Shown here piece after piece: positions 1-64,000 of a stretch of DNA of 64,000 nucleotides. Both the position numbers and the translations under genes were made by a program. The stretch lies in the NCBI GenBank assembly GCA_020630575.1, contig JAHDBD010000022.1, forward strand, positions 1-64,000. Direction: 5' to 3'. The notes below the pieces were generated by a model, which did no database searches, was not told where the DNA came from, and saw only the letters and a list, made by a program, of their open reading frames with translations. How positions within the stretch are numbered: the first letter of the stretch is position 1; each line of letters opens with the position of its first letter. This DNA comes from Bernardetia sp. (lineage in GTDB: Bacteria; Bacteroidota; Bacteroidia; Cytophagales; Bernardetiaceae).

Positions 1-54
1 TTTGTTAAAAACAAAATAAAATTTTGTCCGAAAGCAAATTTGCGAAAGTCATAT

Positions 55-882
55 TTATTTACGATTCGACTTCAAAATATCAGCGACATCTACAAAAGTT
101 TCTCCACCACCCGAAATAACAGGCAGTTTTCCATCCCATTTTTCGATAGCTCTCAATCTTAAAAGCTCGTCATCTAATGATAATTGAAGTAGTTTTTGTG
201 CATCAGATTGTGCTTGCGCTCTAACTCGTTCTTGTTCTCCTTCTGTACGAATACGCTCCAAATCATTGAGAGCAGTTAATGCTTTTTGTTCTGCAATTTG
301 TTTTAATTCAATAGCTGAGTTAAATTCTGGTGAAAAATTAAAATCTATAATTGAAAAATCAGTAACAATAATATTATTTTGAGCAAGACGTTTTTTGATA
401 TACTCATATACATCTTCTTTTACAGCAGGTCTTTTTGTAATCAATTCCTCAGCGGTATAACGAGCAGCAGCCGATTTTATAGACTCTTGGATAACGGGTT
501 CGATAATAGTTCTCTTGTAATCTAGTCCCAAATCTCTATAAATAACATTTGCTTTTTCTTTAGATAAAAAGAAATTAAGTGCTACTTTAGAAGTAACGGG
601 TTGCAAATCTTTAGAAGACGCAGACGCAGATGCTTCCATTTTCTGAACACGTACATCAAGCTGAATAACTGTTGAAACGAAAGGATTCACAGCATGCATT
701 CCTTCTGGCAGTAAAATATCTTGAACTGCTCCAAAATTAGCTACTACACCAACTTGTCCAGATTCAACAACTACAAAAGTTCTGAATAAAAACACGAGAG
801 CAACTATAATAACAACAAAAGTTCCGATTCCAAAAAAGACTGTTTTGGGAGATATTAAGGGTTTATTTCTTGAATTAGCCAT
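55..882 (-). CDS. Prohibitin-family SPFH/Band 7 membrane protein
   Basis: The 275-residue product has one N-terminal membrane segment (about residues 15-37), then an SPFH/Band 7 domain (about 38-190) opening with VESGQVGVVANFG, and a helical, probably coiled-coil tail with EQERVRAQAQSDA. Length and order match bacterial prohibitin homologues, which form large membrane rings and are linked to membrane organisation or protease control. The ATG at 882 is followed directly by a short basic stretch and the anchor. It stands alone; the next gene upstream is a pseudogene on the other strand. The specific partner cannot be read from sequence. Confidence 0.88.
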   Translation of the reverse strand: MANSRNKPLISPKTVFFGIGTFVVIIVALVFLFRTFVVVESGQVGVVANFGAVQDILLPEGMHAVNPFVSTVIQLDVRVQKMEASASASSKDLQPVTSKVALNFFLSKEKANVIYRDLGLDYKRTIIEPVIQESIKSAAARYTAEELITKRPAVKEDVYEYIKKRLAQNNIIVTDFSIIDFNFSPEFNSAIELKQIAEQKALTALNDLERIRTEGEQERVRAQAQSDAQKLLQLSLDDELLRLRAIEKWDGKLPVISGGGETFVDVADILKSNRK

Positions 883-1075
883 ATATATTAAGGTATTTTA
901 TAGTAAAAGGTAATTTTGATTTATTATTTAAGCAATATAACGGAAAATAACTGATTTGGGTTAGTATTTTACTTTTCGTCCTCTCAAAATAGCTTTTGGT
1001 ATAAAATATTAGTCTAGTTAAATAGAAATTCAGAATTTAGAGTAAGTTATTCAATCACTCTAAAAACAGACAATA

Positions 1076-1527
1076 ATGAAAAAACTAAAATTTACTATTT
1101 GGTATGTTCTTACCTTAGTTTTTTATGGAATGTTTATAACAATTTCATTTTCTCAAAATGCTACATCTAATAGAAAAAGAGCAGGAGGTTTGTATCTATT
1201 GTAAGGTTTTAGAAATCAAAATTTTTCTCAAATAAACTCCCAACTTAATTTTTCTGATTTTGCTTCTTCCAAAGAAATAACAAACGTTTTTGGAGCAGGA
1301 GGTTATGGTTGGTTTGGTCGTTTTAAAGTAGGAGGGGAAGGAAATTATATCCAAAACACAAATGCAGATAATAACAAAAATACTGATTTAAAAGGCTTTG
1401 GAGGAAATATTTATACAGGTTATTTACTCAATCCAAAATCTAAAATACACATTTTGCCTTTAATAGGATTAGGAGAAGAATCAATTGTTTTATCATCGAA
1501 TAGAAATAATTTAGTAGTTACAAATTT
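1076..1527 (+). pseudogene. Broken secreted/outer-membrane-type protein gene, truncated by an IS
   Basis: An ATG at 1076 opens a signal-peptide-like stretch (MKKLKFTIWYVLT, ending near ISFSQ) that meets an in-frame TAA at 1202-1204, codon 43. The same frame then stays open and reads as Gly- and aromatic-rich beta-barrel-like sequence (NVFGAGGYGWFGRFKVGG) up to the left end of an IS1-family element at 1528, where it is cut. The gene is therefore dead twice over: an internal stop and loss of its 3' part. The barrel assignment is an inference from composition only. Confidence 0.7.
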
Positions 1528-1534
1528 GGTAGTG

Positions 1535-2074
1535 TTACATTTTGAGTGATTTTAAATATTTTTTCTCAGCTTCTTTATTATAGTTGATGATAAAATAATA
1601 GGTAAACAAGAAATGATTGTAATACGATTTTGAAAAACTTAATGTTTTTCTTACAAATCTACCTACTCTTTGTCTTAAAGTATTATTCCATCTTTCGACA
1701 TGGTTAGTTTGTCCAGAATCTTTTCCAACACTATGATGCTTTCCAGTTTTAATAATCTTTTTATAAGCTTTCCAAAAATCAGAAAAGGTAATGCTATGTT
1801 TGTAGTTTTCTGGAACATTATCCCATAGTTTTTTACAACTTCTAGCACTTCTATTTCCTAAATGAAAAGCAACAATTTGCCTTGTTCTTCTGCACAAAGC
1901 TATCCACAGCCAACTTTTAAAGTTCTTACAAAATACAAAACTACATAATTCGTCTAACTCAAGTATTTCTTCTTCTACACTAGAAACAAGCGTATCAGAA
2001 AGATTACAAATACTATCAATTACTTGCTCTGCTTTTTTTTGTCCAACGAAGAATGCTTTGATGAGAAACTTCAA
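1535..2074 (-). CDS. insB: IS1 transposase catalytic part (InsB)
   Basis: This frame encodes the DDE catalytic half of IS1 transposase: LELDELCSF, TFSDFWKAY and NHVERWNNTLRQRVGRF carry the expected acidic residues and the conserved C-terminal Arg-rich block. The listed ATG at 2074 is probably not a real start, because in this family the domain is normally made as an InsAB' fusion by -1 frameshifting on an A-run (2033-2040 here). The stop lies just inside the left inverted repeat. No internal stop is present, so the element may still be active. Confidence 0.9.
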   Translation of the reverse strand: MKFLIKAFFVGQKKAEQVIDSICNLSDTLVSSVEEEILELDELCSFVFCKNFKSWLWIALCRRTRQIVAFHLGNRSARSCKKLWDNVPENYKHSITFSDFWKAYKKIIKTGKHHSVGKDSGQTNHVERWNNTLRQRVGRFVRKTLSFSKSYYNHFLFTYYFIINYNKEAEKKYLKSLKM

Positions 2075-2282
2075 AAATACGAGCTACGCCTCGTAAACTA
2101 GATTTTTCTTGGTAGCTTGCACAAGCTAAATCTTTAGTCCATTCACTAACTCGTTTAGAAGAAATAACACCTGAAAAACCACAATCTTTGCACTTAGATT
2201 TAGGATTGCCTGAGCCATTACTTCCATTACGAACTAAATTTTCTGAGTCACATTTACGACAAACAAGTTGAGTAGTAATCAT
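2016..2282 (-). CDS. insA: IS1 DNA-binding protein InsA
   Basis: The 88-residue product begins with a zinc-ribbon (CRKCDSENLVRNG then KCKDCG, four Cys) followed by a helix-turn-helix region (GVARIFEVSHQSILRW). In the IS1 family InsA binds the inverted repeats and represses transcription. It overlaps insB by 59 nt in the -1 frame, and its own reading ends shortly after the A-run that would shift ribosomes into insB. Length is normal for the family. Confidence 0.9.
   Translation of the reverse strand: MITTQLVCRKCDSENLVRNGSNGSGNPKSKCKDCGFSGVISSKRVSEWTKDLACASYQEKSSLRGVARIFEVSHQSILRWTKKSRASN
2033..2040 (-). promoter_or_regulatory. Probable -1 ribosomal frameshift site in IS1
   Basis: On the minus strand a run of eight A residues (ACA AAA AAA AGC in the InsA frame) sits inside the insA/insB overlap. 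Slipping back one base gives CAA AAA AAA GCA, the InsB frame (GQKKAEQV). IS1 is known to make its transposase by -1 slippage on an A-run at this position. That it works here is inferred. Confidence 0.75.
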
Positions 2283-2353
2283 TAGGAGAGAATAGAAAAA
2301 TGTGAAAATAAATAAGAAAACAAATCACTCATTAAATTACACTACCAAAAAAA

Positions 2354-2503
2354 GTAATTGACTACAATTACTACGATACCTTTGAAAAATTTAGGACAAA
2401 CATCCTTGATTTTTTTCAATATATCGACGACTACATAGATGAACTAGAGACTCTTTTAGTTCCGAATTGTCACGTCCAATTTTCCAAAACTAATTTCTAT
2501 TGA
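2354..2503 (+). pseudogene. C-terminal remnant of an IS630-like transposase
   Basis: Directly right of the IS1 end, an open frame with no start codon encodes about 49 residues ending at TGA 2501. The pattern (TFEKFRTNILDFFQ, then YIDELETLL, then CHVQFSK) resembles the C-terminal end of IS630/DDE_3 transposases, where a YxTFExFKxxI stretch is followed by a helix and a short tail. Everything upstream is missing, replaced by IS1. The family assignment rests on a remembered pattern, not a search. Confidence 0.5.
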
Positions 2504-2550
2504 GTATAATGACAAAAAACACTTCGTAATTACAGATTTTATATTTAAAA

Positions 2551-2580
2551 AAACAATTACTTTATAAGTTATTGTTTTTC
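2551..2580 (+). terminator. Possible rho-independent terminator
   Basis: AAACAAT and ATTGTTT arms with an inner ACTT/AAGT pair, one T-T mismatch and a TAT loop, followed by T residues. It lies 48 bp after the transposase remnant. The surrounding 2504-2845 gap otherwise shows only A/T-rich DNA and the promoter listed next. Confidence 0.4.
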
Positions 2581-2692
2581 AGAAACTTAGAATTATTATA
2601 TTTTTTAGAGTTTGTTAAGGAGTGTTAAGGGATTTAGAATAGTCTTATTCTATTCATACTGGATAATGATTCTTTTTTTCTATAAAAAAGCA

Positions 2693-2722
2693 TGTGTTTA
2701 CGTAAATAAAAACCTACCTTTG
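2693..2722 (+). promoter_or_regulatory. Putative Bacteroidota promoter for the T9SS protein gene
   Basis: TACCTTTG at 2715-2722 fits the Bacteroidota -7 consensus TAnnTTTG. A TGTG (3 of 4 matches to TTTG) lies 18 nt upstream at 2693-2696. Transcription would begin near 2729, about 120 nt before the gene. A pair of ATTAYGA-type heptamers (2823-2836, minus orientation) lies between promoter and start. Confidence 0.45.
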
Positions 2723-2845
2723 TATCTTCAAATCCCCTCTATTACTATTTATTCTATTTCTACACAGAATTATCTTTAATTATAAATCACATTCTCAATC
2801 CTAAGAACAGTAATTTTTAATTTCATAATTCGTAATTGAATTTCT

Positions 2846-5800
2846 TTGATGAAAAAATCATATTCTAATTTATGCAGCCTACTTTTTGTATGCGCTGTTT
2901 TTTTGTTGAGTAATATTTACTCTTTTTCTGCCTTTGGGCAGTGTAATCCTGCTGCTAATGATCCTAGTTTTAATCCTTTGGATGTAGGATTAGGTCTAGG
3001 AGATGGTAGAAGTATTTATGGTAGTTCAAAAGTGAAAAAAATATTTGTATTACCTGATAATAAGCTATTAATTATAGGTAAGTTGGAAACTTTTAATAAT
3101 CATTACTCCAATGGCATAGCAAGATTAAATAGTAATGGGACTATTGATGATTCTTTTAGTTTAGATGAAATAGGCTATATTTCAATAGAAGATGCTGTAC
3201 CACTACCAAATGGAAAAGTTTTAATTGTTGGTGGTATGTTTTATCAAAATGCACCAAGAGGAATACTGCGACTTAATACAGATGGTAGTGTAGATAATAC
3301 TTTCACACCACCAAGTTTAATTAGCCCTACATCATTTTCTATTGATAAAATAAGAGCAGTAGAAATTCAATCAAATGGAAAAATAATTATTGGGGGAGAA
3401 ATTGATCTACCAAATAATACAATTAGAAACATAATTCGTCTTAATATAGACGGAAGTCTAGATAACACTTTTACTCAAGGACAACTAAGCCAAGACTTAG
3501 TTCCTGCTTCCATACAAGAGTTGATTGTTCAAAATGATGATAAAATCTTTGCTAGTGGTATATTTTCAGCGTATAACGGATCAAATAAAAGAGCTATAGT
3601 AAAACTAAATTCTAATGGAACAATAGACAATTCCTTCATAGGAGCAGGAACAAATAATAATGCTATTATTTATGGTATGGCACTACAAAATGATGGTAAA
3701 ATAATTATTGGAGGAACTTTTAACAGTTCTCATAATACTACAACGAAAAAATTAGCTCGCCTAAACATAGATGGGAGCTTAGACCTATCTTTTAATAACA
3801 CAAACGGTTTCTCTGATATAGATATAATTCATAATATTTCTATTCAAACAAATCAGAAAATAATAGTTTCAGGAAATTTCAACTCTTATAAAGGAGTAAG
3901 TAGAACAAACATAATACGCTTAGAACAAAATGCTGATATAGACGATTCATTTTATTGTAGAAATGTAAAAAAAACAGATGATATTCCTCAAACGCATACT
4001 ACAAGTAGTAATCCTGATGTATCTTTTACAACTCTATTGCCTAACAATCAAATTCTTACTAATGTAGATATAACACATTCTGGAGTGGAACGATTAAATG
4101 AAGATGGAAGCTGGGATAGTACATTTAATTCTAGTCAGGGATTTAATAATTCTTTAGCACAACTTATTCGCACTCCAGATGGAGGTTTTTTTGCTTTGGG
4201 AGTCTTTGGGAGATATAATAATAGGCAAGCAAATTATATTGCTAAAATTCATAGGAATGGCGAAATAGATACTACTTTTTATTTTAGAAAAAATTACATA
4301 CCTATACCTTCAAATGACATGATTGCAATGGCAGTTCAAGCAGATGGAAAATTAATAGTAGGTGGTGTTTTTAATAATAATTCTCATTCTATACCTAGAA
4401 ATTATTTGCTACGTGTAAATTCTGATGGAAGTATAGATTCAACTTTTAATGCAAATAGCGTATTTAATATCACTAGTATTATAATTAATATTTTGATTCA
4501 AACAGATCAGAAAATTGTCATAAGTGGATATATCAATGGTGAATACACTATAATAAGGTTAAATTCTGATGGAAGCATAGATAATTCATTTGCAACAGGA
4601 GGGATGAATGGCTTAACCCAGAAATTAAAACTTCAGTCAGATGGAAAAATAGTAGTAGGGGGTAGTTTTACTCAATATAAAGGAATAACAGTAACAGGGT
4701 TAATTAGGATATTACCTAATGGTGACTTAGATCCTCTATTTAATACAAACTTAAATGTAAATAGAATTCAAGAGATATGTATACAAAATAATGGCGATAT
4801 TATTATTGCAGGAGAACTACCTGATTGGTCTATTCGCAAGGTAAATAACAACGGAATTGCTTATAACAATTTTAATGTAAGTTTCAGTGACTCAAATAGT
4901 AATCCATTTGGAGCAATTAGAAATATTATTTCTCAAGATGATAACAAAATTATTGTAGCAGGAAATTTTGATCAACTTAATAGTGCTAATTTAAAAAAGC
5001 TTGCAAGATTAAATGAAGATGGAAGTATAGATAATACTTTTTCATCAGGTTCTAGTGCTGATAGTGTAATAACTAATGTGATATCAATATCAAATGATAC
5101 ACTCATAATTGCAGGAGAATTTACAAGTTATAATGGAGTAGGTAGAAACAGAATTGCACGACTTGTTGCTTCTGCACCTACTATTCCTTCTATTACATCA
5201 CAAAATTCTAATCAGTACGGATTGTGTCCAAATGATACTACTGTTTTAGAAGCTACAGGACAAGGAACAGTTTATTGGTACAATTCACTTACAAACCTTA
5301 CTCCTATTCATACAGGGGATAGTTTTACCACGCCAATTTTGACAGCCGATTCTACTTATTTCTATGTTCAGGACTCTGTTGTAGGTTGTGGAAGTAGTGA
5401 TAGATTAGAATTATTAGTTACTACTTCGTTAGCCTTAAATGCAGTAAGTAAGCCTAATTACATAGCTTATTTAGATAATACAGGTCAAGTAGAAGTAAAT
5501 GCTGCTTTACTAGACAGTATAAGTTCGGCTGGTTGTGGAAATACAATTACTTCCTTCCTTTTTGATGATACAGGTTTGGCTACTCGTTCTTTTTCTTGTG
5601 CTGATACAAATGCAGTTCACGATGTAGTTTTGAGAGTTACAGATAGTCAAGGAAATGTAGAAACATCTCCTTCTATTATTCATGTAAAAGACACAATTCG
5701 TCCAATTGTAACTGTCAGAACACTTCCAGTAAGTTTTAATGCTTCTAATCAAGCAACTATTTCTGCAAGGGATTTTCTTACTTCTTTGAGCGATAATTGT

Positions 5801-8497
5801 ACAGATTCATTAGATATAAATGTAGTATTTAATGATATAGCACTTGAAACTAGAATGTTTGATTGTGGAAACACTTCTATAAGAATTTTTGAGCTAAGAA
5901 TCACAGACCAATCAGGAAATCAGACTATTCAACCTGTAATGATTATTCCTTCGGCTACAAACTATGATTTTAATGTAAATATATTCGCTAATATTTTCCG
6001 TCCTGCCATAACTTCAAATATTACAGTCTATGCAAATAATTATTCTTGCGCTCCTCAATCAGGGGAAGTAAAAGTTACTTTACCTGCTAATGTAACATAT
6101 AATTCGGCTTCCATTACGCCAGATAGAATTGTAGGGAATAATCTCTTTTGGGATGTAACTGATTTGAATTATGATAGAAACTTTGTAGTTAGAGTTTCTG
6201 TAACTCCAGATATAAGTTTAAATATTGGCAATGAAGTTTGTTTTACAGGACATATCACACCTGAAACAAATGACCTTGCTCCTTCAAATAATTTAAAATC
6301 ATATTGCTTTCCAATCATAAACTCATACGACCCAAATGACAAACAAGTCTATCCACAAGGAATTTGTGATGATAAATTTATGAAGCGTTCAGATTTACCT
6401 TTGACTTATACGATTCGTTTCCAAAACACAGGAAATGCACCTGCTTTGAATGTAAATATTGTAGATTCGTTGAGCAATTTGTTAGATAGAAGTTCTTTAA
6501 GAGTTGTTGGAAGTAGCCATCCGATGGTGGTTGATACGACAGCAAATAATAATAATAATATTAATTTTGTTTTTAATAATATCAATTTACCTGATAGCAC
6601 TTCTAGCCCAGAACTTAGTCAAGGGTATGTTATTTTTGAGCTTGATGAAATTGCAGCACATACAGATACTTCAAGAATTGAAAATAAATCCTACATTTAT
6701 TTTGATACAAATGCTCCAATTATCACAAATACAGTCAAAAATACAATTTTGGATGTATTGCCTTTATGTGATCCTGCTGGTGGTTCAAACCCACCAATTG
6801 CAGATTGTCAGTTGCCAACGAATTTGACAGCAGAAGCACTTTCTGCAACCAAAGCAAAACTTTCTTGGACAACTCCAGCAAATTCAAATGCTATCAATTA
6901 TGAAATTTGGAGAAACAACCAGTTATTAGAAACAGTTGTTGCTTCTCAATTATCTTTTGTTGATTCATTATTGAATCCAAGTACACAGTATACGTATTCT
7001 ATAAAAGCAATTTGTGGAAATAATACAGCCACTTCAAACTTTGTTCAAGTACGTACAATTCCATCAACGCCAACTTTATTCTCTTTAGAAGCTGCTTGTA
7101 AAGGAGAAACAGGAACGATTGAAGTTCGTAGTAATGGAGCTGTCTATCGTGTGTATGCTTCTCAAAATGCTGCAAGTCCGCTTTTTGAAACAAATAATGC
7201 AACTATTCAAACGCCTGCTTTGAATGATACAACTACGTTTTATATTTCTGTCGTTGTAAATAGCTTAGAAAGTGAACGATTAGAAGTTGTTGTTCCAATT
7301 AAAGAAGTATTTGAAGCCATTGTTGAGCAAGGAAGTTTGTTTGAAACGTGTACAAATACATTTACACTTTCAGCTAATGAAGTAGAAAATGCTTCTTATC
7401 TTTGGTTTAGAGGAAATATCCAAGTAGGAAACACAAGAGCATTGGTTGTTTCTTTTGAAGGAAATTATACTGTAAGAATTGAAAGAGAGGGTTGTTTTGC
7501 TGTTTCTGAAGCTACAAAAGTGGTGTTTGTTGATGCTCCAACTGCCAAAATAGAACAAGGAAGTGAAGTTTCTTTCTGTGGAAATGGAATGTTAAATGCA
7601 CAAGATACAAGCTCAAATGTAACGTATACTTGGTCTCTCAATGGAACAGATGTAGGAACTGGAACATCAATTTCAGTTTCAGAGTCTGGAAACTATACTT
7701 TAACAGCAAGTCAGCCTTCGTGTTTGGATAGTGTGAGTATTGCTGTTACAATTACAGATTTGCCTGCTATGGTTCTTGCTGCTGATAAAACAGAAATTTG
7801 TTCAAGTGAAGAAACAACGCTGTCTGTAACAACTGGCACAGGTTTTACTTACAAGTGGTTCAGAAATCAAACAGCAATTTCAAATGATTCATCTACTTTA
7901 GTTACTTCTGAAATTGGAACTTACAAAGTAGAAATCACAACAACAGAAGGTTGTCAAGTAGAATCAAATGAAGTAGAAATCACAGAAGCACAAGCTCCAG
8001 ATGCAACGATTACGATAAACAAAGAGAATTCTGTTGACAAAACAATTACTGTTTCGTCTTCTGATTCTATTGTTGCAGTAGTTTGGTTTAAAGATGGAAA
8101 TGAAATAGCTAGTTTCAATAATCAGAAAATGATTCAACCAACTGAGAGTGGAAATTACAAAGCAAAAGTAACTTATCTTTCAGGCTGTGAATTTGAAACG
8201 GAAGAAAAAGTCTTTACTTTCGATATAGAAACTGGAATTGAAGAAGAATCTGCAAAAATCTTTACGGTTTATCCAAATCCAAATACTGGTTCATTCAAAG
8301 TAGAATTTGCTACCACAACCAATCAAAAGACAAATCTTGTTGTAGTAGATGCACTGGGTAGAACTATTTACAGTAAAGAAATTTCTAGAAACGAAAAAAC
8401 TACTAACATTACACTTCCTAAAATAAGTGCAGGTGTTTATGTAGTACAGATTGTTTCTCAAGGAAAAGTATATACAAAACAACTGGTTATTCAATAA
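2846..8497 (+). CDS. Giant secreted delta-60-repeat / Ig / FN3 protein with T9SS tail
   Basis: 1,883 residues. A signal peptide (about 1-31, ending AFGQ) is followed by about 13 repeats of 55-60 residues carrying RLNxDGSIDNTF (about 40-770; the delta-60 or DUF5122 beta-propeller type). Next come an Ig-like domain (about 780-865), two HYR-like modules (865-1035), DUF11-like sequence (1040-1155), a conserved module starting SYDPNDKQVYPQG (1158-1295), an FN3 domain (1321-1402), several Ig-like modules (1405-1790), and a C-terminal YPNPNTGSF...YTKQLVIQ sorting tail (1803-1883). The tail marks export by T9SS and surface anchoring or release. A role in adhesion or surface coating is an inference. 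The start could equally be the second Met at 2849. It is monocistronic, with a terminator right after it. Confidence 0.9.
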   Translation: MMKKSYSNLCSLLFVCAVFLLSNIYSFSAFGQCNPAANDPSFNPLDVGLGLGDGRSIYGSSKVKKIFVLPDNKLLIIGKLETFNNHYSNGIARLNSNGTIDDSFSLDEIGYISIEDAVPLPNGKVLIVGGMFYQNAPRGILRLNTDGSVDNTFTPPSLISPTSFSIDKIRAVEIQSNGKIIIGGEIDLPNNTIRNIIRLNIDGSLDNTFTQGQLSQDLVPASIQELIVQNDDKIFASGIFSAYNGSNKRAIVKLNSNGTIDNSFIGAGTNNNAIIYGMALQNDGKIIIGGTFNSSHNTTTKKLARLNIDGSLDLSFNNTNGFSDIDIIHNISIQTNQKIIVSGNFNSYKGVSRTNIIRLEQNADIDDSFYCRNVKKTDDIPQTHTTSSNPDVSFTTLLPNNQILTNVDITHSGVERLNEDGSWDSTFNSSQGFNNSLAQLIRTPDGGFFALGVFGRYNNRQANYIAKIHRNGEIDTTFYFRKNYIPIPSNDMIAMAVQADGKLIVGGVFNNNSHSIPRNYLLRVNSDGSIDSTFNANSVFNITSIIINILIQTDQKIVISGYINGEYTIIRLNSDGSIDNSFATGGMNGLTQKLKLQSDGKIVVGGSFTQYKGITVTGLIRILPNGDLDPLFNTNLNVNRIQEICIQNNGDIIIAGELPDWSIRKVNNNGIAYNNFNVSFSDSNSNPFGAIRNIISQDDNKIIVAGNFDQLNSANLKKLARLNEDGSIDNTFSSGSSADSVITNVISISNDTLIIAGEFTSYNGVGRNRIARLVASAPTIPSITSQNSNQYGLCPNDTTVLEATGQGTVYWYNSLTNLTPIHTGDSFTTPILTADSTYFYVQDSVVGCGSSDRLELLVTTSLALNAVSKPNYIAYLDNTGQVEVNAALLDSISSAGCGNTITSFLFDDTGLATRSFSCADTNAVHDVVLRVTDSQGNVETSPSIIHVKDTIRPIVTVRTLPVSFNASNQATISARDFLTSLSDNCTDSLDINVVFNDIALETRMFDCGNTSIRIFELRITDQSGNQTIQPVMIIPSATNYDFNVNIFANIFRPAITSNITVYANNYSCAPQSGEVKVTLPANVTYNSASITPDRIVGNNLFWDVTDLNYDRNFVVRVSVTPDISLNIGNEVCFTGHITPETNDLAPSNNLKSYCFPIINSYDPNDKQVYPQGICDDKFMKRSDLPLTYTIRFQNTGNAPALNVNIVDSLSNLLDRSSLRVVGSSHPMVVDTTANNNNNINFVFNNINLPDSTSSPELSQGYVIFELDEIAAHTDTSRIENKSYIYFDTNAPIITNTVKNTILDVLPLCDPAGGSNPPIADCQLPTNLTAEALSATKAKLSWTTPANSNAINYEIWRNNQLLETVVASQLSFVDSLLNPSTQYTYSIKAICGNNTATSNFVQVRTIPSTPTLFSLEAACKGETGTIEVRSNGAVYRVYASQNAASPLFETNNATIQTPALNDTTTFYISVVVNSLESERLEVVVPIKEVFEAIVEQGSLFETCTNTFTLSANEVENASYLWFRGNIQVGNTRALVVSFEGNYTVRIEREGCFAVSEATKVVFVDAPTAKIEQGSEVSFCGNGMLNAQDTSSNVTYTWSLNGTDVGTGTSISVSESGNYTLTASQPSCLDSVSIAVTITDLPAMVLAADKTEICSSEETTLSVTTGTGFTYKWFRNQTAISNDSSTLVTSEIGTYKVEITTTEGCQVESNEVEITEAQAPDATITINKENSVDKTITVSSSDSIVAVVWFKDGNEIASFNNQKMIQPTESGNYKAKVTYLSGCEFETEEKVFTFDIETGIEEESAKIFTVYPNPNTGSFKVEFATTTNQKTNLVVVDALGRTIYSKEISRNEKTTNITLPKISAGVYVVQIVSQGKVYTKQLVIQ

Positions 8498-8548
8498 AAT
8501 AATATTTCTTTCTAGTTCAAATGTCGAATAAACTAGGGAAATAACATC

Positions 8549-8590
8549 AAAAAAGCCTTTACGATAATTTGTAGAGGCTTTTTGCTTTTA
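8549..8590 (+). terminator. Rho-independent terminator
   Basis: A 13-bp stem (AAAAAGCCTTTAC with GTAGAGGCTTTTT, one G-U pair) and an 8-nt loop, ending in a T-rich tract. It is about 50 bp after the T9SS gene stop. Confidence 0.85.
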
Positions 8591-8609
8591 GAAGAGTCAA
8601 ACCTTAAGA

Positions 8610-8744
8610 TTATTCTATCTTGCTAAACTTCAAAACATTAGTTTTTTGTTTTTCATCAATTGGTATGCTGGCAGTATTGACAAACAAATCTCTTTTCTTA
8701 ATGTGTACTTTTTCAAATAGAGTATCTTTAAAATTGTAAGCAAA
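8610..8744 (-). pseudogene. Possible short gene remnant
   Basis: The minus strand is open for 44 codons without an ATG and reads like real protein (KDTLFEKVHIKKRDLFV, then SIPIDEKQKTNVLKF) before TAA at 8612-8610. I do not recognise it. It could be the 3' end of a lost gene in the 8.5-8.97 kb gap. The rest of that gap (8745-8975) holds no gene I can support. Confidence 0.25.
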
Positions 8745-8975
8745 TTATTATTTGAAGTAAAAATAGAGAATACCTGCTTTCAGACGATGAAAGAAATGAA
8801 AAAGTTTACAAGAAGAGCAGCTATTGGAATAGAATTTAAAACTAATTTTATCAACATTTTTATATATATTTTCTCAAACAATTCAGTTTTAATTGGGTTG
8901 GTAATTTTATAATTCATTCTATTTTTTTTGAATTTATTTTTAACATCATTTTTAACCCTAAACTATTTTTTACTT

Positions 8976-9587
8976 ATGGCATTCGAACTTCCTAAGTTGC
9001 CTTACGCTTATAACGCTCTTGAACCAAATATCGATGAGCAAACAATGACAATCCACCATACCAAACACCATCAAGGTTATACTGATAAGCTAAATGATGC
9101 TATCAAAGGTACAGATATGGAAGGAAAAAGCATTGAAGAAATTATCAAAAATGTGAGTTCTTCTACTAGTAAAGCTGTTCGCAATAACGGTGGTGGATAT
9201 TATAATCACGATCTTTTTTGGAAAGTTATGTCACCAAACGGTGGTGGCGAGCCTTCTGGAGAGCTTGCAGAAGCAATCAACAAAGCATTTGGTTCTTTTG
9301 CAGATTTCAAAACTAAATTCGAAGATGCTGCCAAAACACAGTTTGGTTCAGGTTGGGCTTGGCTTATCGTGAAAACTGACGGTTCTTTAGCAGTTACAGG
9401 AACTCCAAATCAAGATAATCCTTTAATGGAATTAGCTACTGAAAAAGGAACTCCTATTTTTGGAATTGATGTTTGGGAACATGCTTATTACCTCAAATAT
9501 CAAAACAAACGTCCTGATTATGTAGGTGCATTTTGGAATGTAGCTAATTGGGATCAGGTAACTGAAAATTATAAAAAAGCTAAATAA
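8976..9587 (+). CDS. sodA: Superoxide dismutase, Fe/Mn family
   Basis: The product starts [17 protein letters not shown], the normal N-terminus of this family, so I use the ATG at 8976 rather than an upstream in-frame ATG at 8928 that would add 16 hydrophobic residues. Metal ligands are visible: His27 in TIHHTKHH, His78 in YYNHDLFW, and the Asp and His of [21 protein letters not shown] and GSGWAWL suggest a Mn or cambialistic enzyme, though metal choice cannot be fixed from sequence. It dismutates superoxide, probably in the cytoplasm since no signal remains with the chosen start. A strong terminator follows. Confidence 0.92.
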
Positions 9588-9616
9588 TTTTTCATTTATA
9601 AAATTGAAAAATAACT

Positions 9617-9656
9617 AAAAAAGCGTTTTATCTCATTGAGATAGAACGCTTTTTTA
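9617..9656 (+). terminator. Strong rho-independent terminator after sod
   Basis: An 18-bp stem (AAAAAAGCGTTTTATCTC pairing with GAGATAGAACGCTTTTTT, one G-U pair) with a 3-nt loop, 30 bp after the sod stop. Confidence 0.9.
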
Positions 9657-9812
9657 GTATATTGGATTGAAGAAAAAGATAAAACCAAATTTTACATAAC
9701 CTTATTTTGTTTTTAGACGTACAAAGTACTTTAACAATATACATACGCTTGATTATGTATTTCTTTATTTAAACAAGTTCTTAACCATTTATACCTAACA
9801 AATAATTTATTT

Positions 9813-10490
9813 ATGTTCAAAAAATTTGCCTCTGAAGCTCTCGGTCTTAGTGATATTGGAAAAATTATTCCTCCAAAAGATTATGATAAAGTTGAATCTG
9901 ATGATTATATTTTACACGAAGACAATGAAAAAATATTTTTTCTTATCAAATCCAAACAAGACGAATATTGTTTTACCAATCGTGCCTTGATTCATGTAGA
10001 TGGAACAAGTGCAATGAGCAAAAAACGAACATTAAAAAGATACGAATATTATAAATATCCTGTTTCACATGTTTTATTAGAAACAGCAGGAACAATAGAT
10101 TTAGATGTAGAAATAAAATTTAAGTTGGGTGCAAGAAATAGTGCATCTAGTGCATCTGCTTTTTCAAAACTGAGTTCTTCTTCAGATAGTGGAGGTATTT
10201 CTTTTTCTATTGATGTTGATAAAAATCAGGTAGAACAATTAAAAGATTTGTACAAAGCTCTTTATGAAATGTCGCTTATAGAAAGTAGTAATTATTCAAG
10301 TTATAATGGTGCTTATGATACTCTCAATAAAGCTATTCAAGTAGTATCAAACAATAGAAGCGATGGAGCAAACCAAGCTGAAGAATTAGAAAAAGTAACT
10401 AATTATATTGGTCAGTTTTTAGATGATGCAAAACAAAAATATGTCAGAAAAGACTATTCAGAGATATTTTTGAAATATATTAATAATTAG
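9813..10490 (+). CDS. YvbH-like bacterial PH-domain protein
   Basis: 225 residues. The first about 150 closely recall Bacillus YvbH: ALGLSDIGKIIPPKDYDKVESDDYILHED, DEYCFTNRALIHVDG, KRTLKRYEYYKYPVSHVLLETAGTIDLDVEIKF and FSIDVDKNQVEQLKDLY. This is a bacterial pleckstrin-homology-like fold of unknown function. A Ser-rich loop (about residues 110-130) interrupts the domain before FSIDVDK. No membrane segment or signal peptide. It stands alone between terminators at 9.6 and 10.5 kb. Confidence 0.75.
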   Translation: MFKKFASEALGLSDIGKIIPPKDYDKVESDDYILHEDNEKIFFLIKSKQDEYCFTNRALIHVDGTSAMSKKRTLKRYEYYKYPVSHVLLETAGTIDLDVEIKFKLGARNSASSASAFSKLSSSSDSGGISFSIDVDKNQVEQLKDLYKALYEMSLIESSNYSSYNGAYDTLNKAIQVVSNNRSDGANQAEELEKVTNYIGQFLDDAKQKYVRKDYSEIFLKYINN

Positions 10491-10519
10491 AATTTAGCTT
10501 TAGCAAATTTAAGCTATTC

Positions 10520-10559
10520 AAAAAATACGTTTAAAACTTAGGTTTTAAACGTATTTTTT
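10520..10559 (+). terminator. Rho-independent terminator
   Basis: A perfect 18-bp stem (AAAAAATACGTTTAAAAC and its complement) with a TTAG loop, ending in T residues, 30 bp after the PH-domain gene. Confidence 0.9.
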
Positions 10560-10626
10560 GTCGAAATTTGTTTTTAATTTTTTCGTGCTTTAAAAAGTAC
10601 GATACTCACTCTAAAGAGTAGGCTAT

Positions 10627-11622
10627 ATGTTGCAAATTCAGAATGTTTATAAAAAATTTCCTCTAATGGAAAACTATGCTGTCGATGATATTTCTTTTTC
10701 ACTCAAAAAAGGCGAAACATTGGCTCTTTTGGGAGAAAGTGGAAGTGGAAAAACAACACTACTTAGAATGATAGCAGGATTAGAAAAACCTTCAAAAGGC
10801 TCTATCACTTTGCAAAACAAACTAGTTTTCGATAATAACAACTCTATTTTTATCAAACCTGAAAAACGAAATGTAGGCTTATTTTTTCAACATTATGCCC
10901 TTTTTCCCCACCTTACGGTTTTTGAAAATATTGCTTATGGATTGAGTAGCAAATTATATAACAAATCACAGAAAAAAGAACGAGTAGCTGAAATGCTTGC
11001 TTTGGTAGAGCTTCCAAATTATGAAAAACGATTTGCTCATGAGATTTCTGGAGGACAACAACAGCGAATAGCTTTAGCTCGTGCACTTGCTCCCAATCCA
11101 GAACTTTTGCTTTTAGATGAGCCTTTTTCAAATCTTGATGAGCAGCTTAAAGGAGAAGTTCGTCATCAAATCAAAACAATTTTAGAAAAAACACAGACTA
11201 CAACTATTTTAGTTACACATGATTTGCAAGATGCACTTTCACTTGCCAACCAACTTGCTGTGATGCGAAATGGAAAAATTGAACAGTTGGATAATCCTCA
11301 AAAATTATATCAAAATCCGAACACAAGTTATGTAGCAACACTTTTTGGAGAAATTCAAGAAATTTCAAATAATCAGGTACAAAAAATATATACACGTCCA
11401 GAATGGATTGAAGTTATTGATAGAAATACATTAGAAAATAACAATAGCTCAAAAACACAGAAGATTCAGATAGAAGGAATAGATTTTTATGGGAATAGTT
11501 ATAAAATAATTGGTAAGAACTTAGAGAATCAGATTTTCAAAATTCACACAAATACCTATCAAGAATTTAGAAAAGGGGATTCATTGCAAATTGAGATAAA
11601 AAAGACTTTTTCATTAGATTAG
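10627..11622 (+). CDS. ABC transporter ATP-binding protein, Fe3+/putrescine-import type, orphan
   Basis: 331 residues with Walker A GESGSGKTT (36-44), a Q-loop in FFQHYALFPHLT, signature ISGGQQQRIALARAL, Walker B LLLLDEPFSNLDE and the switch His in LVTHD. The order and the C-terminal regulatory-like extension (about 240-331) match FbpC/PotA/CysA ATPases that power import of iron, polyamines or sulfate. No permease or binding-protein gene lies beside it in this window, so the substrate cannot be named. ATG at 10627. Confidence 0.85.
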   Translation: MLQIQNVYKKFPLMENYAVDDISFSLKKGETLALLGESGSGKTTLLRMIAGLEKPSKGSITLQNKLVFDNNNSIFIKPEKRNVGLFFQHYALFPHLTVFENIAYGLSSKLYNKSQKKERVAEMLALVELPNYEKRFAHEISGGQQQRIALARALAPNPELLLLDEPFSNLDEQLKGEVRHQIKTILEKTQTTTILVTHDLQDALSLANQLAVMRNGKIEQLDNPQKLYQNPNTSYVATLFGEIQEISNNQVQKIYTRPEWIEVIDRNTLENNNSSKTQKIQIEGIDFYGNSYKIIGKNLENQIFKIHTNTYQEFRKGDSLQIEIKKTFSLD

Positions 11623-11692
11623 TTCTCAAAAGATTTTCGTATTTTGATATTTACTTTACTACTTACACTACATTTTGCATCTTAAAAATACT

Positions 11693-12949
11693 ATGAAAAT
11701 TAATTCTTTAGTTTTAGTTTTTTCTATCTCATTTATTTTTTCTTGTCTTATTTCATCTTGCCAAACAGCAAAAAACGCAGAAGATTCAGAACAAGAAGAT
11801 ACAGCCGAAAAATTAGCTCAACTAGTACAAAAACACAAGCAAGATTCTATACAAAATGCTTTTTGTGACTGTTTGGTAGAAGATAGTATAAATAGAGAAG
11901 ATAAACTCAAAAATATTGATAATTTTCTCTCTCAAAAGGTAAATATAAATCTTCCTTGTGGTTTCAAAGAAGAAGTAAATTCTAATGTAGCAGAAACAGC
12001 CCTTATAAATATGGGGGTAGCTATAAGTAATCGTATTTTGCGTACAAAATTTAGAAAAAGACAAACAAAGACAAATACAATTCTTAAAAATTATCCTATT
12101 TTAATGCTCTTTAATGACGATACAAGTATGATTGAGCAACTTGTTAGTCGTGGTGCAAACTTAGATATAAAAACAAAAGATATAGTTTCGCTTCCAGAAT
12201 ATTATGTTAGTCAGAATGAGCTAAAAAACCTGCAGTTTTGTTTAGCTTTGGGAGCAAAAGCAGAAGAAATAAGGATTTTTACAAGTAATGAAAAAATGAT
12301 AGAAACTTTAATAGAAAAAGGAGCAAAGACTGAAAATATTGATAAACCAACCTTATTTGAAAACGACAATTATAGAAAATTAGCAGAAAAATATAAAATT
12401 GATTTGAGTAAAATCACTTGTATAGAATTCAGTCAAATAGTAGAAGTAAAAAAATTCAGTAAAATTAATTTTGAACGTACAGAATGGCTCTTAGCAAATG
12501 GAGTTTCTTCTTCTTGTGTCACTAATAAGTTTTTAGAAGACGTAATTGATGAAAATTTTGATGGTAGAATTTTTAGTACTAGAACCAAGAAAAAACCAAA
12601 TCAGCATACAAGAAAAGAATGGATAGAAATGTTAGGTAAATATGGTGTAAACTGGAATAAATGTACTTCTTTTGGAAAAAGTCCTTTGATGCTTGCTGTA
12701 GAAAAACACGATAAAGAGCTGATACAAATGCTTCTCAATCAAAGTGCAGATATAAATTTTGCTTGTAATTTTGCAGGAGAAAAGAAAACAGCTAAAGATA
12801 TTTTAGAAAAAGAAATAAAATATGCAAAGGAAAGTGAACTGCGTAAAAAAGAAAGAAAAAAAGAAAATTACAGCAAAAAAGAAGCAACAAAACATGCTGA
12901 TTATATGAAAAAGCTAGATGAAATTAAGGTATTATTAGAACAAAAATAA
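11693..12949 (+). CDS. Lipoprotein with degenerate ankyrin-like repeats
   Basis: A lipobox-like end (CLISSC) closes the signal peptide when translation starts at ATG 11693; the TTG six codons upstream is less likely. The mature part is charged and carries ankyrin-like stretches: LFNDDTSMIEQLVSRGANLDIK, then ETLIEKGAKTENID and, best formed, GKSPLMLAVEKHDKELIQMLLNQSADIN near the C-terminus, followed by a Lys/Glu-rich coiled tail. Ankyrin repeats normally bind proteins, and the lipobox places it in the envelope. The partner is unknown. Confidence 0.65.
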   Translation: MKINSLVLVFSISFIFSCLISSCQTAKNAEDSEQEDTAEKLAQLVQKHKQDSIQNAFCDCLVEDSINREDKLKNIDNFLSQKVNINLPCGFKEEVNSNVAETALINMGVAISNRILRTKFRKRQTKTNTILKNYPILMLFNDDTSMIEQLVSRGANLDIKTKDIVSLPEYYVSQNELKNLQFCLALGAKAEEIRIFTSNEKMIETLIEKGAKTENIDKPTLFENDNYRKLAEKYKIDLSKITCIEFSQIVEVKKFSKINFERTEWLLANGVSSSCVTNKFLEDVIDENFDGRIFSTRTKKKPNQHTRKEWIEMLGKYGVNWNKCTSFGKSPLMLAVEKHDKELIQMLLNQSADINFACNFAGEKKTAKDILEKEIKYAKESELRKKERKKENYSKKEATKHADYMKKLDEIKVLLEQK

Positions 12950-13049
12950 TTTCATAAAATAAATACTCTGTGTTTACTAAGCACTAATAAAAAGAACTCT
13001 GATTGAACATAGAAGTTCATTGCTAAGGAAACGAACACACAAATAACTC

Positions 13050-13850
13050 TTATAATAAATCTCTAAAAAAAACATTCAATGGCTCAATATTTTTTGTTTC
13101 TCGTTTCAGATTGCTGGCATAAATACCACATTCTGAAATTTGGGCTTCGATAAAAGAATGAATAAAAGCAGGAACTTCTATTCTGTCTCCTTCTTTTGCA
13201 ATTAGTTTGTCTTCCCAAAGATTTTCGATAGCATCTTTGACAGATTTTTCTTCTTTTGTTTGCAGATTATTTACTAAATATTTGAATTCCATTGGTGCAG
13301 CTTCATTTCTTGTTTTGATGTAATAAGCAGCCAAAACAGGACGCAAAATATAGAAATATTTTTTAATAGAAATTTGATTTTCTTCTATCTTTGAAATCAT
13401 TCCTTTTGCAATTCCAAGATAGTGAAAGATAAGTGTTTTAGCAGAAAAATAGTCTTTTGAAAGTTGCCAAAGTCTATTTCTAAATGCTTCACTTTCTTTG
13501 CTTTGTCTGTAAATAATTGGTGATTGTAGCCATTCAAAAGGAGTTGCATTTGATTTTACTAAAAGAGATAAGGCTTTTTTGATGTCCCAAGCAGATAAAT
13601 CTACATCTTTATCAAAAAACTTATCAATAGAATCTAAAGGAGAATTGACAGATAAATACTTTTCTTTTTGGTGGACAAACAAAAAACGAACATCATAATC
13701 ACTATCAGGTGAACCAAATCCCCACGCACGACTGCCACTCTCACAGGCATACAAAATTTTAATATTATATTCTGTTTCTACCTTTTTCAGGCATTCTTCA
13801 ATATAAATTTGAATGTCTTTTGGAATAGAATTTTCTAAATTGGTTTGCAT
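13050..13850 (-). CDS. Predicted nucleotidyltransferase, RlaP/YcgL type
   Basis: 266 residues. The pol-beta core is clear near the N-terminus: ACESGSRAWGFGSPDSDYDVRF contains the GSRAWG and DYD metal-binding signatures. Later, KSNATPFEWLQSPIIY matches the RlaP (COG3541) family. Members are predicted nucleotidyltransferases, some linked to RNA repair. No ligase or other RNA-repair gene is next to it here, so its substrate stays open. It converges with the ankyrin-like lipoprotein gene and diverges from the ABM gene at 14050. Confidence 0.8.
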   Translation of the reverse strand: MQTNLENSIPKDIQIYIEECLKKVETEYNIKILYACESGSRAWGFGSPDSDYDVRFLFVHQKEKYLSVNSPLDSIDKFFDKDVDLSAWDIKKALSLLVKSNATPFEWLQSPIIYRQSKESEAFRNRLWQLSKDYFSAKTLIFHYLGIAKGMISKIEENQISIKKYFYILRPVLAAYYIKTRNEAAPMEFKYLVNNLQTKEEKSVKDAIENLWEDKLIAKEGDRIEVPAFIHSFIEAQISECGIYASNLKRETKNIEPLNVFFRDLL

Positions 13851-14049
13851 GGAAATTAATTTTTAAACAGAGAATCTTCAAAGTCTTTTTTTAGGGCAAA
13901 TAAACAAAATTCATTGCTAACTTTCTAAAATACTCTACGTCATAAATAGTACCTACAAATATAATAGAATAACTTTAGAAGTTAGATGTCAAAAATTAGA
14001 AATAACTTATTAGTTTTGTTGAAATTTTCTTCATTCCTTTTTCCAAATT

Positions 14050-14373
14050 ATGATCGCTCAAACATTAGAAACACCCTACTATGCCGTTGTTTTTACATCT
14101 ATTTTAAATGATGAAATAGACAAAAATCAATATTCAAAAACAGCTATTCGAATGGTAGAACTAGCAAAAGAACAGGAAGGTTTTTTAGGAGTTGAGTCTG
14201 CTAGAGAGGAAATTGGAATAACAGTTTCGTATTGGAAAGATTTGGAATCGATAAAGAAATGGAAAGTTCAATCTGAACATACTTTGGCTAGAGAAAAAGG
14301 GCGTACAGAATTTTATAAAGCCTTTAAAACTAGAATTGCAAAAGTAGAACGAGATTATGATTTTTTTATCTAA
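14050..14373 (+). CDS. ABM-fold (antibiotic biosynthesis monooxygenase-like) protein
   Basis: 107 residues: YYAVVFTSIL at the start, EGFLGVESAREEIGITVSYWKDLESIKKWK in the middle, then EHTLAREKGRTEFYKAF. This is the dimeric alpha+beta barrel pattern of the ABM family, which covers small monooxygenases and many uncharacterised stress proteins. A TAGTTTTG box at 14011-14018 could serve as the -7 promoter element, but I see no matching upstream element. Confidence 0.75.
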   Translation: MIAQTLETPYYAVVFTSILNDEIDKNQYSKTAIRMVELAKEQEGFLGVESAREEIGITVSYWKDLESIKKWKVQSEHTLAREKGRTEFYKAFKTRIAKVERDYDFFI

Positions 14374-14512
14374 TTGTTTTTGCTTTGCTATACCAAATAA
14401 ACAAAGGCAAGAAAGTTATAAACTTATAATTGTAGAACAGTTTCTAATATCTAAGTGTTAGGGCATGATAATTAATTTCACTTCCTAATTGATTAATGCT
14501 TAAATTTACCTC

Positions 14513-14866
14513 ATGGAAAAAGAAATGGAGAGTAAGAATAATAAGACGAATAAACAAAAAGTAAACTGGATAGAAAAACTCAAAACTCGTTGGCAAGTAA
14601 ATTCAGCTTGGCAGGTTTGTGTTATTCTGATTGTTTTTGCTCTAACAGGTTTTACAGTTATGTATGGCAAACGTTGGTTTTTCGGAATCATTGGTTTTGA
14701 TGAAACAACACCTTGGTATATCAAAACTATTGTTTGGATTATTCTTATTTTACCTATTTATCAAATTGTACTCCTTTTTTACGGTGCAATTTTTGGACAA
14801 TTTAATTTCTTTTGGAACTTCGTAAAACGTACTTTTGGTAGAATTTTCTTTTTTCGAAAAAAATAG
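14513..14866 (+). CDS. Small membrane protein, DUF6787-like
   Basis: 117 residues with a basic N-terminus, a membrane segment at about 35-55 (VCVILIVFALTGFTVMYG), a second at about 75-98 (IVWIILILPIYQIVLLFYGAIFG) and a basic C-terminus ending FFFRKK. The KTRWQVNSAWQ-plus-TGFT pattern recalls a small Bacteroidota family with unknown function; I recall it as DUF6787 but cannot check. It lies 43 bp upstream of the patatin gene on the same strand, so the two are probably co-transcribed. Confidence 0.6.
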   Translation: MEKEMESKNNKTNKQKVNWIEKLKTRWQVNSAWQVCVILIVFALTGFTVMYGKRWFFGIIGFDETTPWYIKTIVWIILILPIYQIVLLFYGAIFGQFNFFWNFVKRTFGRIFFFRKK

Positions 14867-14909
14867 TTAAGAATCAAATACTAAGGCAAAAAAACACAAT
14901 AAACCAGTT

Positions 14910-15983
14910 ATGCAACGCAAAAAGTTAGATTTAGCACTACAAGGTGGAGGTTCTCATGGAGCTTACACATGGGGAATTTTAGAACGCCTTTTAGAAGACC
15001 GAAGAATAATTATTGATGGAATTTGTGGAACTTCAGCAGGAGCTATGAATGCAGTCATTACAGCAGCAGGATTGCAACAAGGAGGTCGTTTGGGAGCTAT
15101 TGCCCATCTAAATGACTTTTGGAGAAGAGTAGCACACCTTCAAAGTTTTGGAATGATAAAACCAAGTGGTTTTGATAAACTTTTTAATAGTGGAATATTA
15201 AAGTTATCTCCCATCTATAACATGATGGAAATGTTTATGATGCAGTATTCTCCTTATGAGTTTAATCCACTAAACATCAATCCATTGCGTTATATTTTGG
15301 CTGATATGGTAGATTTTGAAAAACTCAAAATTACTCGTTATAATAAACTTTTTATTTGTGCTACCAATGTAAGAACAAGTCAAGCAAAAGTTTTTGATAA
15401 TGAAAGCATTTCTTTAGATGCTGTTTTGGCTTCTGCGTGTTTGCCTTTTATTTTTCAAGCTGTTGAAATTGATGGAGAAGCATATTGGGATGGTGGTTAT
15501 ATGGGAAATCCCCCTCTTTATCCACTTATTGATAATACTCGTACTTCAGATATTATGATTGTACAAATAAATCCAATTCGAATTCCACATGTTCCAAAAA
15601 CGGTAGAAGAAATTAGAGATAGAATCAACGAAATTGCCTTTAATTCTAGCTTAATACACGATATTCGTCAGATAAATTTAGTCCGAAAAATGCTAGACCG
15701 AGGAATAAACATTGATGGAAAATTTAGAGATTTATTTATTCATAACATTGCCCCAGAGCGTTTGATGGCAAAATTGAGTTCAAAGACAAAAATGAATGCA
15801 GAACTTAGCTTCCTATTAAAACTCAAAAAATACGGAAAAGCTGCTGCCGACCGTTGGCTAAAAGAAAATTTTGATAAAATAGGAAATGAGTCTACTTGTG
15901 ATATTGAAGAAGTATTTTTGAGTAAAACCAAAATACCCATTAAACAACATAATGTAGCAATAGATTTAGATGATGCGATTTAG
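14910..15983 (+). CDS. Patatin-like phospholipase
   Basis: 357 residues. It has the oxyanion-hole loop GGGSHG (12-17), the nucleophile motif GTSAG with Ser42, and the catalytic Asp194 in WDGGYMGN, giving the Ser-Asp dyad of patatins. LALQGGGSHGAYTWGIL and FWRRVA are typical of the bacterial subgroup close to the RssA/YchK type. No signal peptide is visible, so it likely acts on membrane lipids from the cytoplasmic side. Downstream of the small membrane protein, probably in one transcript. Confidence 0.88.
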   Translation: MQRKKLDLALQGGGSHGAYTWGILERLLEDRRIIIDGICGTSAGAMNAVITAAGLQQGGRLGAIAHLNDFWRRVAHLQSFGMIKPSGFDKLFNSGILKLSPIYNMMEMFMMQYSPYEFNPLNINPLRYILADMVDFEKLKITRYNKLFICATNVRTSQAKVFDNESISLDAVLASACLPFIFQAVEIDGEAYWDGGYMGNPPLYPLIDNTRTSDIMIVQINPIRIPHVPKTVEEIRDRINEIAFNSSLIHDIRQINLVRKMLDRGINIDGKFRDLFIHNIAPERLMAKLSSKTKMNAELSFLLKLKKYGKAAADRWLKENFDKIGNESTCDIEEVFLSKTKIPIKQHNVAIDLDDAI

Positions 15984-16043
15984 TCAAATCCAAAATCTAA
16001 CTGTTCTTTTTGAGATAAGAGTTAGGTAAATTACATGCTACTT

Positions 16044-19000
16044 TTACATATCATTTTTAGAAATGATACTTGGATCTATAATAAAAAAGTCAATACATTC
16101 TTGTCCATTGAAATCTACTTTTTGAGCATATTCCCAAACTGTTTTTATTTTTTTACTTTTTGTAACAACTCTGAAAGAAGCTGAATAATTATTTCTTGTT
16201 GCTAGTTTGTCTTTTGTAACTTGAGCAAGTTTTGGTAGGTCGTCTTTATGGATAAACCCACCAAAACCATTCTTTTTGATATAATTAGCATCATAACCAA
16301 TTAAGTCTTCACCATATTCATTGACATAGACAATTTCTAATTTTCCACCCAATGTAGCACGTCCTACTAATGCAGGTACTTCATCAAGAATACTCAGTAA
16401 GGATTCTAAGAATTTTTCTCTTTTTTCTAATTGATCTTGATGGTTTTTTAAATCATTTATATTTTGTTGGATTAACTTTTCTTGCTCTTTTTGGGTTGTA
16501 ATATCATCACTGACAGCTGTAATTTTGGTTACATTGCCATCTTGGTCTTTGATAGGAATATAAAATGTTTTGAGAAAAATAATTGATTTGTTTTTGGCTT
16601 TCAGTTTTACAATTCGTTCAGTATACTCTCCTTCTACAGTTTCTTTCCAAAGATGTTCGAAGGTTTCGCTCCCTTCCAATTCTTCAAAATCAGAATAGCT
16701 ATGCCCCATGACTTCATCATCATGATATCCAGTAATTTCTTCAAATAAATTATTAACTGTCAGAATATTTCCTTCTTTATCAAAATCAACAATGATATTA
16801 AAATCATTGATAAACTCATGAAAATCTTTAAACTCTCTTGTTTTGTAATCCAGTTCTTCCTGTGCTGTCTGCAAATATTCCATACTAATACGCATTTCTT
16901 CTTCTTGCGCTGTCATTTGTTCTAACAAGTTTTCCAATTCAATTTGCTGATTTTTGGATTCAGTAACATCATAACTCAATTTGGTTACTTTTTGAAGCTC
17001 ATTTTTTGAATTAAGAGTTGGTGTATAACTTCCTCGTACCCAAACTTTTCTTCCTGTATTATATTTTCTTTCAAAAGTTCCCTCTACAGTTTTTCCTTCT
17101 CTCAACTGTTGCCAAAGGTTTAAGTAGTCTTGTGTTAAAGCTGTTTGTTTTTCTACTAAGTCAGAGTGATGTTTTCCTATTAAATCTTCTTTGTCTTCAT
17201 ATCCTATAATCTGCAAGAAGTTATTATTTACTTGAAGTATTTTCCCTGTATTATCCATTTCTAACATAGCTACCGAATTGTCAATTGCTCTTAATTGCTC
17301 TTGACTCTGACGACTTGCAGATGTTGCTTTTTCTCTAGCTTCTTCAGTTTCTTTAAGTAATCTCTTTAACCTAGCATCTTGCTTCATCTGACGTGTAATA
17401 TTGTGTCCGATGGCAATATATTTATAAATTTTCTTATTTTTATCTCGTACAGGAGCAATAGTTAGGTCAATCCAAGAGTGGCTTTTATCTGGTCGTTTAG
17501 TCTTGAATACTAAATGTCCTATTTCACCAAGTTGTACTTGCGCCCATACTCTCTCCCACGATTGCAAATGCTCTTGTTCATCTATTAATGTTGATAATTT
17601 CAATCCATCTAAATCATCTTCATATCTACGAATTGCATCAGTAACACGCTCATTAGCAGAAATAATACGTCCCTTATTATCAAGTTGAATAAGCAAAGCA
17701 GAAAGATTTAGAGCTTCCAACTGTGCTGTAACTTCGTTTTTGATATACTCTGTTTCACGCATTTGCTTAGCAAGTTCTTCTTGTGTGCTGGTTAGTTCTT
17801 CTACATTCTGACGCATCTCTTCCTCTTGAGAAGCAATTTGCTCTGCATTTTCTTGAGACTCTTCTAATAAACGTTTGTTTTCTTCTTGCGAACGAAGGGC
17901 AATCATAGTGGCTGCAATACGACTAGAAATTTCTTCTAAAAAACTACGTTCATGTGGAGATAGAGGACGCAAAAGGGCAATTTCCAAAACACCCACCAAA
18001 TCTTCACGCAGTTGCAAAGGCAAAAGCATAAGACCTTGTGGGGGAGCTTCACCAATAGCTGACTTTATTTTAAAAAAATGAGGAGGAGGATTTTTGAGAT
18101 AAATTGGATTTTGAGATTGGGCTACCTGTCCTACCAAGCCATCTCCAATTAATATTTTTTGATTTAATTTTTCAATATCATCATAGGCATAAGCTGCTGT
18201 TGCCTTTAAATAAGGTTCATGCTTATAAGAATCTTTGTGTAAAGAATAAAAAATACCTTGATGCGCTCCCAAGTAAGAAACAACTTTATTGAGAACTTGC
18301 TGTGAGAGTATATTAAGTGATTCACTAGAAACCAAAATATCACTAATCTGTGCTACTCCATCACTTCTCCATTTATTCAATCTTTCATTTTCCACAAACG
18401 TGGTTAAGCTATTTCTCATATTTAAAAGAGCTTCCCCCATTACATCATTTTCAGCAGGTTGAAAGTCTGAATTAAGTTCGCCTTCTGCAATCTGATTAGC
18501 AAATTCTAAATTACCTGAAAAGTTGAGTTGTTCGTTGAGATAAATCTTGTTTCGTGCATCTTGGTCAGTTTGTTTTTTAAGATAACCTGCAAAAAATACA
18601 GCTATGGCAAGTTCTGCACCACCTAAAAGAGAACCAAAAAAAGCAACTTGAGAATCTAAATTTTCTATGTTTAAAAAATAACTTTTAATTCCTTCTTGTC
18701 CGAAGGCACTATACAGCACAAAGCAAATAATATTATAAGCTCCAATTATGGAAGCATAAAAAACTAGAATACGCCAATTTTGATAAAATACTAAAACAGT
18801 TAGGGTAATAAAAAACACAAAATGAATATAGAAAGCTCCCTGCAACTGTATCAAATACAAAACTCCCATAAGTGCCAAAACAGCCGTCAAGACATAACGA
18901 GAGTCTTGAGGCATTACAAAACGTTTAATCAAATGATAGCTCAAAAAAGCTCCTACACTAGGCAAAACCCAATATACTTGCACAAACTCATCGTAAAAAA

Positions 19001-19142
19001 CAGCCATTATGCCACTAAAACCCATATAAATAAGTAAAAAACGCTCCATTACAGAATCAATATAATGGAAGGCTTCCTCTTCATAGGCTTCTAAGAGCGC
19101 ATCATCTGGAACAAAATTTTCGACGTTGATATATTGCTTCAT
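16044..19142 (-). CDS. Multi-PAS/GAF membrane sensor without an output domain
   Basis: 1,032 residues: six or seven membrane segments (about 30-200), a HAMP-like linker (about 205-250, IAEGELNSDFQPAENDVMGEAL), a GAF domain (about 255-415), a coiled coil with EEEMRQNVEELTSTQEEL (415-475), and four PAS domains (about 475-590, 620-745, 785-905, 930-1030) separated by similar coils. Comparable proteins usually end in a histidine kinase or a phosphatase; this one stops inside or just after the last PAS. The stop at 16044 is clean and nothing kinase-like follows, since the next gene faces it. It may signal through a partner via the coiled coils (inference). Confidence 0.85.
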   Translation of the reverse strand: MKQYINVENFVPDDALLEAYEEEAFHYIDSVMERFLLIYMGFSGIMAVFYDEFVQVYWVLPSVGAFLSYHLIKRFVMPQDSRYVLTAVLALMGVLYLIQLQGAFYIHFVFFITLTVLVFYQNWRILVFYASIIGAYNIICFVLYSAFGQEGIKSYFLNIENLDSQVAFFGSLLGGAELAIAVFFAGYLKKQTDQDARNKIYLNEQLNFSGNLEFANQIAEGELNSDFQPAENDVMGEALLNMRNSLTTFVENERLNKWRSDGVAQISDILVSSESLNILSQQVLNKVVSYLGAHQGIFYSLHKDSYKHEPYLKATAAYAYDDIEKLNQKILIGDGLVGQVAQSQNPIYLKNPPPHFFKIKSAIGEAPPQGLMLLPLQLREDLVGVLEIALLRPLSPHERSFLEEISSRIAATMIALRSQEENKRLLEESQENAEQIASQEEEMRQNVEELTSTQEELAKQMRETEYIKNEVTAQLEALNLSALLIQLDNKGRIISANERVTDAIRRYEDDLDGLKLSTLIDEQEHLQSWERVWAQVQLGEIGHLVFKTKRPDKSHSWIDLTIAPVRDKNKKIYKYIAIGHNITRQMKQDARLKRLLKETEEAREKATSASRQSQEQLRAIDNSVAMLEMDNTGKILQVNNNFLQIIGYEDKEDLIGKHHSDLVEKQTALTQDYLNLWQQLREGKTVEGTFERKYNTGRKVWVRGSYTPTLNSKNELQKVTKLSYDVTESKNQQIELENLLEQMTAQEEEMRISMEYLQTAQEELDYKTREFKDFHEFINDFNIIVDFDKEGNILTVNNLFEEITGYHDDEVMGHSYSDFEELEGSETFEHLWKETVEGEYTERIVKLKAKNKSIIFLKTFYIPIKDQDGNVTKITAVSDDITTQKEQEKLIQQNINDLKNHQDQLEKREKFLESLLSILDEVPALVGRATLGGKLEIVYVNEYGEDLIGYDANYIKKNGFGGFIHKDDLPKLAQVTKDKLATRNNYSASFRVVTKSKKIKTVWEYAQKVDFNGQECIDFFIIDPSIISKNDM

Positions 19143-19266
19143 TTTATATTTTTACTATTTCTTTTTGTATGTGTAGTTTAAGAACTTAATTTACAACTTC
19201 ATTTTTTGAGTTCAAAATAAAATTTGATTTTATATCATAAATTTGAGCTTCTAAAATTAAAATACA

Positions 19267-19309
19267 AAAACAGCTCTAGCAAAATTTATCTTTTCACTAG
19301 AGCTGTTTT
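19267..19309 (-). terminator. Rho-independent terminator for the DUF1573 gene
   Basis: AAAACAGCTCTAG and its exact complement CTAGAGCTGTTTT form a 13-bp stem with a 17-nt loop, 30 bp past the DUF1573 stop. T-rich DNA follows on the minus strand. Confidence 0.8.
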
Positions 19310-19340
19310 GATTTTTATCCTATAAAAATAAATTGCTATT

Positions 19341-19796
19341 TTATTCTCCACTTCCGTTTGGTAAAACAGTTCCAAACAAGACTAAAGCCTCTGAAGAATT
19401 TGAAGCATTTGAGATAACAGTAATTACTTTTCTCTGTTGCCCTGCTTTATGAGCAGAGTTAAAACGAACAATTATTTTTCCTTCTTCATTGGGTGCAATA
19501 GGCTCTTTTGTCCATTCTGGAGCAGTACATCCACAAGTGGTTCGAATATCTTGCAGCATTAATGGATAATTTCCCGTATTTTTGAATGAAAAGACATATT
19601 CAACTATTTTACCTTCTTCAACTTCACCAAAATCGTGTTCCCGATTTACAAAAGTGAGTTGTGCTTGACGGTCGTCAGCCTTTTTGATAAAAGTAGTTGT
19701 TTCTTTCTTTGTTTCTGTATCTGTTTGTGCTTGAATAGATTGAACAGACAAAAAAGTAAAAATTCCTAAAAGTGATGCAAAAAATATTTTTTTCAT
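19341..19796 (-). CDS. DUF1573 secreted Ig-like (ASH-type) protein
   Basis: 151 residues with a signal peptide (MKKIFFASLLGIFTFLSVQSIQAQ) and one DUF1573 domain: REHDFGEVEEGKIVEYVFSFKNTG, then IRTTCGCTAPEW with its CGC pair, and GKIIVRFNSAHKAGQQ. The family is a periplasmic beta-sandwich common in Bacteroidota, function unknown. It lies upstream of the PAS/GAF gene on the same strand but is separated by a terminator. Confidence 0.88.
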   Translation of the reverse strand: MKKIFFASLLGIFTFLSVQSIQAQTDTETKKETTTFIKKADDRQAQLTFVNREHDFGEVEEGKIVEYVFSFKNTGNYPLMLQDIRTTCGCTAPEWTKEPIAPNEEGKIIVRFNSAHKAGQQRKVITVISNASNSSEALVLFGTVLPNGSGE

Positions 19797-19990
19797 AATT
19801 ATTTGAGTGTAATTTTATTCTTAATTAAAAGATTTATATTTAAAACCTTATATTCTTAAACTTTGTTTCTAATTTTAAAATTAATAAGAATAAGTCAATT
19901 ATTTTGCCATAAAAATAAATTTAACATTTATAGTTATAGCTAATATATGCTTCTTATTTTATCTATCATTTTAACTATTCTATAAAAGCT

Positions 19991-20527
19991 ATGAAACCTA
20001 TTTCTAAATTGATTTCTCGTTACTTACTTTTTTCTATCTCTTTATTTGCAACTACTTTTTTATTTACATCTTGCGAGCTAAATGACGAACGAGTAGGAGG
20101 TTTTCCACCAGAAGGACAAATTTGGGTAGAAGTTGAAAATCAAGACTATACCTTTTCAGATCCTAGTGGAACAATTTCTTCTCTCTACAATACATATACA
20201 GAAAATCGTAAGTCTCTTTCCATTTATCGCACTACCACTTCTAATAACGTTGTAATTAGTAACTTTCAGGTTCTTCTTACTCTTTTTGACTTTGATGATA
20301 CTACTCCTAGAAAGCTAGACAAAGAAAATATACGCCTTACTTTTTCCCAAGGTAATACCTCGTATATAGGTGCTTTTGATAAAGGAGATGTTCAATTTGA
20401 AATTTTGAGTATAGAAAATGATGTAATGAAGGCTAATTTTAGTGGAACACTAGAACTTAGAGAAAACCCAAATAAAAAACTAAGAATAAGAAATGGAGCT
20501 TTACATATAAAAGTCAGGAGAGAATAA
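19991..20527 (+). CDS. Small lipoprotein of unknown function
   Basis: 178 residues. The signal peptide ends in FLFTSC, a lipobox with Cys at about 28, followed by a beta-rich domain (GQIWVEVENQDYTF, then IRLTFSQGNTSYIGAFDKGDVQFEI and KANFSGTLEL). The layout of short repeating strands is like other Bacteroidota lipoproteins with a single beta-sandwich domain, but I do not recognise the family. It stands alone between 190-290 bp gaps. Confidence 0.65.
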   Translation: MKPISKLISRYLLFSISLFATTFLFTSCELNDERVGGFPPEGQIWVEVENQDYTFSDPSGTISSLYNTYTENRKSLSIYRTTTSNNVVISNFQVLLTLFDFDDTTPRKLDKENIRLTFSQGNTSYIGAFDKGDVQFEILSIENDVMKANFSGTLELRENPNKKLRIRNGALHIKVRRE

Positions 20528-20657
20528 GCAGTCAAAACTCAAAAAAGACCTTAAAACAATCCTATTTTTTAGTTAAAAAACTAATAAAAAAAACTGTACT
20601 TCTCTAAAAATCAATACTTTATATCTTTAAAAAAGAAATAGTGTATTGATTTTTTTG

Positions 20658-20687
20658 TTTAGAATCAAATAATATTTTGTAGATTTG
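20658..20687 (+). promoter_or_regulatory. Putative promoter of the NlpC/P60 gene
   Basis: TAGATTTG at 20680-20687 matches TAnnTTTG; TTTA (3 of 4) lies at 20658-20661, an 18-nt spacer away. This predicts a leader of about 125 nt. Confidence 0.5.
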
Positions 20688-20818
20688 TGCTTTCTGAAAA
20701 TAAGCTGAAATATTAATCAAAAATTAATCTTTTCATTTATGTTAGAAAAAATTAGTAAGGTCTAGAACACCTACTTCCACACTCACTAACATTATATTTT
20801 TTACTAAAATCCAATTAT

Positions 20819-21769
20819 ATGGACTTTAAACGTAATTCGCTATCCTTTCTTTGTGCTTCACTAATTTTTACTTGTGCTGCTTTTACAGTTTCTCCTTCAG
20901 AAATTACTAAGCCTAACTCTAAATCAACAAATAAAAATAATAAAACGAAAAAGGCAAAAAAACGTTCTCATAGTCTTATTGTTGCCTCTACCTCTTCAAA
21001 TTCCAATTCTCATAACTCAGTCTCTTCTTTCAATTGTTTTCAAACTCCTTTAGATTTTTTACCCACTTTTCATTTGGTAAATAAAGACACTATTCTTGCA
21101 GAAAGTACGACTGTAGAAACCATTTCTAATGATTTAGAAACTCAGCAAGATGAGCAAGAAGATCAAAACGACATTTTTGCTTTACTTGACGAAGAAGCAA
21201 ATCAAAAAACAAACGAAAACGATCTTGAGTTAGATGTAGAAGAGGTTAACTTTTTTGACTTTTCTAGTCCTAACAATATTGCTGTTAGCCCACAGTTGTT
21301 AGAAAAAGTAGTTATTAGAGATAATTTTGTAACTTCATTAGTTGATATTGCTGTGGCACAAGAAGGTGTTCCGTATGTACATGGTGGAAAATCACCCAAA
21401 GGTTTTGATTGTTCAGGATTTGTATCTTATGTGTATAGTCAATTCAAAATCAATCTTCCAGCTTCTTCTAGCTCGTATGACCATGTAGGTAAAAAAATAA
21501 AATTAGAAGATGCTCAAGTAGGTGATATAGTTTGTTTTACAGGAAGAAATTCTCGTTCTGGACGTACAGGACATGTTGGAATTATTGTTGAAAAGAATCC
21601 AAATGAACCTATAAAATTCATTCATGCAGCATCAGGAAGCAGAAGACAAATTACATATAGTACAATGGAAAGTAGTTATTACAAACCTCGTTTTCGTTCT
21701 GTGCGTAGAATTTCTGCTCCAGTTTTGGAAGAGATTTTAGAAAATGAAACTATTGAAAGTGCTGAATAA
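20819..21769 (+). CDS. Secreted NlpC/P60 cysteine peptidase
   Basis: 316 residues. A signal peptide-like start (SLSFLCASLIFTCAAFTVS) is followed by a Lys-, Ser- and Asn-rich low-complexity region and an acidic linker (about 95-150). The C-terminal NlpC/P60 domain (about 180-300) shows EGVPYVHGGKSPKGFDCSGFV with catalytic Cys near 197, GDIVCFTG, and the catalytic His in TGHVGIIV near 251. These enzymes cut peptidoglycan peptides (usually D-Glu-to-diamino acid bonds). The long disordered linker may let the domain reach the wall from an anchor. Confidence 0.85.
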   Translation: MDFKRNSLSFLCASLIFTCAAFTVSPSEITKPNSKSTNKNNKTKKAKKRSHSLIVASTSSNSNSHNSVSSFNCFQTPLDFLPTFHLVNKDTILAESTTVETISNDLETQQDEQEDQNDIFALLDEEANQKTNENDLELDVEEVNFFDFSSPNNIAVSPQLLEKVVIRDNFVTSLVDIAVAQEGVPYVHGGKSPKGFDCSGFVSYVYSQFKINLPASSSSYDHVGKKIKLEDAQVGDIVCFTGRNSRSGRTGHVGIIVEKNPNEPIKFIHAASGSRRQITYSTMESSYYKPRFRSVRRISAPVLEEILENETIESAE

Positions 21770-21828
21770 GAAATTTTGATTTATTTGTTAGAGTATTTTT
21801 GTAGGTTACAAGTAATTCAATAAATGTC

Positions 21829-21971
21829 ATCACGGTTAATTATTCATGTGTGTTTAGCTTCGCTGAACTACGTCGTTCTTAAAACTCAACAAAAACACTT
21901 CCTAAAAAGGATGATTAAAGTACAAAGTAACGCTAATACACAAAAACACCTTATATAAAAATAACCGTGAT
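21829..21971. repeat. Short inverted-repeat-bounded element, MITE-like
   Basis: ATCACGGTTA at 21829-21838 and its exact complement at 21962-21971 bound a 143-bp non-coding stretch. Inside is a small hairpin GTTTAGC-TTC-GCTGAAC (21852-21868). A related GTTTAGCTTTGGTGAAC occurs near 24339. No transposase, no recognised family; the call rests on the terminal inverted repeat only. Confidence 0.35.
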
Positions 21972-22030
21972 AATGTTTAATGTAAATGCTTTTTCATTAA
22001 TAACTAATCACTAAAAATTAATCACTATTT

Positions 22031-22459
22031 ATGACTATTAATCAAATTCAAGACGAAATTATAGAAGAATTTGCACTTTTTGACAATAAAAACGACCAAT
22101 ACGGTTATATTATAGAATTGGGGAAAAAATTAGATAAATTACCTGAAAGTGAATATAAAGACGAAAATTTAATTAAAGGGTGTCAGTCAAAAGTATGGCT
22201 TACTGCCGAAAAGTCAGAAGAACAATCAGAACTACAAATAAAATACATTGCTGATAGCGATTCGACACTTGTCAAAGGTTTGGTAAGCCTTTTGATGCGT
22301 GTATTATCAAAACAACCAGCAAAGGAAATCGTTTCATCAGACCTTTATTTTATTGACAAAATTGGATTAGGTCAGCTTTTATCTATGAACCGTTCGAACG
22401 GACTAGCTTCTATGGTAAAACAAATGAAAATTTATGCGCTCGCTTTCCAAGCAGTTTAA
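22031..22459 (+). CDS. sufE: SufE-like sulfur acceptor
   Basis: 142 residues matching SufE/CsdE: a helical start, Cys51 in IKGCQSKVWL (the residue that takes persulfide sulfur from SufS), then DSDSTLVKGLVSLLMRVLSKQPA and GLGQLLSMNRSNGLASMV. It shuttles sulfur into Fe-S cluster assembly. It heads a run with a DUF59 protein and a bacilliredoxin, although the spacers (about 90 and 96 bp) leave room for separate promoters. sufS and sufBCD are not in this window. Confidence 0.93.
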   Translation: MTINQIQDEIIEEFALFDNKNDQYGYIIELGKKLDKLPESEYKDENLIKGCQSKVWLTAEKSEEQSELQIKYIADSDSTLVKGLVSLLMRVLSKQPAKEIVSSDLYFIDKIGLGQLLSMNRSNGLASMVKQMKIYALAFQAV

Positions 22460-22465
22460 ATAAAA

Positions 22466-22486
22466 ATTACGAATTATGAATTATGA
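22466..22486 (+). repeat. Three tandem heptamers ATTAYGA
   Basis: ATTACGA, ATTATGA, ATTATGA in register, just after sufE. Related heptamers occur at 2823-2836 and 50518-50538. Confidence 0.7.
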
Positions 22487-22550
22487 AATGGATATTTAAT
22501 TATATCAGAATCCATTTATAAGAAATAATTTTCTATAGATTTAATAAAAA

Positions 22551-22895
22551 ATGCAAAATACAGAAAATACTACACCAACCGTATCAACAAGAGATAGAGT
22601 TATCAATGCTATCCAAAGCATCTATGACCCAGAAATACCTGTGGATATTTATGAGTTAGGTTTGATTTATGAAATTAATACTGTTGAGCTTGTTCCAAAT
22701 AATGCAAGTGTTCATATTTTAATGACACTGACTTCACCCAATTGTCCGTCGGCAGAACAAATTCCTGCTGAAGTAGAAGAAAAAGTAAAAGCCGTAGTCG
22801 GAGTAAAAGAAGTAAATGTAGAACTTACTTTTGACCCTCCTTATGAAGCTGAAATGATGTCAGAAGCAGCTCGTTTGCAGCTTGGTTTTATGTAA
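22551..22895 (+). CDS. DUF59/MIP18-family Fe-S assembly protein (SufT-like)
   Basis: 114 residues covering one MIP18/DUF59 domain: RDRVINAIQSIYDPEIPVDIYELGLIY, then LTSPNCPSAEQIP with its conserved Cys, and VNVELTFDPPYEAEMMSEAAR. Members help mature Fe-S proteins (SufT) or load clusters. Its position between sufE and a bacilliredoxin supports an Fe-S role. Confidence 0.88.
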   Translation: MQNTENTTPTVSTRDRVINAIQSIYDPEIPVDIYELGLIYEINTVELVPNNASVHILMTLTSPNCPSAEQIPAEVEEKVKAVVGVKEVNVELTFDPPYEAEMMSEAARLQLGFM

Positions 22896-22991
22896 GTGAG
22901 TTGTGTGTGTCGCTTCATCAAAACACAAAAAAAGACAAACGTCTTGGCAGCCACTTTAAATTTCAATTCCACAATTTTCAATTAATATACT

Positions 22992-23405
22992 ATGTATCCA
23001 GAACATTTGACTACGCCTATGAAAGGCGAGCTAGTAAATATAGGTTTTAAAGATTTAACAACTCCAGAAGCAGTAACTACAACACTTTCAGAAGATGGAA
23101 CTACACTTATGGTTATCAATTCTGTTTGTGGTTGTGCAGCAGGCGCAGCTCGCCCTGGTGTTCGTATGGCTTTAGAGAAAACTACCAAAAAACCAACTCA
23201 GTTAGCAACTGTTTTTGCAGGTGTTGATAAAGAAGCTGTTGATAAAGTGCGTGAGCTTGCTCTTCCTTATCCTCCTTCTTCTCCTTCAATTGCACTTTTC
23301 AAAAATGGTGAAGTAATCCATTTTGTAGAGCGTCATCACATTGAAGGACGTTCGGCAGAAGCAATTTCTGAGCATTTGAAAGCTGTTTTTGAAGAACTTT
23401 GCTAA
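22992..23405 (+). CDS. Bacilliredoxin, BrxA/BrxB family
   Basis: 137 residues with the family CGC active site (46-48) in [31 protein letters not shown] at the start and [33 protein letters not shown] later are both typical of the YphP/YqiW (DUF1094) family. In Firmicutes these remove bacillithiol from proteins. Whether this organism makes bacillithiol cannot be seen here. Last gene of the sufE run; a terminator follows. Confidence 0.9.
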
Positions 23406-23486
23406 GTCAGTTACAAGTTAATTACTGAATATAATTTCATGGCTCGTCCTGAAATAATGTTACAGTTTTTCAGATAAATTATATAT

Positions 23487-23520
23487 AAATCAGGCAGTTT
23501 CAAAACTGTCTGATTTTTCT
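23487..23520 (+). terminator. Rho-independent terminator
   Basis: AAATCAGGCAGTT pairs with AACTGTCTGATTT (one G-U) around a short loop, then a T-rich run. It ends the sufE-DUF59-bacilliredoxin run. Confidence 0.8.
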
Positions 23521-23654
23521 TTTTTTATAGATTCTTATTTGAACGTTTTCTTCTTGATGTGTTTGCTCTGAAATTTGATATATAAAGAAAAATTTGGTAG
23601 TTTAGAAGGAAAAGAACTAAAAGGAGATAATTTAGAAGATTTATCATAAAAGCA

Positions 23655-23693
23655 AAAACCTTATTTATAGTTATACTAAGTAAATAAGGTTTT
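23655..23693 (-). terminator. Terminator for the membrane protein gene on the minus strand
   Basis: AAAACCTTATTTA and its complement TAAATAAGGTTTT form a 13-bp stem with a 13-nt loop, about 30 bp past the stop at 23723. The DNA from 23521 to 23654 shows no gene beyond a 25-codon open stretch without a start. Confidence 0.7.
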
Positions 23694-23722
23694 ATAAATT
23701 ATCGCTAGTTTTCAAATATTAT

Positions 23723-24196
23723 TTAAAGCCACTTACTTTTTATTTTAACTTTATATTTCTTTCTTGATAGTGGCTTATCTGAATCCAATAAAGCAATCAT
23801 TCTTGATAAGTTTTCTTCTGAGTGGCTAATTGCTTTATTTGCAATTAATTTTTCATTTTTATAAAAAAATACAAATGTTGTTCCTCTGCTTGCATATAGG
23901 TTCATTTTGTAATTATCTTCTTTATAAGAAAATGAAATAAGATTTGCATCAATTACATGAGCTTGAATTTGTTTTTCAGCTAATTTTTCTAATATATTTT
24001 TGACTACTATATAGCGAGTAAAATAAATTCCTGCTATTGTTATAGCTGTTAATCCTCCGAAAACGACAGCCATCAACAATATTTCTTTTTTCATTAGATT
24101 TTGGTACATCCCAACACCAACCGATATAACACCTGCAATAAAACAAAACAAAGGATATTTATTGATTATAGCATAGTTTAATAATTTAGTTTTCAT
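23723..24196 (-). CDS. Two-helix membrane protein, unknown
   Basis: I take MKTKLLNYAIINKYP at ATG 24196 as the start; an ATG three codons upstream is also possible. Two membrane segments (about residues 14-30 and 38-62) are followed by a soluble 95-residue tail (VKNILEKLAEKQIQAHVIDANLISF) ending in basic KKYKVKIKSKWL. I do not recognise the family. It is a single gene with its own terminator. Confidence 0.6.
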   Translation of the reverse strand: MKTKLLNYAIINKYPLFCFIAGVISVGVGMYQNLMKKEILLMAVVFGGLTAITIAGIYFTRYIVVKNILEKLAEKQIQAHVIDANLISFSYKEDNYKMNLYASRGTTFVFFYKNEKLIANKAISHSEENLSRMIALLDSDKPLSRKKYKVKIKSKWL

Positions 24197-24205
24197 AAAA
24201 ATCAA

Positions 24206-24507
24206 GGTTTAAAAATAAATACATTCGCAGTTAATTCAATTAAATGTAACATTAAATTAACATTAAGTACCGTATAATACAAATTTTATTCCGAATTGTT
24301 TAGAATAATCCTATAATAATCTGTATAAATGAGCATTTTGTTTAGCTTTGGTGAACTTTAACCACCAAGATTTTGTCTTAAAAGGAATACACAAAACACG
24401 ATTTCTCTTCGCTTTTTGCTGCAAATTGTGCAACTTTGTAAATTAATTAAAAACTAGCCGAATAAATACAAAAAAGTAAAGACAAAAAACAACTTTTATT
24501 TACAGTT
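24206..24507. other. 302-bp gap before argS
   Basis: A/T-rich DNA with a degenerate copy of the small GTTTAGC hairpin near 24339 and a CAACTTTG box near 24431 that could be the argS -7 element (7 of 8), without a clear upstream element. No gene seen on either strand. Confidence 0.4.
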
Positions 24508-26295
24508 ATGATACTTCAACAACTCCAAAAAGAAATTCAAAACGCTTTTCAAACGCTTTTCAATCATACTTTACCAATAGAAAAAATTGATTTCCAACAA
24601 ACTCGCAAAGAATTTGAGGGAAGTTATACTTTTGTTACTTTTCCTTATGGAAAGGTTACAGGAAAGCGACCAGACGAAACAGCTACTGTTTTAGGAGAAT
24701 TTTTGAAAGGAAATGTAGCTTTTATAAAGGATTTTAATGTCGTGAAAGGGTTTTTAAATCTTGTTTTGGAACAATCTGTTTGGGTCAAAACGCTTGTTAA
24801 TCTCAATGACAAACCTGTTTGGGAAGCAATAGAAAAGAAAGATGAAAAAGTAATGGTAGAATATTCGTCGCCAAACACAAACAAACCTTTACACTTAGGA
24901 CACCTTAGAAATAACTTTTTGGGTTATTCGGTTTCTGAAATTATGGCTGCTAATGGTAGCGAGGTAATGAAGGTAAATTTGGTAAACGACAGAGGAATTC
25001 ATATCTGTAAGTCAATGCTTGCCTACCAAAAATATGGAGAAGACAAAACGCCACAAGATTTGGGCATAAAAGGTGATAAAATGGTTGGAGACTATTATGT
25101 GAAATTCAATGATTTATTTAAAGCCGAAGTAAAAGAATTAGTAGAAGCAGGAAGAACACAAGAACAAGCTGAAAAAGAAGCTCCTAGTTTGAAAGAAGCA
25201 CAACAAATGCTTTTGAAATGGGAACAAGGCGACAAAGAAACTACCGACCTTTGGAAAAAAATGAATGGTTGGGTATATGAAGGATTTGATGAAACCTATA
25301 AAAGTATCGGAGTAACATTTGATAAATTTTATTATGAATCAAATACCTATTTATCTGGAAAAGATGCCGTAGAAGAAGGATTAGAAAAAGGAATTTTCTT
25401 CAAAAAAGAAGATGGTTCGGTTTGGATAGATTTGACAGAAGATGGCTTAGATGAAAAACTAGTTTTGCGTGGCGATGGAACTTCTGTTTATATGACACAA
25501 GACATCGGAACAGCAGATTTAAAATTTAATGATTTTCCAATGCAAAAATCAGTTTATGTAATCGGAAACGAACAAGATTATCACATGAAAGTCTTGAAAC
25601 TGATTATGCAAAAACTGGGTAGAAGTTATGCTGATGGAATGTATCATCTTTCTTACGGAATGGTAGAACTGCCTTCTGGAAAAATGAAATCAAGAGAAGG
25701 AACTGTTGTTGATGCTGATGAATTGGTCGCTGATATGGTAGAAATGGCTAAAGAAAGAACACAAGAAGTAGGGAAAATTGATGACTTTTCGGAAGAAGAA
25801 GCTGATAATTTATACAAAATGTTGGCTTTAGGAGCATTGAAATATTATCTTTTGAGAGTAGAACCTAAAAAGAAAATGCTTTTTGACCCAAATGATTCTA
25901 TTGATTTTCAAGGAAATAGTGGTGTTTATTTACAATATACTCACGCCAAAATTTCGGCTATTTTACGTAAAGCAAATGAAACTAACATTTCATACCAATC
26001 TACTTCTTTTGAGAATTTAGAAGAGTTGGAAAGTACAGAGGAAGACTTAATCCGTTTACTTTCTGATTATCCTTCTTATCTAAATGAAGCTGCAACTAAT
26101 TATGCACCTTCTGCGATAGCAAATTATATGTATGATTTAGCTCGTCAGTATAGTAAATTATATGCCGAACTTCCAATCTTTGGAGAAGAAAATGAAGCTA
26201 AAAAATCGCTTCGTGTTGCGCTTTCTGATGCAACAGCAAAGACATTGAAACACGCAGGCAAACTTTTAGGTATTGATATGCCTGAAAGAATGTAA
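24508..26295 (+). CDS. argS: Arginyl-tRNA synthetase
   Basis: 595 residues, class I. An N-terminal Add-1-type domain (about 1-110) is followed by VEYSSPNTNKPLHLGHLRNN with the HIGH-like HLGH near 128. GKMKSREGTVVDADELV (near 392) sits at the KMSKS position, and the C-terminal anticodon-binding helices (about 470-595) end in the family-typical LLGIDMPERM. Length is normal. It charges tRNA-Arg. lysS follows 173-209 bp later on the same strand but has its own promoter. Confidence 0.97.
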   Translation: MILQQLQKEIQNAFQTLFNHTLPIEKIDFQQTRKEFEGSYTFVTFPYGKVTGKRPDETATVLGEFLKGNVAFIKDFNVVKGFLNLVLEQSVWVKTLVNLNDKPVWEAIEKKDEKVMVEYSSPNTNKPLHLGHLRNNFLGYSVSEIMAANGSEVMKVNLVNDRGIHICKSMLAYQKYGEDKTPQDLGIKGDKMVGDYYVKFNDLFKAEVKELVEAGRTQEQAEKEAPSLKEAQQMLLKWEQGDKETTDLWKKMNGWVYEGFDETYKSIGVTFDKFYYESNTYLSGKDAVEEGLEKGIFFKKEDGSVWIDLTEDGLDEKLVLRGDGTSVYMTQDIGTADLKFNDFPMQKSVYVIGNEQDYHMKVLKLIMQKLGRSYADGMYHLSYGMVELPSGKMKSREGTVVDADELVADMVEMAKERTQEVGKIDDFSEEEADNLYKMLALGALKYYLLRVEPKKKMLFDPNDSIDFQGNSGVYLQYTHAKISAILRKANETNISYQSTSFENLEELESTEEDLIRLLSDYPSYLNEAATNYAPSAIANYMYDLARQYSKLYAELPIFGEENEAKKSLRVALSDATAKTLKHAGKLLGIDMPERM

Positions 26296-26360
26296 ACACT
26301 CAAATTTGAATACCAAATTAATAAGAACATCTTTATTTTTTATAAATGAAGTATATTTTT

Positions 26361-26390
26361 TTTGTTCTATTCAAATAATCCGTATTTTTG
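26361..26390 (+). promoter_or_regulatory. Putative Bacteroidota promoter of lysS
   Basis: TTTG at 26361-26364, an 18-nt spacer and TATTTTTG at 26383-26390 fit TTTG-N19-TAnnTTTG well. Transcription would start near 26397, giving a leader of about 108 nt that contains the palindrome at 26445-26482. Confidence 0.65.
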
Positions 26391-26444
26391 AAACTTATAT
26401 CTAAAAAAAGGCTTTTTTAAACTATATATATAATTGATAGTAGT

Positions 26445-26482
26445 AGTAACTGGTTCAAGCGTCGACGCTTGAGCCAGTTACT
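26445..26482 (+). promoter_or_regulatory. 38-nt near-perfect palindrome in the lysS leader
   Basis: AGTAACTGG...CAAGCG, a TCGA centre, then CGCTTG...CCAGTTACT: 17-bp arms with a single G-U position. It ends 22 nt before the lysS ATG and lies downstream of the predicted transcription start, so it should fold in the mRNA. It has no U-run, so it is not a normal terminator. It may cap translation or be a repeat hairpin that landed here. AGTAACTGG is also the core of the TAACTGA repeats near 44.7-48.6 kb. Confidence 0.7.
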
Positions 26483-26504
26483 AAATACGACTTTTACTCA
26501 TTTT

Positions 26505-28262
26505 ATGCAACCAATACTTAGCGAACAAGAAATTCTGCGTCGTCAGAAAAGAGAACAACTTATACAACTAGGAATAGAACCTTATCCTGCTGCACTTTAT
26601 AACTTTACGCATACAGCCAAACAGATTAAATCTCTTTTTCCAGAGGAGAAACCAGAAGGAGAAGAAAATTTTGATGATTTTAAGGAAATTTCTCTTGCAG
26701 GTCGTTTGATGACTCATCGTGTTCAGGGTTCGGCTGCCTTTGCAGAAATTGAAGATTCTACAGGACGTATGCAGGTTTATTTTCGTAGAGATGATATTTG
26801 TCCTGATGAAGATAAAACGATGTATAATACTGTTTTCAAAAAGCTATTAGATATTGGAGATATTATTGGCGTAAAAGGATATATTTTTCGTACAAATGTA
26901 GGAGAAATTACACTTCACGCCACCGAGTTTACAATTCTTACAAAATCATTACACCCTCTACCTGTTGTAAAAAGAGTTGAAAACGAAGACGGTACAGTAA
27001 AAACGTATGATGCTTTTACAGATTCAGAACAACGTTATCGTCAGCGTTATGTCGATTTGATTGTAAACCCTGAGGTAAGAGACGTTTTCAAAAAACGCTC
27101 TCAGCTTATGAATGTGATGCGTGAATACTTAAATGAAAAAGATTATTTAGAAGTAGAAACGCCAATTTTGCAGCCAATTTATGGAGGTGCAGCAGCTCGT
27201 CCTTTCAAAACACATCACAATACATTAGATATGACTCTTTATTTGCGTATTGCAAATGAGCTTTATCTAAAAAGATTGATTGTTGGTGGTTATGATGGTG
27301 TTTATGAGTTTTCAAAAGACTTTAGAAATGAAGGAATGAGCCGTTTTCATAATCCAGAGTTTACTCAAATCGAACTTTATGTAGCTTACAAAGACTACGA
27401 ATGGATGATGAATTTGGTAGAAGAAATGATAGAAAAAATTGCTTTAAAACTTCATAATTCGACAGAAGTACAGGTAGGCGAAAATGTAATCAACTTTGCT
27501 CGTCCTTGGAAACGTTACACTATGTACGAAGCCATTGAGCATTTTACAGGTGTTGATATTTCGGAAATGAGTGAGGAAGAAATGCGTAAAGCTGCTCTAC
27601 AATTAGGCGTTCCGATTGATGATACAATGGGAAGAGGAAAACTGATTGATGAGATTTTTGGAGAACATTGTGAGCCAAAACTGATTCAACCTACATTTAT
27701 TACAGATTATCCTGTTGAGATGTCGCCACTTGCCAAAAAACACAGAACAAAAGAAGGTTTGGTAGAGCGTTTTGAAGCCGTTTGTAATGGAAAAGAAATT
27801 TGTAATGCCTTCTCTGAGCTTAATGACCCAATCGACCAAAGAAAACGTTTTGAAGAACAGCTAGAACTTGGAAAACGAGGTGATGATGAAGCAATGATTT
27901 TGGATGAAGATTTCTTAAATGCGCTTGAATACGGAATGCCACCAACAGCAGGTTTAGGAATTGGAATTGACCGTCTTTCTATGATTATGACAAATCAAAA
28001 CTCTATTCAAGATGTTTTGTTTTTCCCTCAAATGCGTCCTAAAAAACAACCAAAATATGCATCTGAAAGCGATTACACAGATTTAGGAATTCGTACAGAA
28101 CTTATTCCAATTATTCAAAAATTAGGTTTCCTTACAATTGAAGACTTGAAAGAAGCAATTCCTTCAAAACTTTTCAATGATATATGTGGAATGCGTAAGA
28201 AAATGAAACTCAAAGAAGTAAAAAATCCAACCAAAGAAGAAGTAGAAGGTTGGTTGAAATAA
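26505..28262 (+). CDS. lysS: Lysyl-tRNA synthetase, class II
   Basis: I place the start at ATG 26505 ([19 protein letters not shown]); the TTG at 26469 lies inside the palindrome. The OB-fold anticodon domain ([21 protein letters not shown]) is followed by class II motif 2 ([18 protein letters not shown]) and motif 3 ([11 protein letters not shown]). About 70 residues follow the usual FPQMRP end ([32 protein letters not shown]...), an extra helical domain I know from other Bacteroidota LysRS. It charges tRNA-Lys. Confidence 0.96.
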
Positions 28263-28271
28263 AGTTATTAT

Positions 28272-28298
28272 GTCGTTGGTGGGGACACCAACAACGGC
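28272..28298 (+). repeat. REP-like hairpin, copy 1
   Basis: GTCGTTGGTG-GGGA-CACCAACAACGGC. The first of about nine copies between 28.2 and 42.5 kb. Oriented consensus: TYGTYGGTG-GGGA-CACCRACAAYGGCA, often followed by AATTAT. Sits 10 bp after the lysS stop. Confidence 0.8.
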
Positions 28299-28311
28299 AA
28301 AATTATTAATG

Positions 28312-28355
28312 AAAACTCCTATCTGATTTTATTTGAAATTGGATAGGAGTTTTTA
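28312..28355 (+). terminator. Terminator after lysS
   Basis: AAAACTCCTATC pairs exactly with GATAGGAGTTTT (18-nt loop), followed by a T run. It may work on both strands, but the convergent serine hydrolase gene ends 190 bp further on. Confidence 0.8.
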
Positions 28356-28360
28356 TTTAC

Positions 28361-28405
28361 AAAAATCCTCGTTGACGGCTGCATTTGAGTCTCAACGACG
28401 GTTTA
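28361..28405 (+). repeat. 45-bp direct repeat, left copy
   Basis: Starts AAAAATCCTCGTTGACGG and ends CTCAACGACGGTTTA. It matches 32383-32427 at 44 of 45 positions in the same orientation. It contains TCGTTGA/TCAACGA arms that can form a hairpin. The two copies enclose the serine hydrolase and LytS/LytTR genes. Confidence 0.85.
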
Positions 28406-28432
28406 CATTCAGAGAAAAACGCTTCCTCTCTC

Positions 28433-28460
28433 GCCGTTGTCGGTGTCCCCACCGACGACA
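28433..28460 (-). repeat. REP-like hairpin, copy 2
   Basis: GCCGTTGTCGGTG-TCCC-CACCGACGAC: inverted relative to copy 1, with C-G pairs where copy 1 has T-A in the stem. The two lie 135 bp apart around the lysS terminator. Confidence 0.8.
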
Positions 28461-28547
28461 TAACAACCACCAAACAATCACATATCAAAACCTATCATCT
28501 TCACTGTTGTCGATATCTGCAAAGATAAATTTGATCAATATTGACAT

Positions 28548-30182
28548 TTATTTTTTTTCAAACCACAAATTTCGAATTCCATTCATGGTTACCCAAAAGC
28601 CAATACTATTTCCATTTCTTTTGTACTTCGAAATTGCCATTCCTGACCAGCTCACGACATCTCTTTTAAGCACTTGAATTTCAAATTCACCAAAGCGACT
28701 ATGATAACCATATAATGATTTGTCTTTGAGCGTTATAGTATAAAAAGTTTCTAACTCGCTACTATAAAAATCTCCTGTATATGATTTTAATTCCTCCAAC
28801 GTAAGCAATTTATCTTCGTATTTTTCAAATGTTTCAGTGGAATTATTCGCAAAAATTAAAGTCATTTTTGCTGAATGAATATCAAATTTTATAACTAATT
28901 TTTCATTGATACCCCCCATTTGAAATTCTGTTTCAGATATAGGAAGTAGAGGTGATTTTTGATTGTTATTTCTTAAATACCACAAAGTATCGTTGGCTAC
29001 AAAAATTTTTCGGGAATAATTATTTTTATCGTTCCAATACATTCCTTCATTTTTTTGCAAATCTTCAATACTAATTTTAAAGGAACTTTTTATTTCTTCA
29101 ATTTTGGTAGGTTTAGATTTATTTTGTAGGAAAAGTTGGCTGATTTGATTGGCTTTCTGTGATAATTGATTTGAAGTGAAATTTGACAAAATGATAATTT
29201 GTAAGTCTTCATCAGGATAAGAATACATTATTGACTGAAAACCAGCAATAGCACCTGTATGTTGTATTCTACGATTTTCAAAAAAATCATCAATTACAAT
29301 TCCAAAAGCATAATTATTTTTCTCGCCTGAATTTAATGTAGTTAAAGTTTCAAGTATTGAAAAGGCTTTTTTCCAACTTTTAGGAGCTTTAGTATAATTT
29401 TTTGCCCAGTTCGATATATCGGCACTTGTAGAATAGACATTGGAAGCTCCATAAGTTAAATCGTTGTTTTCAACCGTTTGAAAAAATGAAGGTGCTGTTT
29501 CGGTATAAGAATTTGCCGTTTTGGTAATGATTACAGAATTATCTTCCTCAACAAAAGTGGAATTCAGGTGAAGTGGTTGAAAAACTTTTTCTTTCATATA
29601 GCTTTTGAAGTCTTGTTTAGAAATCCTTTCAATAATTTTAGCAAGTAAAATATAACCTGAATTAGAGTACATAAATTCAGAATTAGGTTCAAAATTCAAA
29701 TCTTGCTGTTTTAATAAATATCTATAAACATCATCGTTTGAAATGGCATCGCCCGAACGCCAACCTGCTAGACCAAACAACTCGGGAACGGCTCTTAATC
29801 CACTTGTGTGATGCAATAACTGCCGAATAGTTATCGTCTTTCCAAAATCAGTAAATTCAGATAAATAGGTTTTAATATCATCATCAAAGGATAGTTTTCC
29901 ATCAAGGTGTAACAAAACAATTCCCATGGCTGTAAATTGTTTTGATAAAGAACCAATATTAAAAACACTTTCTTCTGTATTTGGAATTTGGTACGGAATA
30001 TTTGCCAAGCCATACGCTTTTGTAAAAACAAGGTTGTTTTGATGTGTTACCAAAACGACACCCCCTGGATTGTTTTCTGTACTCCAATCGATAAATAAAT
30101 TATCAATAAGATTTGTAGGATTTTGACTTGTTGCTGAAAAAGTAATCAGCAATGCGACATAGATAAATGCAATTCGTTTCAT
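28548..30182 (-). CDS. Secreted serine hydrolase, beta-lactamase/penicillin-binding class C type
   Basis: 544 residues. Signal peptide MKRIAFIYVALLITFSATSQ. The class C-type core (about 25-360) has Ser78-x-x-Lys81 in FNIGSLSKQ, a YSN in FMYSNSGYILLAK, and HTGAIAGF at the KTG position. The C-terminal part (about 370-544) is a beta-rich DUF3471-like extension. Members are D-aminopeptidases, esterases or carboxypeptidases; true beta-lactamase activity is not implied. It lies downstream of the LytS/LytTR genes on the same strand and shares their promoter layout, so it is a likely target of that system. Confidence 0.88.
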   Translation of the reverse strand: MKRIAFIYVALLITFSATSQNPTNLIDNLFIDWSTENNPGGVVLVTHQNNLVFTKAYGLANIPYQIPNTEESVFNIGSLSKQFTAMGIVLLHLDGKLSFDDDIKTYLSEFTDFGKTITIRQLLHHTSGLRAVPELFGLAGWRSGDAISNDDVYRYLLKQQDLNFEPNSEFMYSNSGYILLAKIIERISKQDFKSYMKEKVFQPLHLNSTFVEEDNSVIITKTANSYTETAPSFFQTVENNDLTYGASNVYSTSADISNWAKNYTKAPKSWKKAFSILETLTTLNSGEKNNYAFGIVIDDFFENRRIQHTGAIAGFQSIMYSYPDEDLQIIILSNFTSNQLSQKANQISQLFLQNKSKPTKIEEIKSSFKISIEDLQKNEGMYWNDKNNYSRKIFVANDTLWYLRNNNQKSPLLPISETEFQMGGINEKLVIKFDIHSAKMTLIFANNSTETFEKYEDKLLTLEELKSYTGDFYSSELETFYTITLKDKSLYGYHSRFGEFEIQVLKRDVVSWSGMAISKYKRNGNSIGFWVTMNGIRNLWFEKK

Positions 30183-30212
30183 TTTTTAATTGGTTTTAAA
30201 TTAATACTGAAA

Positions 30213-30279
30213 CAAATGTCGAATAATAGCTTCTGTTGTGAAAATAGATTATGCAAACACCTTTTTTTTGTCTGCAAAA
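30213..30279 (-). promoter_or_regulatory. Predicted LytTR operator and promoter of the serine hydrolase gene
   Basis: Read on the minus strand: TTTGCA (30278-30273), 15 nt, TTTGCA (30257-30252), 31 nt, then GACATTTG (30220-30213; 7 of 8 to TAnnTTTG), with the ATG about 31 nt further on. The half-sites are 21 bp apart, two helical turns, which is how LytTR regulators commonly bind. The same spacings recur at the lytS promoter. The remaining gap to 30517 holds one REP hairpin and an imperfect inverted repeat (30337-30349 with 30383-30395). Confidence 0.65.
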
Positions 30280-30392
30280 TATGGATTATAACATCTATAA
30301 GACTTTCGCACTACTGTATATTTTGTTAAGTAATTGGGCAGAATTACATATAAATGAACACTTTATAAAAAAATAATGTAAATTATAATTCT

Positions 30393-30419
30393 GCCATTGT
30401 CGGTGTTACCACCGACGAT
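30393..30419 (-). repeat. REP-like hairpin, copy 3
   Basis: TGCCATTGTCGGTG-TTAC-CACCGACGA, preceded by AATTATAATTC, so the conserved GGCAGAATTAT edge is present in minus orientation. Lies between the hydrolase and lytT genes. Confidence 0.75.
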
Positions 30420-30517
30420 AGTAAAATACAAATAAACTTTTGTTACAAGATACTGAGCGATTGACTGATAGGATTTGACTTCGATCTTAAAAAAAAGTAG
30501 TAGGTTACAATAACCCA

Positions 30518-31207
30518 TTAACTATTAATCTGTGCAAAAAAATGCTTTCTATATGTTTCTGAAATAGGAATAAGTTCATTTGAAATTTTAATTCGACTTC
30601 GTTCAATTTCTTCAATTTTACTAATAGCAACCATATACGATTTATGCACCCGACAAATTAATTTTGCTGATATAAGTTGCTCCAACTCCGAAAAGTTTTG
30701 AAGCGTCATAATTCGTTTGTTAGTGGTGTGTATTCTTCTGTAATCTCTCATTCCTTCAATAAACAGTATTTCATCAAGATTAACTTTTTCCAAGCGATTT
30801 TCTGTTTTTATAAAAATATAATTACTCGTCAATTCATTAGATTTGACCAATTTTTTGTCTTGAATTTTATTTACTGCTTGCAAAAAACGTTCAAATGAAA
30901 AAGGTTTTAACAAATAATCAGTAACATAAAGTTCATAGCCTTTTAAGGCATACTCTGAATAGGCAGTCGTAATAATTACCTGACAATCTAAATTAGAACT
31001 TTCCAACAACTCAATACCTGAAAGTTCGTCCATATTTATATCTAAAAAAAGTACATCTACCTTATTAGACTTCAAAAATGTCAATCCTTCAAGGGCATTA
31101 TCGAATGTTTCGAGTAAATCCAAAAAAGGAATTTTTACGACAAAACCTTTGGTCTTTTCCAATGCCAAAGGTTCGTCTTCTATGATGATACATGTATATT
31201 TAGTCAT
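30518..31207 (-). CDS. LytTR-family response regulator
   Basis: 229 residues. The receiver domain (1-about 120) has the acidic pocket EDE (10-12), phospho-acceptor Asp56 in LFLDINMDE, TTAY and the Lys of LLKPF. The C-terminal LytTR DNA-binding domain (about 130-229) has IFIKTENRLEKVNLDEILFIEGMRDYRRIHT, then LICRVHKSYMV. LytTR proteins bind paired half-sites in promoters. It overlaps the upstream kinase gene by 8 bp, so the two are translationally coupled. It probably controls its own operon and the serine hydrolase. Confidence 0.93.
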   Translation of the reverse strand: MTKYTCIIIEDEPLALEKTKGFVVKIPFLDLLETFDNALEGLTFLKSNKVDVLFLDINMDELSGIELLESSNLDCQVIITTAYSEYALKGYELYVTDYLLKPFSFERFLQAVNKIQDKKLVKSNELTSNYIFIKTENRLEKVNLDEILFIEGMRDYRRIHTTNKRIMTLQNFSELEQLISAKLICRVHKSYMVAISKIEEIERSRIKISNELIPISETYRKHFFAQINS

Positions 31208-32237
31208 TTATTAAGGTTAAGGTTACTCGGTAAGAGTTGTTGAGGTTGATGATAGATAAATTGTGCTTTTGGGGATACAAAAGTTCTATTCTTTTTCTAA
31301 TCAAATTATTTCCTATTCCACTATGTTCTATTTGAATTTTGTTTTTAGGGTTGTACTTATTTTCACACTCAAAAACTATTGTTTTATCGTCAATATTTAA
31401 GGAAATGGTTATTGCATTTTCTGTTTTTTTATTGGCTGTGTGTTTGAACGCATTTTCAATAAATGAGATTAAAAGCATGGGTGGAATCACTTGATTGGAT
31501 AAGTTTCCCTTTAGTGTAAAATGCACAAAACTCTCGTTTGCTGTTCTTGTTTTTTGTAACGCAATGTATTTTTCTATGTATTCAATTTCCTTTGATAAAT
31601 CAATTCTTTGAGCTTTAGTTTCAAAAAGCATAAACCGAAGAATATCTGATAGTTTATTTAAGTATTCAGAAGCTATTTTTGGGTCTTTGAGTATCAAGGC
31701 ATCAATGTTATTAATTGTGTTGAATAAGAAATGGGGATCTAATTGTGCTTTTACTAAGGCTAATTCAATTTGATGATTTTTAATAATGAGTTCTTCTTTT
31801 AGTTTTATTTCATCATACCAAGTAATAAAACCATTGATAATAATGCTCATTACACCTGCAAGCAATCCAATCAGTACCATAGAAAAAAGCTGAGCAAGAA
31901 AAGAACTTATACCACCTTTAAACATCATATCTAAACCAAAAAGCAGGCTTAAAAATAGTCCTCCAACAAGAGCCGAACCAACAGAAAACAAAATAGCATA
32001 AACAAGTGAAGAAACTATTTTTTTGGCTTTGATGTATTTTGTAAACAGGTAGAAATAACACAGATAAAATGTAATAACAGAAGGAATCACAACAAATGAA
32101 AATCCTACTTTGGCAATGTATCCAAAATGTATATTTGATGAAAACCCTTTTGTCGCAGCAGCGATAATCAGCAAAAGCAATAAAAAGTATAACACCCAAA
32201 ATGCTGTGTGAACAATATAAATAACTGACTTTTTCAT
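31200..32237 (-). CDS. LytS-type sensor histidine kinase
   Basis: 345 residues: four membrane segments (about 7-30, 45-65, 80-105, 120-145), a short coil (EIKLKEELIIKNHQIELALVKAQ), the His_kinase (PF06580) motif LDPHFLFNTINNIDAL with His169, and an ATPase domain with the N-box SFIENAFKHTAN and the GIGNNLIRKRIELLYP G-box. No extracellular sensor domain, so the cue is probably felt in or near the membrane. First gene of the pair with the LytTR regulator. Confidence 0.92.
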   Translation of the reverse strand: MKKSVIYIVHTAFWVLYFLLLLLIIAAATKGFSSNIHFGYIAKVGFSFVVIPSVITFYLCYFYLFTKYIKAKKIVSSLVYAILFSVGSALVGGLFLSLLFGLDMMFKGGISSFLAQLFSMVLIGLLAGVMSIIINGFITWYDEIKLKEELIIKNHQIELALVKAQLDPHFLFNTINNIDALILKDPKIASEYLNKLSDILRFMLFETKAQRIDLSKEIEYIEKYIALQKTRTANESFVHFTLKGNLSNQVIPPMLLISFIENAFKHTANKKTENAITISLNIDDKTIVFECENKYNPKNKIQIEHSGIGNNLIRKRIELLYPQKHNLSIINLNNSYRVTLTLIND

Positions 32238-32275
32238 ATTAGAAAGAATTAAAATTAATTAACTGATTAATAGGT

Positions 32276-32342
32276 CAAAAGTCTATAGTTATGAATATTT
32301 AAACAAACTTAATTTGCAAAACGGGTTATTTTGTCTGCAAAA
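32276..32342 (-). promoter_or_regulatory. Predicted LytTR operator and promoter of the lytS-lytT pair
   Basis: On the minus strand: TTTGCA (32341-32336), 15 nt, TTTGCA (32320-32315), 31 nt, GACTTTTG (32283-32276), then about 38 nt to the ATG at 32237. The upstream half-site lies in TTTTGCAGACAAAA, 14 nt identical to the hydrolase site. Identical spacing at both promoters points to autoregulation. Confidence 0.65.
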
Positions 32343-32382
32343 CAAGATTATTAGACAATATTAAGTTTTGTCTTTTATGTGC

Positions 32383-32468
32383 AAAAATCCTCGTTGACGG
32401 CTGCATTTGAGCCTCAACGACGGTTTATATTTACCAACCGTCAACGAGGCGAAAGCCGTCGTTGAGGT
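32383..32468 (+). repeat. 45-bp direct repeat, right copy, with an extra partial palindrome
   Basis: 32383-32427 repeats 28361-28405 with one mismatch (T to C at the middle). 32437-32468 adds CCGTCAACGAGG-CGAAA-GCCGTCGTTGAGG, built from the same CGTTGA and TCAACG words. It lies between the lytS promoter and the end of the restriction-modification gene. Confidence 0.8.
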
Positions 32469-32476
32469 AAAAACCA

Positions 32477-35400
32477 CTATACTTTATTATACTCCTCTTC
32501 ACTCAAGCCAAAATCTGAGTCAATAATCAAAACCTCTTCATAACTCAACTCATAGAGTTTATACACCAAAATATCAATTTCAGTTTCTAAAACACTTGTG
32601 TCTGTATCAGGATTTTGTTTTTTTGAGGATAGAATTTGATTTACTAAATTGGTTAGCTTACTTTGCATTTCAAATGAAGGTGCTGCTATAGGGATTTCTT
32701 GTAAAGTTGTGGGTTTAATTTGAGACAAAGTTCTTCCAATTTCTTGAGAAAAAAGTCTATATAAATATGTAACAAGTTTTGAATTAAGTAAAGCAAGTAG
32801 AAAAAGATTATTAGATTTTTCATTTGCGCTGAAAACATATAAACCGTCAGTTGGATAAAATTTATCTGTATCAAGAGCAACTATAACTTTATCACCTGTA
32901 ATGACTCCAATAAGTTTTTCACTTTTATCAAATATTTTTTTAGAACGTGAACGGTGTAAACTATAAAATGCGTGTTTTCCTTGTTTGACCTCTCTACAAG
33001 TTATTTTATCTTTAAACTGTTCTATATATTTTACTATATTTTTAATAGAAGATTCTTTTGTATTTCTTGTTGTGTATATTATCTTTTTGTCTTTATTTAA
33101 AATCAGATATTTTTTAACATCTTTTCCTCCTGTAACAGTAGGTTTTATAAAATTAAGTTCTAATTTATTTTGTTTGCTTATTTCATCATTTACAATGAAA
33201 GCATCTTTATAATCAGGACTAATTCCCCTTTGTATTCCATCATCATCAATAAAACTTTCAAGTGTATTAAAAGAAAATCTCTCTAATAATTTATAACCTA
33301 TTATATTCTTAGTTGGAAAAGAATTATTCGGAGTTTTTTCATACAATAATGGATTAATTTCAGAAAATTCACAATTCTGTAAATTTTCTGAATTATTTAA
33401 ACGATTAGTAATTTTAATTTTATCTAAAACTTTATTTTTAGTTTGAAAAATTAATATTGCAGAAGGACAAGCTACATCATCAAAAACTCCATCGCCTAAA
33501 TTAATGACTAATTCAAGATTCGATGTATCTAAAATTTTCTTTCTTAACTTTTTATTATCTGTTTGATAAAGAATAACATCAGGAATTATTAGCGCAGCCC
33601 AACCATCTTTTTTTTGTCTTAGAGAAAAAGATAGATTTATAAAATACATAAAAGAATCAGTCATTCTGACAATTATATCTTTATTAGATTCCTTTATTTT
33701 TTCGTGAAAATTAGGTTCTATTTTCGCTCCCCAAGGAGGATTCCCAATCACCACATCAAAACCTACAAATTCTCCTTTTTGATTCAAAACTTCTGGAAAC
33801 TCAAAACGCCATTCAAAGGCATTTTGATAAATTACATTATTTAGTAATCCTTCTTTTTCTTCTTGTGCTTTGTTTAGAGCTAGTTTTAGTTTTTTGAGTT
33901 CTGCACTTAGAGTTTTACTTATTTTTTCTCCAAATGCTTCTAGGTTTTGTACTTCGGTTTGTTTTTGTTCTAGTTTTCCTCTTGCAGACGCTATTTTTTT
34001 CTTAAATTTTCCATCTAATGTTCCTGTAAAAGCTGATTTTATTGTATCAATAATTTTGATAATTTCTCTTTTTCGCTCTTTATTATTGGTATTTTTGTAT
34101 TCCTGAACAGCGTTTTTGTAATCTTTCAGACTGTACGGATTGTCTTTGCTTTTGAAGGCATTTTTCAAATCTTCATCTAGCTCAAAACGACTAATCAAAG
34201 AGTTTCCAGTTTTGATATTAATATCAATATTTGGCAGCGTTTGAAGTTGATTTTCTTGAGTATAATACGCATTTTTCAAAAGTTCTATCCACAAACGCAA
34301 CCTACATATTTTGACAGAATTTGGATTAATATCTACACCAAAAAGACAGCTTTCAATAAGACTTTGTTTTTCATGAAAAAGCGTTTCTTGTAGGCGTTGA
34401 CTTGTTTTATTTTTGGGTTTGTAGGTGAAAATTTCTTCGTTTTCGTCTTCAATAATCAATTCATCATTATCAATCTGAATATAAGCATTCAAACGTTTTC
34501 CGTCTTTATCTATCAAAACACCGAGTTCGCTTTTTATGGCGATAAGTTCGTTCAATGCACTTACCAAAAAGTGTCCAGAACCCACAGCAGGGTCACATAT
34601 TTTGAGTGAATTAATGATTTGATTAGCTTCTTTTCGGATAGTTTCTCTATCGCCATTTCGAATATAATCCCTCAAATCTTCTTTTAGCTGCTCAAAATTG
34701 CTACATTTCCACGTATAATGTGTATTGAATTTCTGCACGACAGCCCTACGCAATGCTTCTTTAGCCATATACATCGTAATATAGGCAGGCGTATAAAACG
34801 AGCCGTCTTTGTAGCCATTTATTTTTTCAAAAATAAGTCCCAACACAGAAGCCGAAATAAGCGTTTTGGCTTGATTGCTCTCATCTACTTTTTCGCCTTT
34901 TTCTCCACTGAAATCGTAGGCTTCCAAAAAGCGAAAGATATATTCTAGTGTAGGTAAACCACCCGTAAGACGTTGCAAATTATTTTTCAGAACCGTTTTA
35001 TCATAGAGTTCTAAATCAATTTCTTTCAGATTCGAAATTTGCAGAGCTTTATCTTCTAACTGGTTTGGCTCAAAAAGCGAACTATTTAAGTAGGGAATAT
35101 GATTGTATTTTTCTTTTATGCGTTCGTTTCGGTCTTCTATTTTCTTGGCTAAAGCAGAAAAAAACAATTCTTCCAAATCATCGTAACCAGTAATAAAATC
35201 AGTATTCAGAAATTTATATTTCGAATCCTGATTATAAACTACCAATTGAGATTCTAATAATTTGAGGAATAAAATTCGGTTTATCCACGTCAGACAAAGC
35301 TCTAAAGCGACATTGAATAATTGTTCTTCTTTATTCTGTCCATACGTTTTGAGATTATCTACTTTTCTCAAATAATCTCTATCTTCCAAAATAAAAATAG

Positions 35401-36271
35401 TCGTTTCTAAGAGTGAGCCGTCATTTCGTGTTCCTTTTTCTTTTCGCTGGATTACTTTTTTGCCTTTCTCTTTTACTTCTTCTAGTCCGATGATGTGCAA
35501 AAGTTCGTAATAAAACTGCTTGTTGAGTTGATTGCTATCATTTCCGTACGATTGTGCCAAAAGATGAATCGGAGAAAATACTTTGTACAGAGAAACTAAC
35601 TTGTCATCATCTGTATTTTCGATAGGTAAAAATTCTTGAAAGTCTTTTTTGATATCGATATATAGAAATGGCAATTCGTCTTTTACTTCTTCAATATATT
35701 TTTTAGCAATTTCATTGTAGAATAACTCATTTTTGGAAGAATCTTTTTGCTTGTTTACAAACTCGTTATATTCTTTGAGCAGTTTTTTATTTTTGTAAAA
35801 TGTATTGTAAAAATCTTCTCCTTTAAAAAAATACCATTCATTGCCATTCGTAGCAATCAAATATTTGATTTGATTATTTTCTAATGTTACTCGTTCTCTC
35901 AAATAATAGAGCAATAGTTCTTGTAATGCTTTTCTATTGAGGTTATCTGTTTTCAAGAACTCACTTTTATTGCTTGGTCGTTTGGCTTCTATCAAAACGC
36001 TAATATTGCTTGTGGCATCTTTTCCAGCGTAAATAGCCAAATCAATTTTGTCTTTTGTATTGATTAAATATTCTTGATAAAATGCTTGGTGCAAAAAATC
36101 GCCTACATATTTTTTTATATTCTCTTCGCTTTCGTTTTTCTCTTCGCTTATTTTGATATGCTCCAAACAGATATTCAATGCACTTTTGAAATTATTTATT
36201 TCATTTCTAGTAACATTAATCTTGCGATAAGCAGGACTGAGGATTCTACTTGGTTTTGTAATTTTGTTCAT
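32477..36271 (-). CDS. Type IIG restriction-modification enzyme (Eco57I-like, single polypeptide)
   Basis: 1,264 residues. The N-terminal nuclease-like part (about 20-170) has LAIYAGKDATSNISVLIEAKRP, the acid-x-Lys core of a PD-(D/E)xK fold near residue 94. A helical connector follows. The adenine-N6 methylase has motif I ICDPAVGSGHFLVSAL near 560 and motif IV GNPPWG near 844. The C-terminal part (about 960-1230) has a TaqI-type target-recognition region ending IPIAAPSFEMQSKL. It would cut and methylate DNA itself, using SAM, with no separate S subunit. ATG at 36271. Palindromic repeats lie on both sides. The recognition site cannot be read from sequence. Confidence 0.9.
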   Translation of the reverse strand: MNKITKPSRILSPAYRKINVTRNEINNFKSALNICLEHIKISEEKNESEENIKKYVGDFLHQAFYQEYLINTKDKIDLAIYAGKDATSNISVLIEAKRPSNKSEFLKTDNLNRKALQELLLYYLRERVTLENNQIKYLIATNGNEWYFFKGEDFYNTFYKNKKLLKEYNEFVNKQKDSSKNELFYNEIAKKYIEEVKDELPFLYIDIKKDFQEFLPIENTDDDKLVSLYKVFSPIHLLAQSYGNDSNQLNKQFYYELLHIIGLEEVKEKGKKVIQRKEKGTRNDGSLLETTIFILEDRDYLRKVDNLKTYGQNKEEQLFNVALELCLTWINRILFLKLLESQLVVYNQDSKYKFLNTDFITGYDDLEELFFSALAKKIEDRNERIKEKYNHIPYLNSSLFEPNQLEDKALQISNLKEIDLELYDKTVLKNNLQRLTGGLPTLEYIFRFLEAYDFSGEKGEKVDESNQAKTLISASVLGLIFEKINGYKDGSFYTPAYITMYMAKEALRRAVVQKFNTHYTWKCSNFEQLKEDLRDYIRNGDRETIRKEANQIINSLKICDPAVGSGHFLVSALNELIAIKSELGVLIDKDGKRLNAYIQIDNDELIIEDENEEIFTYKPKNKTSQRLQETLFHEKQSLIESCLFGVDINPNSVKICRLRLWIELLKNAYYTQENQLQTLPNIDINIKTGNSLISRFELDEDLKNAFKSKDNPYSLKDYKNAVQEYKNTNNKERKREIIKIIDTIKSAFTGTLDGKFKKKIASARGKLEQKQTEVQNLEAFGEKISKTLSAELKKLKLALNKAQEEKEGLLNNVIYQNAFEWRFEFPEVLNQKGEFVGFDVVIGNPPWGAKIEPNFHEKIKESNKDIIVRMTDSFMYFINLSFSLRQKKDGWAALIIPDVILYQTDNKKLRKKILDTSNLELVINLGDGVFDDVACPSAILIFQTKNKVLDKIKITNRLNNSENLQNCEFSEINPLLYEKTPNNSFPTKNIIGYKLLERFSFNTLESFIDDDGIQRGISPDYKDAFIVNDEISKQNKLELNFIKPTVTGGKDVKKYLILNKDKKIIYTTRNTKESSIKNIVKYIEQFKDKITCREVKQGKHAFYSLHRSRSKKIFDKSEKLIGVITGDKVIVALDTDKFYPTDGLYVFSANEKSNNLFLLALLNSKLVTYLYRLFSQEIGRTLSQIKPTTLQEIPIAAPSFEMQSKLTNLVNQILSSKKQNPDTDTSVLETEIDILVYKLYELSYEEVLIIDSDFGLSEEEYNKV

Positions 36272-36293
36272 GTATTTGTTTTAGGGTTAAATT

Positions 36294-36356
36294 ATTGTCG
36301 GTGGGGACACCGACAATGGCAAAAAATAGCCGTTGTTGGTGTCCCCACCAACGACA
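36294..36356. repeat. REP-like hairpin pair, copies 4 and 5, head-to-head
   Basis: 36294-36320 (ATTGTCGGTG-GGGA-CACCGACAATGGC) and 36329-36356 (GCCGTTGTTGGTG-TCCC-CACCAACGAC) face each other across an 8-nt A-rich spacer. Within each, the stem is paired, but copy 4 uses C-G where copy 5 uses T-A, a compensatory change. 23 bp upstream of the restriction-modification start codon. Confidence 0.85.
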
Positions 36357-36435
36357 AAAACATATCATATTTTTTACAACACCACCAAATTTCTTTGAAA
36401 GAATAAAACTATAAAAAAAACAATTCCTTTCCAAT

Positions 36436-36474
36436 AAAAAAATCCTATTCAATCATAACAATTGAATAGGAACT
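36436..36474 (-). terminator. Terminator on the minus strand, downstream of amt
   Basis: CCTATTCAAT and ATTGAATAGG arms (10 bp, 7-nt loop) with a run of A at 36436-36442, which becomes U7 on the minus strand. It is about 250 bp past the amt stop, beyond a cluster of repeats. Confidence 0.75.
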
Positions 36475-36572
36475 TGTTGTATGTGTGTTCAGAATTTTCT
36501 TATGAAAAAAGAAAAATACTGTTGTTGGTGTGACCACAATAGTCATAAGGCTATTAAGAAATTTTGGTTTTT

Positions 36573-36668
36573 ACTCCGTATAGGAGTTTCATATTGGTAG
36601 ATAGAAACAGAAACATCAAAATTCATTTACTCCGTAGGATTACTACCAATATAAAGTTCCTACGGAAC
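36573..36668. repeat. Inverted pair of CTCCGTA...CATATTGGTAG elements
   Basis: 36573-36600 and 36643-36668 are imperfect inverted copies sharing TCCGTA, GGA and ATATTGGTAG; a third partial ACTCCGTAGGA lies between (about 36629). Each arm also contains its own small hairpin (ACTCC-GTAT-GGAGT type). A degenerate REP copy (GTTGTTGGTGTGACCACAA) is at 36521-36539. I do not know this family. Confidence 0.6.
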
Positions 36669-36680
36669 AGAAGACTACCT

Positions 36681-36708
36681 GCCGTTGTTGATGTCCCCAC
36701 CAACGACA
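36681..36708 (-). repeat. REP-like hairpin, copy 7
   Basis: GCCGTTGTTGATG-TCCC-CACCAACGAC: same as copy 5 except one G-to-A in the left arm. 17 bp from the end of amt. Confidence 0.8.
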
Positions 36709-36725
36709 AAAAATTATTCCAAAAA

Positions 36726-38039
36726 TCATTGAATATTAAATCCTCTTTCTCCGTGGTAGGCTTCATCTAGCCCTGTTTTTTCCATAATTTCATCTACTCG
36801 TGCGCCATTTGTAACAAATGCACTCACAAAATAAACAACTGTTGTAGAAATAGCTGAATAGGCAATTACTGTTAGGATAGCCAATAACTGTACGCCTATT
36901 TGCTCTATATTTCCATATAAAGCACCAATAGCATCAGGATTAATAGCAGGATTTGCAAAAATACCAGCAGCCAGCGAACCCCAAATACCCACTAAACCAT
37001 GTATTCCAAAAGCATCTAATGTATCATCATAATCTAATACTTTTTTGAGTTTGATAACACCATAATAACCTATCAGACCAGAAAAAAGACCAATTGCCAA
37101 CGCACCACTCACACTTACATATCCACAAGCAGGCGTAATACCCACCAAACCAGAAACAGCACCCGAAGCCACTCCCAAAAGACTAGGTTTTTTCTTATTA
37201 ATCCATTCGATGGCTATCCAAGAAAGTCCTCCAATACTTGCAGCTACATTTGTAACCAAGAGCGCATTTGCAGCCGTTCCGTTTGCGCCTAAAGCACTTC
37301 CTGCATTGAACCCAAACCAACCAAACCACAAAAGAGCCGAACCAACAACAGTAAGCGTTAGAGAAATAGGCATTTCAGTTGCTTTACCAAAATCTTTTCG
37401 TTTTCCTAACAAGAGAGCTAATACAAGTCCTGCAACTCCTGCATTAATATGAATAACTGTTCCTCCTGCAAAATCTAATTCGCCACTATTACTCAAAAAA
37501 CCTCCTCCCCAAACCCAATGTGTAATCGGACTATAAACAAGCAAAACCCACATAAAAGAAAACACAAGCCAAAAAGAAAACTTTACTCTTTCGACAACTG
37601 AGCCACTCACAATAGCGACAGCAATAGCAGCAAAAGTTCCTTGAAAAACCACAAAGAGTAATTTAGGAATAGAAGTATTAGCAGCTAATTCGTTGATACC
37701 AATATTTTCTAAAAATAAATTATCCAAATAGCCAATAAGTCCGTTTCCATCACTAAAGGCAAGTGAGTAACCCACAATTACCCAAGCTACAGAAGCCACA
37801 CAAAAGGAAACATAACTCATTCCGACGGTATTGAGTGTATTTTTGCTATGCGAAAGTCCTCCATAAAAAAGTGCCAAGCCAGCAGGAGTCATGAGCATAA
37901 CAAGAGCTGTTGCAATCAGAACCCAAGCTGTATCTCCACTATTAAGAGTAGAAGTAGATTCAGTTGATTGAGCAAAAGCAAATAAAGGCAGTAGGGAAAG
38001 CAGAAGCGATAGACTAACTTTTTTGAGAATAGAAGTCAT
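36726..38039 (-). CDS. amt: Ammonium transporter, Amt family
   Basis: 437 residues: a signal peptide (FAFAQS near 20), then eleven expected membrane helices. Family hallmarks: TPAGLALFYGGL, FWLVFSFMWVLLVYSPITHWVWGGGFL with the first pore His, DFAGGTVIHINAGVAGL, and FGIHGLVGIWGSLAAGIFA with the second His. It takes up ammonium. Usually a PII gene (glnK) accompanies it; none is present next to it. The C-terminus (MEKTGLDEAYHGERGFNIQ) has the conserved regulatory tail that PII binds, so control by a distant PII is likely. Confidence 0.95.
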   Translation of the reverse strand: MTSILKKVSLSLLLSLLPLFAFAQSTESTSTLNSGDTAWVLIATALVMLMTPAGLALFYGGLSHSKNTLNTVGMSYVSFCVASVAWVIVGYSLAFSDGNGLIGYLDNLFLENIGINELAANTSIPKLLFVVFQGTFAAIAVAIVSGSVVERVKFSFWLVFSFMWVLLVYSPITHWVWGGGFLSNSGELDFAGGTVIHINAGVAGLVLALLLGKRKDFGKATEMPISLTLTVVGSALLWFGWFGFNAGSALGANGTAANALLVTNVAASIGGLSWIAIEWINKKKPSLLGVASGAVSGLVGITPACGYVSVSGALAIGLFSGLIGYYGVIKLKKVLDYDDTLDAFGIHGLVGIWGSLAAGIFANPAINPDAIGALYGNIEQIGVQLLAILTVIAYSAISTTVVYFVSAFVTNGARVDEIMEKTGLDEAYHGERGFNIQ

Positions 38040-38206
38040 GTTTTATTTTTTTTAGAAAAATCACAAAATTAATTAATGGTGTGTTTTTTTATCCACTTTT
38101 CTATAAAAATCAAAAATTATAGAAAAATGCGTGTGTTTTTTAGGTTAGTAATGTAAACATAATTAAAATTTTACAAAACTCCCTATAAAAACAAAGCTAA
38201 AATTAT

Positions 38207-38252
38207 TTTTTTATCAAAAAAAATAAGCACAAGATTTCGTCTTGTGCTTATT
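38207..38252 (-). terminator. Terminator after tonB
   Basis: AATAAGCACAAGA with TCTTGTGCTTATT (13-bp stem, 5-nt loop), followed on the minus strand by a T-rich run. A decayed CAGGGTT-type hairpin lies nearby at about 38265-38282. Nothing else is seen in the 300-bp gap. Confidence 0.85.
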
Positions 38253-38339
38253 AGAAAGCATAAACAGAGTTAAAACCTGTTCAATTAAAAAAAAATATTC
38301 TTTACTATTTTGCTTTTTCGAAAGTCTTAGAAAAAAATA

Positions 38340-39245
38340 TTAATTTCCGACTCTAATATTGAATGTCAGTCTTCCTATCGTTGATTCTGTGGCAGGTTTT
38401 GAAAGTGTACGTTCAAATTTTGTGTTTAAAACTGCATTTTTATAGGCTGTATAAGTAGCAATTCCAATAGTTGGGCTTTTTTCCACTAATCCTACTTTTA
38501 TAACATTTCCATTTTGGTCAATAGTAATATCAAATACTATTTTTCCTTGTTCGTTTAGCGCATCGTTGGGTTGAGGTTTTTGTATCCATCTCCAACCTAC
38601 AACACTAATTTCTGCCCCATCTTTTACGCCTATTTTTCCTTTGTCTTCTGGGTCATCCGAATTGCCTTGTTTGTCTTTAGTTTTCGAATCTCCATCTTCG
38701 TTTGAGTTATTGGTAACATCATTTTTCTTTTCTTCTTTTACTGGAGTTGGTGTTTCTTCTTTCTTTTCCTCCTTTACTTCTTGTTTTTCTTCTTTTTTGA
38801 CTTCTTTTGGCTCTGTTTTCTTTTCTTCTTTTTTCTCTTCCTTTTTTTCCTCTTTTTTGTCGTTTTTCGTTTCAGGAACACTTACTGTATTGTCGTTTTT
38901 AGTAGTCTGAATATCTGGCGTTTGAGTTTCTTTTTGAGGTGTAATGTCTTGTACTTCTTGAGTTTGTTCTACTTGTTGTGTTTCGTTTTCAGAAGTTTCT
39001 GTTTCTGTAATAGAGGGCGTAAATTCAGTTTGAGAAGGTGCAGGTGTTTCGGTAGGTGTCGCTACATTTCCAAAACTAACCATCGTAATACCAGCAGGCT
39101 CAGGAGCAGGAATAGGACGCTCCCAAACAGGTTTTACAAACAGAATTATTGCCAAAAAAATATGAATGATAACAGCTAAAATGGCAGCAATTACCCGTTC
39201 GTTGGGAGAAAGAACAGAATCAGAGTTTATCTCAGAGTTTATCAT
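38340..39245 (-). CDS. TonB-like energy transducer
   Basis: About 301 residues from ATG 39245. A short cytoplasmic start, one membrane segment (about 17-38, RVIAAILAVIIHIFLAIILFV), a Pro/Glu/Thr-rich stretch, a long Lys-Glu repeat (about 130-175), then a C-terminal TonB-like domain (NEQGKIVFDITIDQNGNVIKVGLVEKS...GRLTFNIRVG). It would pass proton-motive energy to outer-membrane transporters. ExbB/ExbD and receptors are not nearby. The extended Lys-Glu region may act as a rigid spacer. Confidence 0.82.
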   Translation of the reverse strand: MINSEINSDSVLSPNERVIAAILAVIIHIFLAIILFVKPVWERPIPAPEPAGITMVSFGNVATPTETPAPSQTEFTPSITETETSENETQQVEQTQEVQDITPQKETQTPDIQTTKNDNTVSVPETKNDKKEEKKEEKKEEKKTEPKEVKKEEKQEVKEEKKEETPTPVKEEKKNDVTNNSNEDGDSKTKDKQGNSDDPEDKGKIGVKDGAEISVVGWRWIQKPQPNDALNEQGKIVFDITIDQNGNVIKVGLVEKSPTIGIATYTAYKNAVLNTKFERTLSKPATESTIGRLTFNIRVGN

Positions 39246-39366
39246 GAGCAAGAGAATACTATTTTATTTTAGGATAGAGTGTTTTAGATTTTCTTTTACA
39301 GAAACTTCTAATTAAAGTTACAAATTTGTTTTGTAATGACAAAATTTTGACTTCGTTTAGTTTCTT

Positions 39367-39481
39367 AGGAATATAAAATGAATAAATTTACACTTTGAAA
39401 AATTCACGCATTAATAAACAGGGTTTTAACCCTGTTTTTATAGATAGCTAAAAATGCAATTTTGTTTTTTTAGTCTTCCTT
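39367..39481. repeat. Intergenic repeat with a CAGGGTT hairpin, copy A
   Basis: The first 42 nt (39367-39408) equal 40632-40673 exactly. Then, after 8 nt, comes the hairpin AAACAGGGT-TTTA-ACCCTGTTT (39416-39437) and a shared tail (TTTTATAGATAGC, AAAATGCAA, TTTTTTTAG). It lies in the tonB-mce gap. The hairpin with its T or A runs could also stop transcription of the mce gene. Confidence 0.75.
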
Positions 39482-39516
39482 AGTAGAGCTACACTTACAA
39501 AAATATTAATTTTATT

Positions 39517-39927
39517 CTAGCTTTTTCGTTCTTGGCAAAGCTCTACCAAAACACCATTTGTAGATTTTGGATGTAAAAAACAAATTAGTTTGTTGTCTGC
39601 ACCTGTTTTTGGTTCTTGGCTCAAGAGTGTAAACCCTTCACTTTCTAAACGTTTCATTTCAGCATAAATATCATCTACTTCATAAGCAATATGATGAATT
39701 CCTTCTCCTTTTTTTTCTATAAATTTTGAGATGGCACTTTCTTGTGTGGTAGCTTCTAAAAGTTCGATTTTAGTTTCTCCCAACTGAAAAAATGATGTAC
39801 TTACACCTTCTCGTTCTACTTTTTCTACTTTATAATGTTCTTTTCCAAATAGTTTTTCAAAAAGTTCATTTGATTTTTCTAGACTTTTGATAGCAATACC
39901 AATATGTTCTACTCTTAAAAATGCCAT
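39517..39927 (-). CDS. mce: Methylmalonyl-CoA epimerase
   Basis: 136 residues, one VOC (glyoxalase-like) domain. VEHIGIAIKSLEKSNELFEKLFG holds the first His ligand, EGIHHIAYEVDDI the second, and GVLVELCQE the C-terminal Glu. ETKIELLEAT and KFIEKKGEGIHHIAY are typical of mce. It inverts the (2S)/(2R) centre of methylmalonyl-CoA in propionate/succinate metabolism. The mutase is not in this window. Confidence 0.93.
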   Translation of the reverse strand: MAFLRVEHIGIAIKSLEKSNELFEKLFGKEHYKVEKVEREGVSTSFFQLGETKIELLEATTQESAISKFIEKKGEGIHHIAYEVDDIYAEMKRLESEGFTLLSQEPKTGADNKLICFLHPKSTNGVLVELCQERKS

Positions 39928-40066
39928 TGTTTTTTTTGATTTTGATAATAAATAATTTTGTTGGTAGTTAAGAATACCAACAAAATTAAGAATGGTTTGA
40001 TTTAAGTAATTAAATTTTTGATGGAGTTACATAAAGTATAATCTTGGTTTTATTTTTTTACAAATT

Positions 40067-40115
40067 ATCATCAGTGAGGACACCGACAATGGCAAGATTC
40101 CCCACCAACGACAAA
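40067..40115. repeat. REP-like hairpin, copy 8, rearranged
   Basis: ATCAGTGAGGACACCGACAATGGCA followed at once by CCCCACCAACGACAAA: halves of two REP copies in opposite orientation joined together, so neither hairpin is complete. It lies between mce and the small membrane protein. Confidence 0.6.
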
Positions 40116-40151
40116 TAAACATATCATATTTTGTGCAAAACCACCAAATTT

Positions 40152-40541
40152 TTACCTAAAAATATCTTTTCTAAATAAAAATATAGAAATCAGAATATTC
40201 AAAAAGTAAAGTGAAACTGTTGCTGTATACAGTTCAAAATAAAGACAAGTCAAAGAAGAAATTATCATAATAATATGTAAGACCACTGTCATCAATTTTG
40301 TTTCGCCTTTGAGAGAACGCCAACCATAAAGAGTTACTAAAAAACTTATAAAAAAGTAAGCTCCAATAGTATAACCGAGCATTAGAATACTTTTTGTAAA
40401 AAGTGCAATGCCAAAACCTATCAAAACAGTTGAACTAATGACACATAAAAATTTCTTATCTAAAAACTTATAAGCTACGTAAAACATAGCTACTTCTAAA
40501 AGGGCAATTATTATTGCCATTACTACACAAAATATTTCCAT
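40152..40541 (-). CDS. Four-helix membrane protein, unknown
   Basis: 129 residues, nearly all hydrophobic: segments at about 3-24, 30-50, 55-75, 85-102 and 105-122 with short basic loops (GWRSLKGETKLM) and a basic end (FRKDIFR). I do not recognise a family. It lies between two copies of a 115-165-bp repeat together with mce. Confidence 0.5.
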   Translation of the reverse strand: MEIFCVVMAIIIALLEVAMFYVAYKFLDKKFLCVISSTVLIGFGIALFTKSILMLGYTIGAYFFISFLVTLYGWRSLKGETKLMTVVLHIIMIISSLTCLYFELYTATVSLYFLNILISIFLFRKDIFR

Positions 40542-40631
40542 CTTAGTATTTCTTTAGGATTTTAAAATCAATATAACTTCATAATATACACTTTTTAAGT
40601 AAAAAAATAAAGAAGTCATAAAAACTTCTTA

Positions 40632-40797
40632 AGGAATATAAAATGAATAAATTTACACTTTGAAAAATTCACGTGATTTTTTACAAAGACATGTTTTCAA
40701 AAATAGGCTATGAATTATAAATTGGACAGGGTTTTAACCCTGTTTTTATAGATAGCATAGCTAAAAATGCAAATTTATTTTTTTAGCCTTCTTAAGC
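40632..40797. repeat. Intergenic repeat with a CAGGGTT hairpin, copy B
   Basis: Same ordered blocks as 39367-39481, with about 45 extra bases between the 42-nt block and the hairpin (40726-40743) and a 5-bp duplication (ATAGC) in the tail. Same orientation as copy A; the two enclose mce and the small membrane protein. The rest of the 508-bp gap, 40798-41049, shows no gene. Confidence 0.75.
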
Positions 40798-41049
40798 AAT
40801 TTGTAGTTTAATCCTCCAAAATATAGTAACTCAAGTTGCATGCTCTAAGAAAGTATAACCATTCATTAATTCTACTTGTTTTGAATAGAAAAATAAATGG
40901 TCAAAATAAATCCTATCTAAAAAAGATTTAAAAACTGAAAACTTAAACTTTCAAAACTTCTTTAAGGTGTCAGACAGATTTTGCTAACCTATAAATGATT
41001 TGCTTACTTATTTATTGAGTAATACAGATTATCAAATAGTTTTGTAATT

Positions 41050-42288
41050 TTGTGGTTATTGAGTTCCTCAAAAAAAGATTTTATTCATTTTAGTCAAAGC
41101 AGCACATTGGAAAACGAATATTCAAAACCTTATTATCCTTTCGAATCTGATTCAGAAAATACAGATAATTTAGCCTTTCAAAAAAAAGAACGCCCAAAAC
41201 GTTTTCGTCCAAAGATAGGAATTTCTATGGGCGACTTTAACGGTATCGGTATAGAAGTAATTCTCAAAACGCTTACAGATAGCCGAGTTTTAGAACTTTG
41301 TATTCCTGTTATTTTTGGTGCTGCACGAGTTTTTTCTCATTATAAGCGATTATTAAATATAGAATTTACATTTCAACAGCATTTTATAGATGATGAAAAT
41401 TTAGCTAATTCTATTCATAATCAAAAAATAAATATTGTAAACTGTTCTTCTGCAAAACTAGAAGTAGAAGCAGGAAAAATTACAACAGAAGCTGGAGCAT
41501 GTGCATTAGCAGCCTTGGAAGGAGCAACCAAAGCTATGAAAGAGGGTTGGATTGATGCCCTTGTTACTGCACCAATCAATAAAGACAATATTCAGTCTGA
41601 AACTTTTAACTTCCCTGGACATACCGAATATCTGACTGAAAAATTTAGCATTGATAAAGTAAAAGATAGCTTAATGTTTTTGGTTCATGAAAATTTACGT
41701 GTTGGTGTTGTTACAGGTCATATTCCATTAAAAGACATTCCTACTGCCGTAACTGCTGAAAAAATTACGAGCAAGCTAAGTTTGATGTTACGTTCGTTAA
41801 GACAAGATTTTGGAATTGCAAAGCCAAAAGTTGCTCTCTTAGGACTTAATCCTCATGCAGGAGAAAATGGGCTTTTAGGAAATGAAGAAAAAGAGATTAT
41901 TTTGCCTGTAATAGAAAAATTTCGTCAAAAAGAGCATTTAGTGTACGGTGCTTTTCCTTCAGACGGTTTTTTTGGTGCAAAAGAATATGAAAAATTTGAC
42001 GGCATTTTGGCAATGTATCACGATCAGGGACTTATTCCATTCAAAACGCTTGCTTTTAATGAAGGCATAAACTTTACAGCAGGTTTACCTGTTGTACGAA
42101 CATCACCAGACCACGGAACAGCTTACGGAATTGCAGGAAAAAATATAGCAGATGAAAGTTCGTTCCGAAACGCTCTATTTTTGGCTATCGATACTGTAAA
42201 AAGTCGAATTGATTTTGAAATAACAAATCAAGAAAAAAATCAACACAAACAAAGACGCAAAGAAGAACGTAAAAGGAATAGAGGTTAA
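41050..42288 (+). CDS. pdxA: 4-hydroxythreonine-4-phosphate dehydrogenase, uncertain start
   Basis: The enzyme core begins PKIGISMGDFNGIGIEV and shows NFPGHTEYL, GLNPHAGENGLLG and MYHDQGLIPFKTLAFNEGINFTAGLPVVRTSPDHGTA, with the metal-binding His residues of PdxA (vitamin B6 synthesis). No ATG lies between the upstream in-frame stop at 41020 and the Met inside GISMGDF, which is too late. Start codons available are TTG at 41050 or 41059, so a rare start is used, or the ATG was lost. The 50 residues before the core are Ser/Glu/Tyr-rich and not conserved in the family. A basic tail (KQRRKEERKRNRG) ends it. Confidence 0.88.
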   Translation: MWLLSSSKKDFIHFSQSSTLENEYSKPYYPFESDSENTDNLAFQKKERPKRFRPKIGISMGDFNGIGIEVILKTLTDSRVLELCIPVIFGAARVFSHYKRLLNIEFTFQQHFIDDENLANSIHNQKINIVNCSSAKLEVEAGKITTEAGACALAALEGATKAMKEGWIDALVTAPINKDNIQSETFNFPGHTEYLTEKFSIDKVKDSLMFLVHENLRVGVVTGHIPLKDIPTAVTAEKITSKLSLMLRSLRQDFGIAKPKVALLGLNPHAGENGLLGNEEKEIILPVIEKFRQKEHLVYGAFPSDGFFGAKEYEKFDGILAMYHDQGLIPFKTLAFNEGINFTAGLPVVRTSPDHGTAYGIAGKNIADESSFRNALFLAIDTVKSRIDFEITNQEKNQHKQRRKEERKRNRG

Positions 42289-42393
42289 AGTTTTGTACCT
42301 TTACTTTTTACTAAATTTTAGATAAAGTCTTTTTAAAGAAAAAACATAATTCTATTAAGTACAGTGTGACATAAGTTTATTTGTGTTTTACTA

Positions 42394-42455
42394 CCATCGG
42401 TGAGGACACCGATAAGGGCAGAATTATAAATTGAATAGGGTTTTAACACTGTTTT
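42394..42455 (+). repeat. REP-like hairpin copy 9 plus a decayed CAGGGTT hairpin
   Basis: CATCGGTGAGGACACCGATAAGGGCAGAATTATAA (42394-42428, in two parts: the hairpin and its GGCAGAATTAT edge) followed by a worn AGGGTTTTAACACTGTTTT (42437-42455). The two repeat families lie end to end here. Confidence 0.65.
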
Positions 42456-42527
42456 ACATGCAAATAAATACAAAATAATTTATGTTACATTCTATTAAGT
42501 TAGGAATAAAAATTAGTTTCATTTTTT

Positions 42528-44648
42528 ATGATAAGAAAAAAAATATCACGTTTTAATTTTTCTATCTTCTCGTTTTTAATTTTCTCCTTAGCTTTTAGTT
42601 GCTACTTTTTTCTTGTGCCTTGTAGTTATGCTCAATCAGAATTAGATAGTATTCATAAAAATAGTTTAACGAATATTGAAAATACAAATCAAGAACAACT
42701 AAAATACAATCAGACCAAGAAAAAAGAAGTAGATGCCTTAATCTCTAAGCTAGAAAAAACAACACCAAAACTAAAGACAGAATTATTTCTACAAATTTCA
42801 GAGTTTTATAGAACAGAATTAAGAGATTCTGATAAAGCATTAGAATATGCAACTTTAGCCGTCAAGCAATCCAATGAATTACGAGATAAAAATTTAATTG
42901 CTCAATCTTCTATACAAGCAGGTGCATTACACAGAAACAGAGGAGAATCTGATTTTGCTCTTACTTTGCTTCTCAGAGGATTAAGTGCAGCAGAAGAAAT
43001 AGGAAATGACTCTTTACAAACTGATGCTTTACACAAAATAGCTGTTACTTATCTTTTAATGAGAGATTTTGAACAGTCTTATGAGTATGCTGTAAAAGAA
43101 GAAAAACTATGGCGAAAATTAGGCTCTGAATATGGATTGGCAAGTGCATTAAACTTAAAAGGAATTAGCCTTATTTATCTCAAACGTTTAGATGAGGCCA
43201 TTCAATCATTAGAACAAGGATTAGTAATTGCCAAAAAATTAGAAAATGATGATTTGTTGTATAAATTATTTTCTAATCTAGCAGACGCACATCTCAAAAA
43301 AGAAGAATTGGGAAAAGCAGTTTCTTATATTACTAAAAGTAAAGAAATTACAGAAAGAATAAATGATAACTATGGCAACATTGCAAATATGTTAAAAATG
43401 GGTGAAATTTACTCTGCCAAAGGAGAGATATCAAAAGCAATTAATACAGCCGAAAAAGGTGTAGAGTTAGCTCAAAATTTTCGTTATGCTGCTCTTGCAA
43501 GAAATGGATATGAAGCATTAAGAGAAATTTATTTTAGAGCAGGAAACTATAAAAAAGCATTTGAAAATCAGTCTCTTGCAGTTGCTATGAATGATAGCCT
43601 TTCAAATATTAGCCGTAGACATCAAGTTTCAAATATGCAAACTTACTACGAATCTGAAAGAAAAAACAGAGAAAATCAATTATTAAAAGAAGAGAGTAAA
43701 AATAAAAGTCTAACTCTTTATCTTATTTCAGCAGTTGCATTAATCGCCTTTTTATTAGTTGGTTTATTTATTTATAGAACACAGATAAAGAAAAAAACAA
43801 TTACTAGACTGCGCAAACAAAACGATGAAATTCGTTATGTTTATGAACAAATGTCCAAACAAGCAACCCTTATAAATGATACAAATACAACTCTTACTGA
43901 AAGTATTAATTATGCTCGTCGTATTCAAGATGCCATGCAGGTCAATACAACCACTATTTTTGAAGTATTAAATGATTATTTTATAATAGACCGTCCTAGA
44001 GATATTGTAAGTGGAGATTGCTATTGGTTTGAACAGAGACAAGGAGAGTTTTATGTAGCTTTGGCAGACTGTACAGGACATGGAATACCAGGAGCTTTTA
44101 TGACAATTCTGTGTAACTCTTTATTAAACGATATTTTTAACTCTCGTCAAGGTGTTCGTTCGCCTGCCGAAATGCTTATTGAATTACATCGTCGTTTGAT
44201 TCATCATTTACATCAACAAAAAAGTAATGTACAGGATGGAATGGACATTGCGCTTTGCCGTATCAATACAACTGAAAAAACGCTAACTTACTCAGGAGCA
44301 AAACAGCCTTTGTTGTATGTTGATAAAGATGGAGAATTCAATCGCTTTAAAGCAAGTTCGCTACCTATTGGTGGACACGAAGTAAAAATAAAGCGTAAAT
44401 TTGAAGATATTACTATTCATTATCAAATAGGAGATAGTCTATACATAACATCTGATGGCTTCCAAGACCAATTTGGAGGAAAGAATGATAAAAAATTTAT
44501 GAGCAAACGTTTGTATGATATGCTTAGCCAAACTCATAAAATGCCTCTAGAAAAACAAAAAATTCATATAGAAAATCAGTTAGAAAAATGGCAAGCAAAC
44601 AATGACCAAACTGATGATATAATGATGATAGGAATAAAACTATCTTAA
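42528..44648 (+). CDS. TPR sensor with SpoIIE-type PP2C phosphatase
   Basis: 706 residues: an N-terminal signal-like helix (about 10-36), TPR repeats (about 70-365), a membrane helix (about 393-415, LYLISAVALIAFLLVGLFIY), a coil (about 420-455), then a SpoIIE/PP2C domain (about 470-705). The phosphatase has SGDCYWFEQR, the metal-binding ALADCTGHGIPGAFMTIL, VQDGMDIALC and DDIMMIGIKL. The TPRs should face the periplasm and pass a signal to the cytoplasmic phosphatase, which probably acts on a Ser-phosphorylated anti-sigma antagonist. It has the same catalytic type as the gene at 60308. Confidence 0.9.
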   Translation: MIRKKISRFNFSIFSFLIFSLAFSCYFFLVPCSYAQSELDSIHKNSLTNIENTNQEQLKYNQTKKKEVDALISKLEKTTPKLKTELFLQISEFYRTELRDSDKALEYATLAVKQSNELRDKNLIAQSSIQAGALHRNRGESDFALTLLLRGLSAAEEIGNDSLQTDALHKIAVTYLLMRDFEQSYEYAVKEEKLWRKLGSEYGLASALNLKGISLIYLKRLDEAIQSLEQGLVIAKKLENDDLLYKLFSNLADAHLKKEELGKAVSYITKSKEITERINDNYGNIANMLKMGEIYSAKGEISKAINTAEKGVELAQNFRYAALARNGYEALREIYFRAGNYKKAFENQSLAVAMNDSLSNISRRHQVSNMQTYYESERKNRENQLLKEESKNKSLTLYLISAVALIAFLLVGLFIYRTQIKKKTITRLRKQNDEIRYVYEQMSKQATLINDTNTTLTESINYARRIQDAMQVNTTTIFEVLNDYFIIDRPRDIVSGDCYWFEQRQGEFYVALADCTGHGIPGAFMTILCNSLLNDIFNSRQGVRSPAEMLIELHRRLIHHLHQQKSNVQDGMDIALCRINTTEKTLTYSGAKQPLLYVDKDGEFNRFKASSLPIGGHEVKIKRKFEDITIHYQIGDSLYITSDGFQDQFGGKNDKKFMSKRLYDMLSQTHKMPLEKQKIHIENQLEKWQANNDQTDDIMMIGIKLS

Positions 44649-44745
44649 AAAATAGCAAGAAAAAAGACTGGAGAATAAGGCTTTAGGTTTCTTAAACTCC
44701 TTAATTAATTTTTTATATAAATACACAAAGCTTACCTACTGCATT

Positions 44746-44773
44746 TAACTGGTAACTGATAACTGATAACTGA
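44746..44773 (+). repeat. Four tandem TAACTG(G/A) heptamers ending in the start codon
   Basis: TAACTGG then three TAACTGA units, perfectly in register; the last A is the A of the ATG of the ABC exporter gene. Related degenerate repeats precede tatD and ansA. Confidence 0.85.
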
Positions 44774-46620
44774 TGAAAGTGATTTGGCGATTAATGGGCT
44801 TTATGCGACCTTTTCGGTCTTTTGTGCCTTTTTATATTTTGGTTTCTATATTAGCAATTATTTTTGGAGCAATTAATTTTACACTTCTAGCTCCTCTGTT
44901 AAAAATTCTTTTTTTAGATGAAACACCTACACAAATTGCTGTAGCAGTACCTACATTTTCTTGGTCATTAACTTATTTTGAAGATATTTTCAATTATTAT
45001 TTTTACAAAATTATAATTGAAGAAGGAAAAATGGAAGCTCTTTACTTTGTTTGTAAAGTATTGGTTCTTACTGTTTTCTTATCTAATATATTTCGTTATT
45101 TGGCGTTATTTATTGTCAATACTGTTCGCTTGAAAGCAACTGTAAAACTTCAAAATCAACTTTTTAAAAATATACTTTCTTTGAATGTAGGTTATTTTTC
45201 ACAGGAGCGAAAGGGGGATTTGATGTCTCGGTTTTCAAATGATGCTAGAGAAGTAGAAGTTTGGGTGTACAACGAATTTAAGGTTTTGATTCGTGCCCCC
45301 CTTACCTTTATAGTCTATTTCATTTTGCTAGTTTATTGGTCTTGGGAACTCACTTTATTTGCATTTATATTTTTACCTATTTCTGGTGGAATCATCGCCC
45401 TTATTTCCCGTAAACTTCGCAAAAGCAGTGATATATCTCAGACTGTATTGGGTGATATGTTGTCTATGTTAGATGAACTTTTATCAGGAATAAAGATTGT
45501 AAATGCTTTTAATGCACAAAATTTTATTCTTTCAAGGTTTGAAAAATTAAATGAACTTTACCGTTCTTCTAGAACCTCTTATGATAATAAAAGAGACATC
45601 TCTGCACCTATTTCTGAGTTTTTAGGAGTCGCTACCATTGCAGTTTTATTATTATATGGTGGAAATATGGTTTTGACAGAACAAATAACTGCTGGAACTT
45701 TTCTCGTTTATATTGCTGTCTTTTCTCAAATTATTCCTCCTATAAAAGATATGTCTACACTCATTACTAACCTACAAAGGGGAATCATTGCAGGAAAAAG
45801 AGTTTTTGAAGTGTTGGATATTCAAACTTCTATTAATGACCTTCCTGATGCGAAAGAACTAAAGCAGTTTTCTGATAAAATAGAAATTAAAGACCTTCAT
45901 TTTTCTTATAAAATAAGTAAAGAAGAAGAAGGAATTATAGAAAAGCAGGTTTTAAATGGAATAAGCCTAACCATAAACAAAGGCGAAATAGTTGCTTTAG
46001 TAGGAATGTCAGGAGGAGGAAAATCTACACTTGCCGATTTGGTTGCTCGTTTTTATGACCCACAACAAGGAGATATTTTATTAGACAACCGTTCTTTGAG
46101 AGAATGGACACTTCACTCTTTGCATTCTCACATGGGAATTGTGACCCAAGAAGCTATTTTATTTAATGATACAATTTTCAATAATATTGCCTTTGGAATA
46201 GAAATGGCAACACAAGAAGATGTAGAAAAAGCTGCTAAAATTGCCAATGCACACGATTTTATCATCAAAACAGAAGAAGGTTATCAAACCAATATTGGCG
46301 ATAGGGGAAGCAAACTTTCAGGAGGACAACGCCAGCGCATCAGTATTGCAAGAGCCGTTTTGAAAAACCCTGCTATTTTGATTTTAGATGAAGCTACTTC
46401 TGCCCTAGATTCTGAATCCGAACAGCTTGTACAGGAAGCTCTTTATAAATTGATGGAAGGAAGAACTACACTTGTAATTGCACACCGTTTGAGTACCATT
46501 CAGCACGCTGATAAAATTGTAGTGATAAATGATGGAAAAATAATTGAAACAGGAACTCATCAAAATCTAATAGAAGAACAAGGCGCATATTCTAAATTGG
46601 TAGAAATGCAGATGATGTAG
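44773..46620 (+). CDS. ABC exporter, MsbA-like
   Basis: 615 residues in one chain: a six-helix membrane domain (about 1-335, start MKVIWRLMGFMRPFRSF) and an ATPase (about 365-615). Walker A is GMSGGGKSTL, the Q-loop is in MGIVTQEAILFNDTI, the signature is KLSGGQRQRISIARA, Walker B is AILILDEATSALD and the switch His is in VIAHRLSTI. The sequence is of the lipid A/lipid flippase subgroup, but this subgroup also exports peptides and drugs. Functions as a dimer. Monocistronic as far as seen. Confidence 0.9.
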   Translation: MKVIWRLMGFMRPFRSFVPFYILVSILAIIFGAINFTLLAPLLKILFLDETPTQIAVAVPTFSWSLTYFEDIFNYYFYKIIIEEGKMEALYFVCKVLVLTVFLSNIFRYLALFIVNTVRLKATVKLQNQLFKNILSLNVGYFSQERKGDLMSRFSNDAREVEVWVYNEFKVLIRAPLTFIVYFILLVYWSWELTLFAFIFLPISGGIIALISRKLRKSSDISQTVLGDMLSMLDELLSGIKIVNAFNAQNFILSRFEKLNELYRSSRTSYDNKRDISAPISEFLGVATIAVLLLYGGNMVLTEQITAGTFLVYIAVFSQIIPPIKDMSTLITNLQRGIIAGKRVFEVLDIQTSINDLPDAKELKQFSDKIEIKDLHFSYKISKEEEGIIEKQVLNGISLTINKGEIVALVGMSGGGKSTLADLVARFYDPQQGDILLDNRSLREWTLHSLHSHMGIVTQEAILFNDTIFNNIAFGIEMATQEDVEKAAKIANAHDFIIKTEEGYQTNIGDRGSKLSGGQRQRISIARAVLKNPAILILDEATSALDSESEQLVQEALYKLMEGRTTLVIAHRLSTIQHADKIVVINDGKIIETGTHQNLIEEQGAYSKLVEMQMM

Positions 46621-46632
46621 TATTTGTATTTT

Positions 46633-47583
46633 CTATCTTAAAGAATAAACAAAAAGTGTATCGTTTTCAATTTTAAAAATAGTCTGACAAAATGAAATTA
46701 AACTTTGATCTTTTGGTAAAATAGTAGTCATATCATCTTGAGAAAACTCTCTTGTATCAAATTTTCCATTGATTAAACTATCAATAAGTTCTACACTTTT
46801 ATCTTCATTTACTTGAATAAATCTGTATTTATTTGATTTGTATTGTTCAAAAACCAAAATCATTGAATTTTGATAAGGAATAAAACCAGATAATTTTTTA
46901 GCAATACCATTATATAAGGTATCATCAGCCGAGAACAATAATTCATCTCCTTCTTGACTTACAATTTTCATTATTTCCTCATGAGGTAACCTTCGAACTT
47001 GTCTCCTCAAAGAATCTAAATTTTGCTCTTTTGTAGGTTTCAATAATTTGGGTTCTTTTATTCTTTCTACACTCATTGAACAACCCATATGACAGCCATT
47101 TCCAATAATGCAATACGAATTATTTATCCAAAATATTCCTTTTGCTCTTCCTGTAATCGTAAAATATCTATTTTTAGTCTTCTTATCTTCAAAAACAACT
47201 AGAGAAACCATATAATCAAAGGTAATGACATAAATTATATAATTTTCATCTTCGTTAGAAATAGGTTTATTAAAAACACCTAACTGTTGAATAAAGTAAG
47301 AATCTTCTTGGTACGCTGTATCTAAACCAAATTCAGAAATATCTTTTGGAAATAAAAGACGAACTCCTACTTTTGGGTCTTTGCATGAAGCTAATTTTTC
47401 TATACAATTTCTGTCTTCGGGGTATTTTACATTGCTCAACATTCTATATTCCACAACTAATTTTGATTTCTCTCTTTCAGTAGTAAGAGAATCTAAATTT
47501 TCATTTTCTGCATTTTTATTATTCTGACAAGAAATCAAACCAACAAATAAAATACTCAAATAGACACAAAAAAGTAATTTCAT
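46633..47583 (-). CDS. Lipoprotein, unknown
   Basis: I take ATG 47583 (MKLLFCVYLSILFVGLISC) as start since it gives a textbook lipobox with Cys19; an upstream ATG adds 15 residues. The mature part is about 298 residues with charged, beta-rich sequence, a Cys-rich patch (YCIIGNGCHMGCS) and several other Cys. I do not recognise the family. It converges on the ABC exporter gene with a 12-bp gap and no clear terminator between them. Confidence 0.55.
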   Translation of the reverse strand: MKLLFCVYLSILFVGLISCQNNKNAENENLDSLTTEREKSKLVVEYRMLSNVKYPEDRNCIEKLASCKDPKVGVRLLFPKDISEFGLDTAYQEDSYFIQQLGVFNKPISNEDENYIIYVITFDYMVSLVVFEDKKTKNRYFTITGRAKGIFWINNSYCIIGNGCHMGCSMSVERIKEPKLLKPTKEQNLDSLRRQVRRLPHEEIMKIVSQEGDELLFSADDTLYNGIAKKLSGFIPYQNSMILVFEQYKSNKYRFIQVNEDKSVELIDSLINGKFDTREFSQDDMTTILPKDQSLISFCQTIFKIENDTLFVYSLR

Positions 47584-47664
47584 AGGGTTTGAAAGAATTA
47601 AATTATCAAAATTAAAAAATGAGTTCAAAGTATTATTTTATCTTTGTAAAAAACTAAAAATCAA

Positions 47665-47709
47665 CAGTAATTCACTGATTACTAGTAACCGATAAAACTG
47701 ATAACTGAA
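47665..47709 (+). repeat. Degenerate TAACTGA-type repeats before tatD
   Basis: CAGTAAT, TCACTGA, TTACTAG, TAACCGA, TAAAACTGA, TAACTGA: worn heptamers ending 4 bp before the tatD ATG. Confidence 0.5.
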
Positions 47710-47712
47710 AAT

Positions 47713-48480
47713 ATGAATTTTATAGATACTCACGCCCATTTATACGACAAAAAATTTAAGCCTGACTGGAATGAGTTAGTGGATAGACTAAATGACTCAG
47801 GAATAGAACGAGTTTACTTACCAAATATTGACCACGCTTCCATCGAACCTATGTTTGAAATTGAAGCAAAAGACAAAGAACGTTTTATTCCTATGATGGG
47901 TTTGCACCCTTGTTCGGTCAAAAAAGATTTTGAAAAGGAATTATATATTGTAGAAGAATGGTTAAATAAGCGCAAATTTTCAGCCGTTGGAGAAATTGGA
48001 TTAGATTTATATTGGGATAAATCTTTTTTTGAACAACAAAAAGAAGCCTTTGAAATTCAGATAAATTGGGCTAAAAAATTCAATATTCCGATTGCAATTC
48101 ATACACGAGAATCAACCGATGAAGCACTAGATATTTTAGAAAACCTCAAAGATGATAAGTTAAAAGGTGTCTTTCATTGTTTTGGTGGAACTTTGCAGCA
48201 AGCTGAACGAATCCAAAAACTAGATTTTTTGATGGGAATTGGTGGAGTAGTAACGTACAAAAATGGAGGTTTAGACAAAGTTTTGCCAAGTGTAGATTTG
48301 AAACATTTGATTTTAGAAACCGATGCACCTTATCTTTCACCTGTTCCACATAGAGGAAAACGAAATGAAAGCAGTTACATTCCAATTATTGCTAAACAAA
48401 TTGCTGAAATAAAAGGACTTACAATAAAAGAAGTAGCTGAGAAAACTACTCAAAATGCGAAGGAATTATTTGGGAAATAG
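47713..48480 (+). CDS. tatD: TatD-family metal-dependent hydrolase
   Basis: 255 residues. Metal ligands of the TIM-barrel: HAH in FIDTHAHLYD (residues 6-8), Glu in SAVGEIGLDLYW, His in IAIHTRES, His in VFHCFGG, Asp in LETDAPYLSPVPHRGKRN. Length and order match TatD (deoxyribonuclease, DNA repair and possibly tRNA quality control). It stands 135 bp before ansA on the same strand. Confidence 0.92.
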   Translation: MNFIDTHAHLYDKKFKPDWNELVDRLNDSGIERVYLPNIDHASIEPMFEIEAKDKERFIPMMGLHPCSVKKDFEKELYIVEEWLNKRKFSAVGEIGLDLYWDKSFFEQQKEAFEIQINWAKKFNIPIAIHTRESTDEALDILENLKDDKLKGVFHCFGGTLQQAERIQKLDFLMGIGGVVTYKNGGLDKVLPSVDLKHLILETDAPYLSPVPHRGKRNESSYIPIIAKQIAEIKGLTIKEVAEKTTQNAKELFGK

Positions 48481-48555
48481 GAGATGGAAAATAGGAAACA
48501 CAAATGAAATATAACTGTATGATATTTTAAAGTATCTACACAAAATTAATGAAAT

Positions 48556-48606
48556 TCACTGGTTAGTGGTAACTGCTTACTGGTAACTGAAAATACTGAT
48601 AACTGA
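48556..48606 (+). repeat. TAACTGA-type repeats before ansA
   Basis: TCACTGG, TTAGTGG, TAACTGC, TTACTGG, TAACTGA, then AAATACTGA and TAACTGA, ending 8 bp before the ansA ATG. Confidence 0.6.
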
Positions 48607-48613
48607 AAAAAAC

Positions 48614-49750
48614 ATGCTTTTAGACCAATACAACATCATAAAATTGCGTACTGCTGCTGACGAGGATTGCAAAACGTCAATTTTGGTAATTTATACAGGA
48701 GGAACAATCGGAATGGATTACGATGAAAATGGTAGTCTCGTTCCTTTTGATTTTGAAGTTTTGTTGGAAGAAGTTCCCGAACTAACTCGTTTTAAGTTTT
48801 GGCTGACGATGCTCGTTCCCTTCGAACCTATGGATTCGTCAAATATGGGAACAGAACATTGGCTTAGTATGAGTTGGTTGATTGAAGAATTATATGATGA
48901 TTTTGATGGTTTTGTAATTTTACATGGAACAGATACAATGGCATATTCTGCTTCTGCGATGAGTTTTTTACTTCAAAATTTGGCTAAACCTGTTATCTTG
49001 ACTGGCGCACAAATTCCAATAAGCGCACACCGAACCGATGCAAGAGAAAATTTGATTGGTGCGTTAGAAATTGCTTCTATGCAAGAAAGCAAACAACAAG
49101 TTATAGTTACAGAAGATGGAAATGAGGTTGTGAAGGAGCAAAATGTAGCTTTAGTTCCAGAGGTTTGTATTTACTTTGACAATCTTCTTTTGAGAGGAAA
49201 TCGCTCTAAGAAAGTTCAAAGTCTGAATTTTACTGCTTTCGAATCTCAAAACTATCCTCATCTTGCCGAGGCAGGAATTTATATCAACTATGCAAAAAAT
49301 TCTATCTTGCCTATCCCTACAGAAAAACTGAATTTTAAAAGTGCAATGGATAATAATGTAATTGTTTGGAAAATACATCCGAGTATGAATCCAAAATTTT
49401 ATCTTCCTATGTTAGAAAATGAAAATCTGAAAGGTGTAGTTTTAGAATCTTTTGGGTCTGGAAATATCCCAACTGAAAAATGGATTATCGATGTTTTAGA
49501 AAAAATTATCAAGCGTGGAGTTGTGGTAGTCAATGTTTCTCAATGTGCTGGTGGTTATGTTTTGCAAGGACATTACGAAACCAGTCACGCACTTACACAA
49601 ATAGGTGTAATCAGTGGAAATGATTTAACATCAGAAGCTGCTCTCACAAAACTGATGTATCTCTTTGGAAACTATGATAACAAAACAGAAAAGAAAATAA
49701 TAGTCGGACTTCTTCAAACCCCTCTTTGTGGAGAAATGACTTTGTTTTGA
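48614..49750 (+). CDS. ansA: Type I L-asparaginase
   Basis: 378 residues. The N-terminal catalytic half shows TGGTIGM (28-34) and VILHGTDTMAYSASAM (near 104), with both catalytic Thr. Further on are TGAQIPISAHRTDARENLIGAL, LLRGNRSKKV and SFGSGNIPTEKW typical of the family. No signal peptide, so a cytoplasmic enzyme: asparagine to aspartate plus ammonia. About 25 residues precede the core. It ends at a hairpin shared with the convergent gene. Confidence 0.93.
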   Translation: MLLDQYNIIKLRTAADEDCKTSILVIYTGGTIGMDYDENGSLVPFDFEVLLEEVPELTRFKFWLTMLVPFEPMDSSNMGTEHWLSMSWLIEELYDDFDGFVILHGTDTMAYSASAMSFLLQNLAKPVILTGAQIPISAHRTDARENLIGALEIASMQESKQQVIVTEDGNEVVKEQNVALVPEVCIYFDNLLLRGNRSKKVQSLNFTAFESQNYPHLAEAGIYINYAKNSILPIPTEKLNFKSAMDNNVIVWKIHPSMNPKFYLPMLENENLKGVVLESFGSGNIPTEKWIIDVLEKIIKRGVVVVNVSQCAGGYVLQGHYETSHALTQIGVISGNDLTSEAALTKLMYLFGNYDNKTEKKIIVGLLQTPLCGEMTLF

Positions 49751-49758
49751 TAATACCA

Positions 49759-49794
49759 AAAATGGTTACTATTTCTAAGAATAATAACCATTTT
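49759..49794. terminator. Bidirectional terminator between ansA and the DHFR-like gene
   Basis: AAAATGGTTA with TAACCATTTT (10-bp stem, inner CTATT/AATA pairing), T and A runs outside. Both genes end within 10 bp of it. Confidence 0.75.
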
Positions 49795-49801
49795 ATTAAA
49801 C

Positions 49802-50335
49802 CTAATACAAAATTTTATAAGTCATAATTTGCATTCCCTTTTCATACGACTCAGTTTCTAAAAGGTCTAGTTGATAAGGAACTTGAGAATCTCCAAAAAG
49901 TAAAATACCTGTGCCAAAAAGAATAGGATTTAGTTTGATTTTGAGAATATCAATTTTTTCATTTTGCAAAAGCCAACCTGCAAACTGTCCTCCTCCACAG
50001 AGATAAATATCAGAACCTTCTTGTTTTTGAATCTTTTCTATTTCTTCTACAAAAACTTTTCTGACATGAACATTTGCATCAGCATTTTTGAAATGTAAAT
50101 TATTTGAAAAAATATAATGTTCCATATTTGGGTAAGCTCCTTGTCCCTCTTTCAGACCATATTGATAACCGAACTCATACGTAGTTCTACCCATGATTAC
50201 AGTATCAAATTCCTTCAAATCATTTTGATATTTTTCTACTCCATTGCCTTCATAGATAAATTGACTCACATCTTCATTTTCTCCTGCAATAAATCCATCT
50301 AATGAACAGGCTACATAATAAATAATTTTTCTCAT
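49802..50335 (-). CDS. DHFR/RibD C-terminal-like reductase
   Basis: 177 residues: KIIYYVACSLDGFIAGENEDVSQF, DTVIMGRTTYEFGYQYG, YIFSNNLHF, DIYLCGGGQFAGWLLQNEKID and LNPILFGTGILLFG. This is the dihydrofolate-reductase-like fold of the RibD C-terminal family (YyaP/YwjB-type), which binds NADPH. Substrate unknown; not a full housekeeping DHFR. Separated from nqrF upstream by a terminator. Confidence 0.85.
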   Translation of the reverse strand: MRKIIYYVACSLDGFIAGENEDVSQFIYEGNGVEKYQNDLKEFDTVIMGRTTYEFGYQYGLKEGQGAYPNMEHYIFSNNLHFKNADANVHVRKVFVEEIEKIQKQEGSDIYLCGGGQFAGWLLQNEKIDILKIKLNPILFGTGILLFGDSQVPYQLDLLETESYEKGMQIMTYKILY

Positions 50336-50438
50336 TGTATTTTGTGGTTAAGTTGATAATTTAATTTTTATCGCAAACTAAAGTTTACGGTACAGTTTCG
50401 CTCTCTAAAGAATATGTACAACAATATATAGCACAAAA

Positions 50439-50478
50439 AAAATGCTTGAAATTTATAATTATAAATTTCAAGCATTTT
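50439..50478 (-). terminator. Perfect 40-nt palindrome, terminator after nqrF
   Basis: The 40 bases are their own exact reverse complement (AAAATGCTTGAAATTTATAA and its mirror). It is about 70 bp past the nqrF stop and ends in T-rich DNA. As RNA it can form a stem of about 18 bp. Confidence 0.8.
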
Positions 50479-50517
50479 CTATTTATCTATAAATAATGAA
50501 GTTAATGGTTTTACATT

Positions 50518-50538
50518 CATAATTCACCATTCATAATT
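50518..50538 (-). repeat. Three heptamers related to ATTAYGA
   Basis: TCATAAT, TCACCAT, TCATAAT in register (minus-strand ATTATGA, ATGGTGA, ATTATGA), just after the nqrF stop. Confidence 0.6.
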
Positions 50539-50546
50539 TCACTTTT

Positions 50547-51824
50547 TTATCCACCAAAATCATCAAACATGATGTGTTCTTGTGGAACGCCATAATCATC
50601 TAACATTTTCAAAACGGCTGCATTCATCATTGGAGGACCACAGAAATAAAATTCAATTTCTTCTGGATCTTCATGTTTAGAAAGATAATTATCTATCAAA
50701 GATTGATGAACAAAACCTACTTTACCATCCCAATTATCTTCTGGTAGTGGTTCTGAAAGTACAATATTAAATGTAAAATTCGGAAATTCTTTTTCGATAG
50801 CTCTAAATTCATCTACATAGAAAAGCTCTCTTTTCGAACGTCCACCATACCAAAACGAAACCTTACGGTCAGATTTTAATGTATGGAATAAGTGGAAAAT
50901 ATGAGAACGTAATGGAGCCATACCAGCACCACCACCGATATAAATCATTTCTTTGTTTGTATCCTTAATAAAGAACTCACCATAAGGTCCTGAGATATTT
51001 ACTTTATCTCCTTTCTTACAGTTGAAGACATAAGAAGAACATTTACCTGGATTTACATCCATCCATTTATTGTTTGCTCTATCCCAAGGTGGAGTAGCAA
51101 TACGAATGTTAAGCATGACAATATTTCCCTCTGCTGGGTGATTTGCCATAGAATAAGCTCTAAATTCTAGCTCATCATTAACCATTTTCAAATCCCAAAG
51201 ACCAAATTTGTTCCATTCGTCTCTAAATTTATCTTTTCCACCTGGATCATTTGGAAGTGGACTAATATCTATGTTTTTGAAATCTACTGTAATTGGAGGG
51301 ACATCAATCTGAATATATCCACCTGACTCAAAGTGTAAACTTTCCCCTGGAGGTAATTCTACTACAAACTCCTTAATGAAAGAAGCTACATTGTAGTTAG
51401 ATTTGACAGTACACTCCCATTTTTTAATTCCAAAAATCTCTTCTGGAATACGGATTTGCATGTCTTTCTTTACCTTCACTTGACAAGCCAAACGAACATT
51501 TTCTTTTTGTTCAGAGCGACTCAAATGTCCGACTTCGGTAGGCAAAACATCGCCACCACCGTCATCTACAATACATTTACACATGGCACAAGTACCACCA
51601 CCACCACAGGCAGAAGGTAAAAATATTTTGTTATCGCCAAGTGTAGAAAGGAGTGTTGAGCCAGCAGCAACAACAATCGGATCGCCATCATTACCATTTA
51701 CAGTAATTTTTACATCTCCACTTTGTACTAATTGTGCCTTTGCAACAAGAAGCAATCCTACAAGAAGAAGTGTAACAACTCCGAAAACGGCAAGTCCTGC
51801 AAGAATTACAGTTAAATTAATCAT
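50547..51824 (-). CDS. nqrF: Na+-translocating NADH:quinone reductase subunit F
   Basis: 425 residues: one membrane helix (4-27), a ferredoxin-type [2Fe-2S] domain with Cys73, Cys79, Cys82 ([14 protein letters not shown]) and Cys114, then an FAD domain ([12 protein letters not shown]) and an NAD(P)H domain ([46 protein letters not shown]). NqrF takes electrons from NADH into the Na+ pump. The other subunits (NqrA-E) are normally in one operon with it but are absent on both sides here. The N-terminus and length are normal. Confidence 0.96.
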
Positions 51825-52130
51825 GTATTCTGTTTTTTTAGGTCTATTTTTGCGTTTGAATAAATTACTTAATAAGGATTCGTTTATTGAATAATATAGC
51901 TACAAATATACGTTCAAAAATTATCAAATACCAATAGCAATTCATCAAAAAACACGTTTTATTTTAAAATTTTGCTATTTTTCTTAAAATATAAATTAAA
52001 ACAAGATGTAAAAAGAAGTTTGAAACAAGAAATTTTTGTTGGTCTTTTATCTGTAACTTTGTGATTCAGAATAAGAAAGACATGTAGTAGAAAATTGTTT
52101 AAAAAAATTATAACTCATTCAAAAAAAATT

Positions 52131-52766
52131 ATGAATTCAATACCTTTAATAGAATCAGATAAAATAAATCTTCTTATTGACGGTTTAGCAGATAAAGGAT
52201 GGGCAACTGTTGATGATTTTTTGCCTTTAGAAATTGCAAATTCTCTTCGAAAAGAATTAAATGATGAATATGAAAAAGGAGAGTTTGATCTAGCAGGAAT
52301 AGGCAGACGAGGTGTAGATTGGCAATTACGCCCAGAAATACGAAGTGATTATGTAAAATGGCTTCAACCTAGTGAAATGACAGAATTTCAACAACTTTAC
52401 TGGACTCAAATAGATAATTTCAAACAAGCTCTCAATCAAGAGCTATATTTATCATTAAATAACTTTGAGGGACATTTTGCTATCTATCCTCCAAAAAGTT
52501 TTTATAAAAAGCACTTAGACAACCATCAAACAGCTCAAAGACGTTTTATTTCTTGTATTCTTTATTTTAATCAAGACTGGAAAGAAGAAGATGGTGGACA
52601 ACTTAGAATCTATGATAAAGATGATAAAAATAAAGTTGAAACTGATATTTTACCTATCTTTAATCGTTTTGTCTGTATGCGAAGTGAAATGATTTGGCAT
52701 GAAGTTCTGCCAAGTGAAAAACGAAACAGAATGAGCATAACAGGCTGGCTAAGAAGAGAAATATAA
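52131..52766 (+). CDS. 2-oxoglutarate/Fe(II) dioxygenase, SM-20/P4H-like
   Basis: About 211 residues from ATG 52131 (MNSIPLIE); a TTG 12 codons upstream is less likely. The 2OG-Fe fold is clear: HLD in FYKKHLDNHQ (first His and Asp), EEDGGQLRIY, and MIWHEVLPSEKRNRMSITGWLR with the second His and the 2OG-binding Arg. It probably hydroxylates a protein or small molecule. TAACTTTG at 52054-52061 could be the -7 element. The gene diverges from nqrF, with a 306-bp gap. Confidence 0.85.
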   Translation: MNSIPLIESDKINLLIDGLADKGWATVDDFLPLEIANSLRKELNDEYEKGEFDLAGIGRRGVDWQLRPEIRSDYVKWLQPSEMTEFQQLYWTQIDNFKQALNQELYLSLNNFEGHFAIYPPKSFYKKHLDNHQTAQRRFISCILYFNQDWKEEDGGQLRIYDKDDKNKVETDILPIFNRFVCMRSEMIWHEVLPSEKRNRMSITGWLRREI

Positions 52767-52792
52767 TACGAAATATAATATTTCAGCAACTT

Positions 52793-53320
52793 TTAGCCTT
52801 TTAGATTCAAAATACCTGTTGGTGTAGGAGCTTGGGAACGAATTTTTTCTTGTAACTTCAAAATTCCTCCAATAAGAGCTTCTGGGCGTGGAGGACAACC
52901 AGCTACATACACATCAACAGGAATTATTCTGTCTACTCCTTTTACCACATGATAGCCATGTTCCCAATAAGGTCCTCCACAATTGGCACAACTTCCCATC
53001 GAAATTACATAACGAGGTTCTGCCATTTGTTCATAAAGGCGTTTTATTCTATCAGCCATTTTGAAAGTTACTGTTCCTGCCACAATCATAACATCAGACT
53101 GACGAGGAGAGGCACGAGGAAAAACACCAAAACGATCTAAATCGTAGTGAGCAGCATAAGTTCCCATCATTTCGATAGCACAACATGCCAAACCAAACGT
53201 CATAGGCCAAAGAGATGATAACCTAGCCCACTGAATAAGGTTTTCTAAAGAAGTAACCACCAAACCTCCTTGTCCTGTTTTTTCGGATTGTGTGAGTTTG
53301 GTGGTAGTTGGAATATTCAT
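52793..53320 (-). CDS. nuoB: NADH-quinone oxidoreductase subunit B
   Basis: 175 residues. Four Cys ligands of the N2 [4Fe-4S] cluster are seen: Cys46-Cys47 in LACCAIEMM, Cys111 in [12 protein letters not shown], Cys142 in [38 protein letters not shown] is typical of NuoB. It is part of respiratory complex I. nuoA, nuoC and nuoD usually surround it, but the neighbours here are a 2OG dioxygenase and a DUF349 gene. Confidence 0.96.
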
Positions 53321-53390
53321 TTTTTTATATAAAATACGTTTCGATAAACTAAATTACACAGTAATTTTTTTGTAACCTAAATGCTACTTA

Positions 53391-54752
53391 CTAAAAATTA
53401 TAGCTACTGTTGAGTTGATTTTGAAACTTTTTAGATAGTCTTTTCTTAGTTCGGATTACATTCAAAAGATTCATATATTCAGAACGAACAGGTGCATGAG
53501 AAGGCTCATTTCTATCAAACATAGGTCTGCCATAACTATCTTGAGGAATGTTTTTAGCAATTTGTTGAAGTTTTGGTTCTTCTTCTCTAATGCTATCTTT
53601 GATAAGTTTGATTTTGAGTTTTAATTGTTCGAAACCAGTTTTTTCTTCGTAGCCTTCAAAGTTTTGTTTTGCATCATTTTCTAAAAATACATGTGTAAAT
53701 ATTTCACTACAAGCAGCATGAAAACGATTGTTTAATAAACGGTCTTCATCATTATTTTTAATAATGCCCATTTTTTTCCATTGCACTTGTTTTGTCTTGA
53801 CATTATTCAAATGTACATTTTCAAACTTATTTGCAATTTCTTCTACCTCTTCAGTCATTTTGCGTTTGGCTTCCAAGATTCCCTCTGGAGTAGTTGGAAC
53901 AGGTGGTTCTTGACGATAAGACCCATAACTATCATTGCTCTGCTCAGGATTACCAAAGAATATATCAACTTCTCTTTTATAGTTTCTATATAATTTTAGA
54001 TATTTCCATTTTGGAATTACGCCTACATCTTTCCATGCTTTTTGCAAGTCTATTACTTCTTGACGCATTTCAGGTGTTTTTTCTTTCTGATAATTGAGCT
54101 TTCTAACTTTATTACTAATACGTTTGTATTTCAGAATTCGCTCATCATTGACAATTCTTTCATTGTCAAAAAATGCTTTTCGTCGTTCAAAGAAAACATC
54201 TAAGCATCTATCAAATTCTTCTGACATTTCTTCATCTTCTTCACCCACACTGCCTGTTCTTATCCAGCGCATTTTGAGGTCTTTAAGATATTCAGAAACT
54301 TCTTCCCAGTCGTCGCTATCTTTAAGCTCTTGTGCTTCGGCTAATAAAGCCGTTTTTATTTCTGTATTTTTTACTCTATTTTCAGAAATATAATTTTCAA
54401 TTCCTTGTTCTAATTCTAAAATACGTTTTTCTACGGCTGTATAGTCACCAATAGAGTTGTAAGTTTCTAAAGATTCTCTAATATGAACAAGTTTCATAAG
54501 ATAAGAACCTTTATTTTGAGATTCTTCGATAGCTTGTGCTACTTCTTCTACTTTCTCTAATAATTTTTGATAACGGTCTTCAAAATAAGCAATACTTGCT
54601 TCTGCACTTTCTTTGACTACTCCGATTTGTCTGTCTGATTTGTCATTATATGCTTTTAAGTAAACATTATTATCTTTAATATAACCGAAAGAATTTGATA
54701 CTGAATTTGAGTCGTGATTGGTAGTTGAGTTGGCTGAATTTGTGGTGGACAT
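53391..54752 (-). CDS. DUF349-domain coiled-coil protein
   Basis: 453 residues. A Ser/Asn-rich N-terminus is followed by helical DUF349-type repeats: LKMRWIRTGSVGEEDEEMSEEFDRCLDVFFERRKAFF, then LQKAWKDVGVIPKWKYLKLYRNYKREVDIFFG, VQWKKMGIIKNNDEDRLLNNRFHAACSEIF. This is the usual architecture in Bacteroidota. The function is unknown. Downstream of it is nuoB on the same strand, 70 bp away, so they may be one transcript. Confidence 0.8.
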   Translation of the reverse strand: MSTTNSANSTTNHDSNSVSNSFGYIKDNNVYLKAYNDKSDRQIGVVKESAEASIAYFEDRYQKLLEKVEEVAQAIEESQNKGSYLMKLVHIRESLETYNSIGDYTAVEKRILELEQGIENYISENRVKNTEIKTALLAEAQELKDSDDWEEVSEYLKDLKMRWIRTGSVGEEDEEMSEEFDRCLDVFFERRKAFFDNERIVNDERILKYKRISNKVRKLNYQKEKTPEMRQEVIDLQKAWKDVGVIPKWKYLKLYRNYKREVDIFFGNPEQSNDSYGSYRQEPPVPTTPEGILEAKRKMTEEVEEIANKFENVHLNNVKTKQVQWKKMGIIKNNDEDRLLNNRFHAACSEIFTHVFLENDAKQNFEGYEEKTGFEQLKLKIKLIKDSIREEEPKLQQIAKNIPQDSYGRPMFDRNEPSHAPVRSEYMNLLNVIRTKKRLSKKFQNQLNSSYNF

Positions 54753-55178
54753 TGTTTGTAGTGATTTTTTTGAGTGATTAAAATAAACCTAGTTTAAAGT
54801 AAATCTAGGCTTAAAAGGCAATGGTTTTGAGAAAATTAAAATTTGCACAATTTGTATAAAATAAAGCAATAAAAAAGCCTAATTTTATTCTAGCTACATT
54901 GTATGAATCTGTTTAAAAATTATTTTCTGTACAGAATTCCGAAACAGAATGTCGTATTAACTAAAGAATAGTTTATTTTGTTAAAAAAGAACTAAATTTA
55001 TTTTTGAGATAAATAATTTAACTGTTCCAAAACTAAGATACAATTTTTTTTGGAAAAATAGAATAAAGAATAGTATAAAATTACAAGTATTTTATTAAAA
55101 AAATTCCTGATTCTTATATGCAATTATATACAACATAAACAGGGTTAAAACTATTTCTTTTTAATAAAAAATACTAAC
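54753..55178. other. 426-bp gap, no gene seen
   Basis: Very A/T-rich. The only structure I see is a worn relative of the CAGGGTT repeat (ACAGGGTTAAAAC near 55138-55150) close to the end of the EamA gene. Confidence 0.5.
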
Positions 55179-56114
55179 CTACTTCCATCTATTTGCTACA
55201 AAAACACCAAAAATAATCAGAGCCATTCCAATAAAATGCCCAGATTGTAAAGGCTCATCATCAATTACTCCCCAAAAAATGGCTACAATGGGAATAAAAT
55301 AAGTTACTGTACTTGCAAAAACAGCATCATTGAGTTGAATCACTTTATTAAAAATAATAAGAGCGATTGCCGTTCCGACAACTCCTAAAATAACAATATA
55401 AAAAAACGATTTCCAAACTAAAGCAATAGGAGGAATAAGGGTTGTCTGTGTAGTAATTTCTTGCGTTTCTTGAAAGTGAGACAAAAAAGGTGTTCCAAAA
55501 AACAAAAACAAAATAGAAGGAATACCCACAGTAAGAAAAGCACAAGAAGCAATAGGAAAAGAAGCCACTTCTGAAAGATTACTTTTGATTACATTTAGAC
55601 TAATTCCATAAAAAAAGGCAGCCAAAATAACGAAAACCACATAAATATTTATATCTCCAAACCCTCCTCCTTTTTTGGCAATACTCAAAAGTCCTGCACC
55701 TATAAAAGCAATTCCTAAACCTACTAATTGTTTGTATTTTAGTTTCTGACTAAAAAAAAGCGCACCAACTAAAACAGTAAAAAGAGGTGTAAGTCCATTC
55801 AAAACGCCTGTAACCGAGCTCAGAAGCCGAGTTTGGGCAAGTGGAAAAAGTACAGCAGGAATAGCATTTCCCAAAAGCCCTGAAATAAGCAAATATTTCC
55901 ATTTTGATTTAGGAATTTTACGTGCATGAAAAACAGCAAAAGGCAGTAGAGCTACAAAAGCAGCCGAAATACGCAGCGCACCAATTTCTAAAGGAGAAAA
56001 AACAAGTAAGCCACGCTTCATCAAAATAAATGAGCTTCCCCAAATAAGAGCAAGTAAAATAAGTAGAAACCAAGATATGACAAGAGGATTTTGAGCAGAT
56101 GTAGAACTTTTCAT
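55179..56114 (-). CDS. EamA/DMT-family transporter
   Basis: 311 residues from ATG 56114 (MKSSTSAQNPL), preferred over the ATG at 56180 that would add an unrelated 22-residue stretch. Ten hydrophobic segments in two EamA repeats: LLILLALIWGSSFILMKRGLLVFSPLEIGALR in the first, and VVGTAIALIIFNKVIQLNDAVFASTVTYFIPIVAIFWGV in the second. Drug/metabolite-type permease; substrate unknown. Confidence 0.9.
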   Translation of the reverse strand: MKSSTSAQNPLVISWFLLILLALIWGSSFILMKRGLLVFSPLEIGALRISAAFVALLPFAVFHARKIPKSKWKYLLISGLLGNAIPAVLFPLAQTRLLSSVTGVLNGLTPLFTVLVGALFFSQKLKYKQLVGLGIAFIGAGLLSIAKKGGGFGDINIYVVFVILAAFFYGISLNVIKSNLSEVASFPIASCAFLTVGIPSILFLFFGTPFLSHFQETQEITTQTTLIPPIALVWKSFFYIVILGVVGTAIALIIFNKVIQLNDAVFASTVTYFIPIVAIFWGVIDDEPLQSGHFIGMALIIFGVFVANRWK

Positions 56115-56255
56115 AAGAAGAATAAAATTACTTTTTTTTTGCAGAAAAATAGTTATTTCAATAATTGAAATTGAATGCAAAGGTAGTTTTTATTGAAAGG
56201 ATATGTTCTTATAAAACGTTATTTTTTAATCGCCTTTAATCAAATTATGATATAG

Positions 56256-57041
56256 CTAAGAAGCCCAGTTTTTGATTAATTCTTCTTCGTTTCCATTATA
56301 AATATTATAATCTATTCCACATTCTAAGTCATCAACTTTATAAAAACAAGGTTTTTCTTCGTTTATATTATCTGAACAACAATTCATTTCACAGCCAAAT
56401 TGCCAAAGTGAATAAGTAGTCCAAATTTTCTTGTTAGTTTTTTTATTTTCAAAGGAATCTGTAATATCTCCATTTTCAGTAAGTGCAATAATCCAGAGTT
56501 TACATTTTTTGAATATTTGACCATAAACAGAATCTTCTAATTTTTTGAGATTAGAAACAGAAGAATAAATATGAGGATAACGTCCTGTTTTTTCATAAAT
56601 ACGTGTTACAAAAAGATACGCATTATAAGGCGAAATGAATTCCTTTGTCGTTTTGTGCATTTCAAAATCTAAAGCCAAAAACTCTTTTTTTATATACTCT
56701 TCTCCTACCATTTTTAAATATTCATCAGCCTGTTTTTTTCCATCTGTATTATGTTTGGGTAGCCAATACGAACCAAAAAGCAAACTATTTTTGTAGGCTT
56801 CTTTTCTTCTTTGATAAAAAATACTGCTATCTTCTGCTGATAGTTTGTGGATAATTCCCTTTATTCTTTTCTCTTTCGTGATTTGATTTATGGTATAATC
56901 ATTCTTAGAATAAACATCAATAATAATCGGTTTTTCTGTATCGTTCCACGGCTTGATCAAAGAAGCAGATGCTTTCTTAGTTTGTGCATTGGAAATAGAA
57001 AAAATTAACACGAAGAAGACTAAACTAAAAACTATTTTCAT
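56256..57041 (-). CDS. Secreted GH25-like lysozyme
   Basis: 261 residues: signal peptide MKIVFSLVFFVLIFSISNAQ, then IIIDVYSKNDY, IKGIIHKLS, LLFGSYWLPKHNTDGKKQADEYL and LALDFEMHKTT, in the order of GH25 muramidases (beta-alpha barrel, catalytic Asp/Glu in LDFE). YPHIYSS and WTTYSLWQF also fit. The first Asp (IIIDVY) is present. The sequence is divergent, so activity is not certain. It lies 42 bp downstream of the DUF4846 gene on the same strand. Confidence 0.7.
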   Translation of the reverse strand: MKIVFSLVFFVLIFSISNAQTKKASASLIKPWNDTEKPIIIDVYSKNDYTINQITKEKRIKGIIHKLSAEDSSIFYQRRKEAYKNSLLFGSYWLPKHNTDGKKQADEYLKMVGEEYIKKEFLALDFEMHKTTKEFISPYNAYLFVTRIYEKTGRYPHIYSSVSNLKKLEDSVYGQIFKKCKLWIIALTENGDITDSFENKKTNKKIWTTYSLWQFGCEMNCCSDNINEEKPCFYKVDDLECGIDYNIYNGNEEELIKNWAS

Positions 57042-57083
57042 TTTATGTTTTTTTTTAATTTTAAAAGTAAATATCGTGGTAAG

Positions 57084-58040
57084 TTATTTTTCATCAAAAC
57101 TCATCAAGTCATTTTGTTCAAAAGTCCATTGAGGAGTAAAGATTTTATCAGATTTATTTGTCGGAATTTCATACCAAGGACTTATCTTATCATCATTAAA
57201 GTTTTTCAAAATATGAATATCTTGTGCAGGCATATAGCTTTGAGCCACTAAAAATATCTTTTTATTAGTTGTAGAATGTACTGCCACATCTACTATCAAA
57301 ACAGCATGCCCCGGAAAACCACCTTGTATAAAAACATCTCCTATTTCAATGTCTTCTATATTTTTTGGCTTTAATTCTTTGCTAAGTGAAGCCGAACCTG
57401 CATACATAAAAACATTATCCATATACTTTAAAAAATTAGTATAGCTTGTATCTACTTTGGCTTTCAAATTCCAACTTACTTTATTTCCTTTAATAGAAGG
57501 ACGATAACCTGCTGCCCACTTTTCATAAATAGCTGCATCTCCACTTGTATAATTGAATGAAATTTTATCTTTTTGATTAGTTTTGAATAAATATTCGGCA
57601 CGAAGGCGCATCACAGCATCAGCACATTGTTGCAAATCTCGCTTTCCAACTGAAATATCAAGCACTCTATAATGAACTTGTTGATAATTTTTGAGTTCTC
57701 CGTTGTATAATTTTACAGGTGTATTTGGTTCTTTTAATGAAATATGACGTAGATAATGAGCAAAAGAGTTTGAAGAAACTTCTTTTCTAACATAATTTTG
57801 AGGTAATGGAATTTGATAAATTTGTTCTCTATTTTTTACTGTTTTTTGAGTAGAAGCAATTGAAAGTATTTTTTCAGTGGAATTCTCTTGAAAAGAAATA
57901 GAATTATCAGTTTTTTTTGAATCTTCAATAATTTCATTGGAATAACCTTTTTTTACTTTAGTAGAATCAAAACTACACGAAGTAATTCCAAAAGCAGTTA
58001 ATAGAAAAGAAAAAAGTAAGAGAGTGTTTTTAGTTTTCAT
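57084..58040 (-). CDS. DUF4846 lipoprotein
   Basis: 318 residues. Lipobox FGITSC (Cys22). After a Ser/Lys-rich linker, the DUF4846 domain: YVRKEVSSNSFAHYLRHISL, VHYRVLDISVGKRDLQQCADAVMRLRAEYLF, FNYTSGDAAIYEKWAAGYRP, IGDVFIQGGFPGHAVLIVDVAV and FLVAQSYMPAQDIHIL. A conserved Cys and His suggest a papain-like or NlpC-related fold, but that is inference; the function is unknown. The GH25-like gene follows at once, so both may act on the cell wall. Confidence 0.85.
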   Translation of the reverse strand: MKTKNTLLLFSFLLTAFGITSCSFDSTKVKKGYSNEIIEDSKKTDNSISFQENSTEKILSIASTQKTVKNREQIYQIPLPQNYVRKEVSSNSFAHYLRHISLKEPNTPVKLYNGELKNYQQVHYRVLDISVGKRDLQQCADAVMRLRAEYLFKTNQKDKISFNYTSGDAAIYEKWAAGYRPSIKGNKVSWNLKAKVDTSYTNFLKYMDNVFMYAGSASLSKELKPKNIEDIEIGDVFIQGGFPGHAVLIVDVAVHSTTNKKIFLVAQSYMPAQDIHILKNFNDDKISPWYEIPTNKSDKIFTPQWTFEQNDLMSFDEK

Positions 58041-58066
58041 AAGTTTAGTTTGTAATTTTATAAAAA

Positions 58067-58834
58067 ATGTTTCAATTTAAAAAGTTTAGTATCAATCAAG
58101 ACAGTTGTGCCATGAAAATCTGTACAGATGCTTGTATTTTTGGTAGTTATATTGATATTTCTGAGAGTAAACGTATTTTAGACATTGGTACAGGAACAGG
58201 TCTTTTATCCTTAATGCTGGCTCAAAGAACAGATGATATATCAAGTGATTTTGATAAAAAACCAATAATAACAGCTATAGAGATAGAAAAAGAGGCATTT
58301 TTGGCAGCTAAAGATAATTTTGAAAAAAGTATCTACACAGAAAGACTAGAGATATATCATAATTCGGCACAAAAATTTTCAAAAAGCTATTCTTCTACTT
58401 TCGACCACATTATTAGTAATCCTCCTTTTTTTCTTCATCAATCTAAAACAAAAAATACTCCTAAAAACTTAGCTTTGCATAGTGAAGCTCTTTCTTTTAA
58501 TGAGTTAATAGAGATAATTGACAAATTACTTTCTAAAGATGGAAAATGTGATATTTTACTTCCAGCCTATGAAATGGATATTTTTATCAAAAAAGCAAGG
58601 CATCATGATTTATCAGTTCAGAAAAAAATGAATATCTATACAAGAAAAGAACAAGGCATATTCAGAGTAATAACGAGATTTGTGCGAGATAAATTTGAAG
58701 AAAACAGAGAAAAGGAGATTCTGATAACTGATTTTGTTATCTATAAATCAAAGAATGAAAAAGATATTGATCTAAATAGAGGGTATACAGATGAATTTGT
58801 GGCACTTTTGAGAGACTTTTATATTATTTTCTAA
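58067..58834 (+). CDS. trmN6: tRNA1(Val) A37 N6-methyltransferase-like
   Basis: 255 residues, Rossmann methylase: SAM loop ILDIGTGTGLLSLML, acidic AIEIEKEA, and catalytic NPPF (residues about 116-119 in HIISNPPFFLHQ). FKKFSINQDSCAMKICTDACIFGSY at the start is the TrmN6/YfiC signature. The family methylates A37 of tRNA-Val. It diverges from the DUF4846 gene with a 26-bp gap, so their promoters overlap. Confidence 0.9.
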   Translation: MFQFKKFSINQDSCAMKICTDACIFGSYIDISESKRILDIGTGTGLLSLMLAQRTDDISSDFDKKPIITAIEIEKEAFLAAKDNFEKSIYTERLEIYHNSAQKFSKSYSSTFDHIISNPPFFLHQSKTKNTPKNLALHSEALSFNELIEIIDKLLSKDGKCDILLPAYEMDIFIKKARHHDLSVQKKMNIYTRKEQGIFRVITRFVRDKFEENREKEILITDFVIYKSKNEKDIDLNRGYTDEFVALLRDFYIIF

Positions 58835-58875
58835 CTAAATTTGGTGTAATTTATTTTAGTTTTTTGCTCAAAATA

Positions 58876-58907
58876 CTTGCAAATTAAATTTCAAATCTTT
58901 TACTTTG
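58876..58907 (+). promoter_or_regulatory. Weak putative promoter of the wHTH gene
   Basis: CTTG at 58876-58879, 20 nt, TTACTTTG at 58900-58907 (7 of 8 to TAnnTTTG). The leader would be about 70 nt. Confidence 0.35.
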
Positions 58908-58985
58908 TTTATCAAACAATATTCAATTCAAATAGACTTTATAAAATTAATTATTTTATCAAAAAAAATTTAACTTTTTAATTAT

Positions 58986-59297
58986 ATGGCAGATTTACGC
59001 AGTATTATTACAGATATGGACAAAGAATTCAATAATCGTATTCGCTTAGGACTTATGGCAGCGATGATGATAGAAGATTGGATAGAATTCAAGACAATGA
59101 AACATCTTTTAGACCTCACTGATGGAAATTTAGCAAGTCATGTGGCTGCACTAGAAAACTGTGGTTATATGGAAGTTCGTAAAAAGTTTATTGGCAAACG
59201 CCCAAATACTTCTTATAAAATTACTCCAACAGGAAGACGTGCTTTCGAACATCATTTACAACAGATGGAAGAGCTTATCAAAAAAGCTAGAGCATAA
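58986..59297 (+). CDS. Winged-helix regulator (HTH_34/MarR-like)
   Basis: 103 residues, one winged helix: NNRIRLGLMAAMMIEDWIEFKTMKHLLDLTDGNLASHVAALENCGYMEVRKKFIGKRPNTSYKITPTGRRAF. DGNLASHVAALE is the recognition helix region, and GKRPNTSYKIT the wing. These small regulators often act as dimeric repressors with unknown ligands. It converges with the membrane-protein gene at 59330; stops are 33 bp apart. Confidence 0.9.
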   Translation: MADLRSIITDMDKEFNNRIRLGLMAAMMIEDWIEFKTMKHLLDLTDGNLASHVAALENCGYMEVRKKFIGKRPNTSYKITPTGRRAFEHHLQQMEELIKKARA

Positions 59298-59329
59298 AAA
59301 AGATGACAAACAAAGCGAAGAAATTACTC

Positions 59330-60229
59330 TCAAATTTCAGTAATTTCTTCACTTTCCATTTTTGAGTTTTTAGGAGAGTTTGGTTTTACAATCGGACGAA
59401 TCAAATCAGCTATTTTTTGAGCTACCTCTTTTGAAGTTTCGTCAGTATGATGTGTAAAATAAACTTTCTTTGTTTTGATTTTTTTAGTAGATTTTTCTTT
59501 GTTTGTCTTGACTAAAAAGAAAATCCCTTTTTTGTGAAGTGTTTTTTTATCTTGATAAATTATTCTCTTTATATCCTTCCAGTTTCCTTCTTCTCCTACA
59601 AAGCCTAAAAGTCCATAATTTTTTATTGAAAAAGTATGGTTTTCTTTATCAAAACAAGCTACTTGATAACGCCCACTCACACTTAAAAACAAAAGTCCTA
59701 AAAAAGAAATTCCTGCTGCAATGCCCCAGTAACCCATATACCAATCCCAAGTATTGAGAGAAGGACGTTTATTGAGAATAAAATCATTAAAATTTTTACT
59801 AAGTAATTCGGGTGTAAAAGCCACATCAGAAATCCTACGCAATGGATAACGCTCTTGTTGTGAAGTAACAAAAGTAGGATTATAATGAACAGCTACATCA
59901 GATTCACTTTCTAATGATGAAAAATATCCTTTATCCATTCTAATAATTTCGGAAAGAAGAATTGAATCTGTTTTAACGCCATTTTTAAAATCAAAATGAG
60001 TAATATAACAACGAGTTTCGGCAGTTAATTTTTTTCGTTTCTTATTTTTTTTATTCTTTTGAGTAGTAGTTACTTCCAAAAGTGGTCGCTCACATTTAAT
60101 AGAAATATATTCAAAGCTCATATAAAAACTCAAGACTAAAATAGTGAGAAATAATCCTGTCCATACAAACCCCATTGCTGTTTTACTACGTACTTCTAAT
60201 GTTTTTTCAGTTTCTTTTATCTTATACAT
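59330..60229 (-). CDS. Two-helix membrane protein, unknown
   Basis: 299 residues. Membrane segments at about 18-40 (GFVWTGLFLTILVLSFYMSF) and 166-185 (YWGIAAGISFLGLLFLSV); the part between carries a Lys-rich patch (KNKKNKKRKKL) and beta-rich sequence, and the C-terminal part (about 190-270) resembles a PH-like fold (YQVACFDKENHTFSIKNYG...WKDIKRIIYQ). No family recognised; the fold is an inference. Confidence 0.5.
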   Translation of the reverse strand: MYKIKETEKTLEVRSKTAMGFVWTGLFLTILVLSFYMSFEYISIKCERPLLEVTTTQKNKKNKKRKKLTAETRCYITHFDFKNGVKTDSILLSEIIRMDKGYFSSLESESDVAVHYNPTFVTSQQERYPLRRISDVAFTPELLSKNFNDFILNKRPSLNTWDWYMGYWGIAAGISFLGLLFLSVSGRYQVACFDKENHTFSIKNYGLLGFVGEEGNWKDIKRIIYQDKKTLHKKGIFFLVKTNKEKSTKKIKTKKVYFTHHTDETSKEVAQKIADLIRPIVKPNSPKNSKMESEEITEI

Positions 60230-60307
60230 GAATATTACAACGATTTTTAAAAAAAATATTAACTAAATTTTGATTGCATTTTATGTGCCATATCAATTGT
60301 ACAAAGG

Positions 60308-63300
60308 TCAAGAAATTTTTGCCATCAAAAAAGTAATATCATCTCTTTGATTTTCATTTCCTTGGTGATTATCTAAAAATTCTTCTAGTTTTTGTTTTTG
60401 AATAGCCAAATTCTCTTCTTTTACAGAATCTACAAAATCAAATAGATTTTGACTACCAATTCGTTCTAGGTTTTTATTATGTTGGTCGGCTATTCCATCT
60501 GTGAAAAGATAAATGGTTTCATTTTTTTGTATTTCAAAAATTTCTTGCTCAAAAACTCTTTCTTCTTCTTTTTGTCTTCCTCCTATGGATTTTCGTGTGC
60601 CTTTAACTAGATTTAATTCTCCATTTTTGGTATAATACATTGGTCTTTTTGCCCCTGCATACACTATTTTAAATGTGTTGGTTTGATTATTTTGTTCTTC
60701 ATTCTTGACAACTAAACAAATCGAAATATCCATTCCATCTTGATTTACTTGTTCTAATTTTTCAAGTTTTTCTTTTTTATTTTGGCGCAAAAGCTGACGA
60801 ATTCCTTCGTGTAATTGCTTCAAAATTAATTTTGGCTCTATTATTCCTCTTTGTAATACAATCTCATTCAAAAGCCCGTTTCCAATCAAAGACATAAAAG
60901 CTCCTGGAACTCCGTGTCCTGTACAATCTGCTACAGCCAAAACTCTAGCTGATACTTTTCCTTTCAAATCTATGCCTAAAAAAGGATTTTTTTCTTTTTG
61001 TTTCTCTTTGAGTAAAATTTTAGAAAACCAATAAAAATCTCCAGAAACACCACTAGAAGGACGATAGATAACTTCACACTCTACAAAGTTTCGGTATATT
61101 TTATTATGAACTGATAAAATAGACTCTTGTATCGTTTGGGCATACCGTATACTATCGGTAAGTTTTTGATTTACTTGATGTGTTTTTTCATGTGCCAAAT
61201 CTAGTTCGGTATATGTTTCAGCATTTTTGAGAGCAATAGAAATATAAGTAGCTAATGATTCTAAAATACTAATATGTCTTTCTGTATAGGCATTTTTTTG
61301 AAAACTCTGTACAGTCAGAACACCAATTCGGACAGTTTGGTCTTGATTTAAAATAGACAAAGGCACATATACAATTGATTGAGGTTCTTCTCCTTCAATG
61401 AGTTCTCCTAAATATGAAATATAATTTTTATATTCTTTCTCTAAATCATTAATAAAAACAGCTTTTTGGTTATTAAATGACCAATTTCCTATACTTTCTT
61501 TATCTACATTTTCACTATGGTCTGGCAACACCACATTTTTTTCGATATAACCTGTATAAAAAAGTTCGTTTTCTTCTTCTCTAAAAAGACCAATTCCAAA
61601 TCCTTCGACTGCCATAATCGTTTGAATACGCTCATACACCTGTTTTATCACCTCTCTAAGTTCTAAGTTAGATGTAATTTCTTGTCCTATGGTGGTAAGC
61701 GTATTTAGATTTTGATAGGATTGTTCTAAATTTTCATTTAGATTTTTTAATGAACTATTTTGCCCTTCAATGGCATCACGTTGCGCCAAAATTTCCTCTC
61801 TTTGTTGCTCTAATTCTTCATTTTGAACCAAAACTTCTTGGTTTTTTTCGTTCAAATCTTCATTAGTAGCCTTTAACTCCTCATTTTTTACGTTTATTTC
61901 GGCTGTTCGCTCTCTGACGGTTTGCTCTAACTTTTGATTTTGTTTTTCTATTTGTGCTACTCTATTTTTGTAAAACAAATATCCTAAACCAAGTATAAAT
62001 AAAGGTGCAAAAGTCATAAACCACCAAGTTTGGTAAAAAGGAGGAGTTACTTTTATCAATATACCTTTTTCTTCACTCCAAATTCCATCTGCATTAGCTG
62101 CTTTTATCTTGAATGTATACTTTCCTGCTGGAAGACTTGTATAGGTTGCAAACTTTCGGTTTGCATCTATATAACTCCACTCTTTATCAAAGCCTTCCAT
62201 TTTATAGGCAAAACGACTTTTTTGAGGTAAGTAATAGCTCAAAGCTGTAAAGTCAAACTCAATTACTCTATCTTGATGTGATAAAATAATTTGATCTACT
62301 TGATTAATAGGTCTTTCTAGAGGAGAGTTTTTATTGATAGAATCTCTAACAAAGACCTCCTTACCAAAAAGTTTGAAGCCTGTAAAAGCCATTTTTGGAG
62401 TAAAATTATTTTTTCTCAAATAATCTGGGTGAAAAGCATTAAACCCTTCTTTTCCTCCCATAAAAATAACCCCATTTGGAAGGCGAATCAATGCACCACG
62501 TTTAAAATCATTAGCTTGAAGTCCATCTAATTTGTCATAATTAATAAATTGAGATTTATTTTTATTGTTTTTCTGTGATTTGTTATAAAAAGACAATCCT
62601 TTGTTTGTAGTCAGCCAAAGGTTATTATTTGTATCTTCTATAATGGCTTGGATAACATTAGAAGGAAGTCCATTTTTTACAGTAAAGTTTTCAAAGGTAA
62701 AATCTGATTGATTATTTTCTATAAGTTTATTCAAGCCTCCATTTGTTCCTATCCAAACCGTTCCTTTTTCATCTTCAAAAATAAAATTGATTTGATTATG
62801 AGTAATTGATTTGGGATTTTTCACGTCATTCAAAACTCTCTGAAACGCATTTATTTCAGCATTGTAGAGGTGCAATCCATTTCTTGTTCCTATCCAAAGT
62901 CGATTTTTTTGGTCTTGCAAAACTGCTGTAATATATCCTTCATTCAAAGAAGTAGAATCAGAAGGTTTTGGAAAAAAATGTTCAAATTTTTTGGTTTGAA
63001 TATCATATTTTGCCAGTCCATAAAGCATTCCGACCCAAATATTTCCATCATTATCCTCTCCTAGAGCTGTTATTTTATCTCCTTTTATTGCATCAGGATT
63101 ATTTCTATCAACTTCAAAAACAGTTAGTTTTGCTTTTTGAGTTTGATTATTTGTTTCTAGTTTTGCCAAGCCTTGCCAAGTTCCGACCCAAAGTGAAGAT
63201 TTATTTTTTGTTTTTAAGAGTGTCGTTATAAGTCCATCCAAAACTAGAGAAGTTTTGTTTGTTTCTAAATAATCTAGTGAAGTTAGTTTTTGATATTCAT

Positions 63301-64000
63301 TTTCAAATTTTAATTTTTCTAGTCCTTTTTCTGTTGCCAGCCAAATCGTATTCTCATCTTCGTATTCAAAATCCCACGTATTTATACTCTGTAATCCTTT
63401 TATTTCTCCTGTCCAAAGTCTAAACTGCTGATTTTGAGGAGAAAAATATTCAATTCCTTCTGCATATAATCCTAACCAAATCCCTCCCATATTATCTGCA
63501 TAAATATCCCAAGCTAAAGCTTCCTTCAATCCAAATTCATAATTCTCTACCGCATACCTTGCTTTAAAATTTCCATTCTCATCATATTGAAAAACTCCTG
63601 CCCCAAAAGTAGAAAACCACATATTACCCTGCATGTCTTGTGCTGCTGCTGTAACAGGAGGAGTAGGATTTTTTTTAATAAATTCTTCTTTTTCTGTATC
63701 AAAAATATAAATGCCTTCATCCCAAGTAAGTATCCAAAGTCTGTTTTTTTTATCTAAAAAAAGCTTCGAAATACTTGCCGTACCATCCGAATTTGGAAGA
63801 TAGAAATTCTTAAACGTTTTATTACTTGAATTATACAATTGTAAAACTGTAGTTGCCACCCAAACCTTATTTTGTTTATCAATCTGAATAGCTGTTACAT
63901 TATTATCTTTTAATGAAGTTGAATCTTTTTCATCATTTAAGAAAGTAGTGAAGTGTGTTTTTTCTACATCAAGAATTTGCAATCCTCCACGTTTTGTACC
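60308..64000 (-). CDS. Two-component-propeller / Y_Y_Y / GAF / SpoIIE phosphatase sensor, partial
   Basis: Open from the window's right edge, so the N-terminus is missing. At least 1,230 residues here. It carries seven or more propeller repeats (IWIGTxxGLxxY type, to about residue 540), a Y_Y_Y domain (about 555-650), a membrane helix (WWFMTFAPLFILGLGYLFY), a coiled coil (KNEELKATNEDLNEKNQEVL), a GAF domain (about 765-915) and a SpoIIE/PP2C domain (about 950-1224) with SGVSGDFYWFS, VADCTGHGVPGAFMSLIG, NQDGMDISICLV and RDDITFLMAKIS. Hybrid two-component proteins of this periplasmic type normally end in a histidine kinase; here a phosphatase is the output. Confidence 0.9.
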   Translation of the reverse strand, partial: GTKRGGLQILDVEKTHFTTFLNDEKDSTSLKDNNVTAIQIDKQNKVWVATTVLQLYNSSNKTFKNFYLPNSDGTASISKLFLDKKNRLWILTWDEGIYIFDTEKEEFIKKNPTPPVTAAAQDMQGNMWFSTFGAGVFQYDENGNFKARYAVENYEFGLKEALAWDIYADNMGGIWLGLYAEGIEYFSPQNQQFRLWTGEIKGLQSINTWDFEYEDENTIWLATEKGLEKLKFENEYQKLTSLDYLETNKTSLVLDGLITTLLKTKNKSSLWVGTWQGLAKLETNNQTQKAKLTVFEVDRNNPDAIKGDKITALGEDNDGNIWVGMLYGLAKYDIQTKKFEHFFPKPSDSTSLNEGYITAVLQDQKNRLWIGTRNGLHLYNAEINAFQRVLNDVKNPKSITHNQINFIFEDEKGTVWIGTNGGLNKLIENNQSDFTFENFTVKNGLPSNVIQAIIEDTNNNLWLTTNKGLSFYNKSQKNNKNKSQFINYDKLDGLQANDFKRGALIRLPNGVIFMGGKEGFNAFHPDYLRKNNFTPKMAFTGFKLFGKEVFVRDSINKNSPLERPINQVDQIILSHQDRVIEFDFTALSYYLPQKSRFAYKMEGFDKEWSYIDANRKFATYTSLPAGKYTFKIKAANADGIWSEEKGILIKVTPPFYQTWWFMTFAPLFILGLGYLFYKNRVAQIEKQNQKLEQTVRERTAEINVKNEELKATNEDLNEKNQEVLVQNEELEQQREEILAQRDAIEGQNSSLKNLNENLEQSYQNLNTLTTIGQEITSNLELREVIKQVYERIQTIMAVEGFGIGLFREEENELFYTGYIEKNVVLPDHSENVDKESIGNWSFNNQKAVFINDLEKEYKNYISYLGELIEGEEPQSIVYVPLSILNQDQTVRIGVLTVQSFQKNAYTERHISILESLATYISIALKNAETYTELDLAHEKTHQVNQKLTDSIRYAQTIQESILSVHNKIYRNFVECEVIYRPSSGVSGDFYWFSKILLKEKQKEKNPFLGIDLKGKVSARVLAVADCTGHGVPGAFMSLIGNGLLNEIVLQRGIIEPKLILKQLHEGIRQLLRQNKKEKLEKLEQVNQDGMDISICLVVKNEEQNNQTNTFKIVYAGAKRPMYYTKNGELNLVKGTRKSIGGRQKEEERVFEQEIFEIQKNETIYLFTDGIADQHNKNLERIGSQNLFDFVDSVKEENLAIQKQKLEEFLDNHQGNENQRDDITFLMAKIS

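Follow-up and report, generated by a model that had tools for sequence, protein, structure and literature searches.

Several described systems pair a sensor kinase with a LytTR-domain regulator. AgrAC, ComDE and BtsSR combine such a pair with direct repeats spaced 21 bp apart, with positive feedback in several of them, and in the LytS-LytT (LytSR) systems a PF06580-type kinase and a LytTR regulator control cid and lrg. In S. mutans, the LytTR sites of the LytTR Regulatory Systems (LRS) consist of two 9-bp repeats that lie 11-12 bp apart and 4-11 bp upstream of the -35 element, and the hdrRM repeats were shown to bind and activate (PMC6193735). LytTR regulators are numerous in some Bacteroidota, with 20 listed for F. 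johnsoniae (PMC5395568). A described operator for Bacteroidota LytTR regulators was not found in the literature that we searched, which consisted largely of papers available without subscription.

Here we describe a kinase-regulator-hydrolase cassette in a 64,000-nucleotide stretch of DNA from Bernardetia sp. (contig JAHDBD010000022.1; hereafter the window). Like AgrAC, ComDE and BtsSR, it combines a kinase, a LytTR regulator and 21-bp repeats, but its half-site differs from theirs and its regulator falls far below the family cut-offs (BtsR NF008677, 101.3 of 246 bits; LytR NF010684, 93.2 of 375 bits). An earlier sequence-only reading had named the pair lytS-lytT, a name that we do not retain: in addition to the regulator's low LytR score, the kinase has no NCBIfam match at E 0.001, and Pfam detects His_kinase only, with no LytS-type sensor domain. 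Its outputs are a hydrolase or envelope proteins, in contrast to LytSR. The regulator is nevertheless a LytTR response regulator by both of its domains (PF00072, 59.6 bits against a cut-off of 30.2; PF04397, 58.1 against 22.6). The ATG of its gene lies within the 3' end of the kinase gene, and the kinase motifs PHFLFNT and ENAFK are invariant in eight aligned sequences, window included. Among the matches listed (60 of 77), a search of solved structures matched the receiver domain only, so that residues contacting DNA could not be mapped from them.

The cassette resembles the streptococcal LRS (HdrRM, BrsRM; PMC6193735) in its LytTR domain, direct-repeat pair, 12-bp spacer and apparent autoregulation combined with effectors. 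It falls outside the LRS in that its regulator carries a receiver domain and is partnered by a histidine kinase, whereas LRS regulators are paired with a membrane inhibitor (PMC6193735). Most LRS half-sites described there are ACCNCTTA-like and belong to -35/-10 promoters, whereas those of the cassette read TTTGCANA and belong to candidate -33/-7 promoters; unlike the LRS, the cassette also has an exchangeable output gene and triple half-sites. Overall, it is known in kind, a two-component system of LytTR type that has direct repeats at a 21-bp period and probably regulates itself; its half-site, promoter grammar, three-site output promoters and exchange of outputs look undescribed in the literature searched. 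The motif would predict direct targets of one LytTR subfamily from sequence alone and provide a phosphorelay with a testable output promoter, and the cassette would offer a compact, naturally transferred regulatory circuit with an exchangeable output.

Matching operators at the kinase and hydrolase promoters

Both the kinase-regulator operon and the hydrolase gene are preceded by TTTGCA-N15-TTTGCA-N31-GACNTTTG on the minus strand (Table 1). Direct reading and pattern search confirmed this observation of the sequence-only reading, the pattern being exact at 32341-32276 and 30278-30213 with the box reading GAC(T/A)TTTG. The half-sites stand exactly 21 bp apart in both promoters, and exactly 31 nt separate operator from box in each; the 31-nt stretches themselves are unrelated, and their spacing alone is kept. 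The likeness exceeds what had been described: a 14-mer, TTTTGCAGACAAAA, is the same in both sites. From box to ATG there are 38 nt at the kinase (ATG 32237), as given before, and 30 nt at the hydrolase (ATG 30182), not 31.

Table 1 Positions of the cassette's genes, regulatory sites and bracketing repeats in the window
Feature	Position	Strand	Details
Sensor histidine kinase	31200-32237	minus	PF06580 E 4e-23; hydrophobic multi-helix N-terminus by eye
LytTR response regulator	30518-31207	minus	PF00072 E 4e-16, PF04397 E 1e-15
Exported S12-type serine hydrolase (output gene)	28548-30182	minus	PF00144 E 5e-59; signal-like N-terminus by eye
Operator 1 (kinase promoter)	32315-32341	minus	TTTGCAGA + TTTGCAAA, start to start 21 bp; matrix score 38.3
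Operator 2 (hydrolase promoter)	30252-30278	minus	TTTGCAGA + TTTGCATA, start to start 21 bp; matrix score 34.0
Likely -33 element TTG, kinase promoter	32304-32306	minus	commonest TTG offset in other loci
Candidate -7 box, kinase promoter	32276-32283	minus	GACTTTTG; consensus TAnnTTTG (PMC9723704)
Candidate -7 box, hydrolase promoter	30213-30220	minus	GACATTTG
59-bp direct repeat bracketing cassette, left copy	28351-28409		family D5, 93%
59-bp direct repeat, right copy	32373-32431		93% alike to left copy

Flavobacterial sigma-A promoters, as described for F. psychrophilum, carry TAnnTTTG at -12 to -5 (PMC9723704). The window's boxes have GAC where this consensus has TA; they resemble the flavobacterial -7 element, so that the operator would occupy an activator position. 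We read the layout as operator, -33 TTG, about 20 nt and -7 box, which would put the half-sites upstream of the core promoter, near -48 and -69, with the third of a triple array near -90. Counted from the start of the last TTGCA, the kinase-promoter TTG begins 13 nt on; at the -33 place of the hydrolase promoter stands TTT rather than TTG. Direct repeats of about 9 bp, lying about 12 bp apart with a 21-bp period just upstream of a predicted core promoter, identify both sites as putative LytTR operators. This geometry fits LytTR autoregulation as published, in which 9-bp direct repeats separated by a 12-bp spacer stand just before the core promoter (PMC6193735).

With up to one mismatch admitted, the full pattern matches the window's own genome (5.3 Mb, 84.5% complete) at these two places only, both exact. 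Across 390 genomes of the order, seven matches are exact: two in the window's genome, two in a second genome of its species, and one each in G313, G325 and G084. Six of them adjoin this kinase or hydrolase, in line with the earlier expectation that exact matches would be few at unrelated places; those in G313 and G325 lie upstream of kinase relatives (48% and 38% identical), and at the G084 match (L282) kinase, regulator and hydrolase were none of them seen within a 3 kb locus. Admitting one mismatch yields 29 matches in the 390 genomes, against 11 for the reversed pattern; ten are in such cassettes and 19 elsewhere, including one (G226) that follows a kinase gene from the same broad family.

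The half-site pair without the box has 11 exact matches in the own genome (1 for the reversed pattern), nine of them without a box, and 34 matches in the window at up to two mismatches, against 23 expected; by these counts the pair alone is unspecific as a marker and the pair plus box is specific. The 14-mer was also rejected as a marker, with three exact matches and 481 at up to two mismatches (347 reversed). A weight matrix trained on kinase promoters of other genomes, with the window excluded, sets the two window sites (scores in Table 1) apart: of 127,926 window positions, the next in rank scores 5.5. The own genome holds a third exact match to the 28-base core of the site, at C5:63175 (score 19.8), inside a gene resembling an aminotransferase such as bioA (named by eye) and with ATAGGATT at 31 nt; we attribute it to chance because it is intragenic and has no box 31 nt on. 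The motif was absent from the other eight LytTR loci of the own genome (about 3.3 kb each), where the best score was 8.2.

Conservation of the operator and promoter layout

We scanned named genomes for relatives of the regulator and used the best 80 of 565 confirmed stretches, which are nearly all from Bacteroidota and encode regulators with 64-84% identity. Two metagenome-assembled genomes (MAGs) titled Chloroherpeton (L100) and Pyrinomonadaceae (L167) carry regulator and operator, pointing to cross-phylum transfer or misbinned contigs.

A kinase start and upstream DNA were available in 68 of these loci, with 12 excluded for a missing kinase, a non-adjacent kinase or a contig edge; leaving out the 8 loci of the triad clade (below) gives a set of 60. 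Perfect TTGCANA pairs stand before the kinase in 23/60 loci of this set (from the best 80 of 565) at a spacing of 21 bp, and in 0/60 at all remaining spacings between 10 and 35; with one mismatch, the counts are 34/60 at 21 bp and at most 5 at other spacings. The site consensus is approximately cATTTTGCAGACAAAT..CCC..TTTGCATAT.

For a broader measure of conservation, we built a matrix from 39 kinase-side sites of these loci, holding out the output-side sites and the window, and chose a threshold of 15.5 after reversed sequences (946 kb, both strands) had peaked at 14.9. Sites scoring at least 15.5 number 152, all 152 on the sense strand, and are found in 77 of the best 80 of 565 loci, a conservation that supports the earlier interpretation of the locus as a self-regulating circuit. 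They merge into 124 arrays, only 3 of which lie inside an ORF of at least 200 aa, against 73% of random positions (best 80 of 565). Operators at this threshold precede the kinase in 55 of 69 usable upstream regions (one locus more than the 68 above), a count that is partly circular because the matrix derives from kinase-side sites, and follow the regulator in 59 of 78 usable downstream regions; no site reaches 15.5 in the other 14 and 19, and both sides carry one in 41 loci (best 80 of 565). Among eight far relatives (L080-L087), five have a site of at least 15.5 (L080, L081, L084, L086 and L087), and L085 has no site scoring over 8.

The promoter layout recurs as well. A [TG]A..TTTG box stands 31 nt past the last TTGCA in 20/55 kinase and 33/59 output promoters, with the next commonest distances reaching 5 and 1, respectively; this strict pattern is absent at 31 nt from 35/55 and 26/59 (best 80 of 565). 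A TTG follows the last TTGCA at 13 nt, counted start to start, in 13/55 kinase and 33/59 output promoters, and the two elements occur together in 5/55 and 20/59 (best 80 of 565).

Output promoters often carry a further half-site. A third half-site with at least 5/6 letters lies exactly 21 bp upstream in 26/52 non-hydrolase output promoters (at most 2 at any other offset from 14 to 30), a lower bound because the register was set on the distal pair in some rows; at kinase promoters it is found in 5/55 (at most 2 at other offsets; both counts from the best 80 of 565). Hydrolase promoters have it in 1/7 at 21 bp (L108), with 2 at another offset. A three-site array may give the output promoter tighter or more cooperative regulator binding than the autoregulatory one.

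Output genes and possible mobility of the cassette

Kinase, regulator and hydrolase are arranged as in the window in seven other loci among the best 80 of 565 (L088, L089, L091, L092, L093, L094 and L108); these loci come from four Flavobacterium species, one Saprospiraceae MAG and two other MAGs. Six of the hydrolases are full-length and 51-69% identical to that of the window. In the seventh (L092), a 448-aa gene (2528-3874), transposase-like by eye, breaks into the hydrolase about 75 residues from its start, and the contig ends soon after the hydrolase resumes. Both operators are visible in 7/7 loci, the kinase-side one of L108 scoring 14.2, under threshold. On the hydrolase side a [GC]A..TTTG box follows at 31 nt in 7/7, although in L094 it falls beyond the ATG picked by the ORF rule; on the kinase side the distance is 31 nt in 6/7 (L108 counted by eye) and 30 in L094. 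Orthologous triad loci thus keep both genes and spacing, and the loss of spacing that would have spoken against the sequence-only reading was not seen among them. An eighth locus of the clade, L090, keeps the kinase operator with GACTTTTA, and no hydrolase was found in the 313 bases between regulator and contig end. Three far relatives (L084, L086 and L087) are arranged hydrolase-kinase-regulator, with the operator at the head of the operon before the hydrolase, which is 28% identical in L086 and L087 and split over two frames in L084.

The hydrolase belongs to the S12 / class C beta-lactamase-like group by its PF00144 match and its SxxK, YxN and K/HxG motifs. S78xxK81, Y172 and H308xG310 are invariant in nine aligned sequences, window included, and in L086 and L087 the YxN motif has T in place of N. 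Among the matches listed (25 of 46 NCBIfam), it falls under the specific beta-lactamase and peptidase cut-offs. The nearest solved sequence is the PBP-related beta-lactamase-like protein 2qmi, followed by peptidases of the same superfamily, including alkaline D-peptidase and D-aminopeptidase. The hydrolase is likely to be a peptidase or esterase acting in the envelope.

Across the best 80 of 565 loci, the gene after the regulator varies (Table 2; genes were classed by clustering, with family names tested on one or two members per class). The three-gene circuit proposed earlier is supported, with the amendment that its hydrolase is one of many outputs that the module carries.

Table 2 Output classes among the best 80 of 565 loci (last column: members with an operator of at least 15.5 after the regulator)
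Output	Loci	With operator
Outer-membrane beta-barrel PF13568	29	22
TonB-type with CarbopepD_reg and Plug domains	10	8
DUF2306	8	7
Window's hydrolase type	7	7
Small secreted protein without family	3	3
Papain-like	2	2
DUF4386	2	2
Mixed singles including DUF2807, quinone oxidoreductase, DoxX	9	7
Not classed	10	1

In L167 an operator precedes an ABC transporter gene in the kinase's run, and L164 looks alike (the family was checked for L167). We placed the output labels on a regulator tree made by a quick method; it leaves 44/85 inner branches open and brings long rows together, so that it is usable for clustering and not for dating swaps. The labels cluster: the 8 groups take 18 changes, where shuffled labels average 39.9, and 10 changes remain when the mixed group is left out. 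The TonB label is scattered as if random (11 changes for 11 rows, 3 of them forced by the starred branches), and the TonB-type output may therefore be an older one that others replaced. Across these arrangements the operator stays with the circuit, and gene order and output vary around it.

A direct repeat brackets the cassette (Table 1); with up to 3 mismatches admitted, 35 bases of it match the genome in 13 copies. A second genome of the window's species also has the regulator (E 1e-65). The genomes of five other species of the genus, which are 92-99% complete, lack both the regulator and the full pattern; among these genomes of the genus, the cassette is thus confined to the window's species. 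The window's regulator is nearest to Flavobacterium ones (84%; best 80 of 565), though its host belongs to the Cytophagales. Two genomes show the empty site. In G003, the pre-cassette DNA is followed by 14 bases and then by window position 36721, with one repeat copy at the empty site; in G005, it continues at window position 32469, with the next gene partly there (81-82% identity) and no cassette. For G001, G002 and G004, the 11.6-17.9 kb taken aligned on the lysS side only, the junction lying outside the alignment. These empty-site junctions indicate that sensor, regulator, output and both operators were gained or lost together, as a unit.

The surroundings of the cassette have features of their own. 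The adjoining 1264-aa gene (32477-36271) matches PglX-type adenine methyltransferase models below their cut-offs, and is partly present in G005 and absent at this place in G003. Long hairpin-forming intergenic repeats of the GTCGGTGGGGACACCGAC family lie at 28264-28298 / 28433-28467, 30387-30423 and 36286-36711. In L246, from the same-species genome G098, the repeat region next to the kinase operator is expanded, at about 4650-5650, into several head-to-tail units of about 150 bp.

The proposed circuit and its alternatives

The locus is very probably a self-contained two-component cassette with positive feedback and one effector. We infer that a membrane kinase senses a signal in the envelope or outside the cell and phosphorylates the LytTR regulator. 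The regulator would then bind head-to-tail half-sites (approximately TTTGCANA) 21 bp, or two helical turns, apart upstream of the -33/-7 promoter. There it would activate, rather than repress, its own kinase-regulator operon as well as the output gene next to it, which in the window encodes an exported serine hydrolase.

The regulator might instead bind both operators and repress, or the operators might mediate negative autoregulation; regulators commonly repress their own genes, and a sequence does not reveal whether control is positive or negative. We consider this unlikely, however, as the half-sites would lie upstream of the core promoter (near -48, -69 and, if three, -90) and not over it, and the core promoters look weak. 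Repeats placed just upstream of -35 activate in S. mutans hdrRM (PMC6193735).

A second alternative concerns the identity of the binding protein, since the pairing of regulator and operator is drawn from sequence. Most LRS operons are tabulated with ACC-type repeats (PMC6193735), which the half-site does not match, and, scored on the 28-base core alone, the window's hydrolase-side site (28.3) is surpassed by two matches in genomes without the regulator at E 1e-65 (30.4 and 29.1). Yet the five best of 117 exact core matches in the 390 genomes all lie upstream of this kinase, above the regulator-less maximum of 30.4, and the three regulator-less matches that we looked at (in G072, G318 and G134) have no -7 box at 31 nt. 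Moreover, regulator and full pattern are missing together from the five other species of the genus, and 21-bp direct repeats are typical of LytTR sites. Use of the motif by some other DNA-binding protein is accordingly a distinctly improbable reading. That the two window sites are alike merely through recent promoter duplication, devoid of regulatory meaning, would explain the shared 14-mer, but we regard it as next to impossible: the intervening 31 nt are unrelated, relatives with hydrolases of 51-69% identity keep the spacing in both promoters, and an operator footprint in 77/80 loci (best 80 of 565) speaks against mere duplication.

The positive-feedback cassette could have a wider form. 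Throughout the phylum, related clusters carry the same switch, often before another output, and the cluster therefore looks portable and its output exchangeable. We see an even balance for and against a Bacteroidota-wide, mobile plug-and-play module. In this reading, one kinase-regulator pair would move from genome to genome as a closed circuit, keep a fixed operator grammar (two half-sites at its own promoter, often three at that of the output, and 31 nt to the -7 box) and exchange unrelated outputs, among them hydrolase, outer-membrane barrel, TonB-type protein, DUF2306, papain-like protease and DoxX.

Two loci show operators in other arrangements. L114 has a very strong one (46.2) at 10620, with no non-overlapping ORF of at least 100 aa directly behind it. 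L095, from Flavobacterium, has three separate operator arrays (3737-3758, 5719-5740 and 14049-14070), which precede a DoxX gene with a serine hydrolase behind it, the kinase, and another gene near the end of the stretch.
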